A stretch of DNA of 45,552 nt from Solirubrobacter deserti (lineage in GTDB: Bacteria; Actinomycetota; Thermoleophilia; Solirubrobacterales; Solirubrobacteraceae), in the NCBI RefSeq assembly GCF_027587175.1, contig NZ_JAPCID010000054.1, positions 1 through 45,552 of the forward strand. Direction: 5' to 3'. Of this stretch, positions 1-45,552 are shown in pieces. The notes below the pieces were generated by a model. That model was not told where the DNA came from and searched no databases. It saw only the letters and a list, made by a program, of their open reading frames with translations. Numbering within the stretch: the stretch's first letter is position 1; every line of letters begins with the position of its first letter. Both the position numbers and the translations under genes were made by a program.

Positions 1-642
1 CTCCGCCTCCCCGCCGCCGATCCCCCGCCGCCGCGGGTCGCCGCCTCGCCCCCGCCCGCCGCGGGTCCGCAGCCGCCCGCGGGGTTGCCGCCCGCCGCCG
101 GTTCTCCGCCGCCGCATCCCGCGGACTCGCCGCCCGCCGCCGGTTCTCCGCCGCCACCCGCGGCCGACTCGCCGCGCGCCGCTGACGCGCCGCCCGCCGC
201 CGATTCGCCGCGCGCCGCCGAGTCGTCGCCCGTCGCCGACTCGTCGCCGCCCGCCGCCGACCCGCCGCCGGACGCGCCCCAGTCGCCGACGATCTTCGAG
301 ACCTACATCGCGCCGGCCCCGTCGCGACCGCCGAGCCGCGCCGAGGAGGAGCAGGGCGCCCCCGGTCTGCCCCCGCCCGCGGGCCCCCCGCCCCCCGCAC
401 CCGCCCGCCGGGCGCCGCGTGTGGGCCGGCGCGGCGGTCACGACGCGGTCGCCCCCGACGCGTTCCTGCCCGGCCGCAGCCACTATCGCGGGCAGCCGCC
501 CGAGCATCAGCGCACGCAGCCGCCGCGCGACCTGCCCCCGCAACCGCCACCGGCTCCGAAGCAGCCGACGCCGCCGATCGTGATCGCCGGCGCGGTGCTG
601 CTGGCGATCGTGATCCTCGTCGTGCTGCTGATCGCGCTTTGA
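1..642 (+). CDS. Pro/Ala-rich tail-anchored membrane protein, 5' partial
   Basis: The reading frame is open from the first base of the window, so the true start lies upstream. What is visible is about 185 residues of very low-complexity Pro/Ala/Ser sequence built from degenerate units such as PPAAGSPPP and AADSPRAA. A basic stretch (RRAPRVGRRGG) and a Pro/Gln-rich stretch follow, then one C-terminal membrane segment of about 20 residues (IVIAGAVLLAIVILVVLLIA) that ends at the stop. This is the layout of a tail-anchored protein with a disordered cytoplasmic region. Its stop codon overlaps the TTG start of the next gene (TTGA), so the two are probably translationally coupled. No enzymatic domain is visible; the missing N-terminus could carry one. 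No function is assigned. Confidence 0.6.
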   Translation, partial: LRLPAADPPPPRVAASPPPAAGPQPPAGLPPAAGSPPPHPADSPPAAGSPPPPAADSPRAADAPPAADSPRAAESSPVADSSPPAADPPPDAPQSPTIFETYIAPAPSRPPSRAEEEQGAPGLPPPAGPPPPAPARRAPRVGRRGGHDAVAPDAFLPGRSHYRGQPPEHQRTQPPRDLPPQPPPAPKQPTPPIVIAGAVLLAIVILVVLLIAL

Positions 643-1118
643 CCGACCTGCCCCGTTCCGCCCGCCGCGTGCGCGACGCCCTGGTCGCGCTCGGCCTGCC
701 CGCCGACATCCACCGGATGGAGGACTCGACCCGCACCGCGCCCGAGGCCGCCGCGGCCGTCGGCTGCGAGGTCGGGGCGATCGTCAAGTCGCTCGTGATG
801 CGCGGGGTGAAGACCGGCGAGCCCGTCCTGGCGCTCGTGTCCGGCTCGAACCGCGCCGACCTCGAGCTCGTGTCCGCGGCCGTTGGCGAGGGCATCGAGC
901 GTCCCGACGCCGCCTACGTGCGCGAGGTCACGGGGTTCTCGATCGGCGGCGTCCCGCCCGTCGGCCATCCCGCTCCGGTGCGCACCGTGCTCGACGAGGA
1001 CCTGCTGCGCTTCGAGACCGTCTGGGCCGCCGCCGGCAACCCGCACGCGGTCTTCCCGATCGCGCCTGACGCGCTCGCGAGCGCCACCGGCGCGAGGGTC
1101 ACCCGCCTGGCGGCCTGA
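639..1118 (+). CDS. YbaK/EbsC-family aminoacyl-tRNA deacylase
   Basis: A 159-residue protein the length of a stand-alone YbaK domain. Family hallmarks are the early RMEDSTRTAPEAAAAVG stretch, the conserved lysine in AIVKSLVM, the TGFSIGGVPPVGH loop, and AAGNPHAVFPI near the end. Members of this family act in trans to hydrolyse mischarged tRNA (Cys-tRNA(Pro) or Ala-tRNA(Pro) types). The exact substrate cannot be read from this sequence. The TTG start overlaps the stop of the preceding gene by 4 bp. The 3' end overlaps the convergent TetR gene by 20 bp. Confidence 0.85.
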   Translation: MTDLPRSARRVRDALVALGLPADIHRMEDSTRTAPEAAAAVGCEVGAIVKSLVMRGVKTGEPVLALVSGSNRADLELVSAAVGEGIERPDAAYVREVTGFSIGGVPPVGHPAPVRTVLDEDLLRFETVWAAAGNPHAVFPIAPDALASATGARVTRLAA

Positions 1119-1695
1119 GCGCGAACCCGGCCAACACGCCGTCGACGAGCGGCTCGACCTCGGCCTCGGTCAGCCGCCGGTCCTGCCACAGCAGCCGGTA
1201 GTACAGCGCGCCGTTGAGCAGGTCGAGCACGAGGTCGCCGTCACAGTCCGGCCGCAGCTGCCCCCGCTCGATGCCCGCGGCCACCAGCCGCAGCGCCGGC
1301 TCACGCACCTCGCGCAGGGAGGCGGCGAGCGCTGCGTCGATGCGCTCGTTGCCGGCCGCGGCCGCGAGCAGCTCGGCGGCCGAACGCCGGAGAGGCTGCG
1401 CGGCCAGCGTCCGCGCGGCGCGGGTGAAGCCGGCGATCAGGTGCTCGCGCAGCGTCGCGGCCTCGGGCAGCGGCTCCTGGTGCATCGGCGTGGAGGCGAT
1501 CGCCTCGAGGATCTCGTCGACGTCCGCGTAGCGCCGGTTGACCGCCGGGAGGCTGACGCCCGCGCGGCGAGCGATCTGCTCGCGGCTGAGGCGGTGCCGG
1601 CCGACCTCCTCCAACAACTCCACGCAGGCGTCCACGATCGCGCGGTCGATCGAAGGGTCACGCGGACGGCCGCGACGCGGGGGGTTGTCGTTCAC
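1099..1695 (-). CDS. TetR/AcrR-family transcriptional regulator
   Basis: A 198-residue protein with an N-terminal TetR helix-turn-helix at about residues 14-60. Recognisable segments are IDRAIVDACVELLEE, then LSREQIARRAGVSLPAVNRRY, preceded by a basic RRGRPRDPS arm. The C-terminal two thirds is helical, as expected for the ligand-binding and dimerisation domain, but too divergent to name an effector. The start is a GTG at 1695. A perfect 11-bp inverted repeat at 1712-1734 lies between this gene and the divergent small gene at 1747, which makes auto-repression and control of that neighbour likely. The 3' end overlaps the convergent YbaK-type gene. Confidence 0.85.
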   Translation of the reverse strand: MNDNPPRRGRPRDPSIDRAIVDACVELLEEVGRHRLSREQIARRAGVSLPAVNRRYADVDEILEAIASTPMHQEPLPEAATLREHLIAGFTRAARTLAAQPLRRSAAELLAAAAGNERIDAALAASLREVREPALRLVAAGIERGQLRPDCDGDLVLDLLNGALYYRLLWQDRRLTEAEVEPLVDGVLAGFALRPPGG

Positions 1696-1711
1696 GCCCG
1701 GCGGGGTAGCA

Positions 1712-1734
1712 TTCCGTTAGTCAGACTAACGGAA
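1712..1734. promoter_or_regulatory. TetR operator palindrome
   Basis: Perfect inverted repeat: 11-bp arm ttccgttagtc, one central a, then the exact reverse complement. It sits in the 51-bp gap between the divergent tetR-like gene and the gene at 1747. The minus-strand hexamer TAGTCT (1728-1723), a plausible -10 box for the regulator, lies inside it. Size, symmetry and position are those of a TetR-family operator. Confidence 0.75.
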
Positions 1735-1746
1735 AGGGAGGCGGAC

Positions 1747-2022
1747 ATGTACGACGTGGAGCGCTTCGGTGGCGAGGTCGCCGGACACGAGGTCGTGCTG
1801 GAGTTCGACACGCGGCGCGTGGTCCTCAACCAGGCGAACCTGCTCGTCGACGGTGACCGGGTCGACACCGGGAAGGTCTTCTACGGCGACAAGCAGCTGC
1901 GCACGACGCTGGACGACGGCACCGAGGTGGAGGTCGCCTTGCACTCGGGCATGGCCGGCGAGCTCACGCGCGCCCAGCTGCGCCAGGCCGACGGCAGTTG
2001 GCGTGATCTCACCAAGCTGTAG
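1747..2022 (+). CDS. Small conserved-looking protein under TetR control
   Basis: A 91-residue acidic protein starting at an ATG 4-9 nt after a strong Shine-Dalgarno (aaagggagg). The composition suggests a small beta-sandwich: FGGEVAGHEVVLEFDTRRVV, GDRVDTGKVFYGDKQLRTTL, VEVALHSGMAGELTRAQLR, ending GSWRDLTKL. No signal peptide, membrane segment or Cys is seen. I do not recognise the family. It is divergent from the TetR-like gene, with the palindrome at 1712-1734 between them, so it is probably the regulator's direct target. A longer in-frame extension upstream is open, but it runs antisense through tetR and is not coding-like. Confidence 0.65.
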   Translation: MYDVERFGGEVAGHEVVLEFDTRRVVLNQANLLVDGDRVDTGKVFYGDKQLRTTLDDGTEVEVALHSGMAGELTRAQLRQADGSWRDLTKL

Positions 2023-2063
2023 CGCCGTGATGAGTTCTCGCGCCCGGTCGCGTCATAACCGGT

Positions 2064-2462
2064 ATGGACGCACAACGTGAGATCCAGACCCTGATCCGGC
2101 GCTGGGTCGACGCCGTCGACCGCGCCGATCTCGAAGGCGTGCTCGCCGATCACACGGACGACATCGTGATGTTCGACGTCCCGCCGCCGCACGCGGGCCA
2201 CCGCGGGATGGCGGAGTACAGAGCGGCCTGGCCCGAGTTCTTGGCCTGGCAGGCCGGCGGCGCGCGGTTCGAGCTGACCGAGTTGGAGGTGACCGCCGGC
2301 AAGGACGTCGCCTTCGCCCACGCGCTACTGCGCTGCGGCCCGCCCGAGTGGTACGAGGCCGAGCCGGGCAAGCGGCTGCGGCTCACCTTCGGGCTCCGCC
2401 GGGAGGACCGCCGCTGGCGCATCGCGCACGAGCATCACTCGTTCGTGCACCCGTCACCATGA
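2064..2462 (+). CDS. SnoaL-like / NTF2-fold protein
   Basis: A 132-residue protein with the SnoaL/ketosteroid-isomerase-like layout. It opens with the helix IQTLIRRWVDAVDRADLEGV, continues LADHTDDIVMFDVPPPHAGH and GMAEYRAAWPEF, and ends with strands LRLTFGLRREDRRWRIAHEHHS. The fold covers small-molecule isomerases, cyclases and many proteins without known activity, so no substrate is proposed. The ATG at 2064 is only 4 nt after a possible -10 hexamer (CATAAC), which would give a nearly leaderless mRNA. The gene ends 4 nt before the DUF427 gene, so the two probably form one unit. Confidence 0.75.
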   Translation: MDAQREIQTLIRRWVDAVDRADLEGVLADHTDDIVMFDVPPPHAGHRGMAEYRAAWPEFLAWQAGGARFELTELEVTAGKDVAFAHALLRCGPPEWYEAEPGKRLRLTFGLRREDRRWRIAHEHHSFVHPSP

Positions 2463-2466
2463 ACGT

Positions 2467-2802
2467 ATGTCCGCCCACCGCATCAGCACCACCCCGAGTG
2501 AGGCCCGCGTCCGGGTCGAGTCCAACGGCCAGGTGCTCGCCGAGAGCAGTCGGGCCGTCGAGCTGCACGAGACGGGGCTGCCGACCCGCTACTACTTGCC
2601 GCGTGAGGACGTCCGCATGGATCTCCTCACGCCCACCGACACCACGTCGCACTGCCCGTTCAAGGGCGACGCGTCCTACTTCTCCGCGCCCGACGTCGAG
2701 GACGCGTTCTGGGTCTACGAGCAGCCGTCCGAGGAGGACGCCAAGCCGATCGCCGGTCTGCTCGCCCCGTGGCCCGGCCGGGTTGAAGTGATCGTGGAGT
2801 AG
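2467..2802 (+). CDS. DUF427 domain-containing protein
   Basis: A 111-residue protein matching the DUF427 pattern: VRVESNGQVLAESSRAVELHE, then GLPTRYYLPREDVRMDLL, then TSHCPFKGDASYFS with the conserved Cys and Lys, and a final WVYEQP segment. DUF427 proteins are widespread in actinobacteria and have no firmly established reaction. The start is 4 nt after the preceding stop without a clear ribosome binding site, consistent with translational coupling to the SnoaL-like gene. Confidence 0.85.
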   Translation: MSAHRISTTPSEARVRVESNGQVLAESSRAVELHETGLPTRYYLPREDVRMDLLTPTDTTSHCPFKGDASYFSAPDVEDAFWVYEQPSEEDAKPIAGLLAPWPGRVEVIVE

Positions 2803-2812
2803 CCAGTACATT
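2783..2812 (+). promoter_or_regulatory. Promoter of the SDR gene (leaderless)
   Basis: A -35 hexamer TTGAAG (2783-2788) and a -10 hexamer TACATT (2807-2812) are separated by 18 bp. The -10 box ends 7 nt before the ATG at 2820, so transcription should start at or one base before the start codon. No Shine-Dalgarno is present. Confidence 0.5.
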
Positions 2813-2819
2813 CATACGT

Positions 2820-3797
2820 ATGCGCATCGTCGTCACGGGCTCTTCCGGTCATCTCGGCGAGGCGCTGTGCCGCGTCTTGCGCGACGACGGGGTCGATGTC
2901 GTCTCGACCGACGTCCTCCCGTCGCCGCACACGACGCTCGTGGGCTCGGTCGCCGACCGCGACCTCGTCCGCGAGGCGCTGAGGGGCGCCGACGCCGTCG
3001 TGCACGCGGCGACGCTGCACAAGCCGCACGTCGGCTCCCACAGCCGCCAGGAGTTCGTCGACACCAACGTCACCGGCACGCTGAACCTGCTCGAGGAGGC
3101 GGTCGCGGCCGGCGTGTCCCGGTTCGTGTTCACGAGCACCACGAGCGCGTTCGGCCGCGCGCTGGTCCCGCCGCCGGGCGCGCCGGCGGCCTGGATCACC
3201 GAGGACGTCCGGCCCGTCCCGAAGAACATCTACGGCGCGACCAAGACCGCGGCCGAGGACCTGTGCGAGCTCATTCACCGCGACCACGGCCTGCCGGTCG
3301 TGATCCTGCGCACCTCGCGCTTCTTCCCGGAGAGCGACGATCGCGACGACGTCCGGACCGCGTTCGCCGACGCGAACCTGAAGGTCAACGAGCTGCTGTA
3401 CCGCCGTGTTGACCTCGAGGACGTCGTGAGCGCGCACCGCTGCGCGCTCGAACGGGCCGACGCGATCGGCTTCGGCCGCTACATCATCAGCGCCACGACG
3501 CCCTTCACGCGCGACGACCTCGCGGAGCTGCGCACGGACGCGCCCGCCGTCGTCGCCCGCCACTCGCCCGCCTACCCGGCTCTCTACGACCGCCTCGGCT
3601 GGCGCATGTTCGACGCGATCGAGCGCGTGTACGTCAACACCGCCGCGCGCGAGGACCTCGACTGGGCGCCGAAGTACGACTTCGCGTTCGCGCTCGAGCG
3701 CCTGGCCGCGGGCGAGGAGTGGCGGTCCGAGCTCACCCTCGCCGTCGGCGCGAAGGGCTACCACGCCGAGACGACCGGCGTGTACACCACCCGCTGA
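2820..3797 (+). CDS. NAD(P)-dependent epimerase/dehydratase (extended SDR)
   Basis: A 325-residue extended short-chain dehydrogenase. The N-terminal Rossmann motif GSSGHLG (residues 7-13) binds the nucleotide. The catalytic Tyr and Lys are in NIYGATKTAAED (Y138, K142), and the Ser/Thr segment is FTSTTS near 106. Family members act on NDP-sugars or related carbonyl compounds. Nothing here fixes the substrate, and the surrounding genes are not a sugar pathway. The start is the ATG at 2820, supported by the promoter at 2783-2812. The next gene begins 19 bp downstream. Confidence 0.85.
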   Translation: MRIVVTGSSGHLGEALCRVLRDDGVDVVSTDVLPSPHTTLVGSVADRDLVREALRGADAVVHAATLHKPHVGSHSRQEFVDTNVTGTLNLLEEAVAAGVSRFVFTSTTSAFGRALVPPPGAPAAWITEDVRPVPKNIYGATKTAAEDLCELIHRDHGLPVVILRTSRFFPESDDRDDVRTAFADANLKVNELLYRRVDLEDVVSAHRCALERADAIGFGRYIISATTPFTRDDLAELRTDAPAVVARHSPAYPALYDRLGWRMFDAIERVYVNTAAREDLDWAPKYDFAFALERLAAGEEWRSELTLAVGAKGYHAETTGVYTTR

Positions 3798-3816
3798 TCG
3801 GGCACCTCTAGCGAGG

Positions 3817-4290
3817 GTGAGCGTGACCGTCGAGTTCTGCGGGGGCGAGGGCGAGGTCGTCGCGACCGTCAAGCTGGACGAGCGGACGATGTTCTGGAGC
3901 GACGGCGTGTTCGCCCGCGGCCCCGCGTACGCCCCGCACGCCGGCTTCTTCGGCGACCTCGAAGCCGCTTCGCGCCGGTTCCAGGCCGCATCCGGCGACG
4001 CGGAGCAGCCCGCGTTGGCCGAGCTCGCCGAGATCTGGACGGAGCTCAACCACCACTTCCGCGCCCGCGAGCGGGGCAGCAGCGTCTGGCTGGTCGACGT
4101 CGGGCTGCTGCTCGACGGCGAGCGGGCCTCCGTGCGCTACTACGCGCCCGAAGGGCCCGAGACGTTGTCAGACGCGCAGCTGGATGAGCTCGAGCGGGCG
4201 ATGGAGACCGCGCCGCCCGACGAGCAGCTGGCGGCGGCGCGCCGGTACCTCCCGCGCCTGATCGCGGAGGTCCGCCGCGCGCGCGGCTAG
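3817..4290 (+). CDS. Hypothetical protein
   Basis: A 157-residue acidic protein. The N-terminal third looks like beta strands (MSVTVEFCGGEGEVVATVKL, FWSDGVFARG). The middle and C-terminus look helical (FGDLEAASRRFQAASGDAE, LSDAQLDELERAMETA). One internal segment, SSVWLVDVGLLLDGE, resembles a buried strand pair. No signal peptide, no membrane helix, one Cys. I do not recognise the family. The start is a GTG at 3817; an in-frame GTG at 3823 is possible. Its TAG stop shares the palindrome CTAG with the stop of the convergent permease gene. Confidence 0.6.
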   Translation: MSVTVEFCGGEGEVVATVKLDERTMFWSDGVFARGPAYAPHAGFFGDLEAASRRFQAASGDAEQPALAELAEIWTELNHHFRARERGSSVWLVDVGLLLDGERASVRYYAPEGPETLSDAQLDELERAMETAPPDEQLAAARRYLPRLIAEVRRARG

Positions 4291-5072
4291 GCCCGCACCG
4301 ACTTGCGCTCGTACAGGTGGCGGGCCCACAGCCAGCCGATCAGCCCGAGGACGACGACCCAGACGAGGCTCAGCCAGCCGTTGTCGCCGAGCTCGGTGCC
4401 GAACAGCAGCGCGCGCAGCGCCTCGATGAACGGCGTGAACGGCTGGTGCTCGGCGAACCACTGCAGCCAGCCGGGCATCGACTCGGTGGGCACGAAGCCG
4501 CTGCCGAGGAACGGCAGGATCATGAGCGGCATCGGCAGGTTGCTCGCGCTCTCGACGCCCTTGGCGAACACGCCGAACGCGGCGCCCAGCCAGCACAGCG
4601 CGTACCCGATCGCGGTGAGCAGGCCGGCGGCGCCGAGCCAGCCCCACAGCGACGCGTCGCCGCGGAAGCCCATCAGCAGCGCGACCGCGAGCACGATCGC
4701 CGTGGCCAGCAGCACCTGGATGAGGTTGCCGAGCACGTGGCCGCTGAGCACGGCCGAGCGGGAGATGTCCATCGTCCGGAAGCGGGCGATGATGCCTTCG
4801 GTGAGGTCCTTGGAGACCGACAGTGCGGGGCCGGTGACGCCGCCCGCGATCGTGAGCAGCAGGACGCCGGGCACGACGTAGTCCAGGTAGGCGTCGCTGC
4901 CGGCGCCGCCGATGCCGGTGCCGAGCGTGTCGCCGAAGACGTACACGAACAGCACCAGGAAGATCAGCGGGGTCATGATCAGGTACGTGATCACCGGGTA
5001 GCGGACCGCGTGCTTGAGGTTGCGGCGCAGCATCGTGGCCGAGTCGGACACGGTGTGGGCGAGGGTGCTCAT
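4287..5072 (-). CDS. ABC-2 type multidrug exporter permease (DrrB-like)
   Basis: A 261-residue integral membrane protein with about six membrane segments. It shows the ABC-2/DrrB layout: a cytoplasmic N-terminal stretch (DSATMLRRNLKHAVRYP), a first hydrophobic helix (VITYLIMTPLIFLVLFVYVF), the LTEGIIARFRTMDISRSAVL coupling region, and a late segment, GSGFVPTESMPGWLQWFAE. It should form the channel of an exporter with the ATPase encoded immediately upstream; their ATG and TGA overlap by 4 bp. It is the last gene of a four-gene operon headed by an RHH regulator. The substrate is unknown: a drug, lipid or surface molecule. Confidence 0.88.
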   Translation of the reverse strand: MSTLAHTVSDSATMLRRNLKHAVRYPVITYLIMTPLIFLVLFVYVFGDTLGTGIGGAGSDAYLDYVVPGVLLLTIAGGVTGPALSVSKDLTEGIIARFRTMDISRSAVLSGHVLGNLIQVLLATAIVLAVALLMGFRGDASLWGWLGAAGLLTAIGYALCWLGAAFGVFAKGVESASNLPMPLMILPFLGSGFVPTESMPGWLQWFAEHQPFTPFIEALRALLFGTELGDNGWLSLVWVVVLGLIGWLWARHLYERKSVRA

Positions 5073-6001
5073 CGAGCGGCCTCCTGCGTGGCTTCGTGAC
5101 CCGTCAGCGCGAAGAACACGTCGTCCAGGTCGGGAGTGTGGATGGTGAAGGTGAGCGGCTCGCTCTCCAGCCGGTCCATGACCGCGCGGATGGAGGCGAA
5201 GCTGCCGTCGCTCGGCACGTCGAGCGCGAGCGCGGCGTCGTCGCGGGTGGCGTCGGGGAGGGTCGTGGCGGCGTGGGTGAGCGCGTGCTCATCCGAGAAC
5301 TCGAGCCGGATGCGTCCGCCGGGGACGCGCCGCTTGAGCTCGGCCGGCGTGCCGTCGGCGACGATCGTGCCGCGGTCGAGCACCGCGATCCGGTCTGCCA
5401 GCTGGTCGGCTTCCTCCAGGTACTGGGTGGTCAGGAAGATCGTGGTGCCGGCGGCGACGAGCTCGCGGACGATCTGCCACATCTCCACCCGGCTGCGCGG
5501 GTCCAGGCCGGTGGTCGGCTCGTCCAGGAAGACGATCGACGGGCGCGAGATGAGCGTCATCGCCAGGTCCAGCCGGCGCCGCATGCCGCCCGAATAGGTC
5601 GACAGCGGCTTGCCCGCGGCCTCGGTGAGGTCGAAGCGCTCGAGCAGCTCGCGCGTGCGGCGCGCGCCCTCCTTGCGGCCGAGGTGACGCAGGTCGGCCA
5701 TCAGGCGCAGGTTCTCCTCGCCCGTGAGCAGGTTGTCGACGGCCGAGAACTGGCCCGTGAGCCCGATCAGGGCGCGGACGGCCTCGGGCTGCGCGACGAC
5801 GTCGTGCCCGCCGACGCGCGCGACGCCTGAGTCCGGCCGCAGCAGCGTCGAGAGGATGTGGACGATCGTCGTCTTGCCGGCGCCGTTGGGCCCGAGCAGG
5901 GCGAACACGCCGGCGGGGGACACGTCGAGGTCGAGCTGGTCGAGCACGACCTTCTCCCCGAAGGACTTCGAGAGCCCTTCGAGTTCGATGGCGGAAGGCA
6001 T
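5069..6001 (-). CDS. ABC exporter ATP-binding protein (DrrA-like)
   Basis: A 310-residue nucleotide-binding subunit. Walker A is GPNGAGKT (about residues 37-44), the signature is YSGGMRRRLDLA, Walker B is VFLDEPTTGLD, and the D-loop/H-loop region is FLTTQYLEEADQLADR, where Gln replaces the usual His before YLEEAD as is typical of the DrrA subfamily. A C-terminal 80-residue extension after the ATPase core is also typical of DrrA. It overlaps the permease start by 4 bp and follows the DUF4097 gene by 9 bp. Co-transcription with the RHH regulator makes this a regulated, stress- or ligand-induced exporter. Confidence 0.92.
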   Translation of the reverse strand: MPSAIELEGLSKSFGEKVVLDQLDLDVSPAGVFALLGPNGAGKTTIVHILSTLLRPDSGVARVGGHDVVAQPEAVRALIGLTGQFSAVDNLLTGEENLRLMADLRHLGRKEGARRTRELLERFDLTEAAGKPLSTYSGGMRRRLDLAMTLISRPSIVFLDEPTTGLDPRSRVEMWQIVRELVAAGTTIFLTTQYLEEADQLADRIAVLDRGTIVADGTPAELKRRVPGGRIRLEFSDEHALTHAATTLPDATRDDAALALDVPSDGSFASIRAVMDRLESEPLTFTIHTPDLDDVFFALTGHEATQEAAR

Positions 6002-6010
6002 GGTGGGTCC

Positions 6011-6835
6011 TCAGGAGTCGGAGCGGTGGATGTCGATGGAGCCGTAACCGGTGCGGACGTGGAGCTCGAGCGTCTGCTCGTCCGCGGCGGGGCCGGCGTC
6101 GGCGGCGAGGTCGGTGCGGACGACGCCGTACTGCGAGGTCGCGTCCAACCACACCGCGGTGCCGCGGCGCACGCCGACGTCGACGCTCCCGTAGGAGCCG
6201 TCGATGCGGATGACGCCGGCGTTGGCCTGCCGCACGCGGACGCTCCCGTAGGCGGAGCGGATGGTCGCGTCGGACGCGGCGGTGCCGAGCTCCAGCGAGC
6301 CGCTGGAGGTCTTCAGCTCGGCCGGCCCGTCGACGCGGTCGACCGTGATGGGGCCGTCGGCGCCCGTCAGCTGCAGGGCGCCGCCGACGTGGCCGACGCG
6401 CATCGAGCCGGACTTGAAGTGGATGTCGGCGTCGCCGTCGACGTTCGTGACGCGGTAGTCGCCGTGCCCGCCCTTGAGCGTGAGCCGCTCGGCGGAGTCG
6501 AGCACGAACTCGCCGAACGGGACCTCGGCGTCCACGGCCGCGAAGCGTCCCGTCATCCGCAGCGTGCCGAACTTGACGGTGGCCTCGACCGCGGACGTCT
6601 CGGGGACCTCGACGACGAGGTCGACGGAGTCCTTGCCCGGGCCGAAGATGCGCGGCTTGTGCGGTCCGCGGATTACGACCGCGTCGCCGACCTGGTCCAC
6701 GCGCACCGCCTCGGCCGAAGCACGGTCACCGGAACGGCGCGGGTTGCTCGGCGAGGCGTCGACCGCGACGTCGGAGCGCGCCTTGGCCAGCAACTGCACG
6801 TTGCCGACCTCGAGCTCGACGCGGACGGCGCTCAT
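6011..6835 (-). CDS. DUF4097-type beta-repeat protein
   Basis: A 274-residue protein made almost wholly of short beta-strand repeats of about 20 residues, with recurring GSVRVRQANA, GSYGSVDVGV, GYGSIDIHRSD and GHGDYRVTNV units. This is the DUF4097 solenoid seen in putative adhesin or envelope-sensing proteins. Here it has no signal peptide or membrane anchor and looks cytosolic. The start is the ATG at 6835, whose ATGA overlaps the stop of the RHH gene; a GTG nine bases upstream is possible but would lengthen the overlap. Operon position between an RHH regulator and an ABC exporter suggests that it senses or modulates the exporter. That role is inferred. Confidence 0.8.
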   Translation of the reverse strand: MSAVRVELEVGNVQLLAKARSDVAVDASPSNPRRSGDRASAEAVRVDQVGDAVVIRGPHKPRIFGPGKDSVDLVVEVPETSAVEATVKFGTLRMTGRFAAVDAEVPFGEFVLDSAERLTLKGGHGDYRVTNVDGDADIHFKSGSMRVGHVGGALQLTGADGPITVDRVDGPAELKTSSGSLELGTAASDATIRSAYGSVRVRQANAGVIRIDGSYGSVDVGVRRGTAVWLDATSQYGVVRTDLAADAGPAADEQTLELHVRTGYGSIDIHRSDS

Positions 6836-7317
6836 CGCACCCACCCCGTGTACGAGCTGCCGTGCGAGGGCGGCATCGGTCGCCGCGGCTCGAGCGCCGC
6901 GCCGACCGCGCGCACGAACCAGGTGTTGAGCGAGATGCCCTGCGTGGCCGCGGCGGCTTCGGCGCGGGTCTTGAGCGAGTCGGGCAGCCGGAGCGTCGTG
7001 CGGCTCGTCGTGCCGTCCTCGTCCTCGACCGGCTCATTCGGCGTGGATGACGCCGATGACACCACCGGTTCCGCGGCCGGCTTCGACACGACGAACTCGA
7101 CCTCACGGCCACGCAGGCGGACGTCCACGGAACCGGGCGCCAGCTCGCGGGTGATCTCCCCGGCGGCGTCGGAGAGCGCCTCGAAGAACGCGAGGCGGGC
7201 GGCCGCGTCGAGCGCGGCGGTCAGCCGCTCGGCGACTTCCTGCGCCTCAGCACCTCCCGCGGCGGCGGCGACGACGAGCTGCCGCTGGAGCTCTTCGACG
7301 TAGTTGGCGATCTGCAT
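6832..7317 (-). CDS. Ribbon-helix-helix (HicB/Arc-like) regulator heading the exporter operon
   Basis: A 161-residue protein. Residues 1-65 are helical (IANYVEELQRQLVVAAAAGG, AERLTAALDAAARLAFFEAL). The middle contains the short strand VDVRLRGREVEFVV and an acidic linker. The C-terminus carries a ribbon-helix-helix: strand TTLRLPDSL, helix KTRAEAAAATQG, turn ISLN, helix TWFVRAVGAAL. Such domains dimerise and bind short tandem palindromes. Two fitting palindromes lie directly upstream over the promoter, so this is probably an autorepressor of the whole operon. The start is the ATG at 7317. A longer open frame upstream crosses the operators and is not coding-like. HicB-type annotation is likely, but no HicA toxin is adjacent. 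Confidence 0.8.
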   Translation of the reverse strand: MQIANYVEELQRQLVVAAAAGGAEAQEVAERLTAALDAAARLAFFEALSDAAGEITRELAPGSVDVRLRGREVEFVVSKPAAEPVVSSASSTPNEPVEDEDGTTSRTTLRLPDSLKTRAEAAAATQGISLNTWFVRAVGAALEPRRPMPPSHGSSYTGWVR

Positions 7318-7323
7318 GGCGCC

Positions 7324-7352
7324 AGTATGACACCACTTTGGTGTCATTGCAA
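7324..7352 (-). promoter_or_regulatory. Promoter of the RHH-DUF4097-ABC operon
   Basis: On the minus strand a -35 hexamer TTGCAA (7352-7347) is followed by a 17-bp spacer and a -10 hexamer CATACT (7329-7324). The -10 ends 6 nt before the ATG at 7317, so the message should be leaderless. The spacer is almost entirely the operator palindrome. Confidence 0.6.
7327..7347. promoter_or_regulatory. Operator O1 of the RHH operon
   Basis: Perfect inverted repeat: 9-bp arms atgacacca and tggtgtcat around ctt. It fills the -10/-35 spacer of the operon promoter, the ideal position for repression. Confidence 0.7.
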
Positions 7353-7365
7353 CACCAACTTGGTG
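7353..7365. promoter_or_regulatory. Operator O2 of the RHH operon
   Basis: Inverted repeat cacca-act-tggtg immediately upstream of the -35 box. It shares the core cacca-nnt-tggtg with O1. Its centre (7359) is 22 bp, two helical turns, from the O1 centre (7337), so dimers bound to both sites would lie on the same face. Confidence 0.6.
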
Positions 7366-7432
7366 GCACGTCGCGTTTGGCCGTCCCCGCCCGTGGTCCG
7401 ATAGCGTCCTCGCGCGTGACACCGGGGCCGCG

Positions 7433-7882
7433 ATGAAGGCGTCAGCGCTCCTGAACAGCTCCGGTGGAGGCGACTCGGTCACCCTCACGCGGGTTGACGA
7501 GATCCTCTACGTCGTGGTCCGCTGGGTGCCACAGGGCTGGGACATGGACGATCCGCCCGAGTCCGAGATCACGCTGTACCGGCAGGGCTTGCCCGACGCC
7601 CTGTTTCAGCTGAGCGACGATCTCGCCGCCCACCTCCACCGCCCGTTGAAGGACCTCGCCGGCGAACCCTTCGTGGGCGACTATGCGCTCGGCGCGCGGC
7701 ACGCTCGGATCGCGCTGGAGTTCGCGGACGCCCCAAAGGACTTCGTCTCCACCCGGTCGAAGGGCGGAGGCATCGTCAGCGTCCGCTGGCGCTCGAACCA
7801 CTCGTCCTTCGACCTCGCCATGCGCGTCGACATCACCACGCTGGACCGATTCGCCCGCCAGCTGGCGGACCTCGTGACCTAG
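7433..7882 (+). CDS. Hypothetical protein
   Basis: A 149-residue soluble protein of unrecognised family. It shows alternating strands (DSVTLTRVDEILYVVVRWV, ARIALEFADAP, GGGIVSVRWRSN, SFDLAMRVDITTL) and a final helix (DRFARQLADLV). The pattern is of a beta-rich domain capped by a helix, as in several small actinobacterial DUF families, but I cannot name one. The ATG at 7433 has no Shine-Dalgarno. It overlaps (ATGA) the stop of a six-codon reading frame beginning with GTG at 7416, itself 8 nt after a -10-like TAGCGT, so a leaderless leader peptide may couple its translation. Confidence 0.6.
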   Translation: MKASALLNSSGGGDSVTLTRVDEILYVVVRWVPQGWDMDDPPESEITLYRQGLPDALFQLSDDLAAHLHRPLKDLAGEPFVGDYALGARHARIALEFADAPKDFVSTRSKGGGIVSVRWRSNHSSFDLAMRVDITTLDRFARQLADLVT

Positions 7883-7913
7883 CTAGCGCTTCTCGCGAAT
7901 CCGCTCGGAACGG

Positions 7914-8495
7914 TCACCGACGCACCCGATAGCGCACGTGGAGGACCCGGGTGCCTTGGATCACCACGTCGGGGTCCTCCAGCAGGTGCTGGGCCTCGAC
8001 GGAGCCGAAGTAGCGCTTGCCGGACCCGAGCACCACGGGCGCGACGTCCATCGCGACCTCGTCGACGAGCCCTGCGGCCAGCATCTGTCCGCCGACGTCG
8101 CCGGCGGAGACCTCGACCGTGCGATCGCCCGCCAGCTCCTGCGCCTTGGTCATGGCTGCCTCGACGCCGTCGGCGAAGTGGAACGGCGCCTCGGAATCCC
8201 AGCCCTCGGGCGCCGGTCGGTGCGACACGACGACCACGTGAGCGATCCCGCCCGGCGGCTTGCCGCCCCAGCCGTCCGTCAGGTCGAAGACGTGGCGGCC
8301 GACGATCGTCACGCCGATCTCGTCCCAGTACGCCCGGGTGAGATCGAAGGACGCCTGCGACACCGTCAGCTGCCCGGTCTCGTCGAGCGGGACGTCGCCG
8401 CTCGAGAGCCAGTCGAACAGCGGCCCGGGCTGGTCCTCCGCGTCCGCGATGAAGCCGTCCACCGACACCGTGCTGTACATGACGACCTTGCCCAT
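7914..8495 (-). CDS. Dihydrofolate reductase-fold (RibD C-terminal-like) protein
   Basis: A 193-residue protein of the DHFR/RibD_C superfamily. It has the N-terminal VVMYSTVSVDGFIADAEDQ, IGVTIVGRHVFDLTDGWGG, then VEVSAGDVGGQMLAAGLVDE and VLGSGKRYFG. The glycine-rich GDVGGQ segment and the VDEV..D.APVVLGSG strand are the family's cofactor and active-site regions. Members of the YyaP/YwjB subgroup are uncharacterised NADPH-type reductases; true DHFR activity is doubtful. AGGAG sits 9 nt upstream of the ATG. It lies 67 bp after an AraC-type gene on the same strand and may be co-transcribed. Confidence 0.85.
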   Translation of the reverse strand: MGKVVMYSTVSVDGFIADAEDQPGPLFDWLSSGDVPLDETGQLTVSQASFDLTRAYWDEIGVTIVGRHVFDLTDGWGGKPPGGIAHVVVVSHRPAPEGWDSEAPFHFADGVEAAMTKAQELAGDRTVEVSAGDVGGQMLAAGLVDEVAMDVAPVVLGSGKRYFGSVEAQHLLEDPDVVIQGTRVLHVRYRVRR

Positions 8496-8562
8496 GGGCG
8501 CTCACTCCTGTGCTCGGGGGCGCCCATCCTGGCGTGCCGGGACCGGCACGTCTTGTAGAAAA

Positions 8563-9402
8563 TCAATCGGCTGGAAGCGGTCCCACGTCGAGCACGTGGC
8601 CGGGGTGTTCGCGCAGGAAGCGCCGTCGGACGTCGAGGTAGCGGGTGGGCGTCAGCCCTGTGAACGCGCGGAAGTCGTGCCCGAAGTGCGCCTGGTCGTA
8701 GTAGCCGGCGCGAAGGGCGAGCTGGACCCAGTCGACGGGGCGGGCGGGATCGATGGCGAGCACCGTCGCGGTGAAGCGATAGGTACGGGCAAGCCGCTTC
8801 GGCGTGACGCCGACGACCTCCTTGAACCGCTTTGCCAGGTGCGTGCTGCTGACGCCGGCCGCCGCGCTCAGCTCGCCGATCGCCACCGCTCCCGTCGCCG
8901 CCGCGATGACGCTGCTCGTGTGGCGGACCAGCGCCAGGCCGGCGGTCTCGTCGAGCATCCGCACGAGTTGGTCCTCGAGCAGCGTCAGCATCTCCTGCGG
9001 GCCGGCCGCCGTGGCCAGCCGGTCTCGCAGCGCAGCGACGGTGGGGCGGCCCCAGACGTCTTCCAGCGTCACCGGCCGGTCACGGAGCTCGCTCGCGGGC
9101 ATCGGGAGGAACGGCGCCGGACCCCACGGCTTGAAGTGCACGCCGACTGACCGGGTCCCTGGCGGGTAGCCGAACTCCCAGGCGCCGGTCGGCGTGGTGA
9201 CCACGACGCCGTCGGCGAACTCCGCCGCCTTCAGGTCGGTGCAGGCGCGGACGCGGAACGGCGGCCCGAGGTTCACGATGAGCAGCGCGCCCGCCATCGC
9301 TGGCAGCGTCAGCCGGGGGTACGGGGGCGCGCCCTCCAGGTAGTAGAGGTCATCTATCAGCCCATCCAGCGGCGGTCGCGGCAGTCTGGAGACGTACTGC
9401 AC
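8563..9402 (-). CDS. AraC-family transcriptional regulator
   Basis: A 279-residue regulator. The N-terminal half (LPRPPLDGLIDDLYYLEGAP, LLIVNLGPPFRVR) matches the DUF6597-type sensory domain common in actinobacterial AraC proteins. The C-terminus has two helix-turn-helix units: AIGELSAAAGVSSTHLAKRF and LALRAGYYDQAHFGHDFRAF, followed by the typical GLTPTRY. The start is a GTG at 9402. It is transcribed toward the DHFR-like gene and may control it. The effector is unknown. Confidence 0.88.
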   Translation of the reverse strand: MQYVSRLPRPPLDGLIDDLYYLEGAPPYPRLTLPAMAGALLIVNLGPPFRVRACTDLKAAEFADGVVVTTPTGAWEFGYPPGTRSVGVHFKPWGPAPFLPMPASELRDRPVTLEDVWGRPTVAALRDRLATAAGPQEMLTLLEDQLVRMLDETAGLALVRHTSSVIAAATGAVAIGELSAAAGVSSTHLAKRFKEVVGVTPKRLARTYRFTATVLAIDPARPVDWVQLALRAGYYDQAHFGHDFRAFTGLTPTRYLDVRRRFLREHPGHVLDVGPLPAD

Positions 9403-9459
9403 GCGTCACAGCATCGCCGACGCGACGGCCGAGAGCTACGCGCCTCGGTCCGCGGAGCA

Positions 9460-9533
9460 TGGGCGATACTGGATTCGAACCAGTGACCTCACGCGTGTGA
9501 AGCGTGCGCTCTAACCAACTGAGCTAATCGCCC
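9460..9533 (-). tRNA. tRNA-Val(CAC)
   Basis: The minus strand folds into a complete cloverleaf. The 7-bp acceptor is GGGCGAT/ATCGCCC with discriminator A, the D arm is GCTC..GAGC, the anticodon stem is CACGC/GCGTG with loop TTCACAC (anticodon CAC, reading GTG), and the T arm is ACTGG-TTCGAAT-CCAGT. The 3' CCA is not encoded. No other tRNA is adjacent. Confidence 0.95.
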
Positions 9534-9552
9534 TCTTGAGAGGCGAGCAAGT

Positions 9553-10203
9553 CTAGCGGCCTGCTTCGAGCTGCGTGAGGACCGCGAGGACGCGACGGTG
9601 GTCCTCGTCGGACGGTGGAAGGTCGAGCTTGGCGAAGATGTTGTTGATGTGGTTGGAGACCGACTTCTCGGTGATGACCAGGCGTGCGGCGATGGCGGCG
9701 TTGGAGCGGCCCTCGGCCATCACGGCGAGCACCTCGCGCTCGCGTGGCGTGAGCGCGTCCAGGCCGCCGCGCTGGGTGCCCGGGCTGAGCAGCTGACCGA
9801 CGACCTCGGGGTCCAGGGCGGTGCCGCCGCTCGCCACGCGGCGCACCGCTTCGACGAATTCGCGGACGTCGCCGACGCGGCTCTTGAGCAGGTACCCGAC
9901 GCCGCCCGCGCGGTCCGACAGCAGCTCGGTCGCGTACAACGGCTCGACGTACTGGGAGAGGATCACGACCGGGAGGCCCGGGATGGCGCGGCGCGCCTCG
10001 ATCGCCGCGCGCAGACCCTCGTCGGTGAACGTGGGCGGGAGGCGCACGTCGACGACCGCCACGTCCGGCCGCAGCTCCACCAGCCGCTCGGCCAGCCCCG
10101 CACCGTCCTCCAGCGCCGCGACGACCTCGAACCCGTAGGCCGTGAACATGCGCTCGAGCCCGTCGCGCAGCAGGCTCAGGTCCTCGGCTAGGACGACGCG
10201 CAC
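9553..10203 (-). CDS. NarL/LuxR-family response regulator
   Basis: A 216-residue response regulator. The receiver domain begins VRVVLAEDLSLLRDGLERMF with the acidic pair, the phospho-acceptor D52 in VVDVRLPP, the conserved Ser in VILSQY and the Lys in YLLKSRVGD. The C-terminal LuxR helix-turn-helix is LTPREREVLAVMAEGRSN followed by AAIAARLVITEKSVSNHI. The GTG start at 10203 lies inside the 3' end of the histidine kinase gene (16-bp overlap), which marks the pair as a cognate two-component system. The signal is unknown; the next gene beyond the kinase is a divergent secreted serine hydrolase. Confidence 0.92.
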   Translation of the reverse strand: MRVVLAEDLSLLRDGLERMFTAYGFEVVAALEDGAGLAERLVELRPDVAVVDVRLPPTFTDEGLRAAIEARRAIPGLPVVILSQYVEPLYATELLSDRAGGVGYLLKSRVGDVREFVEAVRRVASGGTALDPEVVGQLLSPGTQRGGLDALTPREREVLAVMAEGRSNAAIAARLVITEKSVSNHINNIFAKLDLPPSDEDHRRVLAVLTQLEAGR

Positions 10204-11255
10204 GGCACCTCCGCCACGACCACCGTCGGCCCGCCCGCGGGGCTCGACACCCGCAGCACGCCGTCGAACGGCGCGAGCCGCGACGCCAGCCCGGACAAGC
10301 CGCTGCCCGCGCCCATGACCGCTCCGCCGCGCCCGTCGTCGCGCACGCGCAGCACGACGCGCCCGTCCCGCTCGGCGACCTCGATCGACACCCGCGCCGC
10401 GCCGCTGTGACGGATCGCGTTCGTCAACAGCTCGACCGCGCTGAAGTACAGCGCCGACTCGATCGGTGCCGGCAGCCGACGTGTCAGCGAGACCGAGCAC
10501 GTCACCGGCACGGCGCTGCGCAACGCGAGCGCCTCCAAGGCGCCGCCCAACCCGCGCTCGGCCAACAACGGCGGGTGGATCCCGCGCACGAGCGCGCGCA
10601 GTTCCGCCATGGCGGTGTTCGCACCCGACCGCGCCTCCAGCAGCAGATCGCGCGCGGCCGCCGGGTCGCGGTCGAGCATGTCCTCGGCCATCCCGAGCTG
10701 CATCGAGACCGCCACCAGCTGGGCTTGCGCGCCGTCGTGGAGATCGCGCTCGATCCGGCGCAGCTCGGACGCCGACGCGTCCAGCGCCGCCGACCGCGTC
10801 GCGGTCAGCCACTCGACGCGATCGGCCAACGTCGGCGCGAGCAGCCGCCGCGTGCGCCAGCGCTCGACCCGAAGGAACGGCCGCACCAGCAGCAGCGCGA
10901 TCCAGATCATCAACGCGCCGACGGGCATCGCGAAGACGGCCAGCGCGAAGTCGTCGACGATGACCCACTGGTACCAGAGCCGGCCGTCGTCCTCGAGCGC
11001 CCACAGCAGCGGCATCGCCAACCCCATCAGCCCGGCCGCGAACAGGTCGAGCCAGAACACGGTGAGCAGCGACCCGAGCGGGGTCGCCAGCCACGCCGCG
11101 TCTCGCCACCACGCGCCGCCCGCGGGAAGCGGCGGCGTGAAGCGCGCGCGGGCCGCATCCGCGCGGGCCCGCACCCGGGCCGGGCCACCGAGCAGCACGA
11201 CGAGCCCGACCAGCCCGTCGAGCCCCACGCGCAGCAGCCGCACGATGTCACGCAT
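10188..11255 (-). CDS. Sensor histidine kinase (HisKA_3 type)
   Basis: A 355-residue membrane kinase. The N-terminus is hydrophobic, with about four membrane segments (LVGLVVLLGG, WLATPLGSLLTVFWLDLFAA, LAVFAMPVGALMIWIALLLV), resembling the sensor domain of actinobacterial NarL-partner kinases. The phospho-acceptor His is in ELRRIERDLHDGAQAQLVA. The ATPase domain shows the N box (AVELLTNAIRHSGA), the G1 box (VRDDGRGG) and GSGLSGLASRLAPFDG. The start chosen is the ATG at 11255, 8 nt after a -10 box TAGGTT with a -35-like TTGTCG; a start 48 bases upstream is open but passes through that promoter. Confidence 0.88.
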   Translation of the reverse strand: MRDIVRLLRVGLDGLVGLVVLLGGPARVRARADAARARFTPPLPAGGAWWRDAAWLATPLGSLLTVFWLDLFAAGLMGLAMPLLWALEDDGRLWYQWVIVDDFALAVFAMPVGALMIWIALLLVRPFLRVERWRTRRLLAPTLADRVEWLTATRSAALDASASELRRIERDLHDGAQAQLVAVSMQLGMAEDMLDRDPAAARDLLLEARSGANTAMAELRALVRGIHPPLLAERGLGGALEALALRSAVPVTCSVSLTRRLPAPIESALYFSAVELLTNAIRHSGAARVSIEVAERDGRVVLRVRDDGRGGAVMGAGSGLSGLASRLAPFDGVLRVSSPAGGPTVVVAEVPCASS

Positions 11256-11263
11256 CAACACCG

Positions 11264-11291
11264 AACCTAGGGTGCCCCACCGCCGCGACAA
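11264..11291 (-). promoter_or_regulatory. Promoter of the two-component operon
   Basis: On the minus strand a -35-like TTGTCG (11291-11286) and a -10 TAGGTT (11269-11264) are separated by 16 bp. The -10 ends 8 nt before the kinase ATG, implying an essentially leaderless message. Confidence 0.45.
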
Positions 11292-11365
11292 GGGTGCCAG
11301 CACCTATGCGCATCCAGGTTCCTGTGCGGTCGACGCTTCGCCGTCCAGCGGCGACCTTGCAGCGC

Positions 11366-12460
11366 ATGAGCATCCATCGCCTGGTCACCGGAGCCGCCGT
11401 GGCCCTTGCCACGTTCGCGGTCGCCGCACCCACGCACGCCGCCGACACGAAGGCCGAACTCAAGACGCTCGTCAAGGAGGACGGCTATCCCGCCGCGCTG
11501 GCGTCGACCCGCACCGCCGGCGGCCGGGTCACGAACACCACGGCCGGCGTCGGCAACCTCAAGACCCGCGAGCGAGTTCCCGTCGACGGCGAGGTCCGCA
11601 TCGGCTCGAACACCAAGACGTTCACCGCGGTCGTCGTGCTGCAGCTCGTCAAGGAGGGCAAGCTGGAGCTCGACGCGCCGGTCGAGCGCTACCTGCCCGG
11701 GCTGATCCCGAACGGCGCGAACATCAGCCTCCGCCAGCTGCTCAACCACACGAGCGGCCTGCCGAACTACACGAACTTCCTCGCCGAGGGCCTGCTGCCC
11801 TACCAGCACTGGTACGCCGAGCCGCGCACGCTGCTCGACATCGCGCTCAAGGACAAGCCCACGCATGAGCCCGGCGCGGCCTTCGCCTACAGCAACACGA
11901 ACTACCTCGTCGCGGGCCTGATCGTCGAGGCGATCACCCACCGCCCGATCGGCGAGCAGATCACCAACCGCATCATCCGCCCGCTCAACCTCAAGCGCAC
12001 CTACTTCCCGACCCCGGGGGAGGAGCGCCTGCGCGGCCCGCACCCGCACGGCTACCACCACGACGACCCCGCGCTGCCGCTCACGGACGTCTCGGTGCAG
12101 GATCCGTCGTTCGGCTGGGCCGCGGGCCAGATGGTCTCGACGCCGAGCGAGCTCAACCGCTTCTTCGTCGCGCTGGTGAACGGTCGCCTGCTCCCGCCGA
12201 ACCTCATGCGCGAGATGCTGACCACCGTCCCCGCCCCCGACTTCGGCGAGCAGGCCCGCTACGGCCTCGGCATGGTCACCCGCCCGCTGGCGTGCGGCGG
12301 CCTCTCCTACGGCCACGGCGGCACGATCACCGGCTACAGCACCACCAACGCGGCGACCGACGACGGCCGCGCCGCCGCGGTCGCCGTCACCAACCTGCCG
12401 CGCACGCAGGAGCAGCACCGCCGCATCGAGGCGGTCGTCGAGCGGGCGCTCTGCGACTAG
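11366..12460 (+). CDS. Secreted serine hydrolase (class C beta-lactamase/DD-peptidase fold)
   Basis: A 364-residue protein. The signal peptide is at residues 1 to about 25 (IHRLVTGAAVALATFAVAAP, cut near THA-AD). All three catalytic motifs of the penicillin-binding/class C fold are present: S-x-x-K as GSNTKTF (S81, K84), Y-x-N as AYSNTNY (Y175, N177), and the HGG equivalent of KTG as GHGGTITGY (H317). Family members are D-alanyl-D-alanine carboxypeptidases, esterases or beta-lactamases; the HxG form fits a carboxypeptidase/esterase better than an antibiotic-degrading enzyme. The start is the ATG at 11366, which begins the signal peptide. It ends 3 bp from the convergent propeller gene. Confidence 0.88.
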   Translation: MSIHRLVTGAAVALATFAVAAPTHAADTKAELKTLVKEDGYPAALASTRTAGGRVTNTTAGVGNLKTRERVPVDGEVRIGSNTKTFTAVVVLQLVKEGKLELDAPVERYLPGLIPNGANISLRQLLNHTSGLPNYTNFLAEGLLPYQHWYAEPRTLLDIALKDKPTHEPGAAFAYSNTNYLVAGLIVEAITHRPIGEQITNRIIRPLNLKRTYFPTPGEERLRGPHPHGYHHDDPALPLTDVSVQDPSFGWAAGQMVSTPSELNRFFVALVNGRLLPPNLMREMLTTVPAPDFGEQARYGLGMVTRPLACGGLSYGHGGTITGYSTTNAATDDGRAAAVAVTNLPRTQEQHRRIEAVVERALCD

Positions 12461-12463
12461 CGA

Positions 12464-14632
12464 TCAGTCGCAGAGCTCGCGCGGCGTGGTCTGGTCGGGC
12501 GGCGCGCACAGCGGCTGCGTGATCGGGACCTTGCCCCGGCGCAGCGCGTAGCGGGCGATCTTGGTGTTGTAGCCCGGCGCGCCGACCCAGACCTCGACGG
12601 TCTGGCCCGCCCTGAACGTGCGCTGCTTGGCGTTCAGGGACCCGATCACCGAGGAGGCGTTGCCCTTGAGCTTGCCGGGCTTGAGCGCCTTGGTCTTGAA
12701 CGGGCACTTCGCGCCCTTGCAGGTGATCTTCACCGACCACCCCGCGGGGAAGCGCTGCGTGACCTTCAGGGCCTTCAACGTGAGCTTGCGGCCGACGACG
12801 TTCCAGCTGGTGACGACCCCGGAGTCGAGCGTCGGGAACGGGGCGACGATCCGGTCGCAGTTCTCGTCGACCGCGTTGCCCCGGACCTCGACGGCTCCCG
12901 GGCGGACCTGCGCGTCGCCGTCGTTGCAGTCCTGCGCGGCGGCGAACCCGTCCTGGTCGGCGTCGACCGGCCCGGGCAGGACAACCGGCCCGCCGCCACC
13001 GCCACCACCGCCGCCGCCACCGCCGGCGCTGGGCGCCTCGGCGACCGCGATCGACACGGTCGCGGCGGCGCCCGGCACGCCGCGTCCTTCGCCGCGGAAC
13101 GTGAAGCTGTCGACGCCGCCGAAGCCGTCCCGCGGGTGGTAGACGGCCTGGCCGCCGCTGACATCGACCCGGCCCGCAGCGGGAAGTCCGACGGTCAGCG
13201 TGACGGCGTCGCCGTTGGCGTCGGTGCAGGTCAGCGGCACGGTCACCGGCGTGTTGTGCGCGGTCGCGACGCTCACCGACTGGCACGAGGGTGCGAAGTC
13301 GCGCTCGAGCGTGGCCAGCACGCCCGTGGCGAACCCGGTCGCGTACACCGACAGCCCGCGCGAGTCGATCGCGATCCGGCCCGGCCCGTCGCCGAGCGCG
13401 GCGAGCCCTTGGCAGGCGCCCGCGCTGCCGCTGTGGGAGATGCAGCCGCGCGGGCCGCCGCGCCGCGTCGGGGCTCCCGTCGTGGGGTCGATGCGATACG
13501 ACAGCAGCGCGTTCTTGCCCGCGTCGGTCGAGACCAAGGCGAGGACCTCGCTGCCGTCGGGAGTGACCTCGAGGTCGGAGAAGCCGGATGACGGCGGCCC
13601 CGCGGCGCCGGCGCACCCGGGCTTCGTGCCGCTGCAGCCGGCCTGCGTCAACAAGCCGGTCGCGGCATCGCGCGTATAGGTGACGAGGCCGTCGGTGCCG
13701 CCCACGTGCACGTGACGGCCGTCCGCGGACACGGTCGTGACCCGAGCGCTGAGGAGCGCGTCGCTGCCGTCCTTGCATTCCCCGGTGCCGCCACTGCCGT
13801 TCCAGCTGATGCACCCGCCGAGATTGCCGGCGACCGGCTGCGACAGCGCGCCGGTGGTCGAGCGGGCCAGGACCGTGATTCCGCCGGGGCTGAACGGCAC
13901 GTACAGGTGCTTGCCGTCCGGCGAGACCCGCAGCTGCAGGCCCTCGCCGGCGAGGCCGTGCGCCGCCGTCGCGCAACCCGGGATCGGGGCCGTGACGATG
14001 CACCCGGTGGTGCCGGCCTTCTGCACGAGGCGCGAGCTGGCCGGATCGCGGTCGAAGACGGCGAGCCCGCCGTTGGTCCGCAGGTAGACGTTCTGGCTGT
14101 CCGGGCTCACGGCGATCGCCCACGCACCGGCGCTCCCGCGGGACGGGTCGCACGGCGCGGAGGGGCCGTTGCAGCCCACGTACGTCAACGCCCCGTTGGC
14201 GGGGTTGCGGGAGAAGACGGACAGGGCGCTGTTGCCGATCGCGTACACGCTCAGGCCGTCCGGGCTGACCGCCACGTCGCTCACGCCGCCGATCGCCGGG
14301 ATGCCGTGCGCGAGGGTGCACGGCGTTCCGCCCGCGCCGTGACAGCCGTCGCTGCCGAAGCGCATGGTCACGGCCCCGGTCGTGGGGTTGCGGTTGAACA
14401 CGTGCAGGGCGGCGTACGTCGAGTCGCCGTTCGAGGCCGTGCCCACGTACAACTGCTTGCCGTCGCTGCTGACCGCGACGCCCTGGGCGTGCGTCGGGAG
14501 GATCGCCGTGCAGCCCTGCGAAGCCACGCGCGTGAGGCAGCCGCTCAGGTACAGATCCCCGTCCGCCGCGTGGGCCGTCCCGGCCCCGACGGACAGGAGC
14601 ACCGCCGCGATCAATCCGACAATCCGTGTCAA
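12464..14632 (-). CDS. Secreted disulfide-rich seven-unit beta-propeller with metal-binding repeat
   Basis: A 722-residue secreted protein. Signal peptide 1-23 (TRIVGLIAAVLLSVGAGTA). Residues 25-445 hold seven propeller-type units of 57-65 residues with motifs like DVAVSPDGLSVYAIG and LSVFSRNPANGAL. Each unit carries one Cys pair: C32-C41, C97-C105, C154-C161, C211-C220, C274-C286, C333-C340 and C397-C407. A cadherin/Ig-like domain follows (about 450-545), then a Gly-rich linker, then a MopE-type calcium- or metal-binding segment (DADQDGFAAAQDCNDGD) and a final beta domain. TTG start with GGAGA upstream. Probably an extracellular structural or binding protein; no catalytic site is seen. Confidence 0.8.
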   Translation of the reverse strand: MTRIVGLIAAVLLSVGAGTAHAADGDLYLSGCLTRVASQGCTAILPTHAQGVAVSSDGKQLYVGTASNGDSTYAALHVFNRNPTTGAVTMRFGSDGCHGAGGTPCTLAHGIPAIGGVSDVAVSPDGLSVYAIGNSALSVFSRNPANGALTYVGCNGPSAPCDPSRGSAGAWAIAVSPDSQNVYLRTNGGLAVFDRDPASSRLVQKAGTTGCIVTAPIPGCATAAHGLAGEGLQLRVSPDGKHLYVPFSPGGITVLARSTTGALSQPVAGNLGGCISWNGSGGTGECKDGSDALLSARVTTVSADGRHVHVGGTDGLVTYTRDAATGLLTQAGCSGTKPGCAGAAGPPSSGFSDLEVTPDGSEVLALVSTDAGKNALLSYRIDPTTGAPTRRGGPRGCISHSGSAGACQGLAALGDGPGRIAIDSRGLSVYATGFATGVLATLERDFAPSCQSVSVATAHNTPVTVPLTCTDANGDAVTLTVGLPAAGRVDVSGGQAVYHPRDGFGGVDSFTFRGEGRGVPGAAATVSIAVAEAPSAGGGGGGGGGGGGPVVLPGPVDADQDGFAAAQDCNDGDAQVRPGAVEVRGNAVDENCDRIVAPFPTLDSGVVTSWNVVGRKLTLKALKVTQRFPAGWSVKITCKGAKCPFKTKALKPGKLKGNASSVIGSLNAKQRTFRAGQTVEVWVGAPGYNTKIARYALRRGKVPITQPLCAPPDQTTPRELCD

Positions 14633-14703
14633 TTCAGTTCTCCAAGATGCTTCGCCGGGCTGAACCGCAACGCTAGCCCGGCCCGCTCCGCAGCGTCAAT
14701 CGC

Positions 14704-14743
14704 GCTAGCCGTACGGACAGCTCGTCGCCGTGGTGCGGCTAGC
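14704..14743. repeat. Inverted repeat in intergenic region
   Basis: 8-bp perfect arms gctagccg (14704-14711) and cggctagc (14736-14743). Within the 24-bp spacer a second, inner pair acgg/ccgt could extend a hairpin. No T-run follows on either strand. It may be an operator or the end of an untranslated structure. Confidence 0.35.
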
Positions 14744-14956
14744 CGACCGGGGAAACCTCAGGACCGAATCGCGGGGGCGTCACCGATGCGGTTACCCCCC
14801 AACGGACGGAACCGCCTACACCCGGTGGCAGCGGCTGCGGTTCCCCGGCTTCATGGTGCCGCTGCGAGTGACCGTGAAGACCACCGACGAGGCGACGACT
14901 GGGCGTGAGCGGCCTCCCGGTTCAGGACAAGCCTGTTCTCTGACGCCTCCGCGCCA

Positions 14957-14962
14957 TAGGAT
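14957..14962 (+). promoter_or_regulatory. Candidate -10 box of the LAL regulator gene
   Basis: TAGGAT ends 6 nt before the GTG at 14969. A poor -35 (TGTTCT, 14934-14939) is 17 bp upstream. It fits the leaderless pattern seen elsewhere in the window. Confidence 0.35.
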
Positions 14963-14968
14963 CGGCGC

Positions 14969-17635
14969 GTGCAAGACGACCTCATCGAGCGCGACGCCGA
15001 ACGCGCGGCCCTCGACGAGGCCCTCGCCGCGGCCGTGAGCGGCACGGGGCGGCTGATCGTGATCGAAGCCGCCCCGGGCCTCGGCAAGACCCGGCTGCTG
15101 AAGACCCTGCATGACGCACCGGGCCGCGTCCTACGGGCGCGAGGCTCCGAGCTGGAGGCCACGTTCGCGTTCGGCGTCGTGCACCAGCTGCTCGACGCCG
15201 TCGTGCTCGCGTCCCCCGACACCGTGTTCGAGGGCGCGGCCCGGCTCGCGCAGCCGATCTTCAGCGAGGCTCGCCCGGAGCAGGAGGACCTGCTACCGCT
15301 GCTGCACGGGCTCGCGTGGTTGGTCACAGGCCTCGCGGCCGAGCGCCCGCTCATCCTCCTGGTCGACGACGCCCAGTGGGCGGACGAGCCGTCGCGGCGC
15401 TTTCTCGCGTTCCTGGCCAAGCGGATCGACGGCGTGCCGCTGCTGCTGGCCGTCGCCACCCGCCCCGCGCACGACGACCCGGCCCTGAGCGAGCTGATCA
15501 GCGAGCCCGACGCCCGCGTGCTGCGGCCCCGCGGGCTCACCGAGGACGGCACGCGCGCCTTCCTCGCCCGCGCGGAGCTCGATCCCGCGCTGGCCGCGTC
15601 CTGTCACGCGAGCACGGGCGGCAACCCGTTCTATCTCGGCGAGCTGGCGCGCGAGCTGCCCGCGCCGAACCCCACCGCGCTCGGCCCGCGCGCGGTGGCC
15701 GAAGCGGTCAAACGGCGCCTGGATCGCGAGGCGCTGGCGCTCGCCCGTGCAGTCGCCGTCCTGGGTGACGGGACCGACCTGGCGGCGACGTTCGCCGGCG
15801 TGGAGGACCCGGACGCCGCCACCCGCCGCCTCGTCTCCGCGGGCGTCCTCGAGCCGGATCTCACCTTCGCGCACCCGATCGTCCGCAGCGCGATCTACGC
15901 CGACATCCCGGCCGCGGAGCGCGCCGCGGCCCACGCACGCGCCGCCGCGCTGCTGGCGTCCCGCCACGCGAGCCCCGAGCGGCTCGCCGCGCACCTGCTC
16001 GAGGCGCCGCCCGCGCACGATCCGGCCACGGTCGCGACGCTCCGGCACGCCGCCCGCCGCGCCCGCGAGCTGGGCGGGGCGAGCAGCGCCGCCGCCTACC
16101 TCACCCGCGCGCTGCGGGAACCTCCGCCCGCCGACCAGCGCGCGGAGGTCCTGACCGAGCTCGGCGCCGCCGAGGCGCGCGCCGGCCACGCCGCGGCCAC
16201 CGAGCATCTCGAGCAGGCGATCGAGCTCGCCGCCGACGAGCCCGCGCGCACCCGCGCCGCGATCGAGCTCGCGCGCGTGCTCAAGTTCCGCGGCGAGTCG
16301 GTGCGCGCGGTCCCGATCCTCGAGCGCCGCCACGCGGACGGGCCGCTGGGGGAGGAGCTCGAGATCGAGCGGCTCGGCCTCGCGTACCTGTCGGTCGCCG
16401 CGCGCGCCGCGATCCGCCGGTCGCTGACCGATCCGGGCGGCGTGCCGCGGACCCGGCTGGAGGCGTTCACGCTCGCCGCGCTCGCGTTCGACGCGGGTGC
16501 CCGCGGCGACCACGCCGACACGGTTGCCGACCTCGCCACCCGCGCGCTGGCCGGCGAGCTGCTCCCGCCCGACCCGCTGGGCGGCGGCTACGCGTACCTC
16601 ATCATCGGCGTCGCGCTGATGTGGGCCGACCGGCTCGACGAAGCCGCGCAGCTGTACGCGAACCTGCGCGCCGAGGCGCGCCGGCAGGGCTCCGTGGTGC
16701 TGCTGGCGACCGCGGCGGGCCAGAGCGCGCTCGTCAACGAGCGCCGCGGCGCGCTCCCCGAAGCGGCCGCCGACGCGGCGGAGGCCCTCGCGCTCGGCCG
16801 CGAGGCGACGGGCACCGAGGCCCTGCTCAACAGCGCCCGCGCGAGCGCGGTGACCGCGGCGTTGGAACGCGGCGAGGCCGTCGACGAGACCGTGCTCGAC
16901 GGCGAGCCGGACACGATGCCGTACATGCTCGTCCTGCACGCGCGCGCCGAGGCGCGGGCGGCGCGCGGCGACCTGCCCGGCGCGATCGCGGACTTCCGGG
17001 CCTGCGGCGCCTACGGGCAGTCGTGGGGCGGCGAGAACCCGTCGGTGTCCGCGTGGCGCTCGCGCGCCGCGACGCTGCTCACCGACCTCGGCGAATATGA
17101 CGAGGCGCACGCGCTCGTGCGGGAGGAGCTCAAGCTCGCGCGCGCGTTCGGCGCGCCGCGGGCGATCGGCGTCGCGCTGTGCGTGGCCGGGACGATCGGC
17201 GCCCAGCCGCCGTTGCCGGCGCTCAAGGAGGCCGTGGCCGTGCTGGAGGAGACGCCCGCGCGGCTCGAGCTCGCCCGCGCGCTGGTGAGCCTGGGCAGCG
17301 CGCTGCGCCGCGGTGGCCAGCGCGCCGCGGCGCGCGAGCCGCTCGCCCGCGGACTCGACCTCGCCACCCGCTGTGGCGCCGCCCCGCTGGTACGCCGCGC
17401 CCACGAGGAGCTGCTGGCGGCCGGCGCGCGTCCGCGGCGGATCGCGCTCAGCGGCCGCGACGCACTCACGCCCAGCGAGCGGCGGGTCGCCGAGCTCGCG
17501 GCCAGCGGGCTCACCAACCGCGGCATCGCGCAGCAGCTGTTCGTGACCGAGAAGACGGTCGAAGCGCACCTGCGCGGCGCGTTCCAGAAGCTCGAGATCA
17601 GCTCCCGGACGCGGCTGGCTCAGGTGCTCGCCTGA
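14969..17635 (+). CDS. LAL-type LuxR-family regulator with AAA ATPase domain
   Basis: An 888-residue regulator. The N-terminal ATPase has Walker A APGLGKT (residues 35-41) and Walker B LILLVDDAQWADE (128-140). The long middle region is Ala/Arg/Leu-rich and helical, resembling TPR or MalT-like sensor repeats. The C-terminal LuxR helix-turn-helix (about 825-885) reads LTPSERRVAELAASGLTNRG then EKTVEAHLRGAFQKL and ends at ISSRTRLAQVLA. Large ATP-binding LuxR regulators activate transcription in response to small ligands and are frequent in actinobacteria. Start GTG at 14969 by the leaderless -10. The last 16 bp overlap the convergent SRPBCC gene. Confidence 0.9.
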   Translation: MQDDLIERDAERAALDEALAAAVSGTGRLIVIEAAPGLGKTRLLKTLHDAPGRVLRARGSELEATFAFGVVHQLLDAVVLASPDTVFEGAARLAQPIFSEARPEQEDLLPLLHGLAWLVTGLAAERPLILLVDDAQWADEPSRRFLAFLAKRIDGVPLLLAVATRPAHDDPALSELISEPDARVLRPRGLTEDGTRAFLARAELDPALAASCHASTGGNPFYLGELARELPAPNPTALGPRAVAEAVKRRLDREALALARAVAVLGDGTDLAATFAGVEDPDAATRRLVSAGVLEPDLTFAHPIVRSAIYADIPAAERAAAHARAAALLASRHASPERLAAHLLEAPPAHDPATVATLRHAARRARELGGASSAAAYLTRALREPPPADQRAEVLTELGAAEARAGHAAATEHLEQAIELAADEPARTRAAIELARVLKFRGESVRAVPILERRHADGPLGEELEIERLGLAYLSVAARAAIRRSLTDPGGVPRTRLEAFTLAALAFDAGARGDHADTVADLATRALAGELLPPDPLGGGYAYLIIGVALMWADRLDEAAQLYANLRAEARRQGSVVLLATAAGQSALVNERRGALPEAAADAAEALALGREATGTEALLNSARASAVTAALERGEAVDETVLDGEPDTMPYMLVLHARAEARAARGDLPGAIADFRACGAYGQSWGGENPSVSAWRSRAATLLTDLGEYDEAHALVREELKLARAFGAPRAIGVALCVAGTIGAQPPLPALKEAVAVLEETPARLELARALVSLGSALRRGGQRAAAREPLARGLDLATRCGAAPLVRRAHEELLAAGARPRRIALSGRDALTPSERRVAELAASGLTNRGIAQQLFVTEKTVEAHLRGAFQKLEISSRTRLAQVLA

Positions 17636-18219
17636 GCCCAGAGCGCGTCCGCGCGCGTCTCGGCCGCCGCGTACTGCTCCTCGGACGGGTCGTAGAGCGT
17701 CACGATCAGCATGCCGTCGCCGCTCGGCTTGACGCCCAGCACGGCCAGCTCGGCGCCGTCCGCGAAGCCGCGCTGGTAGCGCGACGCATGCCACTCCGTC
17801 CCCGGCAGCTCGACCATCCGCGCCTTCCCCGAGCGCGTGATCGTGCGTCGTGCGCCGTCCGGGGCGAACGCGAGCCGGTGCCGGAGCTGGTTGAGGAACG
17901 TGATCCAGCCCTCCTCGATGTCGCCGTAGACGTCCTTCCACTCGAGCGCGTCGAGATCACCCGGCTTGGTCACGCGGATCAGCGTGCGGTCTTCACCCGC
18001 CTCGACCAGCTCGATCAGGCCGTCCTCGGGCATCTCGATCCGGTCCGGCGGCCGCAGCGTCGCGTGGTCCTCGAAGATCAGCTTGATCTCGGCCTCGAGC
18101 CCGTCGTACTCCCAGCCGAACCAGTGGCGGACCTGCTCGGGCTCGGTCAGCGCGCGCCAGACGGCGTCGCGCGGCGCGTCGACCGTGACCTCGACGCGGA
18201 ACGGCTTGTCCATGCTCAT
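17620..18219 (-). CDS. SRPBCC/AHSA1-family protein
   Basis: A 199-residue protein with the START-like SRPBCC fold of the AHSA1 family. The opening strand and helix are FRVEVTVDAPRDAVWRALTE followed by VRHWFGWEYDG, and the late helix is YGDIEEGWITFLNQLRHRL with the conserved G-W. Roughly 65 residues follow the usual domain. These proteins bind hydrophobic ligands, and in bacteria they often pair with an ArsR regulator. Here the ATG overlaps the stop of the ArsR-type gene by 4 bp, so the two are co-translated. The ligand is unknown. Confidence 0.85.
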   Translation of the reverse strand: MSMDKPFRVEVTVDAPRDAVWRALTEPEQVRHWFGWEYDGLEAEIKLIFEDHATLRPPDRIEMPEDGLIELVEAGEDRTLIRVTKPGDLDALEWKDVYGDIEEGWITFLNQLRHRLAFAPDGARRTITRSGKARMVELPGTEWHASRYQRGFADGAELAVLGVKPSGDGMLIVTLYDPSEEQYAAAETRADALWAQAST

Positions 18220-18749
18220 GCCGGGTGGCCTCCGATCAGCACTCGGTACTTGCGTTCTCCGGGGCCGAGCTCGGCCGCCAGCTCGGCGATGCGGGCGGCC
18301 AGCGCGTCGGCGAAGCGCTCCAGGTCGGCGGGGCGGTTGAAGCCGACCTCCGCCTCGACCGCGAACGTGAGCAGCCGCTGCCCGCGTTCCGCGGCCGCCG
18401 AGCGGGCTGCGGCGACGTCACGCACGAGCCGCGCGCCGCCGGCCAGCAGCGTGTCCGCCGCGAACCGGTCCTGCTCCTCCGGCATCGCGCCGACGACCGT
18501 CGGCTCCACGATCACCGCGTGGCAGCTCGCGCGCACGACGCGCTCGACGCACCCCCGCCGTGCGCGCTCCTCGACCAGCTCGACGAGCCCTTCGCGCTCG
18601 AGCGCGCGCACGTGGTAGTTGACGCGCTGGCGTGACTCGCCGAGCGCGCCCGCCACCTCCGTGGCCGAGGCCGGCGCCTCCCGCAACCGCTCCAGCACCG
18701 CGCGGCGCAGCGGCGACAGCGGTGCCGAGACCAGATCGAGCGTCGCCAT
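18216..18749 (-). CDS. ArsR-family winged-helix regulator
   Basis: A 177-residue regulator. The winged helix-turn-helix is at residues 9-65: LSPLRRAVLERLREAPASAT, EVAGALGESRQRVNYHVRAL, then EREGLVELVEERARRG for the wing. The C-terminal helical part may mediate dimerisation or sensing; no metal-binding Cys cluster of the classical ArsR type is seen. The ATG at 18749 follows a good promoter on the same strand (TTGACA-17-GAGGAT). It heads an operon with the SRPBCC protein and is divergent from the HAD phosphatase gene. Confidence 0.85.
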   Translation of the reverse strand: MATLDLVSAPLSPLRRAVLERLREAPASATEVAGALGESRQRVNYHVRALEREGLVELVEERARRGCVERVVRASCHAVIVEPTVVGAMPEEQDRFAADTLLAGGARLVRDVAAARSAAAERGQRLLTFAVEAEVGFNRPADLERFADALAARIAELAAELGPGERKYRVLIGGHPA

Positions 18750-18758
18750 ATGGGGCCT

Positions 18759-18787
18759 ATCCTCTATTAGGAAACTGAATTTGTCAA
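18759..18787 (-). promoter_or_regulatory. Promoter of the ArsR-SRPBCC operon
   Basis: On the minus strand a consensus -35 TTGACA (18787-18782) is 17 bp from a -10-like GAGGAT (18764-18759). The -10 ends about 9 nt before the ATG at 18749. The region is AT-rich for this window and also serves the divergent HAD gene. Confidence 0.5.
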
Positions 18788-18798
18788 ATGGAGTGCCG

Positions 18799-19434
18799 AT
18801 GAAGGGGTGGATGGAGCGCATCGTGATCTTCGATCTCGACGACACGCTCGTGCACTCCAGTGCCGTGCGTGAGGCGTTCGCGTGCGTCGCCCGTGAGCGC
18901 GGGATCGACCAGGCGCTCATGACCCGCACGTTGGACGCGCTTCCCGGCCGTCCGGCGCAGGACATCTTCGAGTGCCTGGGCTGCGACACGGCCGACGCGC
19001 AGAGCGCCACCGAGCGCTTCCTCGCGCGCCTGGACGAGCTCAACGGCGTGCTGCCGACCGTCGCCTACGCCGACGCCGACGCGACGCTGCGTGAGCTCGC
19101 CGCCCGCGGCACCAAGCTCGTGCTCTCCACCGGCTCCTCCCCCGAGCGGGCCCGCCGGGTCATCGACCAGGAGGGCTGGGAGTTCGAGGTCGTCCTCGGC
19201 TCCACCGACGCCTGCCGCAAGGGCCGCGCCCACTACGAGCAGGTCAGCGCGGACATGAGCTGGACCCGCCGCGCGATCACCGTCGGCGACAGTCCGACGG
19301 ACATGCGCCTCGGCGCCGAGCACGGCGTCCCGGTCCGGATCGCCATCGACCGCGACGGCGACCCCCGCCCGCTCCTGGCGGCCGGCGCGACCCACGTGGT
19401 CCGCGCCCTCTCCGAGATCCTCACGATCGTCTGA
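18799..19434 (+). CDS. HAD-superfamily hydrolase
   Basis: A 211-residue haloacid-dehalogenase-type hydrolase with all motifs. Motif I is IFDLDDTLVHS (nucleophile D12, acid/base D14), motif II is LVLSTGSSPERA, the motif III Lys is in ACRKGRAHY, and motif IV is TVGDSPTDMRLG. An alpha-helical cap lies between motifs I and II. Most such proteins are phosphatases (phosphoglycolate phosphatase-like); the substrate is not readable. The ATG at 18799 has GGAG 5 nt upstream; an in-frame ATG at 18811 would also keep motif I. It is divergent from the ArsR-type gene and ends just before the paired palindromes. Confidence 0.87.
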   Translation: MKGWMERIVIFDLDDTLVHSSAVREAFACVARERGIDQALMTRTLDALPGRPAQDIFECLGCDTADAQSATERFLARLDELNGVLPTVAYADADATLRELAARGTKLVLSTGSSPERARRVIDQEGWEFEVVLGSTDACRKGRAHYEQVSADMSWTRRAITVGDSPTDMRLGAEHGVPVRIAIDRDGDPRPLLAAGATHVVRALSEILTIV

Positions 19435-19436
19435 AT

Positions 19437-19461
19437 CTAAAGGGGGACAGTCCCCTTTTAG
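19437..19461. terminator. Palindrome 1 of a pair (terminator or REP-like element)
   Basis: Arms ctaaagggggac and gtccccttttag around a central a. There is one mismatch in 12, which becomes a G-U pair in RNA. It starts 3 bp after the HAD stop codon and is followed by ggaaa. Core gggacagtccc is shared with the next palindrome. Confidence 0.65.
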
Positions 19462-19481
19462 GAAACTCAGCCGCGCCTAAC

Positions 19482-19514
19482 TTTCCTAAAGAGGGACAGT
19501 CCCTCTTTAGGAAA
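19482..19514. repeat. Palindrome 2 of the pair, perfect 16-bp arms
   Basis: Arm tttcctaaagagggac, central a, then the exact reverse complement: 33 bp with no mismatch. It differs from palindrome 1 by only a few compensated bases and lies 20 bp from it, 5 bp from the stop of the convergent gene. It could terminate both genes and also looks like a dispersed intergenic repeat. Confidence 0.7.
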
Positions 19515-19519
19515 AGGCA

Positions 19520-21001
19520 TCAGGCGCGGAAGGGCTTGGCGGAGGAGCGGGAGGGCTTGGAGGTGCCCGTGCCCTCGAAGAAGCCGCTGACGCGGTAGGC
19601 GCCGCGGCGCAGGCGCGGGATGTCGCGGTAGAAGCCGCCGCCCTTCTTGACCGAGCCGCGGGTGCGCATGACGACGACCCACTTGCCGCCGCGCTTGCGC
19701 TCGACGGTCAGCCGCACGTAGCCGGCGACCGCGCCCTGGACACGCCCGCTCAGACGCGTGGCGGAGCCGCGGACGGAAACCGACGTCTCGCCCGCCTGGC
19801 GCGCACCCGCGGTGCCGCTCGTACGGGCCTTGGCGGCGCCGTTGCCGCCGGTCGAGATGGTCGTGATCGGGCCGGGAGTCGGCGTGGGCGCGGGCGGCGT
19901 CGGCGCGACGGGGACGGGCGCGACCGGGGCCGGCTCCTCGAGGGGCGCGACCGGCGTCGGGGTGGGGGTCGGGGTCGGGGTCGGGGCGGGCGGGACCTTG
20001 ACGAGCACCGCGGCCTGGCCGCCCGCGAGCGTCACGGACGGCTGCTGAAGACCGTCGAGGTCCCGGTAGCCCTCGGGCACCGTGAGCGTGCGCGTCTCGC
20101 GGTACGGCTCGTTGACGAAGACGATGCCCTTCTGGAAGTCACGTCGCCACGCGCCCGCGACGACCTGCGTGCGATTGCCGGCCGCCGGCCCGAGGTCGGT
20201 GCTGTAGCCGGCCCACACGGCTCCGGGAGCGGTCGCGGCGTCGTTGGCGATCGCGGACCGGCCGAGCTGGTCGGTGAGCAACTGGCTGGCCAGGCCGTAC
20301 AGGCGCGGCGCAGGCGCCGATGTCGAGTGGTCGAGGATGACGCCGGCGCCACGGAGCTGCTGGGACTCGGCCCAGGCAGCGAGGGTCTGAAAGCCGTAGG
20401 TGCCACCGCCGCTGCTGTACACGGTGCTGACGAAGCCGCCCTCGACGGACACGGCGCTCGCCGCCTGCAGCTCGCGCAGCACGTTCCCGCTGTTGCCCTT
20501 GTACCACAGCACGTCGTGGACGATCTCGGTGCTCGGCAGCGCCGCGCGCACCGCGACCATGAAGTCGGCCAGGTACTTCTGCCAGTTGCCCTCGGTCATC
20601 GTCATGCCCGTGCGCGGGTCCTTCGGGGAGCGCTGGGCGCCGCCGGACGTGTAGGTGCGGCGCTCCATGAAGACGTCGTCGATGAACAGCGCATTGCCGC
20701 CCGCCACCGCCGCCTGGGCACGCTGGATCCACCACGTGCGAAAGGCTGCGTTGCCGAAGTCCGCCGCGGGCTTGCCGTTGACGTAGAGCGGCGCGTTGCC
20801 CGTGTCGCGCAGCTGCCAGCTCGGGTTGGCGGCGACGTCGGCGGGCTCGAGCGCGTACGCGTGCAGCGTCACGGTCGCGGCGCCGCTGGGTGCGGTCTTG
20901 GAGCGCACGGTCTTCGTCGCGCCGAACGCGTCGGCGCAGCAGGTCAGCATCGATATGGCGATGAGGCCAGCGGTCAGCGGGCCCCTGGACGTACGCAGCA
21001 T
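19520..21001 (-). CDS. Secreted putative glycoside hydrolase with PT-rich linker
   Basis: A 493-residue secreted protein. Residues 1-27 form a signal peptide (LTAGLIAISMLTCCADAFGA). Residues 40-365 look like a TIM-barrel of the hypothetical glycosyl hydrolase 15 (GHL15) type, with acidic candidates in ALFIDDVFMER (D108, D109) and in VSVEGGFVST (E188), plus many aromatic residues. A Pro/Thr/Val-rich linker follows (about 370-415), then a Lys/Arg-rich beta domain ending GTGTSKPSRSSAKPFRA. It opens the exopolysaccharide region and may trim or bind the polymer. The ATG at 21001 has AGGAAA upstream. The substrate is unknown and the family call is tentative. Confidence 0.65.
   Translation of the reverse strand: MLRTSRGPLTAGLIAISMLTCCADAFGATKTVRSKTAPSGAATVTLHAYALEPADVAANPSWQLRDTGNAPLYVNGKPAADFGNAAFRTWWIQRAQAAVAGGNALFIDDVFMERRTYTSGGAQRSPKDPRTGMTMTEGNWQKYLADFMVAVRAALPSTEIVHDVLWYKGNSGNVLRELQAASAVSVEGGFVSTVYSSGGGTYGFQTLAAWAESQQLRGAGVILDHSTSAPAPRLYGLASQLLTDQLGRSAIANDAATAPGAVWAGYSTDLGPAAGNRTQVVAGAWRRDFQKGIVFVNEPYRETRTLTVPEGYRDLDGLQQPSVTLAGGQAAVLVKVPPAPTPTPTPTPTPVAPLEEPAPVAPVPVAPTPPAPTPTPGPITTISTGGNGAAKARTSGTAGARQAGETSVSVRGSATRLSGRVQGAVAGYVRLTVERKRGGKWVVVMRTRGSVKKGGGFYRDIPRLRRGAYRVSGFFEGTGTSKPSRSSAKPFRA
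19951..19992 (-). repeat. Pro-Thr codon repeat
   Basis: Tandem GGTCGG-type hexamers on the plus strand encode alternating Pro and Thr on the minus strand, the linker of the secreted glycosidase-like protein. Slippage-prone low-complexity DNA. Confidence 0.7.
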
Positions 21002-21111
21002 GGGGGTTTCCTGGTCGGGACGGTCGGAGCGAGGGCGGCGGCCCTCACCCTTGGTTTTCGGCCGCCACCGACCACTTCTGTAGACGTGCGGCCGCGCCAC
21101 GCCGCGCCGTC

Positions 21112-21117
21112 TAGGCT
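21112..21117 (+). promoter_or_regulatory. Candidate -10 box of the first epimerase operon
   Basis: TAGGCT ends 8 nt before the ATG at 21126, with no Shine-Dalgarno and no good -35. Position fits a leaderless message. Confidence 0.35.
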
Positions 21118-21125
21118 TCCCGCCG

Positions 21126-22100
21126 ATGGGACGGACGCTGATCACGGGCGGTGCGGGCTACATCGGCATCGAGCTCGCCGACGAACTGCTGAACGCCGGG
21201 CGCGAGGTGACGGTCCTCGATCGCCTCCTGCACGGCCAGACCGACCGGGCGGACGAGCTGCGTGAGCGCGGCGTCACGGTCATCGAGGGCGACATCCGCG
21301 ACCCGGTGGCGCGCGGCCACGCGCTGAAGGGCGCCGAGGCCGTCGTGCACCTGGCCGCGATCGTCGGTGACCCGGCGTGCGCCCGCGACCCGGAGCTCGC
21401 GCAGGAGGTCAACGTCGACGCGTCCCTCGCGCTCGCCGCCGAGGCGGGCGAAGCGGGCGTCGAGCACTTCGTGATGGCTTCCACGTGCTCGAACTACGGG
21501 CGCATGGCCGACCCGACGACGCCGATCGACGAGACCGGCGTGCTCGCGCCGGTCAGTCTCTACGCCGAGCAGAAGGTGACCGTCGAGACGCACCTGCTCT
21601 CGCTGGACGCGGCACCGTTCGCGGTCACGTGCCTGCGCTTCGCCACGGTCTACGGCGTCGCGCCGCGGATGCGCTTCGACCTGACCGTCAACGAGTTCAC
21701 GCGCGACCTGTGGGCGCAGCGCGAGCTCGAGGTCTTCGGCGAGCAGTTCTGGCGACCCTACGTGCACGTGCGCGACGCCGCGCGCGGCATCCGCACCGTG
21801 CTCGAGGCGCCGCGCGAGCTGGTCGCCGGCGAGGTGTTCAACGTCGGCGACACGCGCGAGAACTACCGCAAGCTGGACCTCATCGAGCGCATCCGGGAAC
21901 AGACCGACAAGGGCACGGTGTCCTTCGTCCAGCGCACGGAGGACCCGCGCGACTACAAGGTCTCCTTCGAGAAGGTCAAGGCGAAGCTCGGCTACGAGAT
22001 CACCAAGACGGTCCCGGAAGGGATCGGCGACCTGCTGGCGGCGCTCGACGCCGGCCGGTTCCCGGACGCCTTCGAGCGCCGCTATCGGAACATCCCGTGA
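21126..22100 (+). CDS. NDP-sugar epimerase/dehydratase (extended SDR)
   Basis: A 324-residue extended SDR. The NAD-binding motif is GGAGYIG (residues 8-14), the Ser/Thr is in MASTCSNYG, and the catalytic Tyr/Lys are in SLYAEQK (Y146, K150). The C-terminal substrate domain includes WRPYVHVRDAARGI and GEVFNVGDTRENYRKLDL, typical of NDP-sugar enzymes. It probably makes a precursor sugar for the polysaccharide; epimerisation or dehydration cannot be told apart here. The stop overlaps the GTG of the next epimerase (GTGA), so the two act as a pair. The gene lies 124 bp from the divergent glycosidase-like gene. Confidence 0.88.
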   Translation: MGRTLITGGAGYIGIELADELLNAGREVTVLDRLLHGQTDRADELRERGVTVIEGDIRDPVARGHALKGAEAVVHLAAIVGDPACARDPELAQEVNVDASLALAAEAGEAGVEHFVMASTCSNYGRMADPTTPIDETGVLAPVSLYAEQKVTVETHLLSLDAAPFAVTCLRFATVYGVAPRMRFDLTVNEFTRDLWAQRELEVFGEQFWRPYVHVRDAARGIRTVLEAPRELVAGEVFNVGDTRENYRKLDLIERIREQTDKGTVSFVQRTEDPRDYKVSFEKVKAKLGYEITKTVPEGIGDLLAALDAGRFPDAFERRYRNIP

Positions 22101-22996
22101 CCCGCGCACTGGTAACCGGCGGCGCCGGGTTCATCGGCTCGCACCTGGTCGACGCGCTGGTCGCGCGCGGGCACGACGTGGCCGTGATCGATCACCTGAG
22201 CCGTGGCCACACCGACAACCTCGCGGGAGCGCTGGAAACCGGCGTGGAGCTGCACAAGGCCGATGTGACGGACGTGAACTCGATGGTGGCCGCGTTCCAG
22301 GCCTTCCGGCCGGCGGTCGTCTATCACCTCGCCGCGCAGATCGACGTCCGCCGCTCCGTGCAGGACCCGTCGACGGACGCGCACGTGAACGTCGGCGGGA
22401 CCGCCGCCGTGCTGGAGGCGGCCCGCGAGGTCGGGGCGCCGCGCGTGATCCTGGCCAGCACCGCGGGCGTCTACGGCGACCCTGAGGTGCTGCCCACGCC
22501 CGAGCATGCACCGGTGGCGCCACTCAGCCCGTACGGGGCGAGCAAGGCCGCGGCCGAAACGTACATGCAGCTGTTCGAACGCCTGCACGGGCTGTCGACG
22601 CTGTCACTGCGGATGGCCAACGTGTACGGCCCGCGCCAGGACCCGGGCGGCGAGTCGGGCGTGGTCGCGATCTTCGCCGGCGCCGCCCGCGAGGGCCGCC
22701 AGGCGGTCATCTACGGCGACGGCACGCAGACGCGCGACTACGTGCACGTCTCCGACGTCGTCGCCGCGTTCGTGGCCGCCGGGGAGTCCGCGGTCACCGG
22801 CGCGCTCAACGTGTCGACGGGAAGCGAGACGAGCGTCATGGAGCTCGCCCGGCTGCTCGGCCTGGAGCCCGAGCAGCGTCCGGGCCGGGCCGGCGAGATC
22901 AGCCGCTCGTGCCTGGATCCGAGCCGCGCGGAGCAGGCGCTGGGCTGGCGTGCGCAGGTGCCGCTCGCGGACGCGCTGGCGGACGTCGCGGGCTGA
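22097..22996 (+). CDS. UDP-glucose 4-epimerase-like SDR
   Basis: A 299-residue enzyme of the GalE/UDP-hexose epimerase group. It has GGAGFIG (residues 8-14), the helix RRSVQDPSTDAHVNVGGT, the Ser in LASTAGVYGD, Y146 and K150 in SPYGASK, and a substrate loop RMANVYGPRQDPGGESGVVA. The DYVHVSDVVAAF strand is the usual sugar-domain signature. It probably interconverts UDP-hexoses or UDP-hexuronates for the cluster's glycosyltransferases. The GTG start overlaps the previous stop by 4 bp. It ends 9 bp from the convergent CpsB-type gene. Confidence 0.88.
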   Translation: MTRALVTGGAGFIGSHLVDALVARGHDVAVIDHLSRGHTDNLAGALETGVELHKADVTDVNSMVAAFQAFRPAVVYHLAAQIDVRRSVQDPSTDAHVNVGGTAAVLEAAREVGAPRVILASTAGVYGDPEVLPTPEHAPVAPLSPYGASKAAAETYMQLFERLHGLSTLSLRMANVYGPRQDPGGESGVVAIFAGAAREGRQAVIYGDGTQTRDYVHVSDVVAAFVAAGESAVTGALNVSTGSETSVMELARLLGLEPEQRPGRAGEISRSCLDPSRAEQALGWRAQVPLADALADVAG

Positions 22997-23005
22997 GCGC
23001 TCGCG

Positions 23006-23767
23006 TCAGCGACTTCCCAGGCGCCAGCGCCGCCGGCGGGGCGCGGAAGCGCTCGGCGCGGGCGGCAGCGGCTCGCCCGCGAGGATCGCGGCGGGCGCCT
23101 CGGTGACCATCCAGCGGGCTCGCGGGTGGTCCGTGGCGGCCAGCGCGTCGGCGAGCGTGGCGCGCCCGCCGACCGCGTGCGCGTCGCCCGCGATCACGTG
23201 CGCGCGGCCCTCCGCGATCAGCGCGTGGCCGAGGGCGCACGCGCGCGAGCGCTTGCCCGCCACCAGGGAGGCCGCCGTGAGCTGGACCAGGACACCGCCG
23301 TCGACGAGCCGTCCGAGGCGCTCGGGGTCGCGCTGGAAGGTCGGGTTGCGCTCCGGGTGCGCGAGCAGCACGCGGAAGCCGCGTGTGCGGATCCGGAACA
23401 GCAGCTCCTCGAGCACCGGCGGCAACTCGCCGTACGGCGTCTCCACGAGCAGGTCCGTGCCGCCCCCGCCGTAGGACGCGATCCGCAGCGCCTCTTCGCT
23501 CTGGTGCTGCGCCCACACGGCGTCGACCTCGCCGCCGGTGACGATCTCCAGCGCCACGCCGCGCGTCCGCACCGTCTCCTGGAGCGTGGCGACGCGCCCG
23601 GGCAGCTCCTCGACGCGCACGTCCGGGTAGTCGTGGCGCAGATGCGGGGTGGCCGCGATCGTCCGCACGCCGGAGGCCGCGAGGTGCTCGGCCAGGGCCA
23701 GCGCGCCCGCCTCGTCGGACGGGCCGTCGTCGAGCCCTGGCAGCAGGTGCGCGTGTAGGTCGATCAG
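23006..23767 (-). CDS. CpsB/YwqE-type PHP tyrosine phosphatase
   Basis: A 253-residue PHP-domain protein. Metal ligands are visible: H5 and H7 in MIDLHAHLLPGLDDGPSDE, H42 in ATPHLRHDY, E80 in GGEVDA, H137 in LLAHPERN, and D195/H197 in IAGDAHAVGG. CpsB-type enzymes dephosphorylate the BY-kinase that controls capsule polymerisation; here the likely partner is the Wzc-like kinase at 36271-37713. No ATG, GTG or TTG lies in frame near the start. A CTG at 23767 would give M-I-D-L-H exactly where family members begin, so CTG is chosen. The divergent aminotransferase starts only 24 bp away. The C-terminus is basic (APRRRRWRLGSR). Confidence 0.85.
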   Translation of the reverse strand: MIDLHAHLLPGLDDGPSDEAGALALAEHLAASGVRTIAATPHLRHDYPDVRVEELPGRVATLQETVRTRGVALEIVTGGEVDAVWAQHQSEEALRIASYGGGGTDLLVETPYGELPPVLEELLFRIRTRGFRVLLAHPERNPTFQRDPERLGRLVDGGVLVQLTAASLVAGKRSRACALGHALIAEGRAHVIAGDAHAVGGRATLADALAATDHPRARWMVTEAPAAILAGEPLPPAPSASAPRRRRWRLGSR

Positions 23768-23791
23768 GGCTCTGTCAACATCGGGAACGGG

Positions 23792-24940
23792 ATGGACGCT
23801 ACCGAACGCACCCCCGAGATCCCGCTGTTCGACCTGCGGCTGTCCGAGGACGACATCGAGGCGGTGCTCGCGGTGCTGCGCTCGGGCTGGCTGACGATGG
23901 GGCCGCTGACCGCCGAGTTCGAGCGGACCTTCGCCGAGCACCTGGGCGTCAAGCACGCGGTCGCGGTCTCGTCCTGCACCGCCGCGTTGCACCTGGCCTA
24001 CCTGGCCGCGGGCGTCGGGCCGGGCGACGAGGTGATCGTGCCCGCGCTGACCTTCGCCGCGACCGCCGCGGCGGTCGTGTACTGCGGCGCGGACCCCGTC
24101 TTCGCCGACATCGTCGGGCCGCACGAGCTGGCGCTGGACCCGGCGGCCGTCGAGCGCGCGATCACGCCGCGCACGAAGGCGGTCTGCGTCGTGCACTTCG
24201 CGGGCTATCCCGCCCAGGTCGAAGCCCTGCGCGCGCTGTGCGACGACCGCGGCCTGGCGCTGATCGAGGACGTCGCGCACGCGCCGCACGCGCACGTCGG
24301 CGGGCGCGCGGTCGGCTCCTTCGGCCTCGCCGGCGCGTTCTCGTTCTTCTCCAACAAGGTGCTGGCCTGCGGCGAGGGCGGCCTGCTGGCCACGGACGAC
24401 GACGCCGTCGCGGCGCTCGCCCGCTCGCGTCGCAGCCACGGCATGACCTCCGGCACGTGGAGCCGCCACACGGGCGAGACGACCACGTACGACGCCGAGG
24501 GCCTGGGCTTCAACTACCGTCTGGACGAGCCGCGCGCCGCGCTGCTGCTGTCGCGCTTCAAGCGCCTGGACGAGGAGACCGCGCGCCGGCGCGCGCTGAC
24601 GCGCGCCTACCGTGCCGCGCTGGCGGACGTCGACGGCCTCGTCGTGCCCTACAGCGACGAGGACGTCGAGCGCTCCAGCTGCTACGTGATGCCGGTGCTG
24701 GTCCGCGACGTCGAGCGCCGCGACGCGATCCGGCTGGAGCTGCGCGAGCGCCACGGCGTGCAGACGTCGATCTTCTATCCGGCGGTGCACGAGTTCACCG
24801 CCTACCGCGAGCGCTACCGCGCCGAGTCGCTGCCGCATACCGAGCACGCGGCGCGCGCGGAGATCACGATCCCGCTCCACATGGCGATGGACGCCGCCGC
24901 GCAGGAACGCGTGGTGGCCGCGCTCGAGGACACCGTGTGA
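23792..24940 (+). CDS. DegT/DnrJ/EryC1/StrS aminotransferase (first of a tandem pair)
   Basis: A 382-residue PLP-dependent sugar aminotransferase. SGWLTMGPLTAEFE opens the fold, AVSSCTAALHLAY binds the phosphate, IED (D160) contacts the pyridine nitrogen, and the Schiff-base lysine is K189 in FFSNKVLACGEGG. FNYRLDEPRAALLL closes the active site. It should convert a keto-NDP-sugar to an amino sugar with glutamate. At the position after D160 where many homologues have Gln it has His (EDVAHAPHA), unlike its downstream paralogue. ATG with a purine-rich gggaacggg upstream. It overlaps the next gene by 4 bp. Confidence 0.9.
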   Translation: MDATERTPEIPLFDLRLSEDDIEAVLAVLRSGWLTMGPLTAEFERTFAEHLGVKHAVAVSSCTAALHLAYLAAGVGPGDEVIVPALTFAATAAAVVYCGADPVFADIVGPHELALDPAAVERAITPRTKAVCVVHFAGYPAQVEALRALCDDRGLALIEDVAHAPHAHVGGRAVGSFGLAGAFSFFSNKVLACGEGGLLATDDDAVAALARSRRSHGMTSGTWSRHTGETTTYDAEGLGFNYRLDEPRAALLLSRFKRLDEETARRRALTRAYRAALADVDGLVVPYSDEDVERSSCYVMPVLVRDVERRDAIRLELRERHGVQTSIFYPAVHEFTAYRERYRAESLPHTEHAARAEITIPLHMAMDAAAQERVVAALEDTV

Positions 24941-26067
24941 GCTGGAGCATCCCCCTGACGGACGTCGTCGTCACCGAGGAGGACCTCGCCGCGGCGCGCG
25001 CCTGCCTGGAGTCCGGCTGGCTGACGATGGGCCCCCGCACGGGTGCGTTCGAGCGCGCGATGGCCGAGTGGCACGGCGTGCCGCACGCGATCGCGGTGTC
25101 CAGCGGCACGGCGGCGCTGCACCTCGCGTGCCGCGCGCTCGGGCTCGGCCCGGGCGACGAGGTGATCGTCCCGGCGTTCACCTTCCTGGCCAGCGCCGGC
25201 TGTGTGCGCTACTGCGGCGCGACCCCGGTGCTCGCCGACGTCGTCTCGCCGGACCGCCCGAACCTCGATCCCGCCGACGTGGAACGCCGCATCACCCCGC
25301 GCACGCGCGCCGTGATCGCCGTGCACATGTGGGGGTACCCGGCCGACATCCCCGCGCTCCGGGCGCTGTGCGAGGCGCACGGGCTGGCACTGATCGAGGA
25401 CGCCGCGCAGGCGATCGGCGCGCACGTCGACGGCGACGCGCTCGCCGGCGCCGCGGGCGCGCTCGGCTGCCTCTCGTTCTTCTCCAAGAAGCAGCTCTCC
25501 GTGGGCGAGGGCGGCATGGTGCTCACCCACGACGACGGGCTGGCCGCCTCCGTGCGGTCGCTGCGCTCGCACGCGATGACGTCCGGCACATGGGACCGGC
25601 ACACCGGCCGCCAGGAGTCCTATGACGTCGTCGACTTCGGCTTCAACTACCGCATGGACGAGCTGCGAGCGGCGTTCGGCCTCGCGCGCCTGGGCCGGCT
25701 GCGGGACGAGATCGAGCACCGACGCGCCGCGGTCCGCGGGTACCGGGAGCGGCTGTCCGGGGTGCCCGGCGTGACCCTCGTGTGGGACGAAGCCGCGGTC
25801 GCGGCCGGCTCGCACTTCGCGTTCGCGGTGCTGTTCGCGGACCGCGACGCGCGCGTGCGCGCACGCGACCGACTCGCCGGACGCGGGATCCAGACCACGC
25901 GCTACCCCGTCCTGCACGCGCTCTCGGAGTACGCGCCGTTCGCGGCCTACGGCACGCTGCCGGCCGCCGAGACGGCCGCGGACCACCACCTGGCGCTCCC
26001 GCTGTCCGCCCGCACGTCCGAGGCGGACCTGGACGCCGTCTGCGCGGCGGTGAGTGCGGCGGCATGA
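24937..26067 (+). CDS. DegT/DnrJ/EryC1/StrS aminotransferase (second of a tandem pair)
   Basis: A 376-residue paralogue of the preceding enzyme, sharing SGWLTMGP, LHLA, GPGDEVIVPA, ITPRT and MTSGTW..HTG segments. The phosphate-binding loop is AVSSGTAALHLA, D155 and Q158 are in IEDAAQAIGAH, and the Schiff-base lysine is K185 in FFSKKQLSVGEGG. It probably aminates a different keto position or a different NDP-sugar. GTG start overlapping the upstream stop (GTGA); its own stop overlaps the ATG of the FkbM gene (ATGA). The three genes are one tight operon. Confidence 0.9.
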   Translation: MSWSIPLTDVVVTEEDLAAARACLESGWLTMGPRTGAFERAMAEWHGVPHAIAVSSGTAALHLACRALGLGPGDEVIVPAFTFLASAGCVRYCGATPVLADVVSPDRPNLDPADVERRITPRTRAVIAVHMWGYPADIPALRALCEAHGLALIEDAAQAIGAHVDGDALAGAAGALGCLSFFSKKQLSVGEGGMVLTHDDGLAASVRSLRSHAMTSGTWDRHTGRQESYDVVDFGFNYRMDELRAAFGLARLGRLRDEIEHRRAAVRGYRERLSGVPGVTLVWDEAAVAAGSHFAFAVLFADRDARVRARDRLAGRGIQTTRYPVLHALSEYAPFAAYGTLPAAETAADHHLALPLSARTSEADLDAVCAAVSAAA

Positions 26068-26930
26068 GCGAGTACGAACGCCGCACCGGCGGACCGACCG
26101 ACGTCCTGCGCCACGCCTATCGGGTCGTCGGCGCGCCCCGGCTGCGGCACGTGGACGCAGCGGTGCGCCGCGGCTACCTCGAGTGGCAGCGCTGGCGGTT
26201 CGCCACGCTGCTGGCCTCGGACCTGCCGAGCTACCGGGCCTTCCGGCGCGCGGACGGGCGCGGGAAGACGCACGCCGCGACGGAGCGGGTGCGCCTCAAG
26301 CCCTTGGGTGGCCGGGCGGTGGAGCTGCGGCCCGGGACCAGCGACGCGCAGATGCTGCGCGAGACCTTCCGCGACAACGTGCACCGCCCGTCGCGGGCGC
26401 GCGTGCGGACGATCGTCGACGTCGGCGCCAACATCGGGATCACGGTCGCCGACAACGCGCTGCGCCACCCGGAGGCGCGGATCGTCGCTGTCGAGCTCGA
26501 CGCGGGCAACGTCGAGCTCGCCCGGCGCAACACGGCCGAGTGGGCGGACCGCGTCGAGCTGCATCACGGCGCGGCGTGGACCGAGGACGGCCAGGTGAGC
26601 TACGTGAACGAGCGCGGACTCGAGTTCGGCTTCTACATCGACGAAGGCGGCGAAGGGCACGCGCCGGCGTTCTCGATGGACACGATCCTGGGCTTCGTGC
26701 CCGCCGGTGAGCGCATCGACTTCCTCAAGATGGACGTCGAGGGCGTCGAGGCGCAGCTGCTCACGCCGTCGGCGCCGCACTGGATCGATCGCGTCGACGA
26801 GATCGCCCTGCAGGTGCACCACGACTACACGATCGAGGACTGCGTGCGCGACCTGAGCGCGCTGGGCTTCACGGCGAGCGCCGATGCGCGGCGGATGGAC
26901 TTCGTCCGCGGTCAGCGCTCCGCGGCCTGA
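26064..26930 (+). CDS. FkbM-family SAM-dependent methyltransferase
   Basis: A 288-residue protein. The Rossmann SAM site is IVDVGANIGITVADNA (residues 117-132), the acidic ribose contact is VAVELDAGN, and the FkbM signature is FLKMDVEGVEAQLL (220-233). An N-terminal helical region of about 110 residues precedes the methyltransferase core. FkbM enzymes O-methylate sugars or macrolides; with two aminotransferases directly upstream, an O-methylated (amino) sugar in the polysaccharide is likely. The last 19 bp overlap the convergent nucleotidyltransferase gene. Confidence 0.88.
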   Translation: MSEYERRTGGPTDVLRHAYRVVGAPRLRHVDAAVRRGYLEWQRWRFATLLASDLPSYRAFRRADGRGKTHAATERVRLKPLGGRAVELRPGTSDAQMLRETFRDNVHRPSRARVRTIVDVGANIGITVADNALRHPEARIVAVELDAGNVELARRNTAEWADRVELHHGAAWTEDGQVSYVNERGLEFGFYIDEGGEGHAPAFSMDTILGFVPAGERIDFLKMDVEGVEAQLLTPSAPHWIDRVDEIALQVHHDYTIEDCVRDLSALGFTASADARRMDFVRGQRSAA

Positions 26931-27655
26931 CCCGTCTCCTCGCCCAGCAGCCGGTGTCGCACGCGATCGAACTCCTGCATCGCCCGCTCGTAGTCGTCGT
27001 GGCGGCCGAGGTCGAGCCAATACGCGTCCGGCCGGTGCGCCCGGACCTCCTCACCTGCGTCGATCAGCCGCAGGATCAGGTCCGGGAAGTCCAGCCGGAC
27101 CTCCGGCTCGATGTGCTCGAGCACGCGCGGATGGAAGGCGTAGATGCCCATCGAGGCCTCGTAGTAGAGCGTGGGCTTCTCGGTGTAGTCCGTCACGCGG
27201 CGGTCGTCGCCGACGTCCTGGAAGTGCATGACGCCGAGCGAGACCTCGATCGTGCGGCTGGTGGTGGCGATCGTCGCCGCCGCGTCCGACTCGCGATGGT
27301 CGGCCATCAGCGCTTCGTAGGACATGTCGGTGAGGATGTCGCCGTTCATCACCAGGAACGAGTCGTCGAGGTCTTCGATCAGCCGCAGCGCGCCGACCGT
27401 GCCGAGCGGCACGCGCTCGCGGAAGTAGCTGATCCGCAGGCCGTAGCTGCTGCCGTCACCGCAGAAGGCCTCGATCAGCTCGGCGAGGTAGCCCGTCGCG
27501 ATCGTGACGTGCTCGACGCCCGCGCGCCGGAGCTGTCGCAGGACGATGTCCAGCACCGGCCGGTCCTTGACCGGCATCAGCGGCTTCGGGATCACGGCCG
27601 TGTAGGGGCGCAGGCGTACGCCTTCGCCGCCCGCGAGCACCACTGCGCGGCGCAT
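26912..27655 (-). CDS. Sugar-1-phosphate nucleotidyltransferase
   Basis: A 247-residue NTP-transferase. The signature AVVLAGGEGVRLRPYT (residues 4-19) with IPKPLMPV carries the activating-loop Gly/Arg and K24. GTVGAL (85-90) and MNGDILTD (D106) bind nucleotide and metal, and DYTEKPTLYYEASMGIY contains the sugar-binding Glu-Lys. The length is that of the short form without a left-handed beta-helix, so no acetyltransferase activity is expected. It supplies an NDP-hexose for the cluster (GlmU/RmlA/ManC-like; nucleotide not determinable). It is divergent from the flippase gene, 20 bp apart. Confidence 0.9.
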   Translation of the reverse strand: MRRAVVLAGGEGVRLRPYTAVIPKPLMPVKDRPVLDIVLRQLRRAGVEHVTIATGYLAELIEAFCGDGSSYGLRISYFRERVPLGTVGALRLIEDLDDSFLVMNGDILTDMSYEALMADHRESDAAATIATTSRTIEVSLGVMHFQDVGDDRRVTDYTEKPTLYYEASMGIYAFHPRVLEHIEPEVRLDFPDLILRLIDAGEEVRAHRPDAYWLDLGRHDDYERAMQEFDRVRHRLLGEETGQAAER

Positions 27656-27675
27656 CGCGCTAGTTCCGGGGGTGG

Positions 27676-29136
27676 GTGTCGGTCACGGCTGCGTCCACGG
27701 TGGTGCGGTACGTGACCGGCGCTCGCACGATCGCTCGCAACGCGCTGGTCGTCTCGGCCGCCCAGGTCCTGGGCAAGTTGGCGTCGCTCGGATTCTACGT
27801 GGCGATGGCGCGCGTGCTCGGCGAACAGGGCTTCGGTGCCTACACGTTCGCGCTCGCGCTCGCCCAGGTGACGACGATCTTCGCCAGCTTCGGCATCGAC
27901 GAGTGGACCGGGAAGACGGTCGCGCGCGACCCGCAGGCCGCGCCGCGGCTGATCACGGACGGCCTGCTGGTCAAGGCCGTCGTCGGCGTCGCGGGCTGCG
28001 TCGCGGCGGTGCTGTTCACGCGGATCGGGGGGTACTCGGCGTCCGTCCAGGCGGCGGTCGCGCTGCTGGCGCTCGGCACGCTCGCCGAGCTGTTCATGAA
28101 CACGTTCAACGCGACCTTCCAGGGGCTCGACGATCTGCGCTGGCCCGCGGCGGCGGCGATGATCGAGCGGGCCGCGATCGGCATCTTCGGCATCGTCGCG
28201 CTGCTGGCGGGCGCCGGGATCGTGGTGGTCGCGGCGATCTACCTCGCGTGCGCGCTGGCCGCGGCCGCGCTCGTCGCCGCGCGCCTGGCGGCGGTCGGCG
28301 TCCGCCCCGAGCGGTCGCCTTCAGCGGCGCGCTCGTTCGCGCTGGTGAAGATGACGTTCACGATCGGCCTGACCATCCTGCTCAACACGGCGCTGTTCCG
28401 GATCGACACCGTGCTGCTGTCGGTCATCAAGGACAACGCCGCCGTCGGCTTCTACGGCGCGGCGTATCGCCTGCTCGAGAGCCCGCTGTTCGTGGCCTAC
28501 GCGTTGACCGGCGCGCTGCTGCCGTCGCTGTCACGCGCGTCGCGGACCAGCAGCCCGCCGGTCGGCGAGTACGTGACGACGGGCCTGAAGCTCATCCTGT
28601 GCCTGATGGCGCCGCTCGGGACGGCGTACGCGCTGCTCGCCGAGCCGCTGGTGGACCTCGTGTACGGCAGCGACTACGCCCCCGCGATCCCGGCGGTGCG
28701 GTTGCTGGGCGGCGCCGCGGCGCTGTACGGCGTGGGCTACTTCGCCTCGTTGGTCCTGATCGCCCAGGGGCGGCAACGGATCCTGCCGGTGGTGGTCGCG
28801 GGCGTGCTGGCGTTCAACGTCGTCGCGAACCTGATCCTGATCCCGTCGCTGTCGTTCCGAGGCGCGGCCCTGGTCACCTCGCTGTCGGAGCTGCTGCTGG
28901 CCGCGGCGTTCCTGGTCTACGTGGTGCGCGTGGTCGGGCGCCTGCCCGCCGGCCGGATCCTGAGCGGGCCGCTCGCGGGCTGTGCGGCGATCGCGCTCGT
29001 GGTGCTGCTGATCGGGCCCACGGTCGCGGCGCTGATCGTCGCGCCGGTGGTGTACGTCGCGGTGCTGGTCGCCGTCGAGCGCTGGCGCTACCCGGAGGAC
29101 GCCCGCCGCGTGTGGGCGACGCTGCGCCGCTCCTAG
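27676..29136 (+). CDS. Wzx-type polysaccharide flippase (MOP superfamily)
   Basis: A 486-residue integral membrane protein with 12-14 hydrophobic segments. The N-terminus (RNALVVSAAQVLGKLASLGF, YVAMARVLGEQGFGAYTFAL) is the classic Wzx/RfbX opening, and ILLNTALFRIDTVLLSVIKD with AVGFYGAAYRLLESPLFVAY marks the middle of the MOP fold. It should flip polyprenyl-linked repeat units across the membrane. GTG at 27676 with a G-rich stretch upstream. Its TAG stop shares the CTAG palindrome with the stop of the convergent GT2 gene. Confidence 0.9.
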   Translation: MSVTAASTVVRYVTGARTIARNALVVSAAQVLGKLASLGFYVAMARVLGEQGFGAYTFALALAQVTTIFASFGIDEWTGKTVARDPQAAPRLITDGLLVKAVVGVAGCVAAVLFTRIGGYSASVQAAVALLALGTLAELFMNTFNATFQGLDDLRWPAAAAMIERAAIGIFGIVALLAGAGIVVVAAIYLACALAAAALVAARLAAVGVRPERSPSAARSFALVKMTFTIGLTILLNTALFRIDTVLLSVIKDNAAVGFYGAAYRLLESPLFVAYALTGALLPSLSRASRTSSPPVGEYVTTGLKLILCLMAPLGTAYALLAEPLVDLVYGSDYAPAIPAVRLLGGAAALYGVGYFASLVLIAQGRQRILPVVVAGVLAFNVVANLILIPSLSFRGAALVTSLSELLLAAAFLVYVVRVVGRLPAGRILSGPLAGCAAIALVVLLIGPTVAALIVAPVVYVAVLVAVERWRYPEDARRVWATLRRS

Positions 29137-30086
29137 GGCAGCCGCTTGCGCAGCTTCTTGCGCAGCTGCCCGATGAGCAGGTCGACGTGCTGGCGTGTCC
29201 GCGGCCCTTCGACGGGACGCAGCACGGCGGCCGGGATCGGGCGGCGGTATTCGGCCACGTCCCCGCGCTGGGTCCAGGCCTCGCGGATGCCCTGCAGCCA
29301 CGCCTTGTGATGGCCGAGGTAGGTTGCGTCGACCAGATCGAAGACGGCGTGGAACGCCATCCGCGGCACGGCCATGGCCACGGGATACCGCAGCCACAGG
29401 TGCCACTGGTTGTTGCGGGTGCGCAGCTGCAGCGTGCGCGCCGAGGCCGGCTTGCGCGACAGCGGGCGCAGATGGTCGAAGGGCGCGTCCGGGAAGTACC
29501 GGGTCTCCCAGCCGGCGCCGGCGAGCCGCACGGTGACGTCGATCTCCGAGAGCGTGAAGAAGTACGGCGCGAAGAAGCCTCCGACCTCCAGGAACGGCGT
29601 GCGCCGCACCATGCAGCAGCCCTCGGCGAAGAAGTAGCAGTCCATCCCCTCGGCCGGCGCGCCCGGACGGCCGCGACGGAACCACCAGTCGAACGAGCCG
29701 AGCTCCGTCGACACCAGGATCTCGCCGGAGTCCGGGTCGACGTCCCGGACCAGGCCCGTCGCGACGCCGAGACGATCGTTGGCCTCGAACGCGGCCACCA
29801 GGCGCTCGACCGCGCCGGGGCACGGGTGCGAGTCGTCGTCGAGCATCACGATCAGCTCGTTGCGGGCGGCCTCCGCGCCCAGGTTGCGGCCGGCGGCGCC
29901 CAGGTTGGGGACCGGCACCAGCCGGACCGGCTCGCCGAACGCCTGGACCGCTTCGGCGCTGCCGTCGGAGGAGGAGTCGGCGACGATGATCTCGTCGAAG
30001 ACGTCGAGGCGGAGCAACTCCTCGAGCACCCCCACGAGCCGCTCTTTGCGGTTGTGGGACAGGATCACGGCGGTCACGGGCTCCAT
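29133..30086 (-). CDS. GT2-family glycosyltransferase
   Basis: A 317-residue GT-A fold enzyme. The N-terminus VTAVILSHNRKERLVGVLEE is typical of GT2. The metal-binding DxD is D83-D84-D85 in VMLDDDSHPCPGAVERLV, and the acceptor side includes FAEGCCMVRR and LSEIDVTVRLAGAGWETRYF with the ED-type motif. A C-terminal positively charged tail ends RKKLRKRLP. It adds one sugar of the repeat unit. ATG at 30086; a GTG directly before it (30089) sits 7 nt after a -10-like TAGCCT and could be the true leaderless start. It is convergent with the flippase gene and divergent from the next GT2 gene. Confidence 0.88.
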   Translation of the reverse strand: MEPVTAVILSHNRKERLVGVLEELLRLDVFDEIIVADSSSDGSAEAVQAFGEPVRLVPVPNLGAAGRNLGAEAARNELIVMLDDDSHPCPGAVERLVAAFEANDRLGVATGLVRDVDPDSGEILVSTELGSFDWWFRRGRPGAPAEGMDCYFFAEGCCMVRRTPFLEVGGFFAPYFFTLSEIDVTVRLAGAGWETRYFPDAPFDHLRPLSRKPASARTLQLRTRNNQWHLWLRYPVAMAVPRMAFHAVFDLVDATYLGHHKAWLQGIREAWTQRGDVAEYRRPIPAAVLRPVEGPRTRQHVDLLIGQLRKKLRKRLP

Positions 30087-30121
30087 CACGCAGGCAAGGC
30101 TAGCCGCCGGTGGAGCGCCGC

Positions 30122-30127
30122 TAGTGT
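30122..30127 (+). promoter_or_regulatory. Candidate -10 box of the GT2-GT4-GT4 operon
   Basis: TAGTGT ends 10 nt before the GTG at 30138. No clear -35. The divergent GT2 gene has its own TAGCCT (30102-30097, minus strand). Confidence 0.3.
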
Positions 30128-30137
30128 TAGTCCGCGC

Positions 30138-31031
30138 GTGCGCCAGTCGATCGTGATCGTGACCAAGGATCGGCCGGCGCTCCTCGCCGACACCCTTGCC
30201 AGCCTTGCGGGCTGTGCGCCGCAATCGGCCGAGGTGCTCGTGGTGGACGCGTCCGATGGGGAGGCCACCCGGGACGTGGTCGGCGCCGCCGCGGCGGCGC
30301 ATCCCGCGCTCGGGCTCCGCTATCTGCGTTCCGCGCCCGGGCTCTGTCGCCAGCGCAACCGCGGGCTCGACGAGGCCCAGGGTGAGATCGTCGTGTACCT
30401 GGACGACGACGTGCTGCTCGAGCCCGACGCGCTCGAGCAGCTGCTCAAGCCCTTCGAGGACCCGGGCGTGGTCGGTACCACGGGAAAGCTCGTCGAGCCG
30501 TCTTCGCGGCGGTTCTCCTTCAAGCACTCACGGCTGCGCTGCTGGCTGCCCGGTGCCGGCGCCCAGGGCACGATGACGCGCAGCGGCTATCCGAACCGGG
30601 TGTGGTCGGTCGACGAGTGGCACACGGTCGAGACGATGTCGGGCTGCTTCATGGCGGCGCGCATGGACGATGCCCGCGCCACGCGCTTCGACGAGCGGCT
30701 CGAGGCGCCCAACGGCTACGCGTTCCTCGACGACGAGGACTTCGCGTACCGGCTCGCGCAACGTGGCCGCCTGATCTACACGCCGGAAGCCCGTCTCGTC
30801 CACCGCGCCACCGGCCTGCGCACCTCGCGCGCGCGAGAGTTCAACCGCAGGCTCGTCATCCGGCGCCACTACACGCTCGAGAAGTCCTTCTCGGACCGGC
30901 GTGGGGCGCACGCGCATTGGTGGCTGATGATGGCGATCCACGTCGTCCACCGCGCGGTCAACACCGACTGGCAGGGGGCGCGCGGACTGCTCGACGGGCT
31001 CTGGGACGTCGCACGGCGGAGAACCCTCTGA
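30138..31031 (+). CDS. GT2-family glycosyltransferase
   Basis: A 297-residue GT2 enzyme. SIVIVTKDRPALLADTLASL opens the fold, EVLVVDASDGEATRDVV follows, the DxD is D89-D90-D91 in VVYLDDDVLLEPDALEQLL, and the acceptor ED motif is FLDDEDFAYRLAQRG. The C-terminal helix RRHYTLEKSFSDRRGAHAHW may sit on the membrane. GTG start at 30138 with no Shine-Dalgarno. First gene of a three-glycosyltransferase operon. It also differs from the other GT2 by lacking the KLRKRL tail. Confidence 0.88.
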   Translation: MRQSIVIVTKDRPALLADTLASLAGCAPQSAEVLVVDASDGEATRDVVGAAAAAHPALGLRYLRSAPGLCRQRNRGLDEAQGEIVVYLDDDVLLEPDALEQLLKPFEDPGVVGTTGKLVEPSSRRFSFKHSRLRCWLPGAGAQGTMTRSGYPNRVWSVDEWHTVETMSGCFMAARMDDARATRFDERLEAPNGYAFLDDEDFAYRLAQRGRLIYTPEARLVHRATGLRTSRAREFNRRLVIRRHYTLEKSFSDRRGAHAHWWLMMAIHVVHRAVNTDWQGARGLLDGLWDVARRRTL

Positions 31032-31045
31032 GCGCCCTCGCACCC

Positions 31046-32146
31046 GTGCGCGTGGCGTTCGTCTCCTCGCACGCACAACCGGGCGGATCGGAGCGCTACC
31101 TCGAGCTGTTGCTCGACGAGCTCGGGCCGCCGTGGATCGCGGAGGTCATCGTGCTGCAGGCCGGATGGCTGGTGGATCGGCTGCACTTGGCCGGGCACCC
31201 GGTGACCGTCGTGCCGGTGGGCCGGCGGCTCGACCTGCTCGCGGGCGCGGTGCGCCTACGCCGTGAGCTGCGGCGCGTCCGGCCCCGCGTCATCCACGCC
31301 AACGGCGTGAAGGCGGCCCTGGTCGCGGGGCTCGCGACGATCGGCTCGGGCGTGCCCGTCATCTGGGTCAAGCACGACTTCTCCGGCGGCCGCTGGCTCA
31401 CGAGCGTGGTCGCCGCGCTGTGCCGGCAGGTGGTCGGCGTGAGCGCGGCGGTGACGGCGGCCGTACCCGGCACCTTGTCCGCGCGCGTGCACGTGGTGCC
31501 CAACGGCACCCGGCCCGTGAGCGTGGACCGGGACGCGGCCCGGGCGGAGCTGCGCGAACGGCTCGGCCTCGACGCGTCGGCGCCGGTCGTGCTCTTCCTC
31601 GGCCGCTTGAGCCGCGTGAAGGGCGCGCGGCTGCTCGTCGCGGCCCTACCGCGGCTGCGCGAGCGCGTTCCCCGCGCGCACGTCGTGATCGCGGGGGAGC
31701 GCGACATCGCGGAGCCGGAGGTCGCGGACGAGCTGCCCGTGCAGGCAGCGGCGCTCGGCGTGCAGGGCGCGATCAGCTTCCTTCCTTGGCAGGACGATCC
31801 CGCCCGGCTGGTCGCCGGCGCGGACGTGGTCGCGGTCCCGAGCGGGCCGCACGTCCCGGGCGGATCTCCGGGGGAGGGCTTCGGCCTGGTGGCGATCGAG
31901 GCGATGGCGATCGGTACGCCCGTGGTGGCCGTGGCGGCGGGGGCGCTCCCGGAGGTCCTGGGCGACGCCGGGCGGCTCGTGGCGCCGACCGCCGAAGCGC
32001 TGGCCGACGGGCTCGCCGACGTGCTGCTCGACCCGGCTCTGCGCCAGCGCTTCGCGGCCGCCGGCCGGCGCCGCGTGGCCGAGTACTTCACGCTCGAGCG
32101 GATGAGCGCGCGGATGCAGGAGCGCTACCTCGAGGCCGCCCGGTGA
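31046..32146 (+). CDS. GT4-family glycosyltransferase
   Basis: A 366-residue GT-B enzyme. The N-terminal acceptor domain begins VRVAFVSSHAQPGGSERYLE with the glycine-rich loop. The linker VVPNGTRPVS leads to the donor domain with PVVLFLGRLSRVKGARLLV. The E-x7-E nucleotide-sugar motif is PGEGFGLVAIEAMAIGTPVV. The GTG at 31046 is the first conventional start; a CTG at 31028, overlapping the upstream stop, would add six residues. It overlaps the next gene by 4 bp. Retaining transfer from an NDP-sugar is expected for GT4. Confidence 0.9.
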   Translation: MRVAFVSSHAQPGGSERYLELLLDELGPPWIAEVIVLQAGWLVDRLHLAGHPVTVVPVGRRLDLLAGAVRLRRELRRVRPRVIHANGVKAALVAGLATIGSGVPVIWVKHDFSGGRWLTSVVAALCRQVVGVSAAVTAAVPGTLSARVHVVPNGTRPVSVDRDAARAELRERLGLDASAPVVLFLGRLSRVKGARLLVAALPRLRERVPRAHVVIAGERDIAEPEVADELPVQAAALGVQGAISFLPWQDDPARLVAGADVVAVPSGPHVPGGSPGEGFGLVAIEAMAIGTPVVAVAAGALPEVLGDAGRLVAPTAEALADGLADVLLDPALRQRFAAAGRRRVAEYFTLERMSARMQERYLEAAR

Positions 32147-33243
32147 AGCGCATCCTGCACGTGATGCAGCCGCGCGACGGAGGCGTTCCGCAGCTCGTGA
32201 CCAACGTGAGCGGCGAGCTCAGCGCGCGCGGCTGGGAGGTCGAGGTCGCCGCCTCCGAGGCGGCCGGGCCCGGCTCGCCGCAGCGCGCGCGGCTGGAGGC
32301 GGCGGGGGCGCGGGTGCACGCGCTGCCGATGACGGGGCTGATCGGCGCCGGGGACGCGCGGGCCGCCGCGCGCCTGCGCGAGTTGGACTCCGAACGGCGC
32401 TACGACGTCATCCACGCCCATTCGTCCAAGGCCGGCGCGCTGGTCCGCGCGGCGCTGCCGCGCCCCGAGCGGATCGTGTACACGCCGCACTGCTTCGCGT
32501 TCCTGGCCGGGTTCGGCGCCGCGCGCGCCGTCTACTGGGCGGCCGAACAGGCGCTGCTGCCGCGCACCGGCGCGGTGGTGGCCTGCTCGCGCTGGGAGGC
32601 GGCGAAGAGCCGGCGGAGCCTCCTCGGCGCGCACCGGAAGCTGCGCGTCGTCCAGAACGGCGTGCCGGCCTGCGAACGCGTCGAGCCGGACCCGCGCATC
32701 ACGGCCCTGCCACGCCCGATCATCGGCTTCCTGACGCGGTTGGACCCGCCGAAGGAGCCGGTGCGGCTGATCGAGGCGGCGGCGCTCGAGCGCTTTCCCG
32801 GCACGGTGGTGATCGTCGGCTCCGGGCAGTTCGAGGGCGAGGTGCGCGAGGCGATCGCGGCCCACGGCCTGGGCGAGCGGGTCCTGCATCTGCCCTTCAA
32901 CCCGCCCGTGGAGCGCTTCCTGCACGGCTTCGACATGCTCGTGCTGCCCTCGCGCTGGGAGTCGCTGCCGCTCGCCATCCTCGAGGCGATGGCGTGCGGG
33001 CTGCCGACGATCGCGAGCGATGTCGGAGGGATGGCCGAAGCGATCGAGGACGGGGTCACGGGCCGGCTCGTCCCGCCCGAGGACACGCCGGCGCTGGCGG
33101 CAGCGATCGGCGCGCTGGCTCAGGACCCTGAGGGACTGCGCGCGATGGGCGCGCGCGCCCGCGAGCGCTGGTCCGAGCGGTTCTCGCTCACGCGCATGGT
33201 GGACGAGCTCGAGGCGGTCTACGCCGAGCGCGCGGCGGCTTGA
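32143..33243 (+). CDS. GT4-family glycosyltransferase
   Basis: A 366-residue GT-B enzyme. VKRILHVMQPRDGGVPQLVT begins the acceptor domain. YDVIHAHSSKAGALVRAALP and IVYTPHCFAFLAGF resemble the polymer-initiating or chain-extending EpsD/EpsF group. In the donor domain, PIIGFLTRLDPPKEPVRLIE and the E-x7-E motif SRWESLPLAILEAMACGLPT are intact. GTG start overlapping the upstream stop (GTGA). The 3' end overlaps the convergent Wzy-like gene by 25 bp. Confidence 0.9.
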   Translation: MKRILHVMQPRDGGVPQLVTNVSGELSARGWEVEVAASEAAGPGSPQRARLEAAGARVHALPMTGLIGAGDARAAARLRELDSERRYDVIHAHSSKAGALVRAALPRPERIVYTPHCFAFLAGFGAARAVYWAAEQALLPRTGAVVACSRWEAAKSRRSLLGAHRKLRVVQNGVPACERVEPDPRITALPRPIIGFLTRLDPPKEPVRLIEAAALERFPGTVVIVGSGQFEGEVREAIAAHGLGERVLHLPFNPPVERFLHGFDMLVLPSRWESLPLAILEAMACGLPTIASDVGGMAEAIEDGVTGRLVPPEDTPALAAAIGALAQDPEGLRAMGARARERWSERFSLTRMVDELEAVYAERAAA

Positions 33244-34586
33244 GCGCGCGCGAGCGCGACGAGCATCCCGACCTGCGCGATGAACGTCGCCGCGACCACG
33301 TTGTTGCGCGGCGGGTAGTCGCCGAGGCTCGTCATCACGTTGCCCACCATCGATGCGGTGAGCGCGAGTCCGAGGGCGCCCGTGACCGGATCGCCGCGGG
33401 AGCGGACCGCGTGCACGACCAGGCGGCCGACGGCGGCGAGCAGCCAGAGCAGCGCGATCACGCCGGCCGTCCCGAGTTCCACGGCGAACGTCAACACGAC
33501 GTTGTGGGCGTGCTCGTACGGCTCGCCGCCCTCGTTCAGGCCCGCTGCCAGCGAGATCAGCCGGAAGTTGGCTGCGCCGACCCCGAGCCAGGGGTGCTCG
33601 CCGAAGATCTCGGGGACCGCGCTGTAGATCTTGAACCGCGGATCGTCCCGGACGACGCTGGTGCCCTGCCCGAGGGTGCCCAGCCGCGAGGTGACCACCT
33701 CCACCTGGTGCGATTGCGACAGCGCCCGAGCGTTCGCGAACGCGAACACGAGCAGCACCGCCAGCGCCACGAACGCCAGGCGGCGGAACGGCGGCGACAG
33801 CAGCAGCACCAGGAAGCTGAGCGCGGCGCCCAGCAGGCTCGTCCGCGACAGCGAGAGCATCAGCGCCACCACGCTCAACGCGGCCGCGACGGCCATCACG
33901 GCGCGCAACCACACCGAGCCGCGCGTGGCCAGCACCATGGCGATCGGCAGCGTCATCAGCAGGAAGAAGCCCAGCGTGTTCGGCTGGGAGAAGCTACCCT
34001 GCGCGCGGCCCGTGACGGCGGCGCCTCCCGCGACGAGCGTCTGCGTCCCGCTGGTGGCGATGGCGAGCAACGAGACGAGCCCGCCGGCCAGTGCCATGCA
34101 CACCAGCGTGCGTCGCACCTCGCTGAGCGGCAAGTTGGCCACCTGCGTGCCGATGACCGCGAATGCCGACCACATGACCAGGACCTTGGTCACGAGCGCG
34201 GTGTCGCGCGCGACCGTGAACCCGAGGGCGATCACGAGGCAGATGGCCGCCAGCGCGCGCAGCGCGGGTGGCACCGGAGGCACGCGGCCGAGGATCGACC
34301 ACTCGAGCAGCGTGGAGGCGGCGCTGAGCAGCAGCAACAGCTCCGTGACGCTGAACCCGGCGAGGCCGCCGGCCTTGAACGAGAAGAACTCGAGCGGCAC
34401 GGCCAGCAGCGCGAGCTGCAGGCCGAGCACGGGCCGGCGGACGACGGCGATCGCGACCACGATCGCGATCGGCACGACGAACCCGGCCGGCGCGCCGAGT
34501 TGCGCCATCACCATGACCTGGGCGGCCGCCACCATGCACGCGGCGGCGATGCCACCCAACAGCAGGACGCGCGAGCCGACGGTCAC
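33219..34586 (-). CDS. Wzy/O-antigen ligase-type membrane protein (first)
   Basis: A 455-residue protein with 10-12 membrane segments, starting VGSRVLLLGGIAAACMVAAA. The Wzy_C/WaaL loop is present: a periplasmic stretch with ILGEHP-like GEHPWLGVGAANFRLI and the His motif YEHAHNVVLTFAVELGTAG. This places it in the O-antigen ligase/polymerase family. With Wzx, Wzc and a glycosyl-1-phosphate transferase nearby it is probably the Wzy polymerase. A second family member at 39436 leaves open which one polymerises and which one ligates. Start at 34586 (non-ATG). Confidence 0.85.
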   Translation of the reverse strand: MTVGSRVLLLGGIAAACMVAAAQVMVMAQLGAPAGFVVPIAIVVAIAVVRRPVLGLQLALLAVPLEFFSFKAGGLAGFSVTELLLLLSAASTLLEWSILGRVPPVPPALRALAAICLVIALGFTVARDTALVTKVLVMWSAFAVIGTQVANLPLSEVRRTLVCMALAGGLVSLLAIATSGTQTLVAGGAAVTGRAQGSFSQPNTLGFFLLMTLPIAMVLATRGSVWLRAVMAVAAALSVVALMLSLSRTSLLGAALSFLVLLLSPPFRRLAFVALAVLLVFAFANARALSQSHQVEVVTSRLGTLGQGTSVVRDDPRFKIYSAVPEIFGEHPWLGVGAANFRLISLAAGLNEGGEPYEHAHNVVLTFAVELGTAGVIALLWLLAAVGRLVVHAVRSRGDPVTGALGLALTASMVGNVMTSLGDYPPRNNVVAATFIAQVGMLVALARAQAAARSA

Positions 34587-34611
34587 GCCGACGATGGTAG
34601 GCGGCGCGGCG

Positions 34612-36069
34612 TCAGCGAGCGGCGCGTCGGGCCGCCGCCTTGCGCTTGGCGGCGGCCTTGGCGCGGGCCTTGGCCTTCGCCTTGCGTGAGACCTTGGCGG
34701 AGACCTTGCTCGTGCTGGGCCGCTTGCGCGTCTTGGCCGGCGGGCGCTTGGTCACCGGCGGCGCGGCCGGGGCCGCGGGCGGTGCCGCCGGCGCGGGGGG
34801 CGCCGGGGTGACGGGCGCGATCGGCGCCACCGGCGCCACAGGCGCGACGGGGGCCACGGGCGCCGGGGTCACCGGGGCCGGAGGCTGCGGGGCGGGCGGG
34901 ACGGGGGTCAGCGGGCCCGACGGGACTTGCGGCTGTTGCGGGCCTTGAGCCGGCTGCTCTGGGCCATTCGTGAGGAACGCAGTGCCTTCTTGAAACGCCG
35001 CCCAAGCGGGCTTGGCCGACCCGTCCCACCGCCTCAGGCCATAGTTGGAGTGCAGGTCGTTGGCGTCGCGGCCGGTGTCCTGGAGGTTGAACCAGATCGT
35101 CGCGTCCACGAACGACCACTTGGCGATCTGCTGCACCTGCTGCTTGAGGTAGAGCGCCTGCGTCTCCTCGGTGACGCCGTTGTTCCAGCGGTCGCGGGAA
35201 CGGACCGTGGACGTGCTGTAGCCGGCCTCGGTCAGCCACAGCGGCTTGTCGTCGCCGTTGGCGAGCATCACGTCGCGCACGGCGGGCACGCCGCGGATGA
35301 ACGAGTAGCGGGGGTCCTGGCCGGCGACCGGGTCCAGCGGCGAGTAGTCCTCGCTGTACGGGTGGATCGAGAAGGCGTCGAAGAAGCCCTTGACGCCGAG
35401 CGTGTAGAGGCGTCCGGTGAATGCGTGGTCGGACCCGGACAGCGAACCGACGAGGACGGTCGTGCTCGGGTCGGCCGCCTTGACGGCGGGGTACGCCGCC
35501 TTGACCATCGCGGCGTACGCGGCGGCCTGATCGGGTGCCTTGAAGTAGGCGTCGTGGTTGGGCTCGTTCCAGATCTCCCACGCCTTGACGCGGCCCTTGT
35601 AGCGGGCGGCGACCTTGGCCAGGGCGCTGGCGTACGCGGCGGGGTCCTTCGGCGCGTACCGGTCCACACCACGCGACCACCACTCGCCCGCGCAGTTCTG
35701 CTTGATCGACTCGGGCGCGCTGGAAGCCCAGCACGGCGTCCACGTGAAGGTCAGCAGCAGCTTGATCCCGCGCGCCTCGGCCGCATCCACGAGCGCGTCC
35801 AGGCGGCCGAGGTGGTAGCCGCTGAACGAGCCCGGGCCGGTCTCCTGCAGCGAGGACCAGCCGACGTCGACGCGGGTGATCGTCGCGCCCGACGACTTGA
35901 CGAGATCGAGCTGACGCTTCATCTCGGCGGTGTCGACGTCGCCCCACAGCAGATGGGTCTGCATGCCGGCCAGCTTGGTGGCCGCCGCGGCCGTGCCCGG
36001 TATCAGGCACCAGGCCATGGCGGCGGCGAAGATCGCAGCAAGATATGCGCGGACTCGCGAACGTGGCAA
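34612..36069 (-). CDS. Secreted glycoside hydrolase (clan GH-A type), riboswitch-controlled
   Basis: A 485-residue secreted enzyme. Signal peptide 1-29 (VRAYLAAIFAAAMAWCLIPG). The TIM barrel (about 32-360) has the acid/base Glu in WEIWNEPNHD and the candidate nucleophile Glu in PLWLTEAGYS, the GH-A clan pair, as in GH39/GH5-like enzymes. A Pro/Ala/Val-rich linker (PVAPVAP repeats) and a 40-residue Lys/Arg/Ala tail follow, likely to stick to an anionic polymer. TTG start at 36069 with GGGAG 6 nt upstream. A c-di-GMP-I aptamer lies in the leader, so expression should follow the second messenger. Probably trims, processes or releases the exopolysaccharide. Confidence 0.85.
   Translation of the reverse strand: MPRSRVRAYLAAIFAAAMAWCLIPGTAAAATKLAGMQTHLLWGDVDTAEMKRQLDLVKSSGATITRVDVGWSSLQETGPGSFSGYHLGRLDALVDAAEARGIKLLLTFTWTPCWASSAPESIKQNCAGEWWSRGVDRYAPKDPAAYASALAKVAARYKGRVKAWEIWNEPNHDAYFKAPDQAAAYAAMVKAAYPAVKAADPSTTVLVGSLSGSDHAFTGRLYTLGVKGFFDAFSIHPYSEDYSPLDPVAGQDPRYSFIRGVPAVRDVMLANGDDKPLWLTEAGYSTSTVRSRDRWNNGVTEETQALYLKQQVQQIAKWSFVDATIWFNLQDTGRDANDLHSNYGLRRWDGSAKPAWAAFQEGTAFLTNGPEQPAQGPQQPQVPSGPLTPVPPAPQPPAPVTPAPVAPVAPVAPVAPIAPVTPAPPAPAAPPAAPAAPPVTKRPPAKTRKRPSTSKVSAKVSRKAKAKARAKAAAKRKAAARRAAR
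34797..34885 (-). repeat. Pro-Val-Ala codon repeat in glycosidase linker
   Basis: Degenerate 9-bp units (ggcgccacc-like on the plus strand) encode repeated P-V-A-P in the linker between the catalytic domain and the basic tail. Confidence 0.65.
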
Positions 36070-36072
36070 GAC

Positions 36073-36080
36073 GGACTCCC
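36073..36080 (-). promoter_or_regulatory. Sequestrable Shine-Dalgarno of the glycosidase gene
   Basis: RNA GGGAGTCC (36080-36073) contains the GGGAG ribosome binding site 6 nt before the TTG. It is perfectly complementary over 8 nt to GGACTCCC (36140-36133), the 5' strand of the second aptamer hairpin. Pairing of the two would hide the site when the aptamer is unfolded. Confidence 0.55.
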
Positions 36081-36105
36081 GTTGTGCGTCCGCCTACGCG
36101 ATGGT

Positions 36106-36186
36106 CCTGTTCGGCAGCCCGGCTGACTCCAGGGGAGTCCCGTGGCTTTGCGCCTCCGCCTCACGACGGATTTGCCCTTTCGCAGG
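36106..36186 (-). ncRNA. Cyclic di-GMP-I riboswitch (GEMM-I aptamer)
   Basis: On the minus strand the RNA carries the diagnostic blocks in order. GGGCAAA (36177-36171) comes first. A hairpin TCCGTC-GTGA-GGCGGA with a GNRA loop (36170-36155) follows, then GCGCAAAGCC (36153-36144). A second hairpin, GACTCC/GGAGTC (36139-36125), precedes AGCCGGGCTGCCG (36124-36112). CCTG (36186-36183) can pair with CAGG (36109-36106) to close the junction, and GGCA with TGCC inside it. It lies 37 nt upstream of the start codon of the secreted glycoside hydrolase, in the 201-bp gap after the Wzc-like gene. I matched it from memory of the family consensus. Confidence 0.9.
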
Positions 36187-36270
36187 CGGGAAGTTGGCTG
36201 ACGCTACCTGTTATCGGCAGGGTGCCCGCTGGACACAAGTCCAAACTTGCGATGAGCGTCCAGAATGTTC

Positions 36271-37713
36271 TCAGCGCGAACTTTCAACGGCCCGACCGAG
36301 GCGGCCGCCGTCCTGCTCGTCCGGTGGGCCCTCGGCGTAGTAGCCGGAGGTGAACGGGCCCGGATCGACGCGGTTGACGACGACGCCGAAGATCGTGGTG
36401 TGGGAGCGGCGCAGCTGATCCACGGCCTGCTCGGCGAGCCGGCGCTGGGTACGGCGCGCGTCCACGACGAGCACCACGCCCTCGGCCACCGAGGCGATCA
36501 GGGACGCGTCGGCGGCCACCGACAGCGGCGGCGTGTCGTACAGGACGAGTTCGTAGCGCTCGCGCGCGGCGCGGTCGAAGTCCCTCAGCGCCTCCGACCC
36601 GAGCAGCGCTGCCGGGTTCGGCGGCAGCGGCCCGGCGGGCAGCAGGTCCATGCTGGAGTCCGGGACGGCCCACACCGCCTCGCCCATCGTCGCCCCGTGG
36701 ACGAGCAGGCTCGAGAAGCCGCGTGGCGAGCTCGCGCCCGCGCCGCTCTTGTTGGCCAGGCTCGGCCGGCGCAGGTCCGCCTCGACCAGCAGCGTCGGCA
36801 GGTCCAGCTCGCCCGCGGCTCGGCCGACGCTGAGCGCGACGGTGGACTTGCCCTCCTGCTCGTCCGAGGACACGATGGCCACGGAGCGCGGCCGCCGGCC
36901 GACGTTCGCGAAGGTGAGGTTGGCGAGCACCAGCCGGAAGCCCTCGGCCGCCGCCCGCGCGTCGCGGCTCTGCAGGCGCTCGCCCTGCAGCAGACGCTCG
37001 ACGTCCGCGCCCGAGCCCTGCGGGATGCGCCCGATGATCGGCAGCCCGAGCACCTCGGTCATCGAGTCGGTGATCTCGAGGCGGCGGTCCAGCCGGTGCG
37101 CGGCCAGCGCGGCGCCGAGCGCGGCGAGCGCGGCCAGCAGCGCGCCGGCGGCGAGGTACAGCCGCGGTCGCGGCCGGACGGGGTTCGTCGGCAGCGTCGC
37201 GGGTTCGGCGACGCTCGCCTTGCCGGTCGAGGCGCCGGCCGACGCGAGCTGGCGCGTGCGCTCCTGGAAGACCTGCGTGTAGGTGTTGGCGAGCAACTGC
37301 GCTGCCTCGGGCGTCTCCGCCTCGGTGGTGACGCGCAGCAGCTGCGAATCGGTCACGGCCTCGACCGTCAGCGCGTTGGCCGGCTCGGGCGGCATGCCGG
37401 GCCGGTTCCCCACGCGCCGTTTGACCTCGTCCGCGAGGTTCTGCGTCTGCAGCAGCTGCTCGAACGTGGTCAGCAACGCCGACGAGATCTGCGTCTGCTC
37501 GAAGTCCGAGGACACCGGACGGTCCGGCGTGACGAGCATGTAGCCCGTCGCCTCGTAGGCCGGCGTCAGCGAGGCCGTCAGCGCCGCCACGGAGGCCAGC
37601 ACGGCGACGAACGTGCTCAGCGCGATCCAGCGCCGCCGCCAGACGACGCCCACGATGTCATCAGCCGCCGCGCGGCGGCCGGGAGCGGCGCTCAGGCTGT
37701 CAGCGGTCGCCAC
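36271..37713 (-). CDS. Wzc-like polysaccharide co-polymerase / BY-kinase
   Basis: A 480-residue fusion of a Wzz chain-length domain and a bacterial tyrosine kinase. The first membrane segment is near residues 28-48 (RWIALSTFVAVLASVAALTA), the extracytoplasmic domain holds YEATGYMLVTPD, and the second membrane segment follows NPVRPRPRLYLAAGALLAAL. The kinase has Walker A SSDEQEGKST, Walker A' LLVEADLRRPSL and Walker B LVLYDTPPLS. The C-terminal tail has only two tyrosines (GYYAEG), few for a BY-kinase. It should set polymer length and export with the Wzy protein and be reset by the CpsB-type phosphatase. Its start overlaps the upstream transferase gene by 14 bp. Confidence 0.9.
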   Translation of the reverse strand: MATADSLSAAPGRRAAADDIVGVVWRRRWIALSTFVAVLASVAALTASLTPAYEATGYMLVTPDRPVSSDFEQTQISSALLTTFEQLLQTQNLADEVKRRVGNRPGMPPEPANALTVEAVTDSQLLRVTTEAETPEAAQLLANTYTQVFQERTRQLASAGASTGKASVAEPATLPTNPVRPRPRLYLAAGALLAALAALGAALAAHRLDRRLEITDSMTEVLGLPIIGRIPQGSGADVERLLQGERLQSRDARAAAEGFRLVLANLTFANVGRRPRSVAIVSSDEQEGKSTVALSVGRAAGELDLPTLLVEADLRRPSLANKSGAGASSPRGFSSLLVHGATMGEAVWAVPDSSMDLLPAGPLPPNPAALLGSEALRDFDRAARERYELVLYDTPPLSVAADASLIASVAEGVVLVVDARRTQRRLAEQAVDQLRRSHTTIFGVVVNRVDPGPFTSGYYAEGPPDEQDGGRLGRAVESSR

Positions 37714-39178
37714 GGGCGAAGAGCAAGGCCGGAATCGTCTTGGCGACGATCTTCAGATCGAGGAGGGGACTCCAATTCTCGATGTAGAAATTGTCCCACT
37801 CGACCCGGTCTTGCAAAGAGGTGTCCCCGCGGAGCCCGTTCACCTGCGCCCACCCGGTCAGCCCCGATTTGACCCGGTGGCGCTCAGGGTAGCGATAAAT
37901 GGCGTCTTCGAACTGCTCGACGTAGTGCGTGATCTCCGGGCGCGGCCCGACCAGTGACATGTCGCCGCGGGCGACGTTCCACAGCTGCGGCAGTTCGTCC
38001 AGCGAGGTGCGGCGCAGCCACGCGCCCACGCGGGTGCGTCGGTCCCCATCGGCCGCCGGCTCAGCGGACATCCCGATCGCGGCCATCGCCCACGCCGCGT
38101 TGCTCTCGCCCGCCGGGCCGGGCTCGCCCGCCATGGTCCGGAACTTGAGCATGTCGAAGGCGCGCCCGTCCAGCCCGACGCGGCGCTGACGGAACAGCAC
38201 CGGCCCGGGAGAGCTGAGCTTGACGGCGATCGCGATCGCGGCCACCACCGGCGTCAGGACGAGCAGCACGAGCGACGCGATCACGCGGTCGAGCGCGTAC
38301 TTGACGGTGAACTGCCACGAGTGCGGGTCGGACGGGTCCAGCGAGACGATCGGCAGCGCGCCCAGGTGCTCGACGCGGGTGCGCCGGCCCTCGACCTCGA
38401 ACAGCCGCGGCACCACGTTGACCCCGATGCCCAGCGCCCAGCAGCGCCGGACGACGTCCAGCACGACCGACGGGGGCGCGGTGGAGAAGGCGACGATGAC
38501 GTGCTCCACGTCGTGCTCGGCGACGACCTCCTCGAGATCCCACGAGGCGCCCAGCACCGGCAGCGTGAGCCCGCTGTCACCGTCGAGCGGCTCCTTGTCG
38601 AGGAAACCGATCGGCTGGAAGCCGAACTGCGGCTCGTTGAGCAGGCGCTGGGCCACGGTCTGACCGACCTGGCCGGCGCCGACGATCAGCGTCGCGTGCG
38701 CGGTCCGCGTCGTCGCGCGGCGGGTGACCGCCTCGACGCCCGCGACTCCGAGCCGACCCGTACCGACCAGCGTCGCCATCAGCAGCCACAGGCGCGCGGC
38801 GGAGTCGCCGGCGCCGACGTGGCCCGCCCCGAGCTCGAAGCACGCGGCGGAGATCGCGACGAGCGCCGGGATCGTGATCAGCTTGCGGCGCTCGGCGCCG
38901 GCGGGCAGCGTGGCGCGTGGGCGGTAACAACCGACCGCGGCGTAGGCGGCCATCGTGGCGAGGATCACGAGCGCGACGGTGCCCAGGTCGAGCGGCTGTG
39001 CGCTCCACTCGTGGGCGCCGACGGCGGCGAGCACAAAGGCGATCGCGTCCACGCTCAGCAGAGCGAGCACGCGCGCACGGTTGCCGCGGCGCGCCGCGGT
39101 GCTGGTGCGTCGGCGGCCAGGAGCGTGCAGCTCCAGCGTCCCCGAAAGCATTTCCCTTGTAGCCGTCTGATCGCTCAC
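37700..39178 (-). CDS. Polyprenyl-phosphate glycosyl-1-phosphate transferase (WbaP/WcaJ-like)
   Basis: A 492-residue initiating enzyme. The N-terminal third has four to five membrane segments. A Rossmann-like domain follows (TLIVGAGQVGQTVAQRLLNE). The catalytic C-terminal bacterial sugar transferase domain has the reentrant helix region ALDRVIASLVLLVLTPVVAA, SSPGPVLFRQRRVGLDGRAF, KFRTM, SLDELPQLWNV, the D-E pair, DMSLVGPRPE and SGLTGWAQVNG. About 35 residues between KFRTM and RTRVGAWLRR are Ala/Gly-rich and unusual. It transfers the first sugar-1-phosphate to undecaprenyl phosphate. GTG start at 39178; an ATG at 39151 is possible. It heads the operon with the Wzc-like kinase. Confidence 0.92.
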   Translation of the reverse strand: MSDQTATREMLSGTLELHAPGRRRTSTAARRGNRARVLALLSVDAIAFVLAAVGAHEWSAQPLDLGTVALVILATMAAYAAVGCYRPRATLPAGAERRKLITIPALVAISAACFELGAGHVGAGDSAARLWLLMATLVGTGRLGVAGVEAVTRRATTRTAHATLIVGAGQVGQTVAQRLLNEPQFGFQPIGFLDKEPLDGDSGLTLPVLGASWDLEEVVAEHDVEHVIVAFSTAPPSVVLDVVRRCWALGIGVNVVPRLFEVEGRRTRVEHLGALPIVSLDPSDPHSWQFTVKYALDRVIASLVLLVLTPVVAAIAIAVKLSSPGPVLFRQRRVGLDGRAFDMLKFRTMAGEPGPAGESNAAWAMAAIGMSAEPAADGDRRTRVGAWLRRTSLDELPQLWNVARGDMSLVGPRPEITHYVEQFEDAIYRYPERHRVKSGLTGWAQVNGLRGDTSLQDRVEWDNFYIENWSPLLDLKIVAKTIPALLFARGDR

Positions 39179-39435
39179 GCGCCCGCCCTACGTCCTTGTT
39201 CCGCCGTGATTTGCGTTGCGCCGCCCCGCCGTCCCGGCCGCCGCACTACCCAAAATCAGAGCGTAGACACTCGTTCTTTCGTGGTATTGACGAACGGTCC
39301 TTGCCATCGCGAGCGCCTCCACGCGCCTGACGTCAAATTCTGCGGGGTCCAGGGATGATTCTCGGTGTCGGCGCGGCCGTACTCAACCAGTACATCCGTC
39401 CGTGCGACAAACTTTTGGTGCTTTCGACCGATCCC
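39179..39435. other. AT-richer divergent promoter region
   Basis: 257 bp between the minus-strand transferase operon and the plus-strand Wzy-like gene. Base composition is clearly less GC-rich than its surroundings. An interrupted inverted repeat cgttc/gaacg occurs near 39272-39295. An in-frame ATG at 39355 would extend the Wzy-like gene through part of it, but the extension is not hydrophobic or conserved-looking. I see no known RNA element. Confidence 0.45.
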
Positions 39436-41451
39436 ATGACACCCCACTCGGTGCACGAAAGGGCAAGTCGCGCCGAGCGGGTGCGACGCCTGCTTCAGCA
39501 TGCTCCCGCGCCCTTCGCGGCCGCTCTCACCTTGTTCTTGGCCTTTCGGGCAGGCGGGTTCTTCCCCGCGACGACCGCCGTCGCGGCGATCGCGGGAGCG
39601 GTCGCGCTGGTCTTACGCGTGACACTGTCCCCTGATCCGTTCGCCGGCTGGAGCCGTCTCGCGGCGGTGACGGGACTTGGCGCAGCGGGGCTCGCCTGTC
39701 TCACGCTCGTGTCCGCGGCCTGGTCGGACGCGCCCGTTCGAGCCACGGTGGAGTTCGACCGCGCGCTGCTGTATCTCGAGGTCTTCGTGCTGTTCGCGAT
39801 GACGCCGCGGGGTCGCACGTCGCTGATCGTGCTGCTGCGCTGGCTGCTGCTCGCGTTCGTCGTCGTGTGCGTGGCGGGCTTGGCGAGCCGGCTGGCGCCG
39901 GACGTGTTCCCCACCTCGGGACGGTTCGTCGCCGGCCGGCTCGCCTTCCCGCTCACGTACTGGAACGCGATGGGGATCGCGAGCGCGATCGCCGCCATGC
40001 TGGCACTCGCCGGCGCGGCCGACGCGCAGCAGCCGCGGGTCCTGCGGGTGCTCAGCGCAGCGGTCGTGCCGATCGGCGCGCTGGCGCTGTACCTGTCCTT
40101 CTCGCGCGGGGCGATCGCCGCCTGCGCGGTCGGCCTCGTCCTCTACATCGTGTGCGTGCGGTCGCTGCGGCTGTGGCTGACGCTGGTCGCGGTCGCCCCG
40201 CCGACGGCGCTCGTGCTGTGGGTGGCGTACGGCGCCGAGGCGCTCGGGACCGGGAACTACGCCGAGGGTGCGGGGCCGAGCCAGGGGCATCGCGTCGCGC
40301 TCGTGCTCGCGGCGTCGATAGTCGTGGCCGCGGTGCTGGCGCTGGCGGCGCAGGCGCTGGAGCCGAAGCTGCACGGCCTGCTGCACGGCAAAGGGCCGCG
40401 GCGTCCGGCTGAGCGAGCGGGTGCGCTGCTCGCGCTCGGGCTGGTCGTGTTGGCCGGGGTGCTGTGGGTGGACGTGCCGGGGCACGCGGAGCGGGCCGTG
40501 GAGTCCTTCCGCTCCGGCACCGTCGTCCCGGACACCGGCGACGCGCGTGACCGGCTCACGCAGGTCGGCAACAACGGGCGGCTGCGCCACTGGGAGGTGG
40601 CGCTCGACGTGTGGGCGCAGCAACGCCTGCTCGGGACGGGGGCGGGGACGTTCGAGCTCGGCTGGGAGCAACGGCGGCCGTCCTTCTTCGTCGTCCGCGA
40701 CGCGCACTCGCTCGCGCTCGAGATGCTCGCGGAGCTGGGCGTCGTCGGCCTCGTCCTGCTGATGGCGGTGCTGCTCACGCCGCTCGCGGTGGCGCTCGCA
40801 CGCGGCCTGGTCCGGCGTTCGCCGGATCACGACGCCCACGCCGTGGTCGCCGCGGCGGGCGTCGCGCTTCTGGTGCACGCCTGCGTGGACTGGGACTGGG
40901 AGATGCCGTCCGTGTTCGTGTGGTTCTTCGCGGCCGCTGGGGTGGTCGTCGCGGCGCCCCTGGGCGCCGCCCGCGCCGGCAACCCGGGGCGCACCGCACG
41001 GGTGCTGGCGGGGCTCGCCTGCCTGCTGCTGGCCGTGACCCCGTGGCTGGTCGCCGGCGCCGATCGCGCGCTGCAGTCGGCGTCCGCCGCGTTCGCGCGC
41101 GGCGACTGTCGCGCCACCGTCGACGCCGCCCTGACCGCGCGCGACCGGCTGCCGATCGCGCCGGAGCCGTACGAGCTGCTCGGCTACTGCAACCTGCGCG
41201 GGGGCGCGTACGAGCTCGCCGTCCAGCAGATGCAGGCCGCGCGCGACCGCGACCCCGACAACTGGCGCTACGCGTACGGCCTGGCCGTGGCCCAGGCCAT
41301 CGCGGGCCAGGACCCGCGCCCGGCCGCGGCCGACGCGGCGCGGCTGAACCCGTTCGAGCCGCTGGCCCAGGACCTGCGCAAGGCGCTGGACTCGGATGAC
41401 CCGGGCAAGCGCTTCCGCGCGGCGGCGCGGGCTCAGCTCCCGGGCGGGTGA
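39436..41451 (+). CDS. Wzy/O-antigen ligase-type membrane protein with C-terminal TPR (second)
   Basis: A 671-residue protein. About 12 membrane segments occupy residues 20-510, with the Wzy_C loop GTGAGTFELGWEQRRPSF and the His motif VRDAHSLALEMLAELGVVG. The C-terminal 120 residues form one or two TPR-like repeats (YELLGYCNLRGGAYELAVQQ, DNWRYAYGLAVAQAIAG). TPR-tailed members of this family often act as ligases or protein glycosyltransferases. ATG at 39436 is chosen because the preceding 27 in-frame codons (from ATG 39355) lack typical features; no Shine-Dalgarno supports either. A strong hairpin follows the stop. Confidence 0.82.
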   Translation: MTPHSVHERASRAERVRRLLQHAPAPFAAALTLFLAFRAGGFFPATTAVAAIAGAVALVLRVTLSPDPFAGWSRLAAVTGLGAAGLACLTLVSAAWSDAPVRATVEFDRALLYLEVFVLFAMTPRGRTSLIVLLRWLLLAFVVVCVAGLASRLAPDVFPTSGRFVAGRLAFPLTYWNAMGIASAIAAMLALAGAADAQQPRVLRVLSAAVVPIGALALYLSFSRGAIAACAVGLVLYIVCVRSLRLWLTLVAVAPPTALVLWVAYGAEALGTGNYAEGAGPSQGHRVALVLAASIVVAAVLALAAQALEPKLHGLLHGKGPRRPAERAGALLALGLVVLAGVLWVDVPGHAERAVESFRSGTVVPDTGDARDRLTQVGNNGRLRHWEVALDVWAQQRLLGTGAGTFELGWEQRRPSFFVVRDAHSLALEMLAELGVVGLVLLMAVLLTPLAVALARGLVRRSPDHDAHAVVAAAGVALLVHACVDWDWEMPSVFVWFFAAAGVVVAAPLGAARAGNPGRTARVLAGLACLLLAVTPWLVAGADRALQSASAAFARGDCRATVDAALTARDRLPIAPEPYELLGYCNLRGGAYELAVQQMQAARDRDPDNWRYAYGLAVAQAIAGQDPRPAAADAARLNPFEPLAQDLRKALDSDDPGKRFRAAARAQLPGG

Positions 41452-41452
41452 G

Positions 41453-41478
41453 CGTGGGCGAGCCGGAGCTCGCCCACG
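41453..41478. terminator. Bidirectional terminator hairpin
   Basis: Perfect 11-bp stem cgtgggcgagc / gctcgcccacg with loop cgga. It begins 2 bp after the stop of the Wzy-like gene and ends 9 bp before the stop of the convergent LPXTG gene. No T-tract follows. Confidence 0.75.
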
Positions 41479-41487
41479 TCGGAGCTT

Positions 41488-42048
41488 CTACTGGTCGCGC
41501 GTGCGGCGGCGCAGCACGAGGCCGCCGGTGAGCAGCGCGAGGCCGCCGAGCAGCACCGGGATCGCGGCGAAGCCGGTCACGGGCAGCTGGCTCGTGTTCT
41601 GGCCCGCGACCTGACGCTCGGGCTGCAGGTCCGTGGTGGCGGCGGCGACGCCACCGTCACCGGTCTCGTCCGCCGGGGCCGGGGTGGACTGCTCCTCGGC
41701 GGGCAGGACGCCGCCCTCCTCGGTGGGCTGCTGCTCCTCGGCGGGACGGCTCTCCTCCTCGGCCGGGAGCACCTCGCCCTGCGGCGTGGGCGTGGCGTAC
41801 TGGGCGACGGATGCGTCCCCACCCGACTGCAGCCCGCTGACCGCCAGGCCGGCGCCGGCGGTGCTGAACAGCATGCCGGTGACCAGCATCGCGAGGATGG
41901 CAAAACGTGACTTCATGGACTGGTTCCCCTTCCGTGAGGGATCCGCCGCGCGGCGGCGAACTCGCTGCTTGATCTCGTCCAGCTCTCTCGCGGTGGCCTG
42001 CGGCCGTTCGTCCTCGAGGCGCCGAATGACGTCGTCGAACTCGGTCAT
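41488..42048 (-). CDS. LPXTG-anchored single-span protein, possible anti-sigma factor
   Basis: A 186-residue protein. Residues 1-44 are charged and helical (MTEFDDVIRRLEDERPQATA, RELDEIKQRVRRRAADPSRK). A hydrophobic segment follows (48-72), then an acidic Pro/Glu-rich extracellular stretch with repeated VLPAEEE-type units. The C-terminus is a sorting signal: LPVTG (155-159), a membrane helix and RRRTRDQ. The cytoplasmic N-terminus and the divergent ECF sigma gene 46 bp away suggest an anti-sigma role combined with wall anchoring by sortase. ATG at 42048 chosen. An internal ATG at 41916 with AGGGG upstream would give a plain signal-peptide LPXTG protein, so two forms are possible. No sortase gene is in the window. 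Confidence 0.7.
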   Translation of the reverse strand: MTEFDDVIRRLEDERPQATARELDEIKQRVRRRAADPSRKGNQSMKSRFAILAMLVTGMLFSTAGAGLAVSGLQSGGDASVAQYATPTPQGEVLPAEEESRPAEEQQPTEEGGVLPAEEQSTPAPADETGDGGVAAATTDLQPERQVAGQNTSQLPVTGFAAIPVLLGGLALLTGGLVLRRRTRDQ

Positions 42049-42094
42049 CACAGACTGATACGAAGCACGCACCCGATTCCCGACTGAGAAATTT

Positions 42095-42565
42095 TTGGAC
42101 GACGCCCAATTCGAGCAGCTGTATGCGGATCAAGCGGCCTCGCTGTTCTCGTTCCTGGCCTATCGGACGGGGGACCGGGCGCTCGCGGAGGATCTGCTCG
42201 CGGACGCCTTCGAGCGGGCGCTGCGGGGGCGCTTCAACCCGCGCAAGGGGTCGGCGAAGACGTGGCTGTACGCGATCGCGCTCAACGTCCTGCGCGACCA
42301 CCTGCGGCGCGCGGCGGCGGAGTCGCGCGCCTACGAGAAGGTCGACGAGGGTGTCGCGCGCGATCCGTTCGCCGACGTGGAGGTACGGGATGAGCTGCTG
42401 CGCGGGCTCGCGGTCCTGTCGGCCGAGGAGCGGGAGGCGATCTCGCTCCGCTTCGGCGCCGCGCTGACCGTCCCCGAGATGGCGTCGATCCTCGGTGAGC
42501 CGCTCACGACGATCGAAGGCCGCGTCTATCGGGCGCTCCGCAAGCTGCGCGAGGCGCTAACGTAA
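42095..42565 (+). CDS. ECF-type RNA polymerase sigma factor
   Basis: A 156-residue sigma-70 family protein of minimal ECF size. Region 2 runs FEQLYADQAASLFSFLAYRT, ALAEDLLADAFERALRG, then KTWLYAIALNVLRDHLRR. Region 4 runs LAVLSAEEREAISLRFGAAL and LTVPEMASILGEPLTTIEGR, ending VYRALRKLREAL. There is no C-terminal extension. TTG start at 42095 without a strong ribosome binding site. It is divergent from the LPXTG protein gene, its likely antagonist. The SRP RNA gene begins 5 nt after its stop, so read-through from the sigma promoter would also make SRP RNA. Confidence 0.88.
   Translation: MDDAQFEQLYADQAASLFSFLAYRTGDRALAEDLLADAFERALRGRFNPRKGSAKTWLYAIALNVLRDHLRRAAAESRAYEKVDEGVARDPFADVEVRDELLRGLAVLSAEEREAISLRFGAALTVPEMASILGEPLTTIEGRVYRALRKLREALT
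42558..42563 (+). promoter_or_regulatory. Candidate -10 box of the SRP RNA gene
   Basis: TAACGT ends 7 nt before the proposed RNA 5' end at 42571 and lies in the last codons of the sigma gene. No recognisable -35. Confidence 0.35.
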
Positions 42566-42570
42566 GCAGC

Positions 42571-42841
42571 GGACCGTGCTAGGCGGGGAATTAGCGGTGC
42601 CCTGTACTCGCAATCCGCTCTAGCGGGGCCGAATTCCCTCTCGAGGGGCACGGCTCCGGGCCAACGTGCGCTGCCACGGCGTCGATGGTCGGGTCCCGCA
42701 CGACGTCGGCCCGTGAACCAGGTCAGGTCCGGAAGGAAGCAGCCTTAAGCGGTCACCGGTGGGCGTAGCGGGGTCGCTCGACCGGAGCCAGTGAGGTGTG
42801 CGTCCCCGGAGGCCGACTTCGACAGAGGGTGCACGGTCCAC
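42571..42841 (+). ncRNA. ffs: Signal recognition particle RNA, large bacterial type
   Basis: Ends pair perfectly: GGACCGTGC (42571-42579) with GCACGGTCC (42831-42839). The 5' Alu domain is clear, with GTGCTAGGCGGGG, TAGCGGTGCCCTGTACTCGC and AATCCGCTCTAGCGGGGCCG close to the Bacillus scRNA. A long rod follows: CCCTCT with AGAGGG, CTCCGGG (42654-42660) with CCCGGAG (42805-42811), and GGTCG with CGACC. The apical SRP54 site is GGTCAGGTCCGGAAGGAAGC followed by AGCC. A T5 run at 42842-42846 marks termination. About 271 nt, the scRNA form with an Alu domain rather than the short 4.5S form. Confidence 0.93.
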
Positions 42842-42846
42842 TTTTT
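42842..42846 (+). terminator. T-run ending the SRP RNA
   Basis: Five T residues directly after the closing helix GCACGGTCC-ca. They overlap the stop codon of the convergent GT-C-like gene (TGA read on the minus strand at 42848-42846). Confidence 0.55.
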
Positions 42847-44198
42847 CAGCACGCGGCGTACAGCACCCAGCTGGCGTTGCGCGCCGTCTCGTCGAAGTTC
42901 CGCGGCACGGCGGCGGTGAGGCGCTTCGGGTCGCGCGGGTCGAGCGTGAAGTTGCGCTCCACGCGCTCGCTGGCGGGGTCGATGTAGCTGCCCGTCGTGG
43001 GCTGCTCGAGCTGCGCGGAAACGATCTCTCCCGGCGGGATGCCCGTCCACAGCGCGATGTGCGGCACCGGCCGGTGGTTGGGCACCGTGACCGGCTCGCA
43101 CCCGAGTTCGTCGCTGATCGCGTGCAGGTCGGCGAGGATGTCGTTCTGCGTGTGCATCGCGCTGCGCAGGCTCTGGATCCGGTTGATCTGGCTGGGCGTG
43201 AAGCCGAGCGCGACGGCGATCACGACGGCGCCGATCACCGCCCAGCGGGTGCGCCACGGGTGATCGGCCGGCAGCGCGCGCCAGCCGAACACGCCCGCGC
43301 CGGCGAAGACGGCCAGCAGCGCGGCGGGCAGCAGCAGGTAGCGGCCGAGGATCGGCAGGCCGGCCCCGGCGAGCACGCAGAAGGCGCCGATGGACACGAA
43401 CCCGGCGGCGATCGGCAGCGCGGCCCTGCGGCGCATGAACGCGAGCACGAGCAGACCGCCCGCGGCCGCGCCGAGCAGGCCCGGCTCGCGCAGGATCTCG
43501 CCGAGCCTTCGCGGTACGGTGAGCGGGACGTCGTCGAGGCCCGTGATCCGCTGCAGGTCCTGCGCGTTGTCCTGGGTGTCGAGGAGGCTGTGCAGCGGGT
43601 TGCCGGCGATCGCCCAGTCGTGCGCCATCCAGATCACCGGCGCGGCCGCGGCGTACGGGATCAGCTTCAGGTCGCGCTGGTAGGCGGCGTAGACGATCGC
43701 GAAGCCCCACGCCTCGGGTCTGAGCAGGCCGGCGAGCCCGAGGAGCAGCAGGACCGTGCGCGGGTCCTTGCCGCGCGCCTCGGCGAGGATCGCGCCGAGG
43801 ACGAGCGCGACGTACGGGATGTCGAAGTAGGCCCGCACGCCGAAGCTCAGCACGGGGACGCGGGTGATGATCAGCAGCGCGGCGACGATCCCCGCCGCCG
43901 GGCCGAACCAGTGCGCGCCGAGCTCGTACGTGGTCCAGGCGAGCGCGCCGAGGCTCAGGAAGGCGACGAGCACCCAGATCGTCTGGCCGACGTCGCCGAA
44001 CGGCGTCAGGAGCATGCCCAGCAGCGTCGCCAGCGGGTGCGGGGTGGGCGCGAGCGGCAGGTCGAAGTCGGGCCGGCGGCCGTCGAGGACGTCGCCGCCC
44101 CACAGCAGGCTGTAGGCCGTGTCGTAGTTCAGGAAGCCCGTGCCGATGAGGGCGTACGCGAGCACCGCTCCGAGCGGGATTCCGATCGCGGCGCGCAC
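42846..44198 (-). CDS. GT-C-type membrane glycosyltransferase-like protein
   Basis: A 450-residue membrane protein with about ten hydrophobic segments. The first extracytoplasmic loop holds an Asp motif (LNYDTAYSLLWGGDVLDGRR) followed by PHPLATLLG, the pattern of GT-C enzymes (PMT/ArnT/GT87-like) that use polyprenyl-phosphate sugars. LLGLAGLLRPEAWGFAIVYA and the late soluble C-terminal domain fit that family. Acceptor and sugar are unknown. The GTG at 44198 is chosen because it begins just before the first membrane helix and leaves room for the divergent dnaX promoter; an ATG at 44264 would overlap dnaX by 27 bp. Its 3' end meets the SRP RNA terminator. Confidence 0.75.
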   Translation of the reverse strand: MRAAIGIPLGAVLAYALIGTGFLNYDTAYSLLWGGDVLDGRRPDFDLPLAPTPHPLATLLGMLLTPFGDVGQTIWVLVAFLSLGALAWTTYELGAHWFGPAAGIVAALLIITRVPVLSFGVRAYFDIPYVALVLGAILAEARGKDPRTVLLLLGLAGLLRPEAWGFAIVYAAYQRDLKLIPYAAAAPVIWMAHDWAIAGNPLHSLLDTQDNAQDLQRITGLDDVPLTVPRRLGEILREPGLLGAAAGGLLVLAFMRRRAALPIAAGFVSIGAFCVLAGAGLPILGRYLLLPAALLAVFAGAGVFGWRALPADHPWRTRWAVIGAVVIAVALGFTPSQINRIQSLRSAMHTQNDILADLHAISDELGCEPVTVPNHRPVPHIALWTGIPPGEIVSAQLEQPTTGSYIDPASERVERNFTLDPRDPKRLTAAVPRNFDETARNASWVLYAAC

Positions 44199-44221
44199 GC
44201 CGACGCCGCCTCTCGCGCCAC

Positions 44222-44227
44222 TAGACT
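44222..44227 (+). promoter_or_regulatory. Candidate -10 box of dnaX
   Basis: TAGACT ends 10 nt before the TTG at 44238, matching the leaderless pattern of the window. No good -35. Confidence 0.35.
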
Positions 44228-44237
44228 CAAACGTCCC

Positions 44238-45552
44238 TTGGCCGCTTCGCTGTACCGCCGTCATCGCCCCCGCACGTTCGCAGACGTGGTCGGGCAGGAG
44301 CACGTCGTCCGCACCCTGAGCAACGCGATCGAGCAGGGTCGCGTGCACCACGCGTACCTGTTCGTGGGTTCCCGCGGCACGGGCAAGACGTCCATGGCCA
44401 AGATCCTGGCGGCTTCGCTGAACTGCCAGAACGGCGGGCCCACCGTCTCGCCGTGCGGGAAGTGCGAGTCGTGCGTCTCGATCCAGAGCGCGACGTCCCT
44501 GGACGTCGTGGAGATGGACGCCGCCTCCAACAACTCGGTCGACGACGTCCGCGACCTGCGCGAGCGCGTCGCCTTCGCCCCGGTCGGCGGCGGCTACAAG
44601 GTCTACATCCTCGATGAGGCGCACATGCTCACGCCTCAGGCGTGGAACGCGTTCCTCAAGACGCTCGAGGAGCCGCCGCCGCACACGATCTTCGTGCTGG
44701 CGACCACCGAGGCCAACAAGGTCCTGCCGACGGTCGTGGACCGCTGCCACCGCTTCGACTTCGGCCGGCCTTCGGTACCCCAGCTCGCGCACGTGCTGCG
44801 CCGGGCCGCCGACGCGGAGTCGATCACGATCCCCGACGAGGCGATCGCCCTCGTCGCCCGGTCGGCCACGGGGTCCTTCCGCGACGCGCTGGGGACGCTG
44901 GAGCAGCTGTTCGCCTACTCGGGCTCGTCGATCGCGCTCGAGGACGTGCTGGCCGTGCTCGGCGCCGCCGACTCGGACCTGATCTTCGGCGCCGTGGACG
45001 CCGTCCACGCCGGCGACGCCCGCTCGGCCCTGCAGGCCGCCGCCCGCCTGGCCGAGTCCGGCCGCGACCTCGGCCGCTTCTTCGGTGACCTCGAAGCCCA
45101 CGCCCGCGCCCTGATGGTCGTCCAGGTGCTCGGCGAGGTCCCGCCCGAGCTGCGCGTCACCGCCGAGCAGGATGCACGCCTGGCTGAGCAGGCCGAGCGC
45201 GTCGGCCAGGCCGAGGTCGTCCGCCTGATCGAGTTGATCGCCGCCTCGATGCGCGCCATGAAGGACGGCGCCGACGCCCGCACCCAGCTCGAGCTCGCCC
45301 TCGTGAAGGCCGCGACGCCCGACCTCGAGCCCTCCGTCAAGGCCCTCCAGGCCCGCCTCGCCCGGCTCGAGTCCCGCCCGGCCGCGCCGGCGCCCCGCAC
45401 GCCCGACCAGCCCCAGACGGCCGCCGGCCGCGCGACCGCGCCGACGTCGGCGGTCCCCACGGCGCCCGCGCCGACGGCGTCGCCGGCCCGCCCCGGCGCG
45501 GCCTCGCCAGCCCGGGCGCGTCCGTTGTCTTTCTGGTGCCAAGCGGGTGTGT
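44238..45552 (+). CDS. dnaX: DNA polymerase III subunit gamma/tau, 3' partial
   Basis: The frame is open from a TTG at 44238 to the window end (438 codons visible). The opening AASLYRRHRPRTFADVVGQE is the canonical DnaX start. Walker A is GSRGTGKTS, the zinc-binding Cys set includes CGKCESC with an upstream Cys, Walker B with DEAH is VYILDEAHMLTPQAWNAFLK, sensor 1 is FVLATTEANKVLPTVVDRC, and the SRC-like arginine region is present. Domain III follows (to about residue 375), then a Pro/Ala-rich linker that begins the tau-specific part. It loads the sliding clamp at the replication fork. Position near the SRP RNA recalls the scr-dnaX order of Bacillus. Confidence 0.95.
   Translation, partial: MAASLYRRHRPRTFADVVGQEHVVRTLSNAIEQGRVHHAYLFVGSRGTGKTSMAKILAASLNCQNGGPTVSPCGKCESCVSIQSATSLDVVEMDAASNNSVDDVRDLRERVAFAPVGGGYKVYILDEAHMLTPQAWNAFLKTLEEPPPHTIFVLATTEANKVLPTVVDRCHRFDFGRPSVPQLAHVLRRAADAESITIPDEAIALVARSATGSFRDALGTLEQLFAYSGSSIALEDVLAVLGAADSDLIFGAVDAVHAGDARSALQAAARLAESGRDLGRFFGDLEAHARALMVVQVLGEVPPELRVTAEQDARLAEQAERVGQAEVVRLIELIAASMRAMKDGADARTQLELALVKAATPDLEPSVKALQARLARLESRPAAPAPRTPDQPQTAAGRATAPTSAVPTAPAPTASPARPGAASPARARPLSFWCQAGV

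What the first reader, a model, noticed from the sequence alone, without database searches (positions are those of the whole stretch)
36073..36186. c-di-GMP-I riboswitch controls a secreted glycoside hydrolase inside an exopolysaccharide locus
All conserved blocks of the GEMM-I aptamer are visible on the minus strand, in order and correctly spaced, directly before a GH-A-type secreted hydrolase with a polycation tail. c-di-GMP is the general matrix switch of bacteria. Control of a polymer-processing enzyme, separately from the polymerisation genes, would let the cell remodel or release its matrix on the same signal. I recall such riboswitches before actinobacterial cell-wall hydrolases, but not before this gene type.
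Basis: partly seen in the sequence, partly recalled or inferred. Interest (0 to 1): 0.75.

Follow-up and report, generated by a model that had tools for sequence, protein, structure and literature searches.

The report
c-di-GMP riboswitch before PslG-like hydrolase
In the soil bacterium Solirubrobacter, an RNA switch for the signal molecule cyclic di-GMP sits in front of an enzyme that probably trims the cell's own sugar coat, behind a promoter of a type that the same signal is known to control in relatives, so one signal may be read twice on one message.

Summary
The riboswitch is real: window 36186-36110 (-) scores 66.9 bits to RF01051 (cut-off 35). RF03167 (c-di-GMP-I-GGC) is passed too (62.3, cut-off 59), but the window has A where RF03167's consensus has G, so I call it canonical c-di-GMP-I. 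The gene behind it (36069-34612) is a secreted homologue of PslG, the endoglycosidase of the Pseudomonas psl operon, with both catalytic Glu and a Lys/Arg-rich tail. The genome has six such aptamers. In 36 of 61 genomes of the order searched I read all 97 aptamers listed; they lead pilins, CAP proteins, subtilases, hydrolases and others. New here: 53 of 97 (26 of 29 in the genus) follow a WhiG/FliA-type promoter, against 1-3 of 97 in controls. The window has a perfect GCCGATAA -10 but no TAAA -35. Seven of seven genus genomes encode RsiG, the c-di-GMP-armed anti-sigma of WhiG. So c-di-GMP probably acts twice on these transcripts: at the sigma factor and in the leader. Ligand binding and switch polarity are untested.

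The parts
37700..39178 (-). EPS polyprenyl glycosylphosphotransferase (initiating sugar transferase), upstream in the locus
   Evidence: TIGR03025 386 bits, over its cut-off; PF02397 208 bits
36271..37713 (-). Wzz / BY-kinase (chain length and tyrosine autokinase)
   Evidence: TIGR01007 127.7 bits, over its cut-off; PF02706 28.8 bits, cut-off 25.5
36230..36243 (-). palindrome TGGAC-TTGT-GTCCA, lying over the -35 position; possible operator of an unknown regulator
   Evidence: perfect in G001, partly decayed in G003
36211..36218 (-). GCCGATAA, perfect -10 of a WhiG/FliA-type promoter; no TAAA at -35 (TTGT)
36106..36186 (-). c-di-GMP-I aptamer with closing P1 strand CAGG (36109-36106); A at the Vc2 A47 position
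   Evidence: RF01051 66.9 bits; RF03167 62.3 bits
36070..36105 (-). leader between aptamer and start, with Shine-Dalgarno GGGAG at 36080-36076; expression platform not resolved
34612..36069 (-). secreted PslG-like GH39/GH-A hydrolase, 485 aa, TTG start; E169 and E281 catalytic by homology; Pro/Ala linker and Lys/Arg tail
   Evidence: phmmer to PslG E 4.2e-21; Pfam Cellulase 1.1e-14 and GH39 7.6e-9
33219..34586 (-). Wzy_C polymerase/ligase, likely co-transcribed with the hydrolase
   Evidence: PF04932 70.4 bits; same order in G001 and G003; no terminator-like site at the junction

Best explanation
A canonical c-di-GMP-I riboswitch leads a two-gene unit (PslG-like secreted endoglycosidase, then a Wzy_C polymerase/ligase) in the middle of an exopolysaccharide locus of Solirubrobacter. 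The leader starts just downstream of a promoter with a WhiG/FliA-type -10. c-di-GMP therefore probably acts at two levels: it arms RsiG to hold the sigma factor WhiG (promoter off at high signal), and it binds the aptamer and changes how well the leader passes on to the hydrolase and polymerase. The enzyme then trims or releases its own polymer at the cell surface, its cationic tail perhaps holding it to an acidic polymer. Shown by sequence: aptamer, genes, order, conservation, promoter motif, presence of WhiG and RsiG. Inferred: ligand binding, which sigma reads this promoter, switch polarity, co-transcription, substrate, role of the tail.
For: Aptamer 66.9 bits to RF01051, cut-off 35. Promoter plus leader 88-92% identical between the three species, against 82-85% for the hydrolase core DNA. 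Order BYK-aptamer-GH-Wzy in G000, G001, G003. PslG homology E 4.2e-21; E169 and E281 fall on chain residues 139 and 250 of the printed alignment (my count), both 26 below E165 and E276, which PMC9075953 names as PslG's key residues (passages). WhiG/FliA-type promoter (at least 9 of 12 matches) 5-80 nt before 53 of 97 aptamers; 3 of 97 on the opposite strand, 1 of 97 with windows reversed; 26 of 29 in the genus against 2.8% of shuffles and 1.5% of 1941 control windows. In 8 of 18 genomes tested only one FliA/WhiG sigma is found at E <= 1e-48; there 7 of 7 pilin-led aptamers carry the motif, which points to WhiG rather than FliA. RsiG (PF22802) in 7 of 7 genus genomes and 55 of 61 relatives, 0 of 14 controls. 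The WhiG-class sigma of G000 lies beside a tyrosine recombinase gene. 51 GGDEF matches in G000, 50 over the cut-off, a few of them pieces of one domain. Rubrobacter WhiG-RsiG controls type IV pili, and Thermoleophilia have single-motif RsiG (PMC8325347, abstract and passages).
Against: The window's own promoter scores only 9 of 12: perfect -10, but TTGT for TAAA; G003 scores 8. Outside the genus 41 of 68 aptamers lack the motif. A FliA-class sigma in a flagellar neighbourhood (FlhB-type, FlaG, weak FliK) is also present in G000 and could read the same -10. Six of 61 relatives gave no RsiG hit, among them G043, a single-sigma genome with a motif-bearing pilin aptamer. RsiG of G000 has His where the published motif has Gln (by eye). 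The BY-kinase end is nearly as conserved as the leader (84-89%) and the 39 nt after the aptamer are 82-95%, so conservation alone is a modest argument. Folding shows little change of Shine-Dalgarno accessibility between free and aptamer-forced leader, so no expression platform was identified. No wet data.
Confidence: 0.6

Rival explanations
1. Single-layer control: an ordinary c-di-GMP-I riboswitch controls the hydrolase-wzy unit, and the promoter is a flagellar FliA-type or other promoter with no c-di-GMP input.
For: G000 also has a FliA-class sigma (214.8 bits) beside flagellar genes; WhiG and the flagellar sigmas share promoter specificity (PMC8325347, passage); the window's -35 is poor; one aptamer of G031 leads a flagellin.
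Against: Eight of 18 genomes tested show only the WhiG-class sigma and 7 of 7 pilin-led aptamers there carry the motif; RsiG is present in 7 of 7 genus genomes.
Confidence: 0.25
2. The aptamer belongs to the c-di-GMP-I-GGC variant and senses something other than, or binds differently from, canonical c-di-GMP-I.
For: RF03167 is the best cmscan hit, 62.3 bits over a cut-off of 59.
Against: The RF03167 consensus reads GACGCGAAGCC; the window reads GGCGCAAAGCC, a mismatch at just that G. Of 97 aptamers 94 read CGCAAA there, 2 CGCAGA and 1 CGCAAC; none reads CGCGAA.
Confidence: 0.05
3. The element is a decayed or silent aptamer; the hydrolase is expressed by read-through from the BY-kinase gene.
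For: No expression platform or terminator-like site found.
Against: Aptamer pairs intact in the window; promoter and leader at least as conserved as the flanking coding DNA in two of three species pairs or more.
Confidence: 0.08

Closest known systems
c-di-GMP-I (GEMM-I, RF01051) riboswitches, e.g. Vibrio Vc1 before gbpA (PMC4744006, passages read)
   Same: Same aptamer class and contact residues; leads a secreted protein acting on a polysaccharide; in Vc1 too the gbpA promoter is separately (negatively) regulated by c-di-GMP, and no terminator or anti-SD was apparent
   Different: Here the led unit is an EPS-locus hydrolase plus Wzy_C, and the promoter is of the WhiG/FliA type with RsiG in the genome
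PslG of the Pseudomonas aeruginosa psl operon
   Same: Sequence homology, catalytic Glu pair, location inside a polysaccharide biosynthesis cluster
   Different: Solirubrobacter enzyme has a Pro/Ala linker and Lys/Arg tail and its own riboswitch; pslG is one of 15 co-transcribed psl genes (PMC9075953, passages)
RsiG-WhiG sigma/anti-sigma switch of Rubrobacter and Streptomyces (PMC8325347, abstract and passages)
   Same: Same promoter consensus, small RsiG, type IV pilus genes among the targets
   Different: Here the promoters are followed by a c-di-GMP aptamer; the paper's main text does not hold the word riboswitch

Membership tests
c-di-GMP-I riboswitch (RF01051) | Covariance model score over the curated cut-off | tested here: met
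   66.9 bits, cut-off 35
c-di-GMP-I riboswitch (RF01051) | P2 with GNRA loop and P3 under a P1, supported by compensatory changes | tested here: met
   P1-P3 pairs in the window; P2 pairs standard in 59-61 of 61 with 3-5 types; P3 covariation and the tetraloop receptor contact not tested
c-di-GMP-I riboswitch (RF01051) | Ligand contacts equivalent to Vc2 G20, A47, C92 (named in PMC4744006) | tested here: met
   GGCAAA and CGCAAAG blocks present; positions matched to Vc2 by eye and recall, the C92 equivalent by eye only
c-di-GMP-I riboswitch (RF01051) | Binds c-di-GMP and switches expression | not testable with these tools
   needs in-line probing and reporters
c-di-GMP-I-GGC variant (RF03167) | Model score over cut-off | tested here: met
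   62.3 bits, cut-off 59
c-di-GMP-I-GGC variant (RF03167) | G at the position of Vc2 A47 (my reading of the consensus; the source paper is not held) | tested here: not met
   window has A
PslG-like GH39 / clan GH-A | Homology over the catalytic barrel | tested here: met
   phmmer 4.2e-21 over residues 33-386; PF01229 35.3 bits, cut-off 26, and PF00150 55.1 bits, cut-off 23.5. Formal CAZy family not tested
PslG-like GH39 / clan GH-A | Two catalytic glutamates | tested here: met
   E169 and E281 invariant in 12 aligned homologues and at the places of PslG E165 and E276
WhiG/RsiG regulon | -35 TAAA and -10 GCCGATAA, at most two mismatches (criterion of PMC8325347) | tested here: not met
   window: 9 of 12, three mismatches, all in the -35; 16 of 29 genus aptamers meet it
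WhiG/RsiG regulon | WhiG and RsiG encoded in the genome | tested here: met

The most novel reading that the evidence does not exclude
In Solirubrobacter and relatives a surface-life regulon (type IV pilin, CAP proteins, subtilase, PslG-like hydrolase with Wzy_C) is wired so that c-di-GMP is read twice in series on the same transcript: by RsiG, which withholds the sigma factor WhiG, and by an aptamer in the leader. If the two act in opposite directions the genes would be expressed only in a band of intermediate c-di-GMP; if in the same direction the response would be steeper.
Probability: 0.5. Interest if true: 0.75.

Novelty: new variant of a known kind. Interest (0 to 1): 0.55.

Why it matters
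It offers a genus-wide set of natural transcripts in which a protein sensor and an RNA sensor of one second messenger appear to be stacked, so that the purpose of double sensing can be tested directly. It also suggests that a PslG-type hydrolase and a Wzy_C polymerase/ligase are switched together by c-di-GMP, relevant to why EPS clusters carry a hydrolase, a question that PMC9075953 calls elusive (abstract passage).

Tried and rejected
Anti-Shine-Dalgarno pairing between the P3 loop (GACUCCCC) and GGGAGUCC: perfect in the window, partly kept in G001, lost in G003 (by eye), so rejected as a conserved platform. Folding with and without the aptamer forced gave nearly the same SD accessibility; the free ensemble, in which the 5' leader CCGCCU pairs with the P2 arm, is 12.5-14.4 kcal/mol better without ligand or tertiary terms; polarity left open. 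No terminator-like site in 35900-36330 or 34450-34750. RF03167 membership rejected on the A47 letter. Other homologues of the hydrolase's catalytic part in the genus (at most 43% identical over the matched part) are not directly led by an aptamer, but one of them lies 3.6-4.4 kb downstream of the CAP-leading aptamer in four genomes (see noticed). L091 and L092, distant hydrolase-like genes, had no Pfam match, L091 no PDB match, so I do not count them as hydrolases. A first Pfam test of a pilin (L068) used a frame off by one base and found nothing; the right frame gives N_methyl. Structure prediction was not run.

Papers: searches listed, by titles and abstract starts, no paper on a c-di-GMP riboswitch before a PslG-like gene or stacked with WhiG. 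Eight papers hold riboswitch, WhiG and c-di-GMP together and four hold PslG, c-di-GMP and riboswitch; of these twelve I saw passages of one (PMC11139211), which names both kinds of receptor apart. Seen as passages: PMC12452182, PMC8325347 (also abstract), PMC11139211, PMC11218506, PMC4744006, PMC11124144, PMC9075953; abstract only: PMC11912335. No paper was read whole.

Full report
Observation. The aptamer is there. (whole window, gathering thresholds) gives three RNA matches: SRP RNA, a tRNA and c-di-GMP-I-GGC at 36184-36109 (-), 62.3 bits. As printed, the RF03167 consensus has G where the window has A, at what I take to be Vc2 A47. Ligand contacts G20, A47 and C92 are named in PMC4744006 (passages). 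The paper that I recall as defining the GGC variant is not held, so what 'GGC' stands for is my inference. I treat the element as canonical c-di-GMP-I.

The gene. The 485-aa protein at 36069-34612 (-) has a signal peptide-like start (judged by eye), a GH-A barrel and a Pro/Ala linker ending in a Lys/Arg tail that is also present in the G001 and G003 orthologues. Its best solved relatives are PslG (5bx9, 4zn2; E 4.2e-21). E169 and E281 are invariant in 12 homologues and align with the PslG glutamates. PslG is a retaining endo-beta-glucosidase of the psl cluster (PMC11912335, abstract). The substrate of the Solirubrobacter enzyme is unknown.

The unit. By codon-position GC and profiles the minus-strand genes are: glycosylphosphotransferase 39178-37700, Wzz/BY-kinase 37713-36271, leader, hydrolase 36069-34612, Wzy_C 34586-33219. 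Two group-1 glycosyltransferase genes on the plus strand (about 31070-32146 and 32143-33243) converge on the end of Wzy_C. The gap from hydrolase to Wzy_C is 25 nt, without a terminator-like site. BY-kinase, hydrolase and Wzy_C lie in the same order around orthologous aptamers in G001 (L043) and G003 (L052). L140, from Solirubrobacter sp. CPCC 204708, is 100% identical in the hydrolase, and L141 is S. phytolaccae, 79%, which names the genus. G002, G004 and G005 have no match above 42% identity.

The set. Six aptamers in G000; 36 of 61 genomes, the own one included, have at least one (stricter filters). I read all 97 rows. Led genes in the genus (29 aptamers): type IV pilin 6, CAP 11, S8 subtilase 6, GHL15 hydrolase 2 (L049, L062), PslG-like 3, and one unassigned (L069). 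Profile hits were obtained for 2 of the 6 pilins, 6 of the 11 CAP, 2 of the 6 subtilases and both GHL15; the others rest on BLAST clustering. Outside the genus, GHL15 follows in L070 and L077 and a flagellin in L149. 27 of 97 lead a pilin by a sequence-motif test.

The promoter layer. Upstream of many aptamers stands TAAA-N14-16-GCCGATAA, the consensus that PMC8325347 used for Rubrobacter WhiG (spacer range mine). Best match of at least 9 of 12 in the window 5-80 nt upstream: 53 of 97; opposite strand 3 of 97; reversed windows 1 of 97. Genus: 26 of 29, against 2.8% of dinucleotide shuffles and 1.5% of 1941 control windows from the same loci, which are mostly coding. Others: 27 of 68, so the link is far from universal; of the non-pilin aptamers outside the genus only 11 of 47 have it, of the pilin-led ones in all genomes 22 of 27. 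Orthologues within a genus are not independent; by gene family, the pilin, both CAP groups, subtilase, GHL15 and PslG sets have it in at least two members, and L069 does not. The window itself has the -10 perfectly but not the -35 (TTGT), and G003 only 8 of 12.

The sensors. G000 has two sigma factors over the FliA_WhiG cut-off: C70 (287 bits), beside a tyrosine recombinase gene, and C46 (215 bits), beside FlhB-type and FlaG genes and a weak FliK match. That whiG lies near such a recombinase gene in Streptomyces is recalled. Among 18 genomes tested with E <= 1e-48, eight show only the first class (two of them under 90% complete), and there 7 of 7 pilin-led aptamers and 11 of 20 aptamers in all carry the motif. 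RsiG is found once in each of 7 genus genomes and in 55 of 61 relatives; the six without a hit include G043, one of those eight, and G031. The G000 RsiG (L130 1722-1462, 86 aa, 74.6 bits to PF22802) keeps E, S, R and D of the published motif, with His for Gln (by eye).

Mechanism. Shown: a canonical aptamer, intact pairs, conservation, position between a WhiG/FliA-type -10 and a start codon, co-directional hydrolase and Wzy_C. Inferred: c-di-GMP binding; WhiG as reader; repression through RsiG at high c-di-GMP; leader effect of unknown sign. V. cholerae gbpA is a precedent in which the riboswitch raises expression with c-di-GMP while the promoter is negatively regulated by it (PMC4744006, passages). 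If the same holds here the unit would peak at intermediate c-di-GMP.

Novelty. Aptamer and enzyme are members of known families; the combination with an EPS hydrolase-Wzy unit and with a WhiG-type promoter in an RsiG-bearing genome was not found in the searches listed, judged by listings. PMC8325347 has no occurrence of 'riboswitch' in its main text. I rate it a new variant of a known kind.

Noticed in passing
window 36243-36230 (-); also upstream of aptamers in L043, L048, L063, L066, L096, L097 and others: Palindrome TGGAC-N4-GTCCA, at least 8 of 10 matched, upstream of 11 of 29 genus aptamers and 9 of 32 others, against about 2.5% of control windows. Only three perfect sites in the genome, no more than the backward control pattern (4). 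Possibly the operator of an unknown regulator; its distance to the -10 varies.
   Followed up: partly
L049, L062, L070, L077: c-di-GMP-I aptamers directly before GHL15 (PF14885) predicted hydrolases, a second hydrolase family with this leader.
   Followed up: partly
G000:C85:203992, G001:C2:407183, G003:C80:38129, G004:C68:95958: A distant homologue (30-33%) of the window hydrolase lies 3.6-4.4 kb downstream, same strand, of the CAP-leading aptamer in four genus genomes.
   Followed up: no
G000:C76:4054-9578 and the matching places in G001-G005 and G061: The rsiG gene lies within about 3-8 kb of weak homologues of the window hydrolase in 7 of 7 genus genomes.
   Followed up: no
L149 (G031), L158 (G012): Aptamer before a flagellin gene; weak aptamer (35.9 bits) before a ClpC-like frame, by eye, near an RsiG-like fragment with a stop.
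   Followed up: partly
L069, G000:C37:94637-96073: Aptamer lies shortly downstream of a GGDEF match and before a protein without a Pfam match, without the WhiG-type promoter.
   Followed up: no
L101 (G023): Two aptamers about 880 nt apart, each before a near-identical pilin frame.
   Followed up: no
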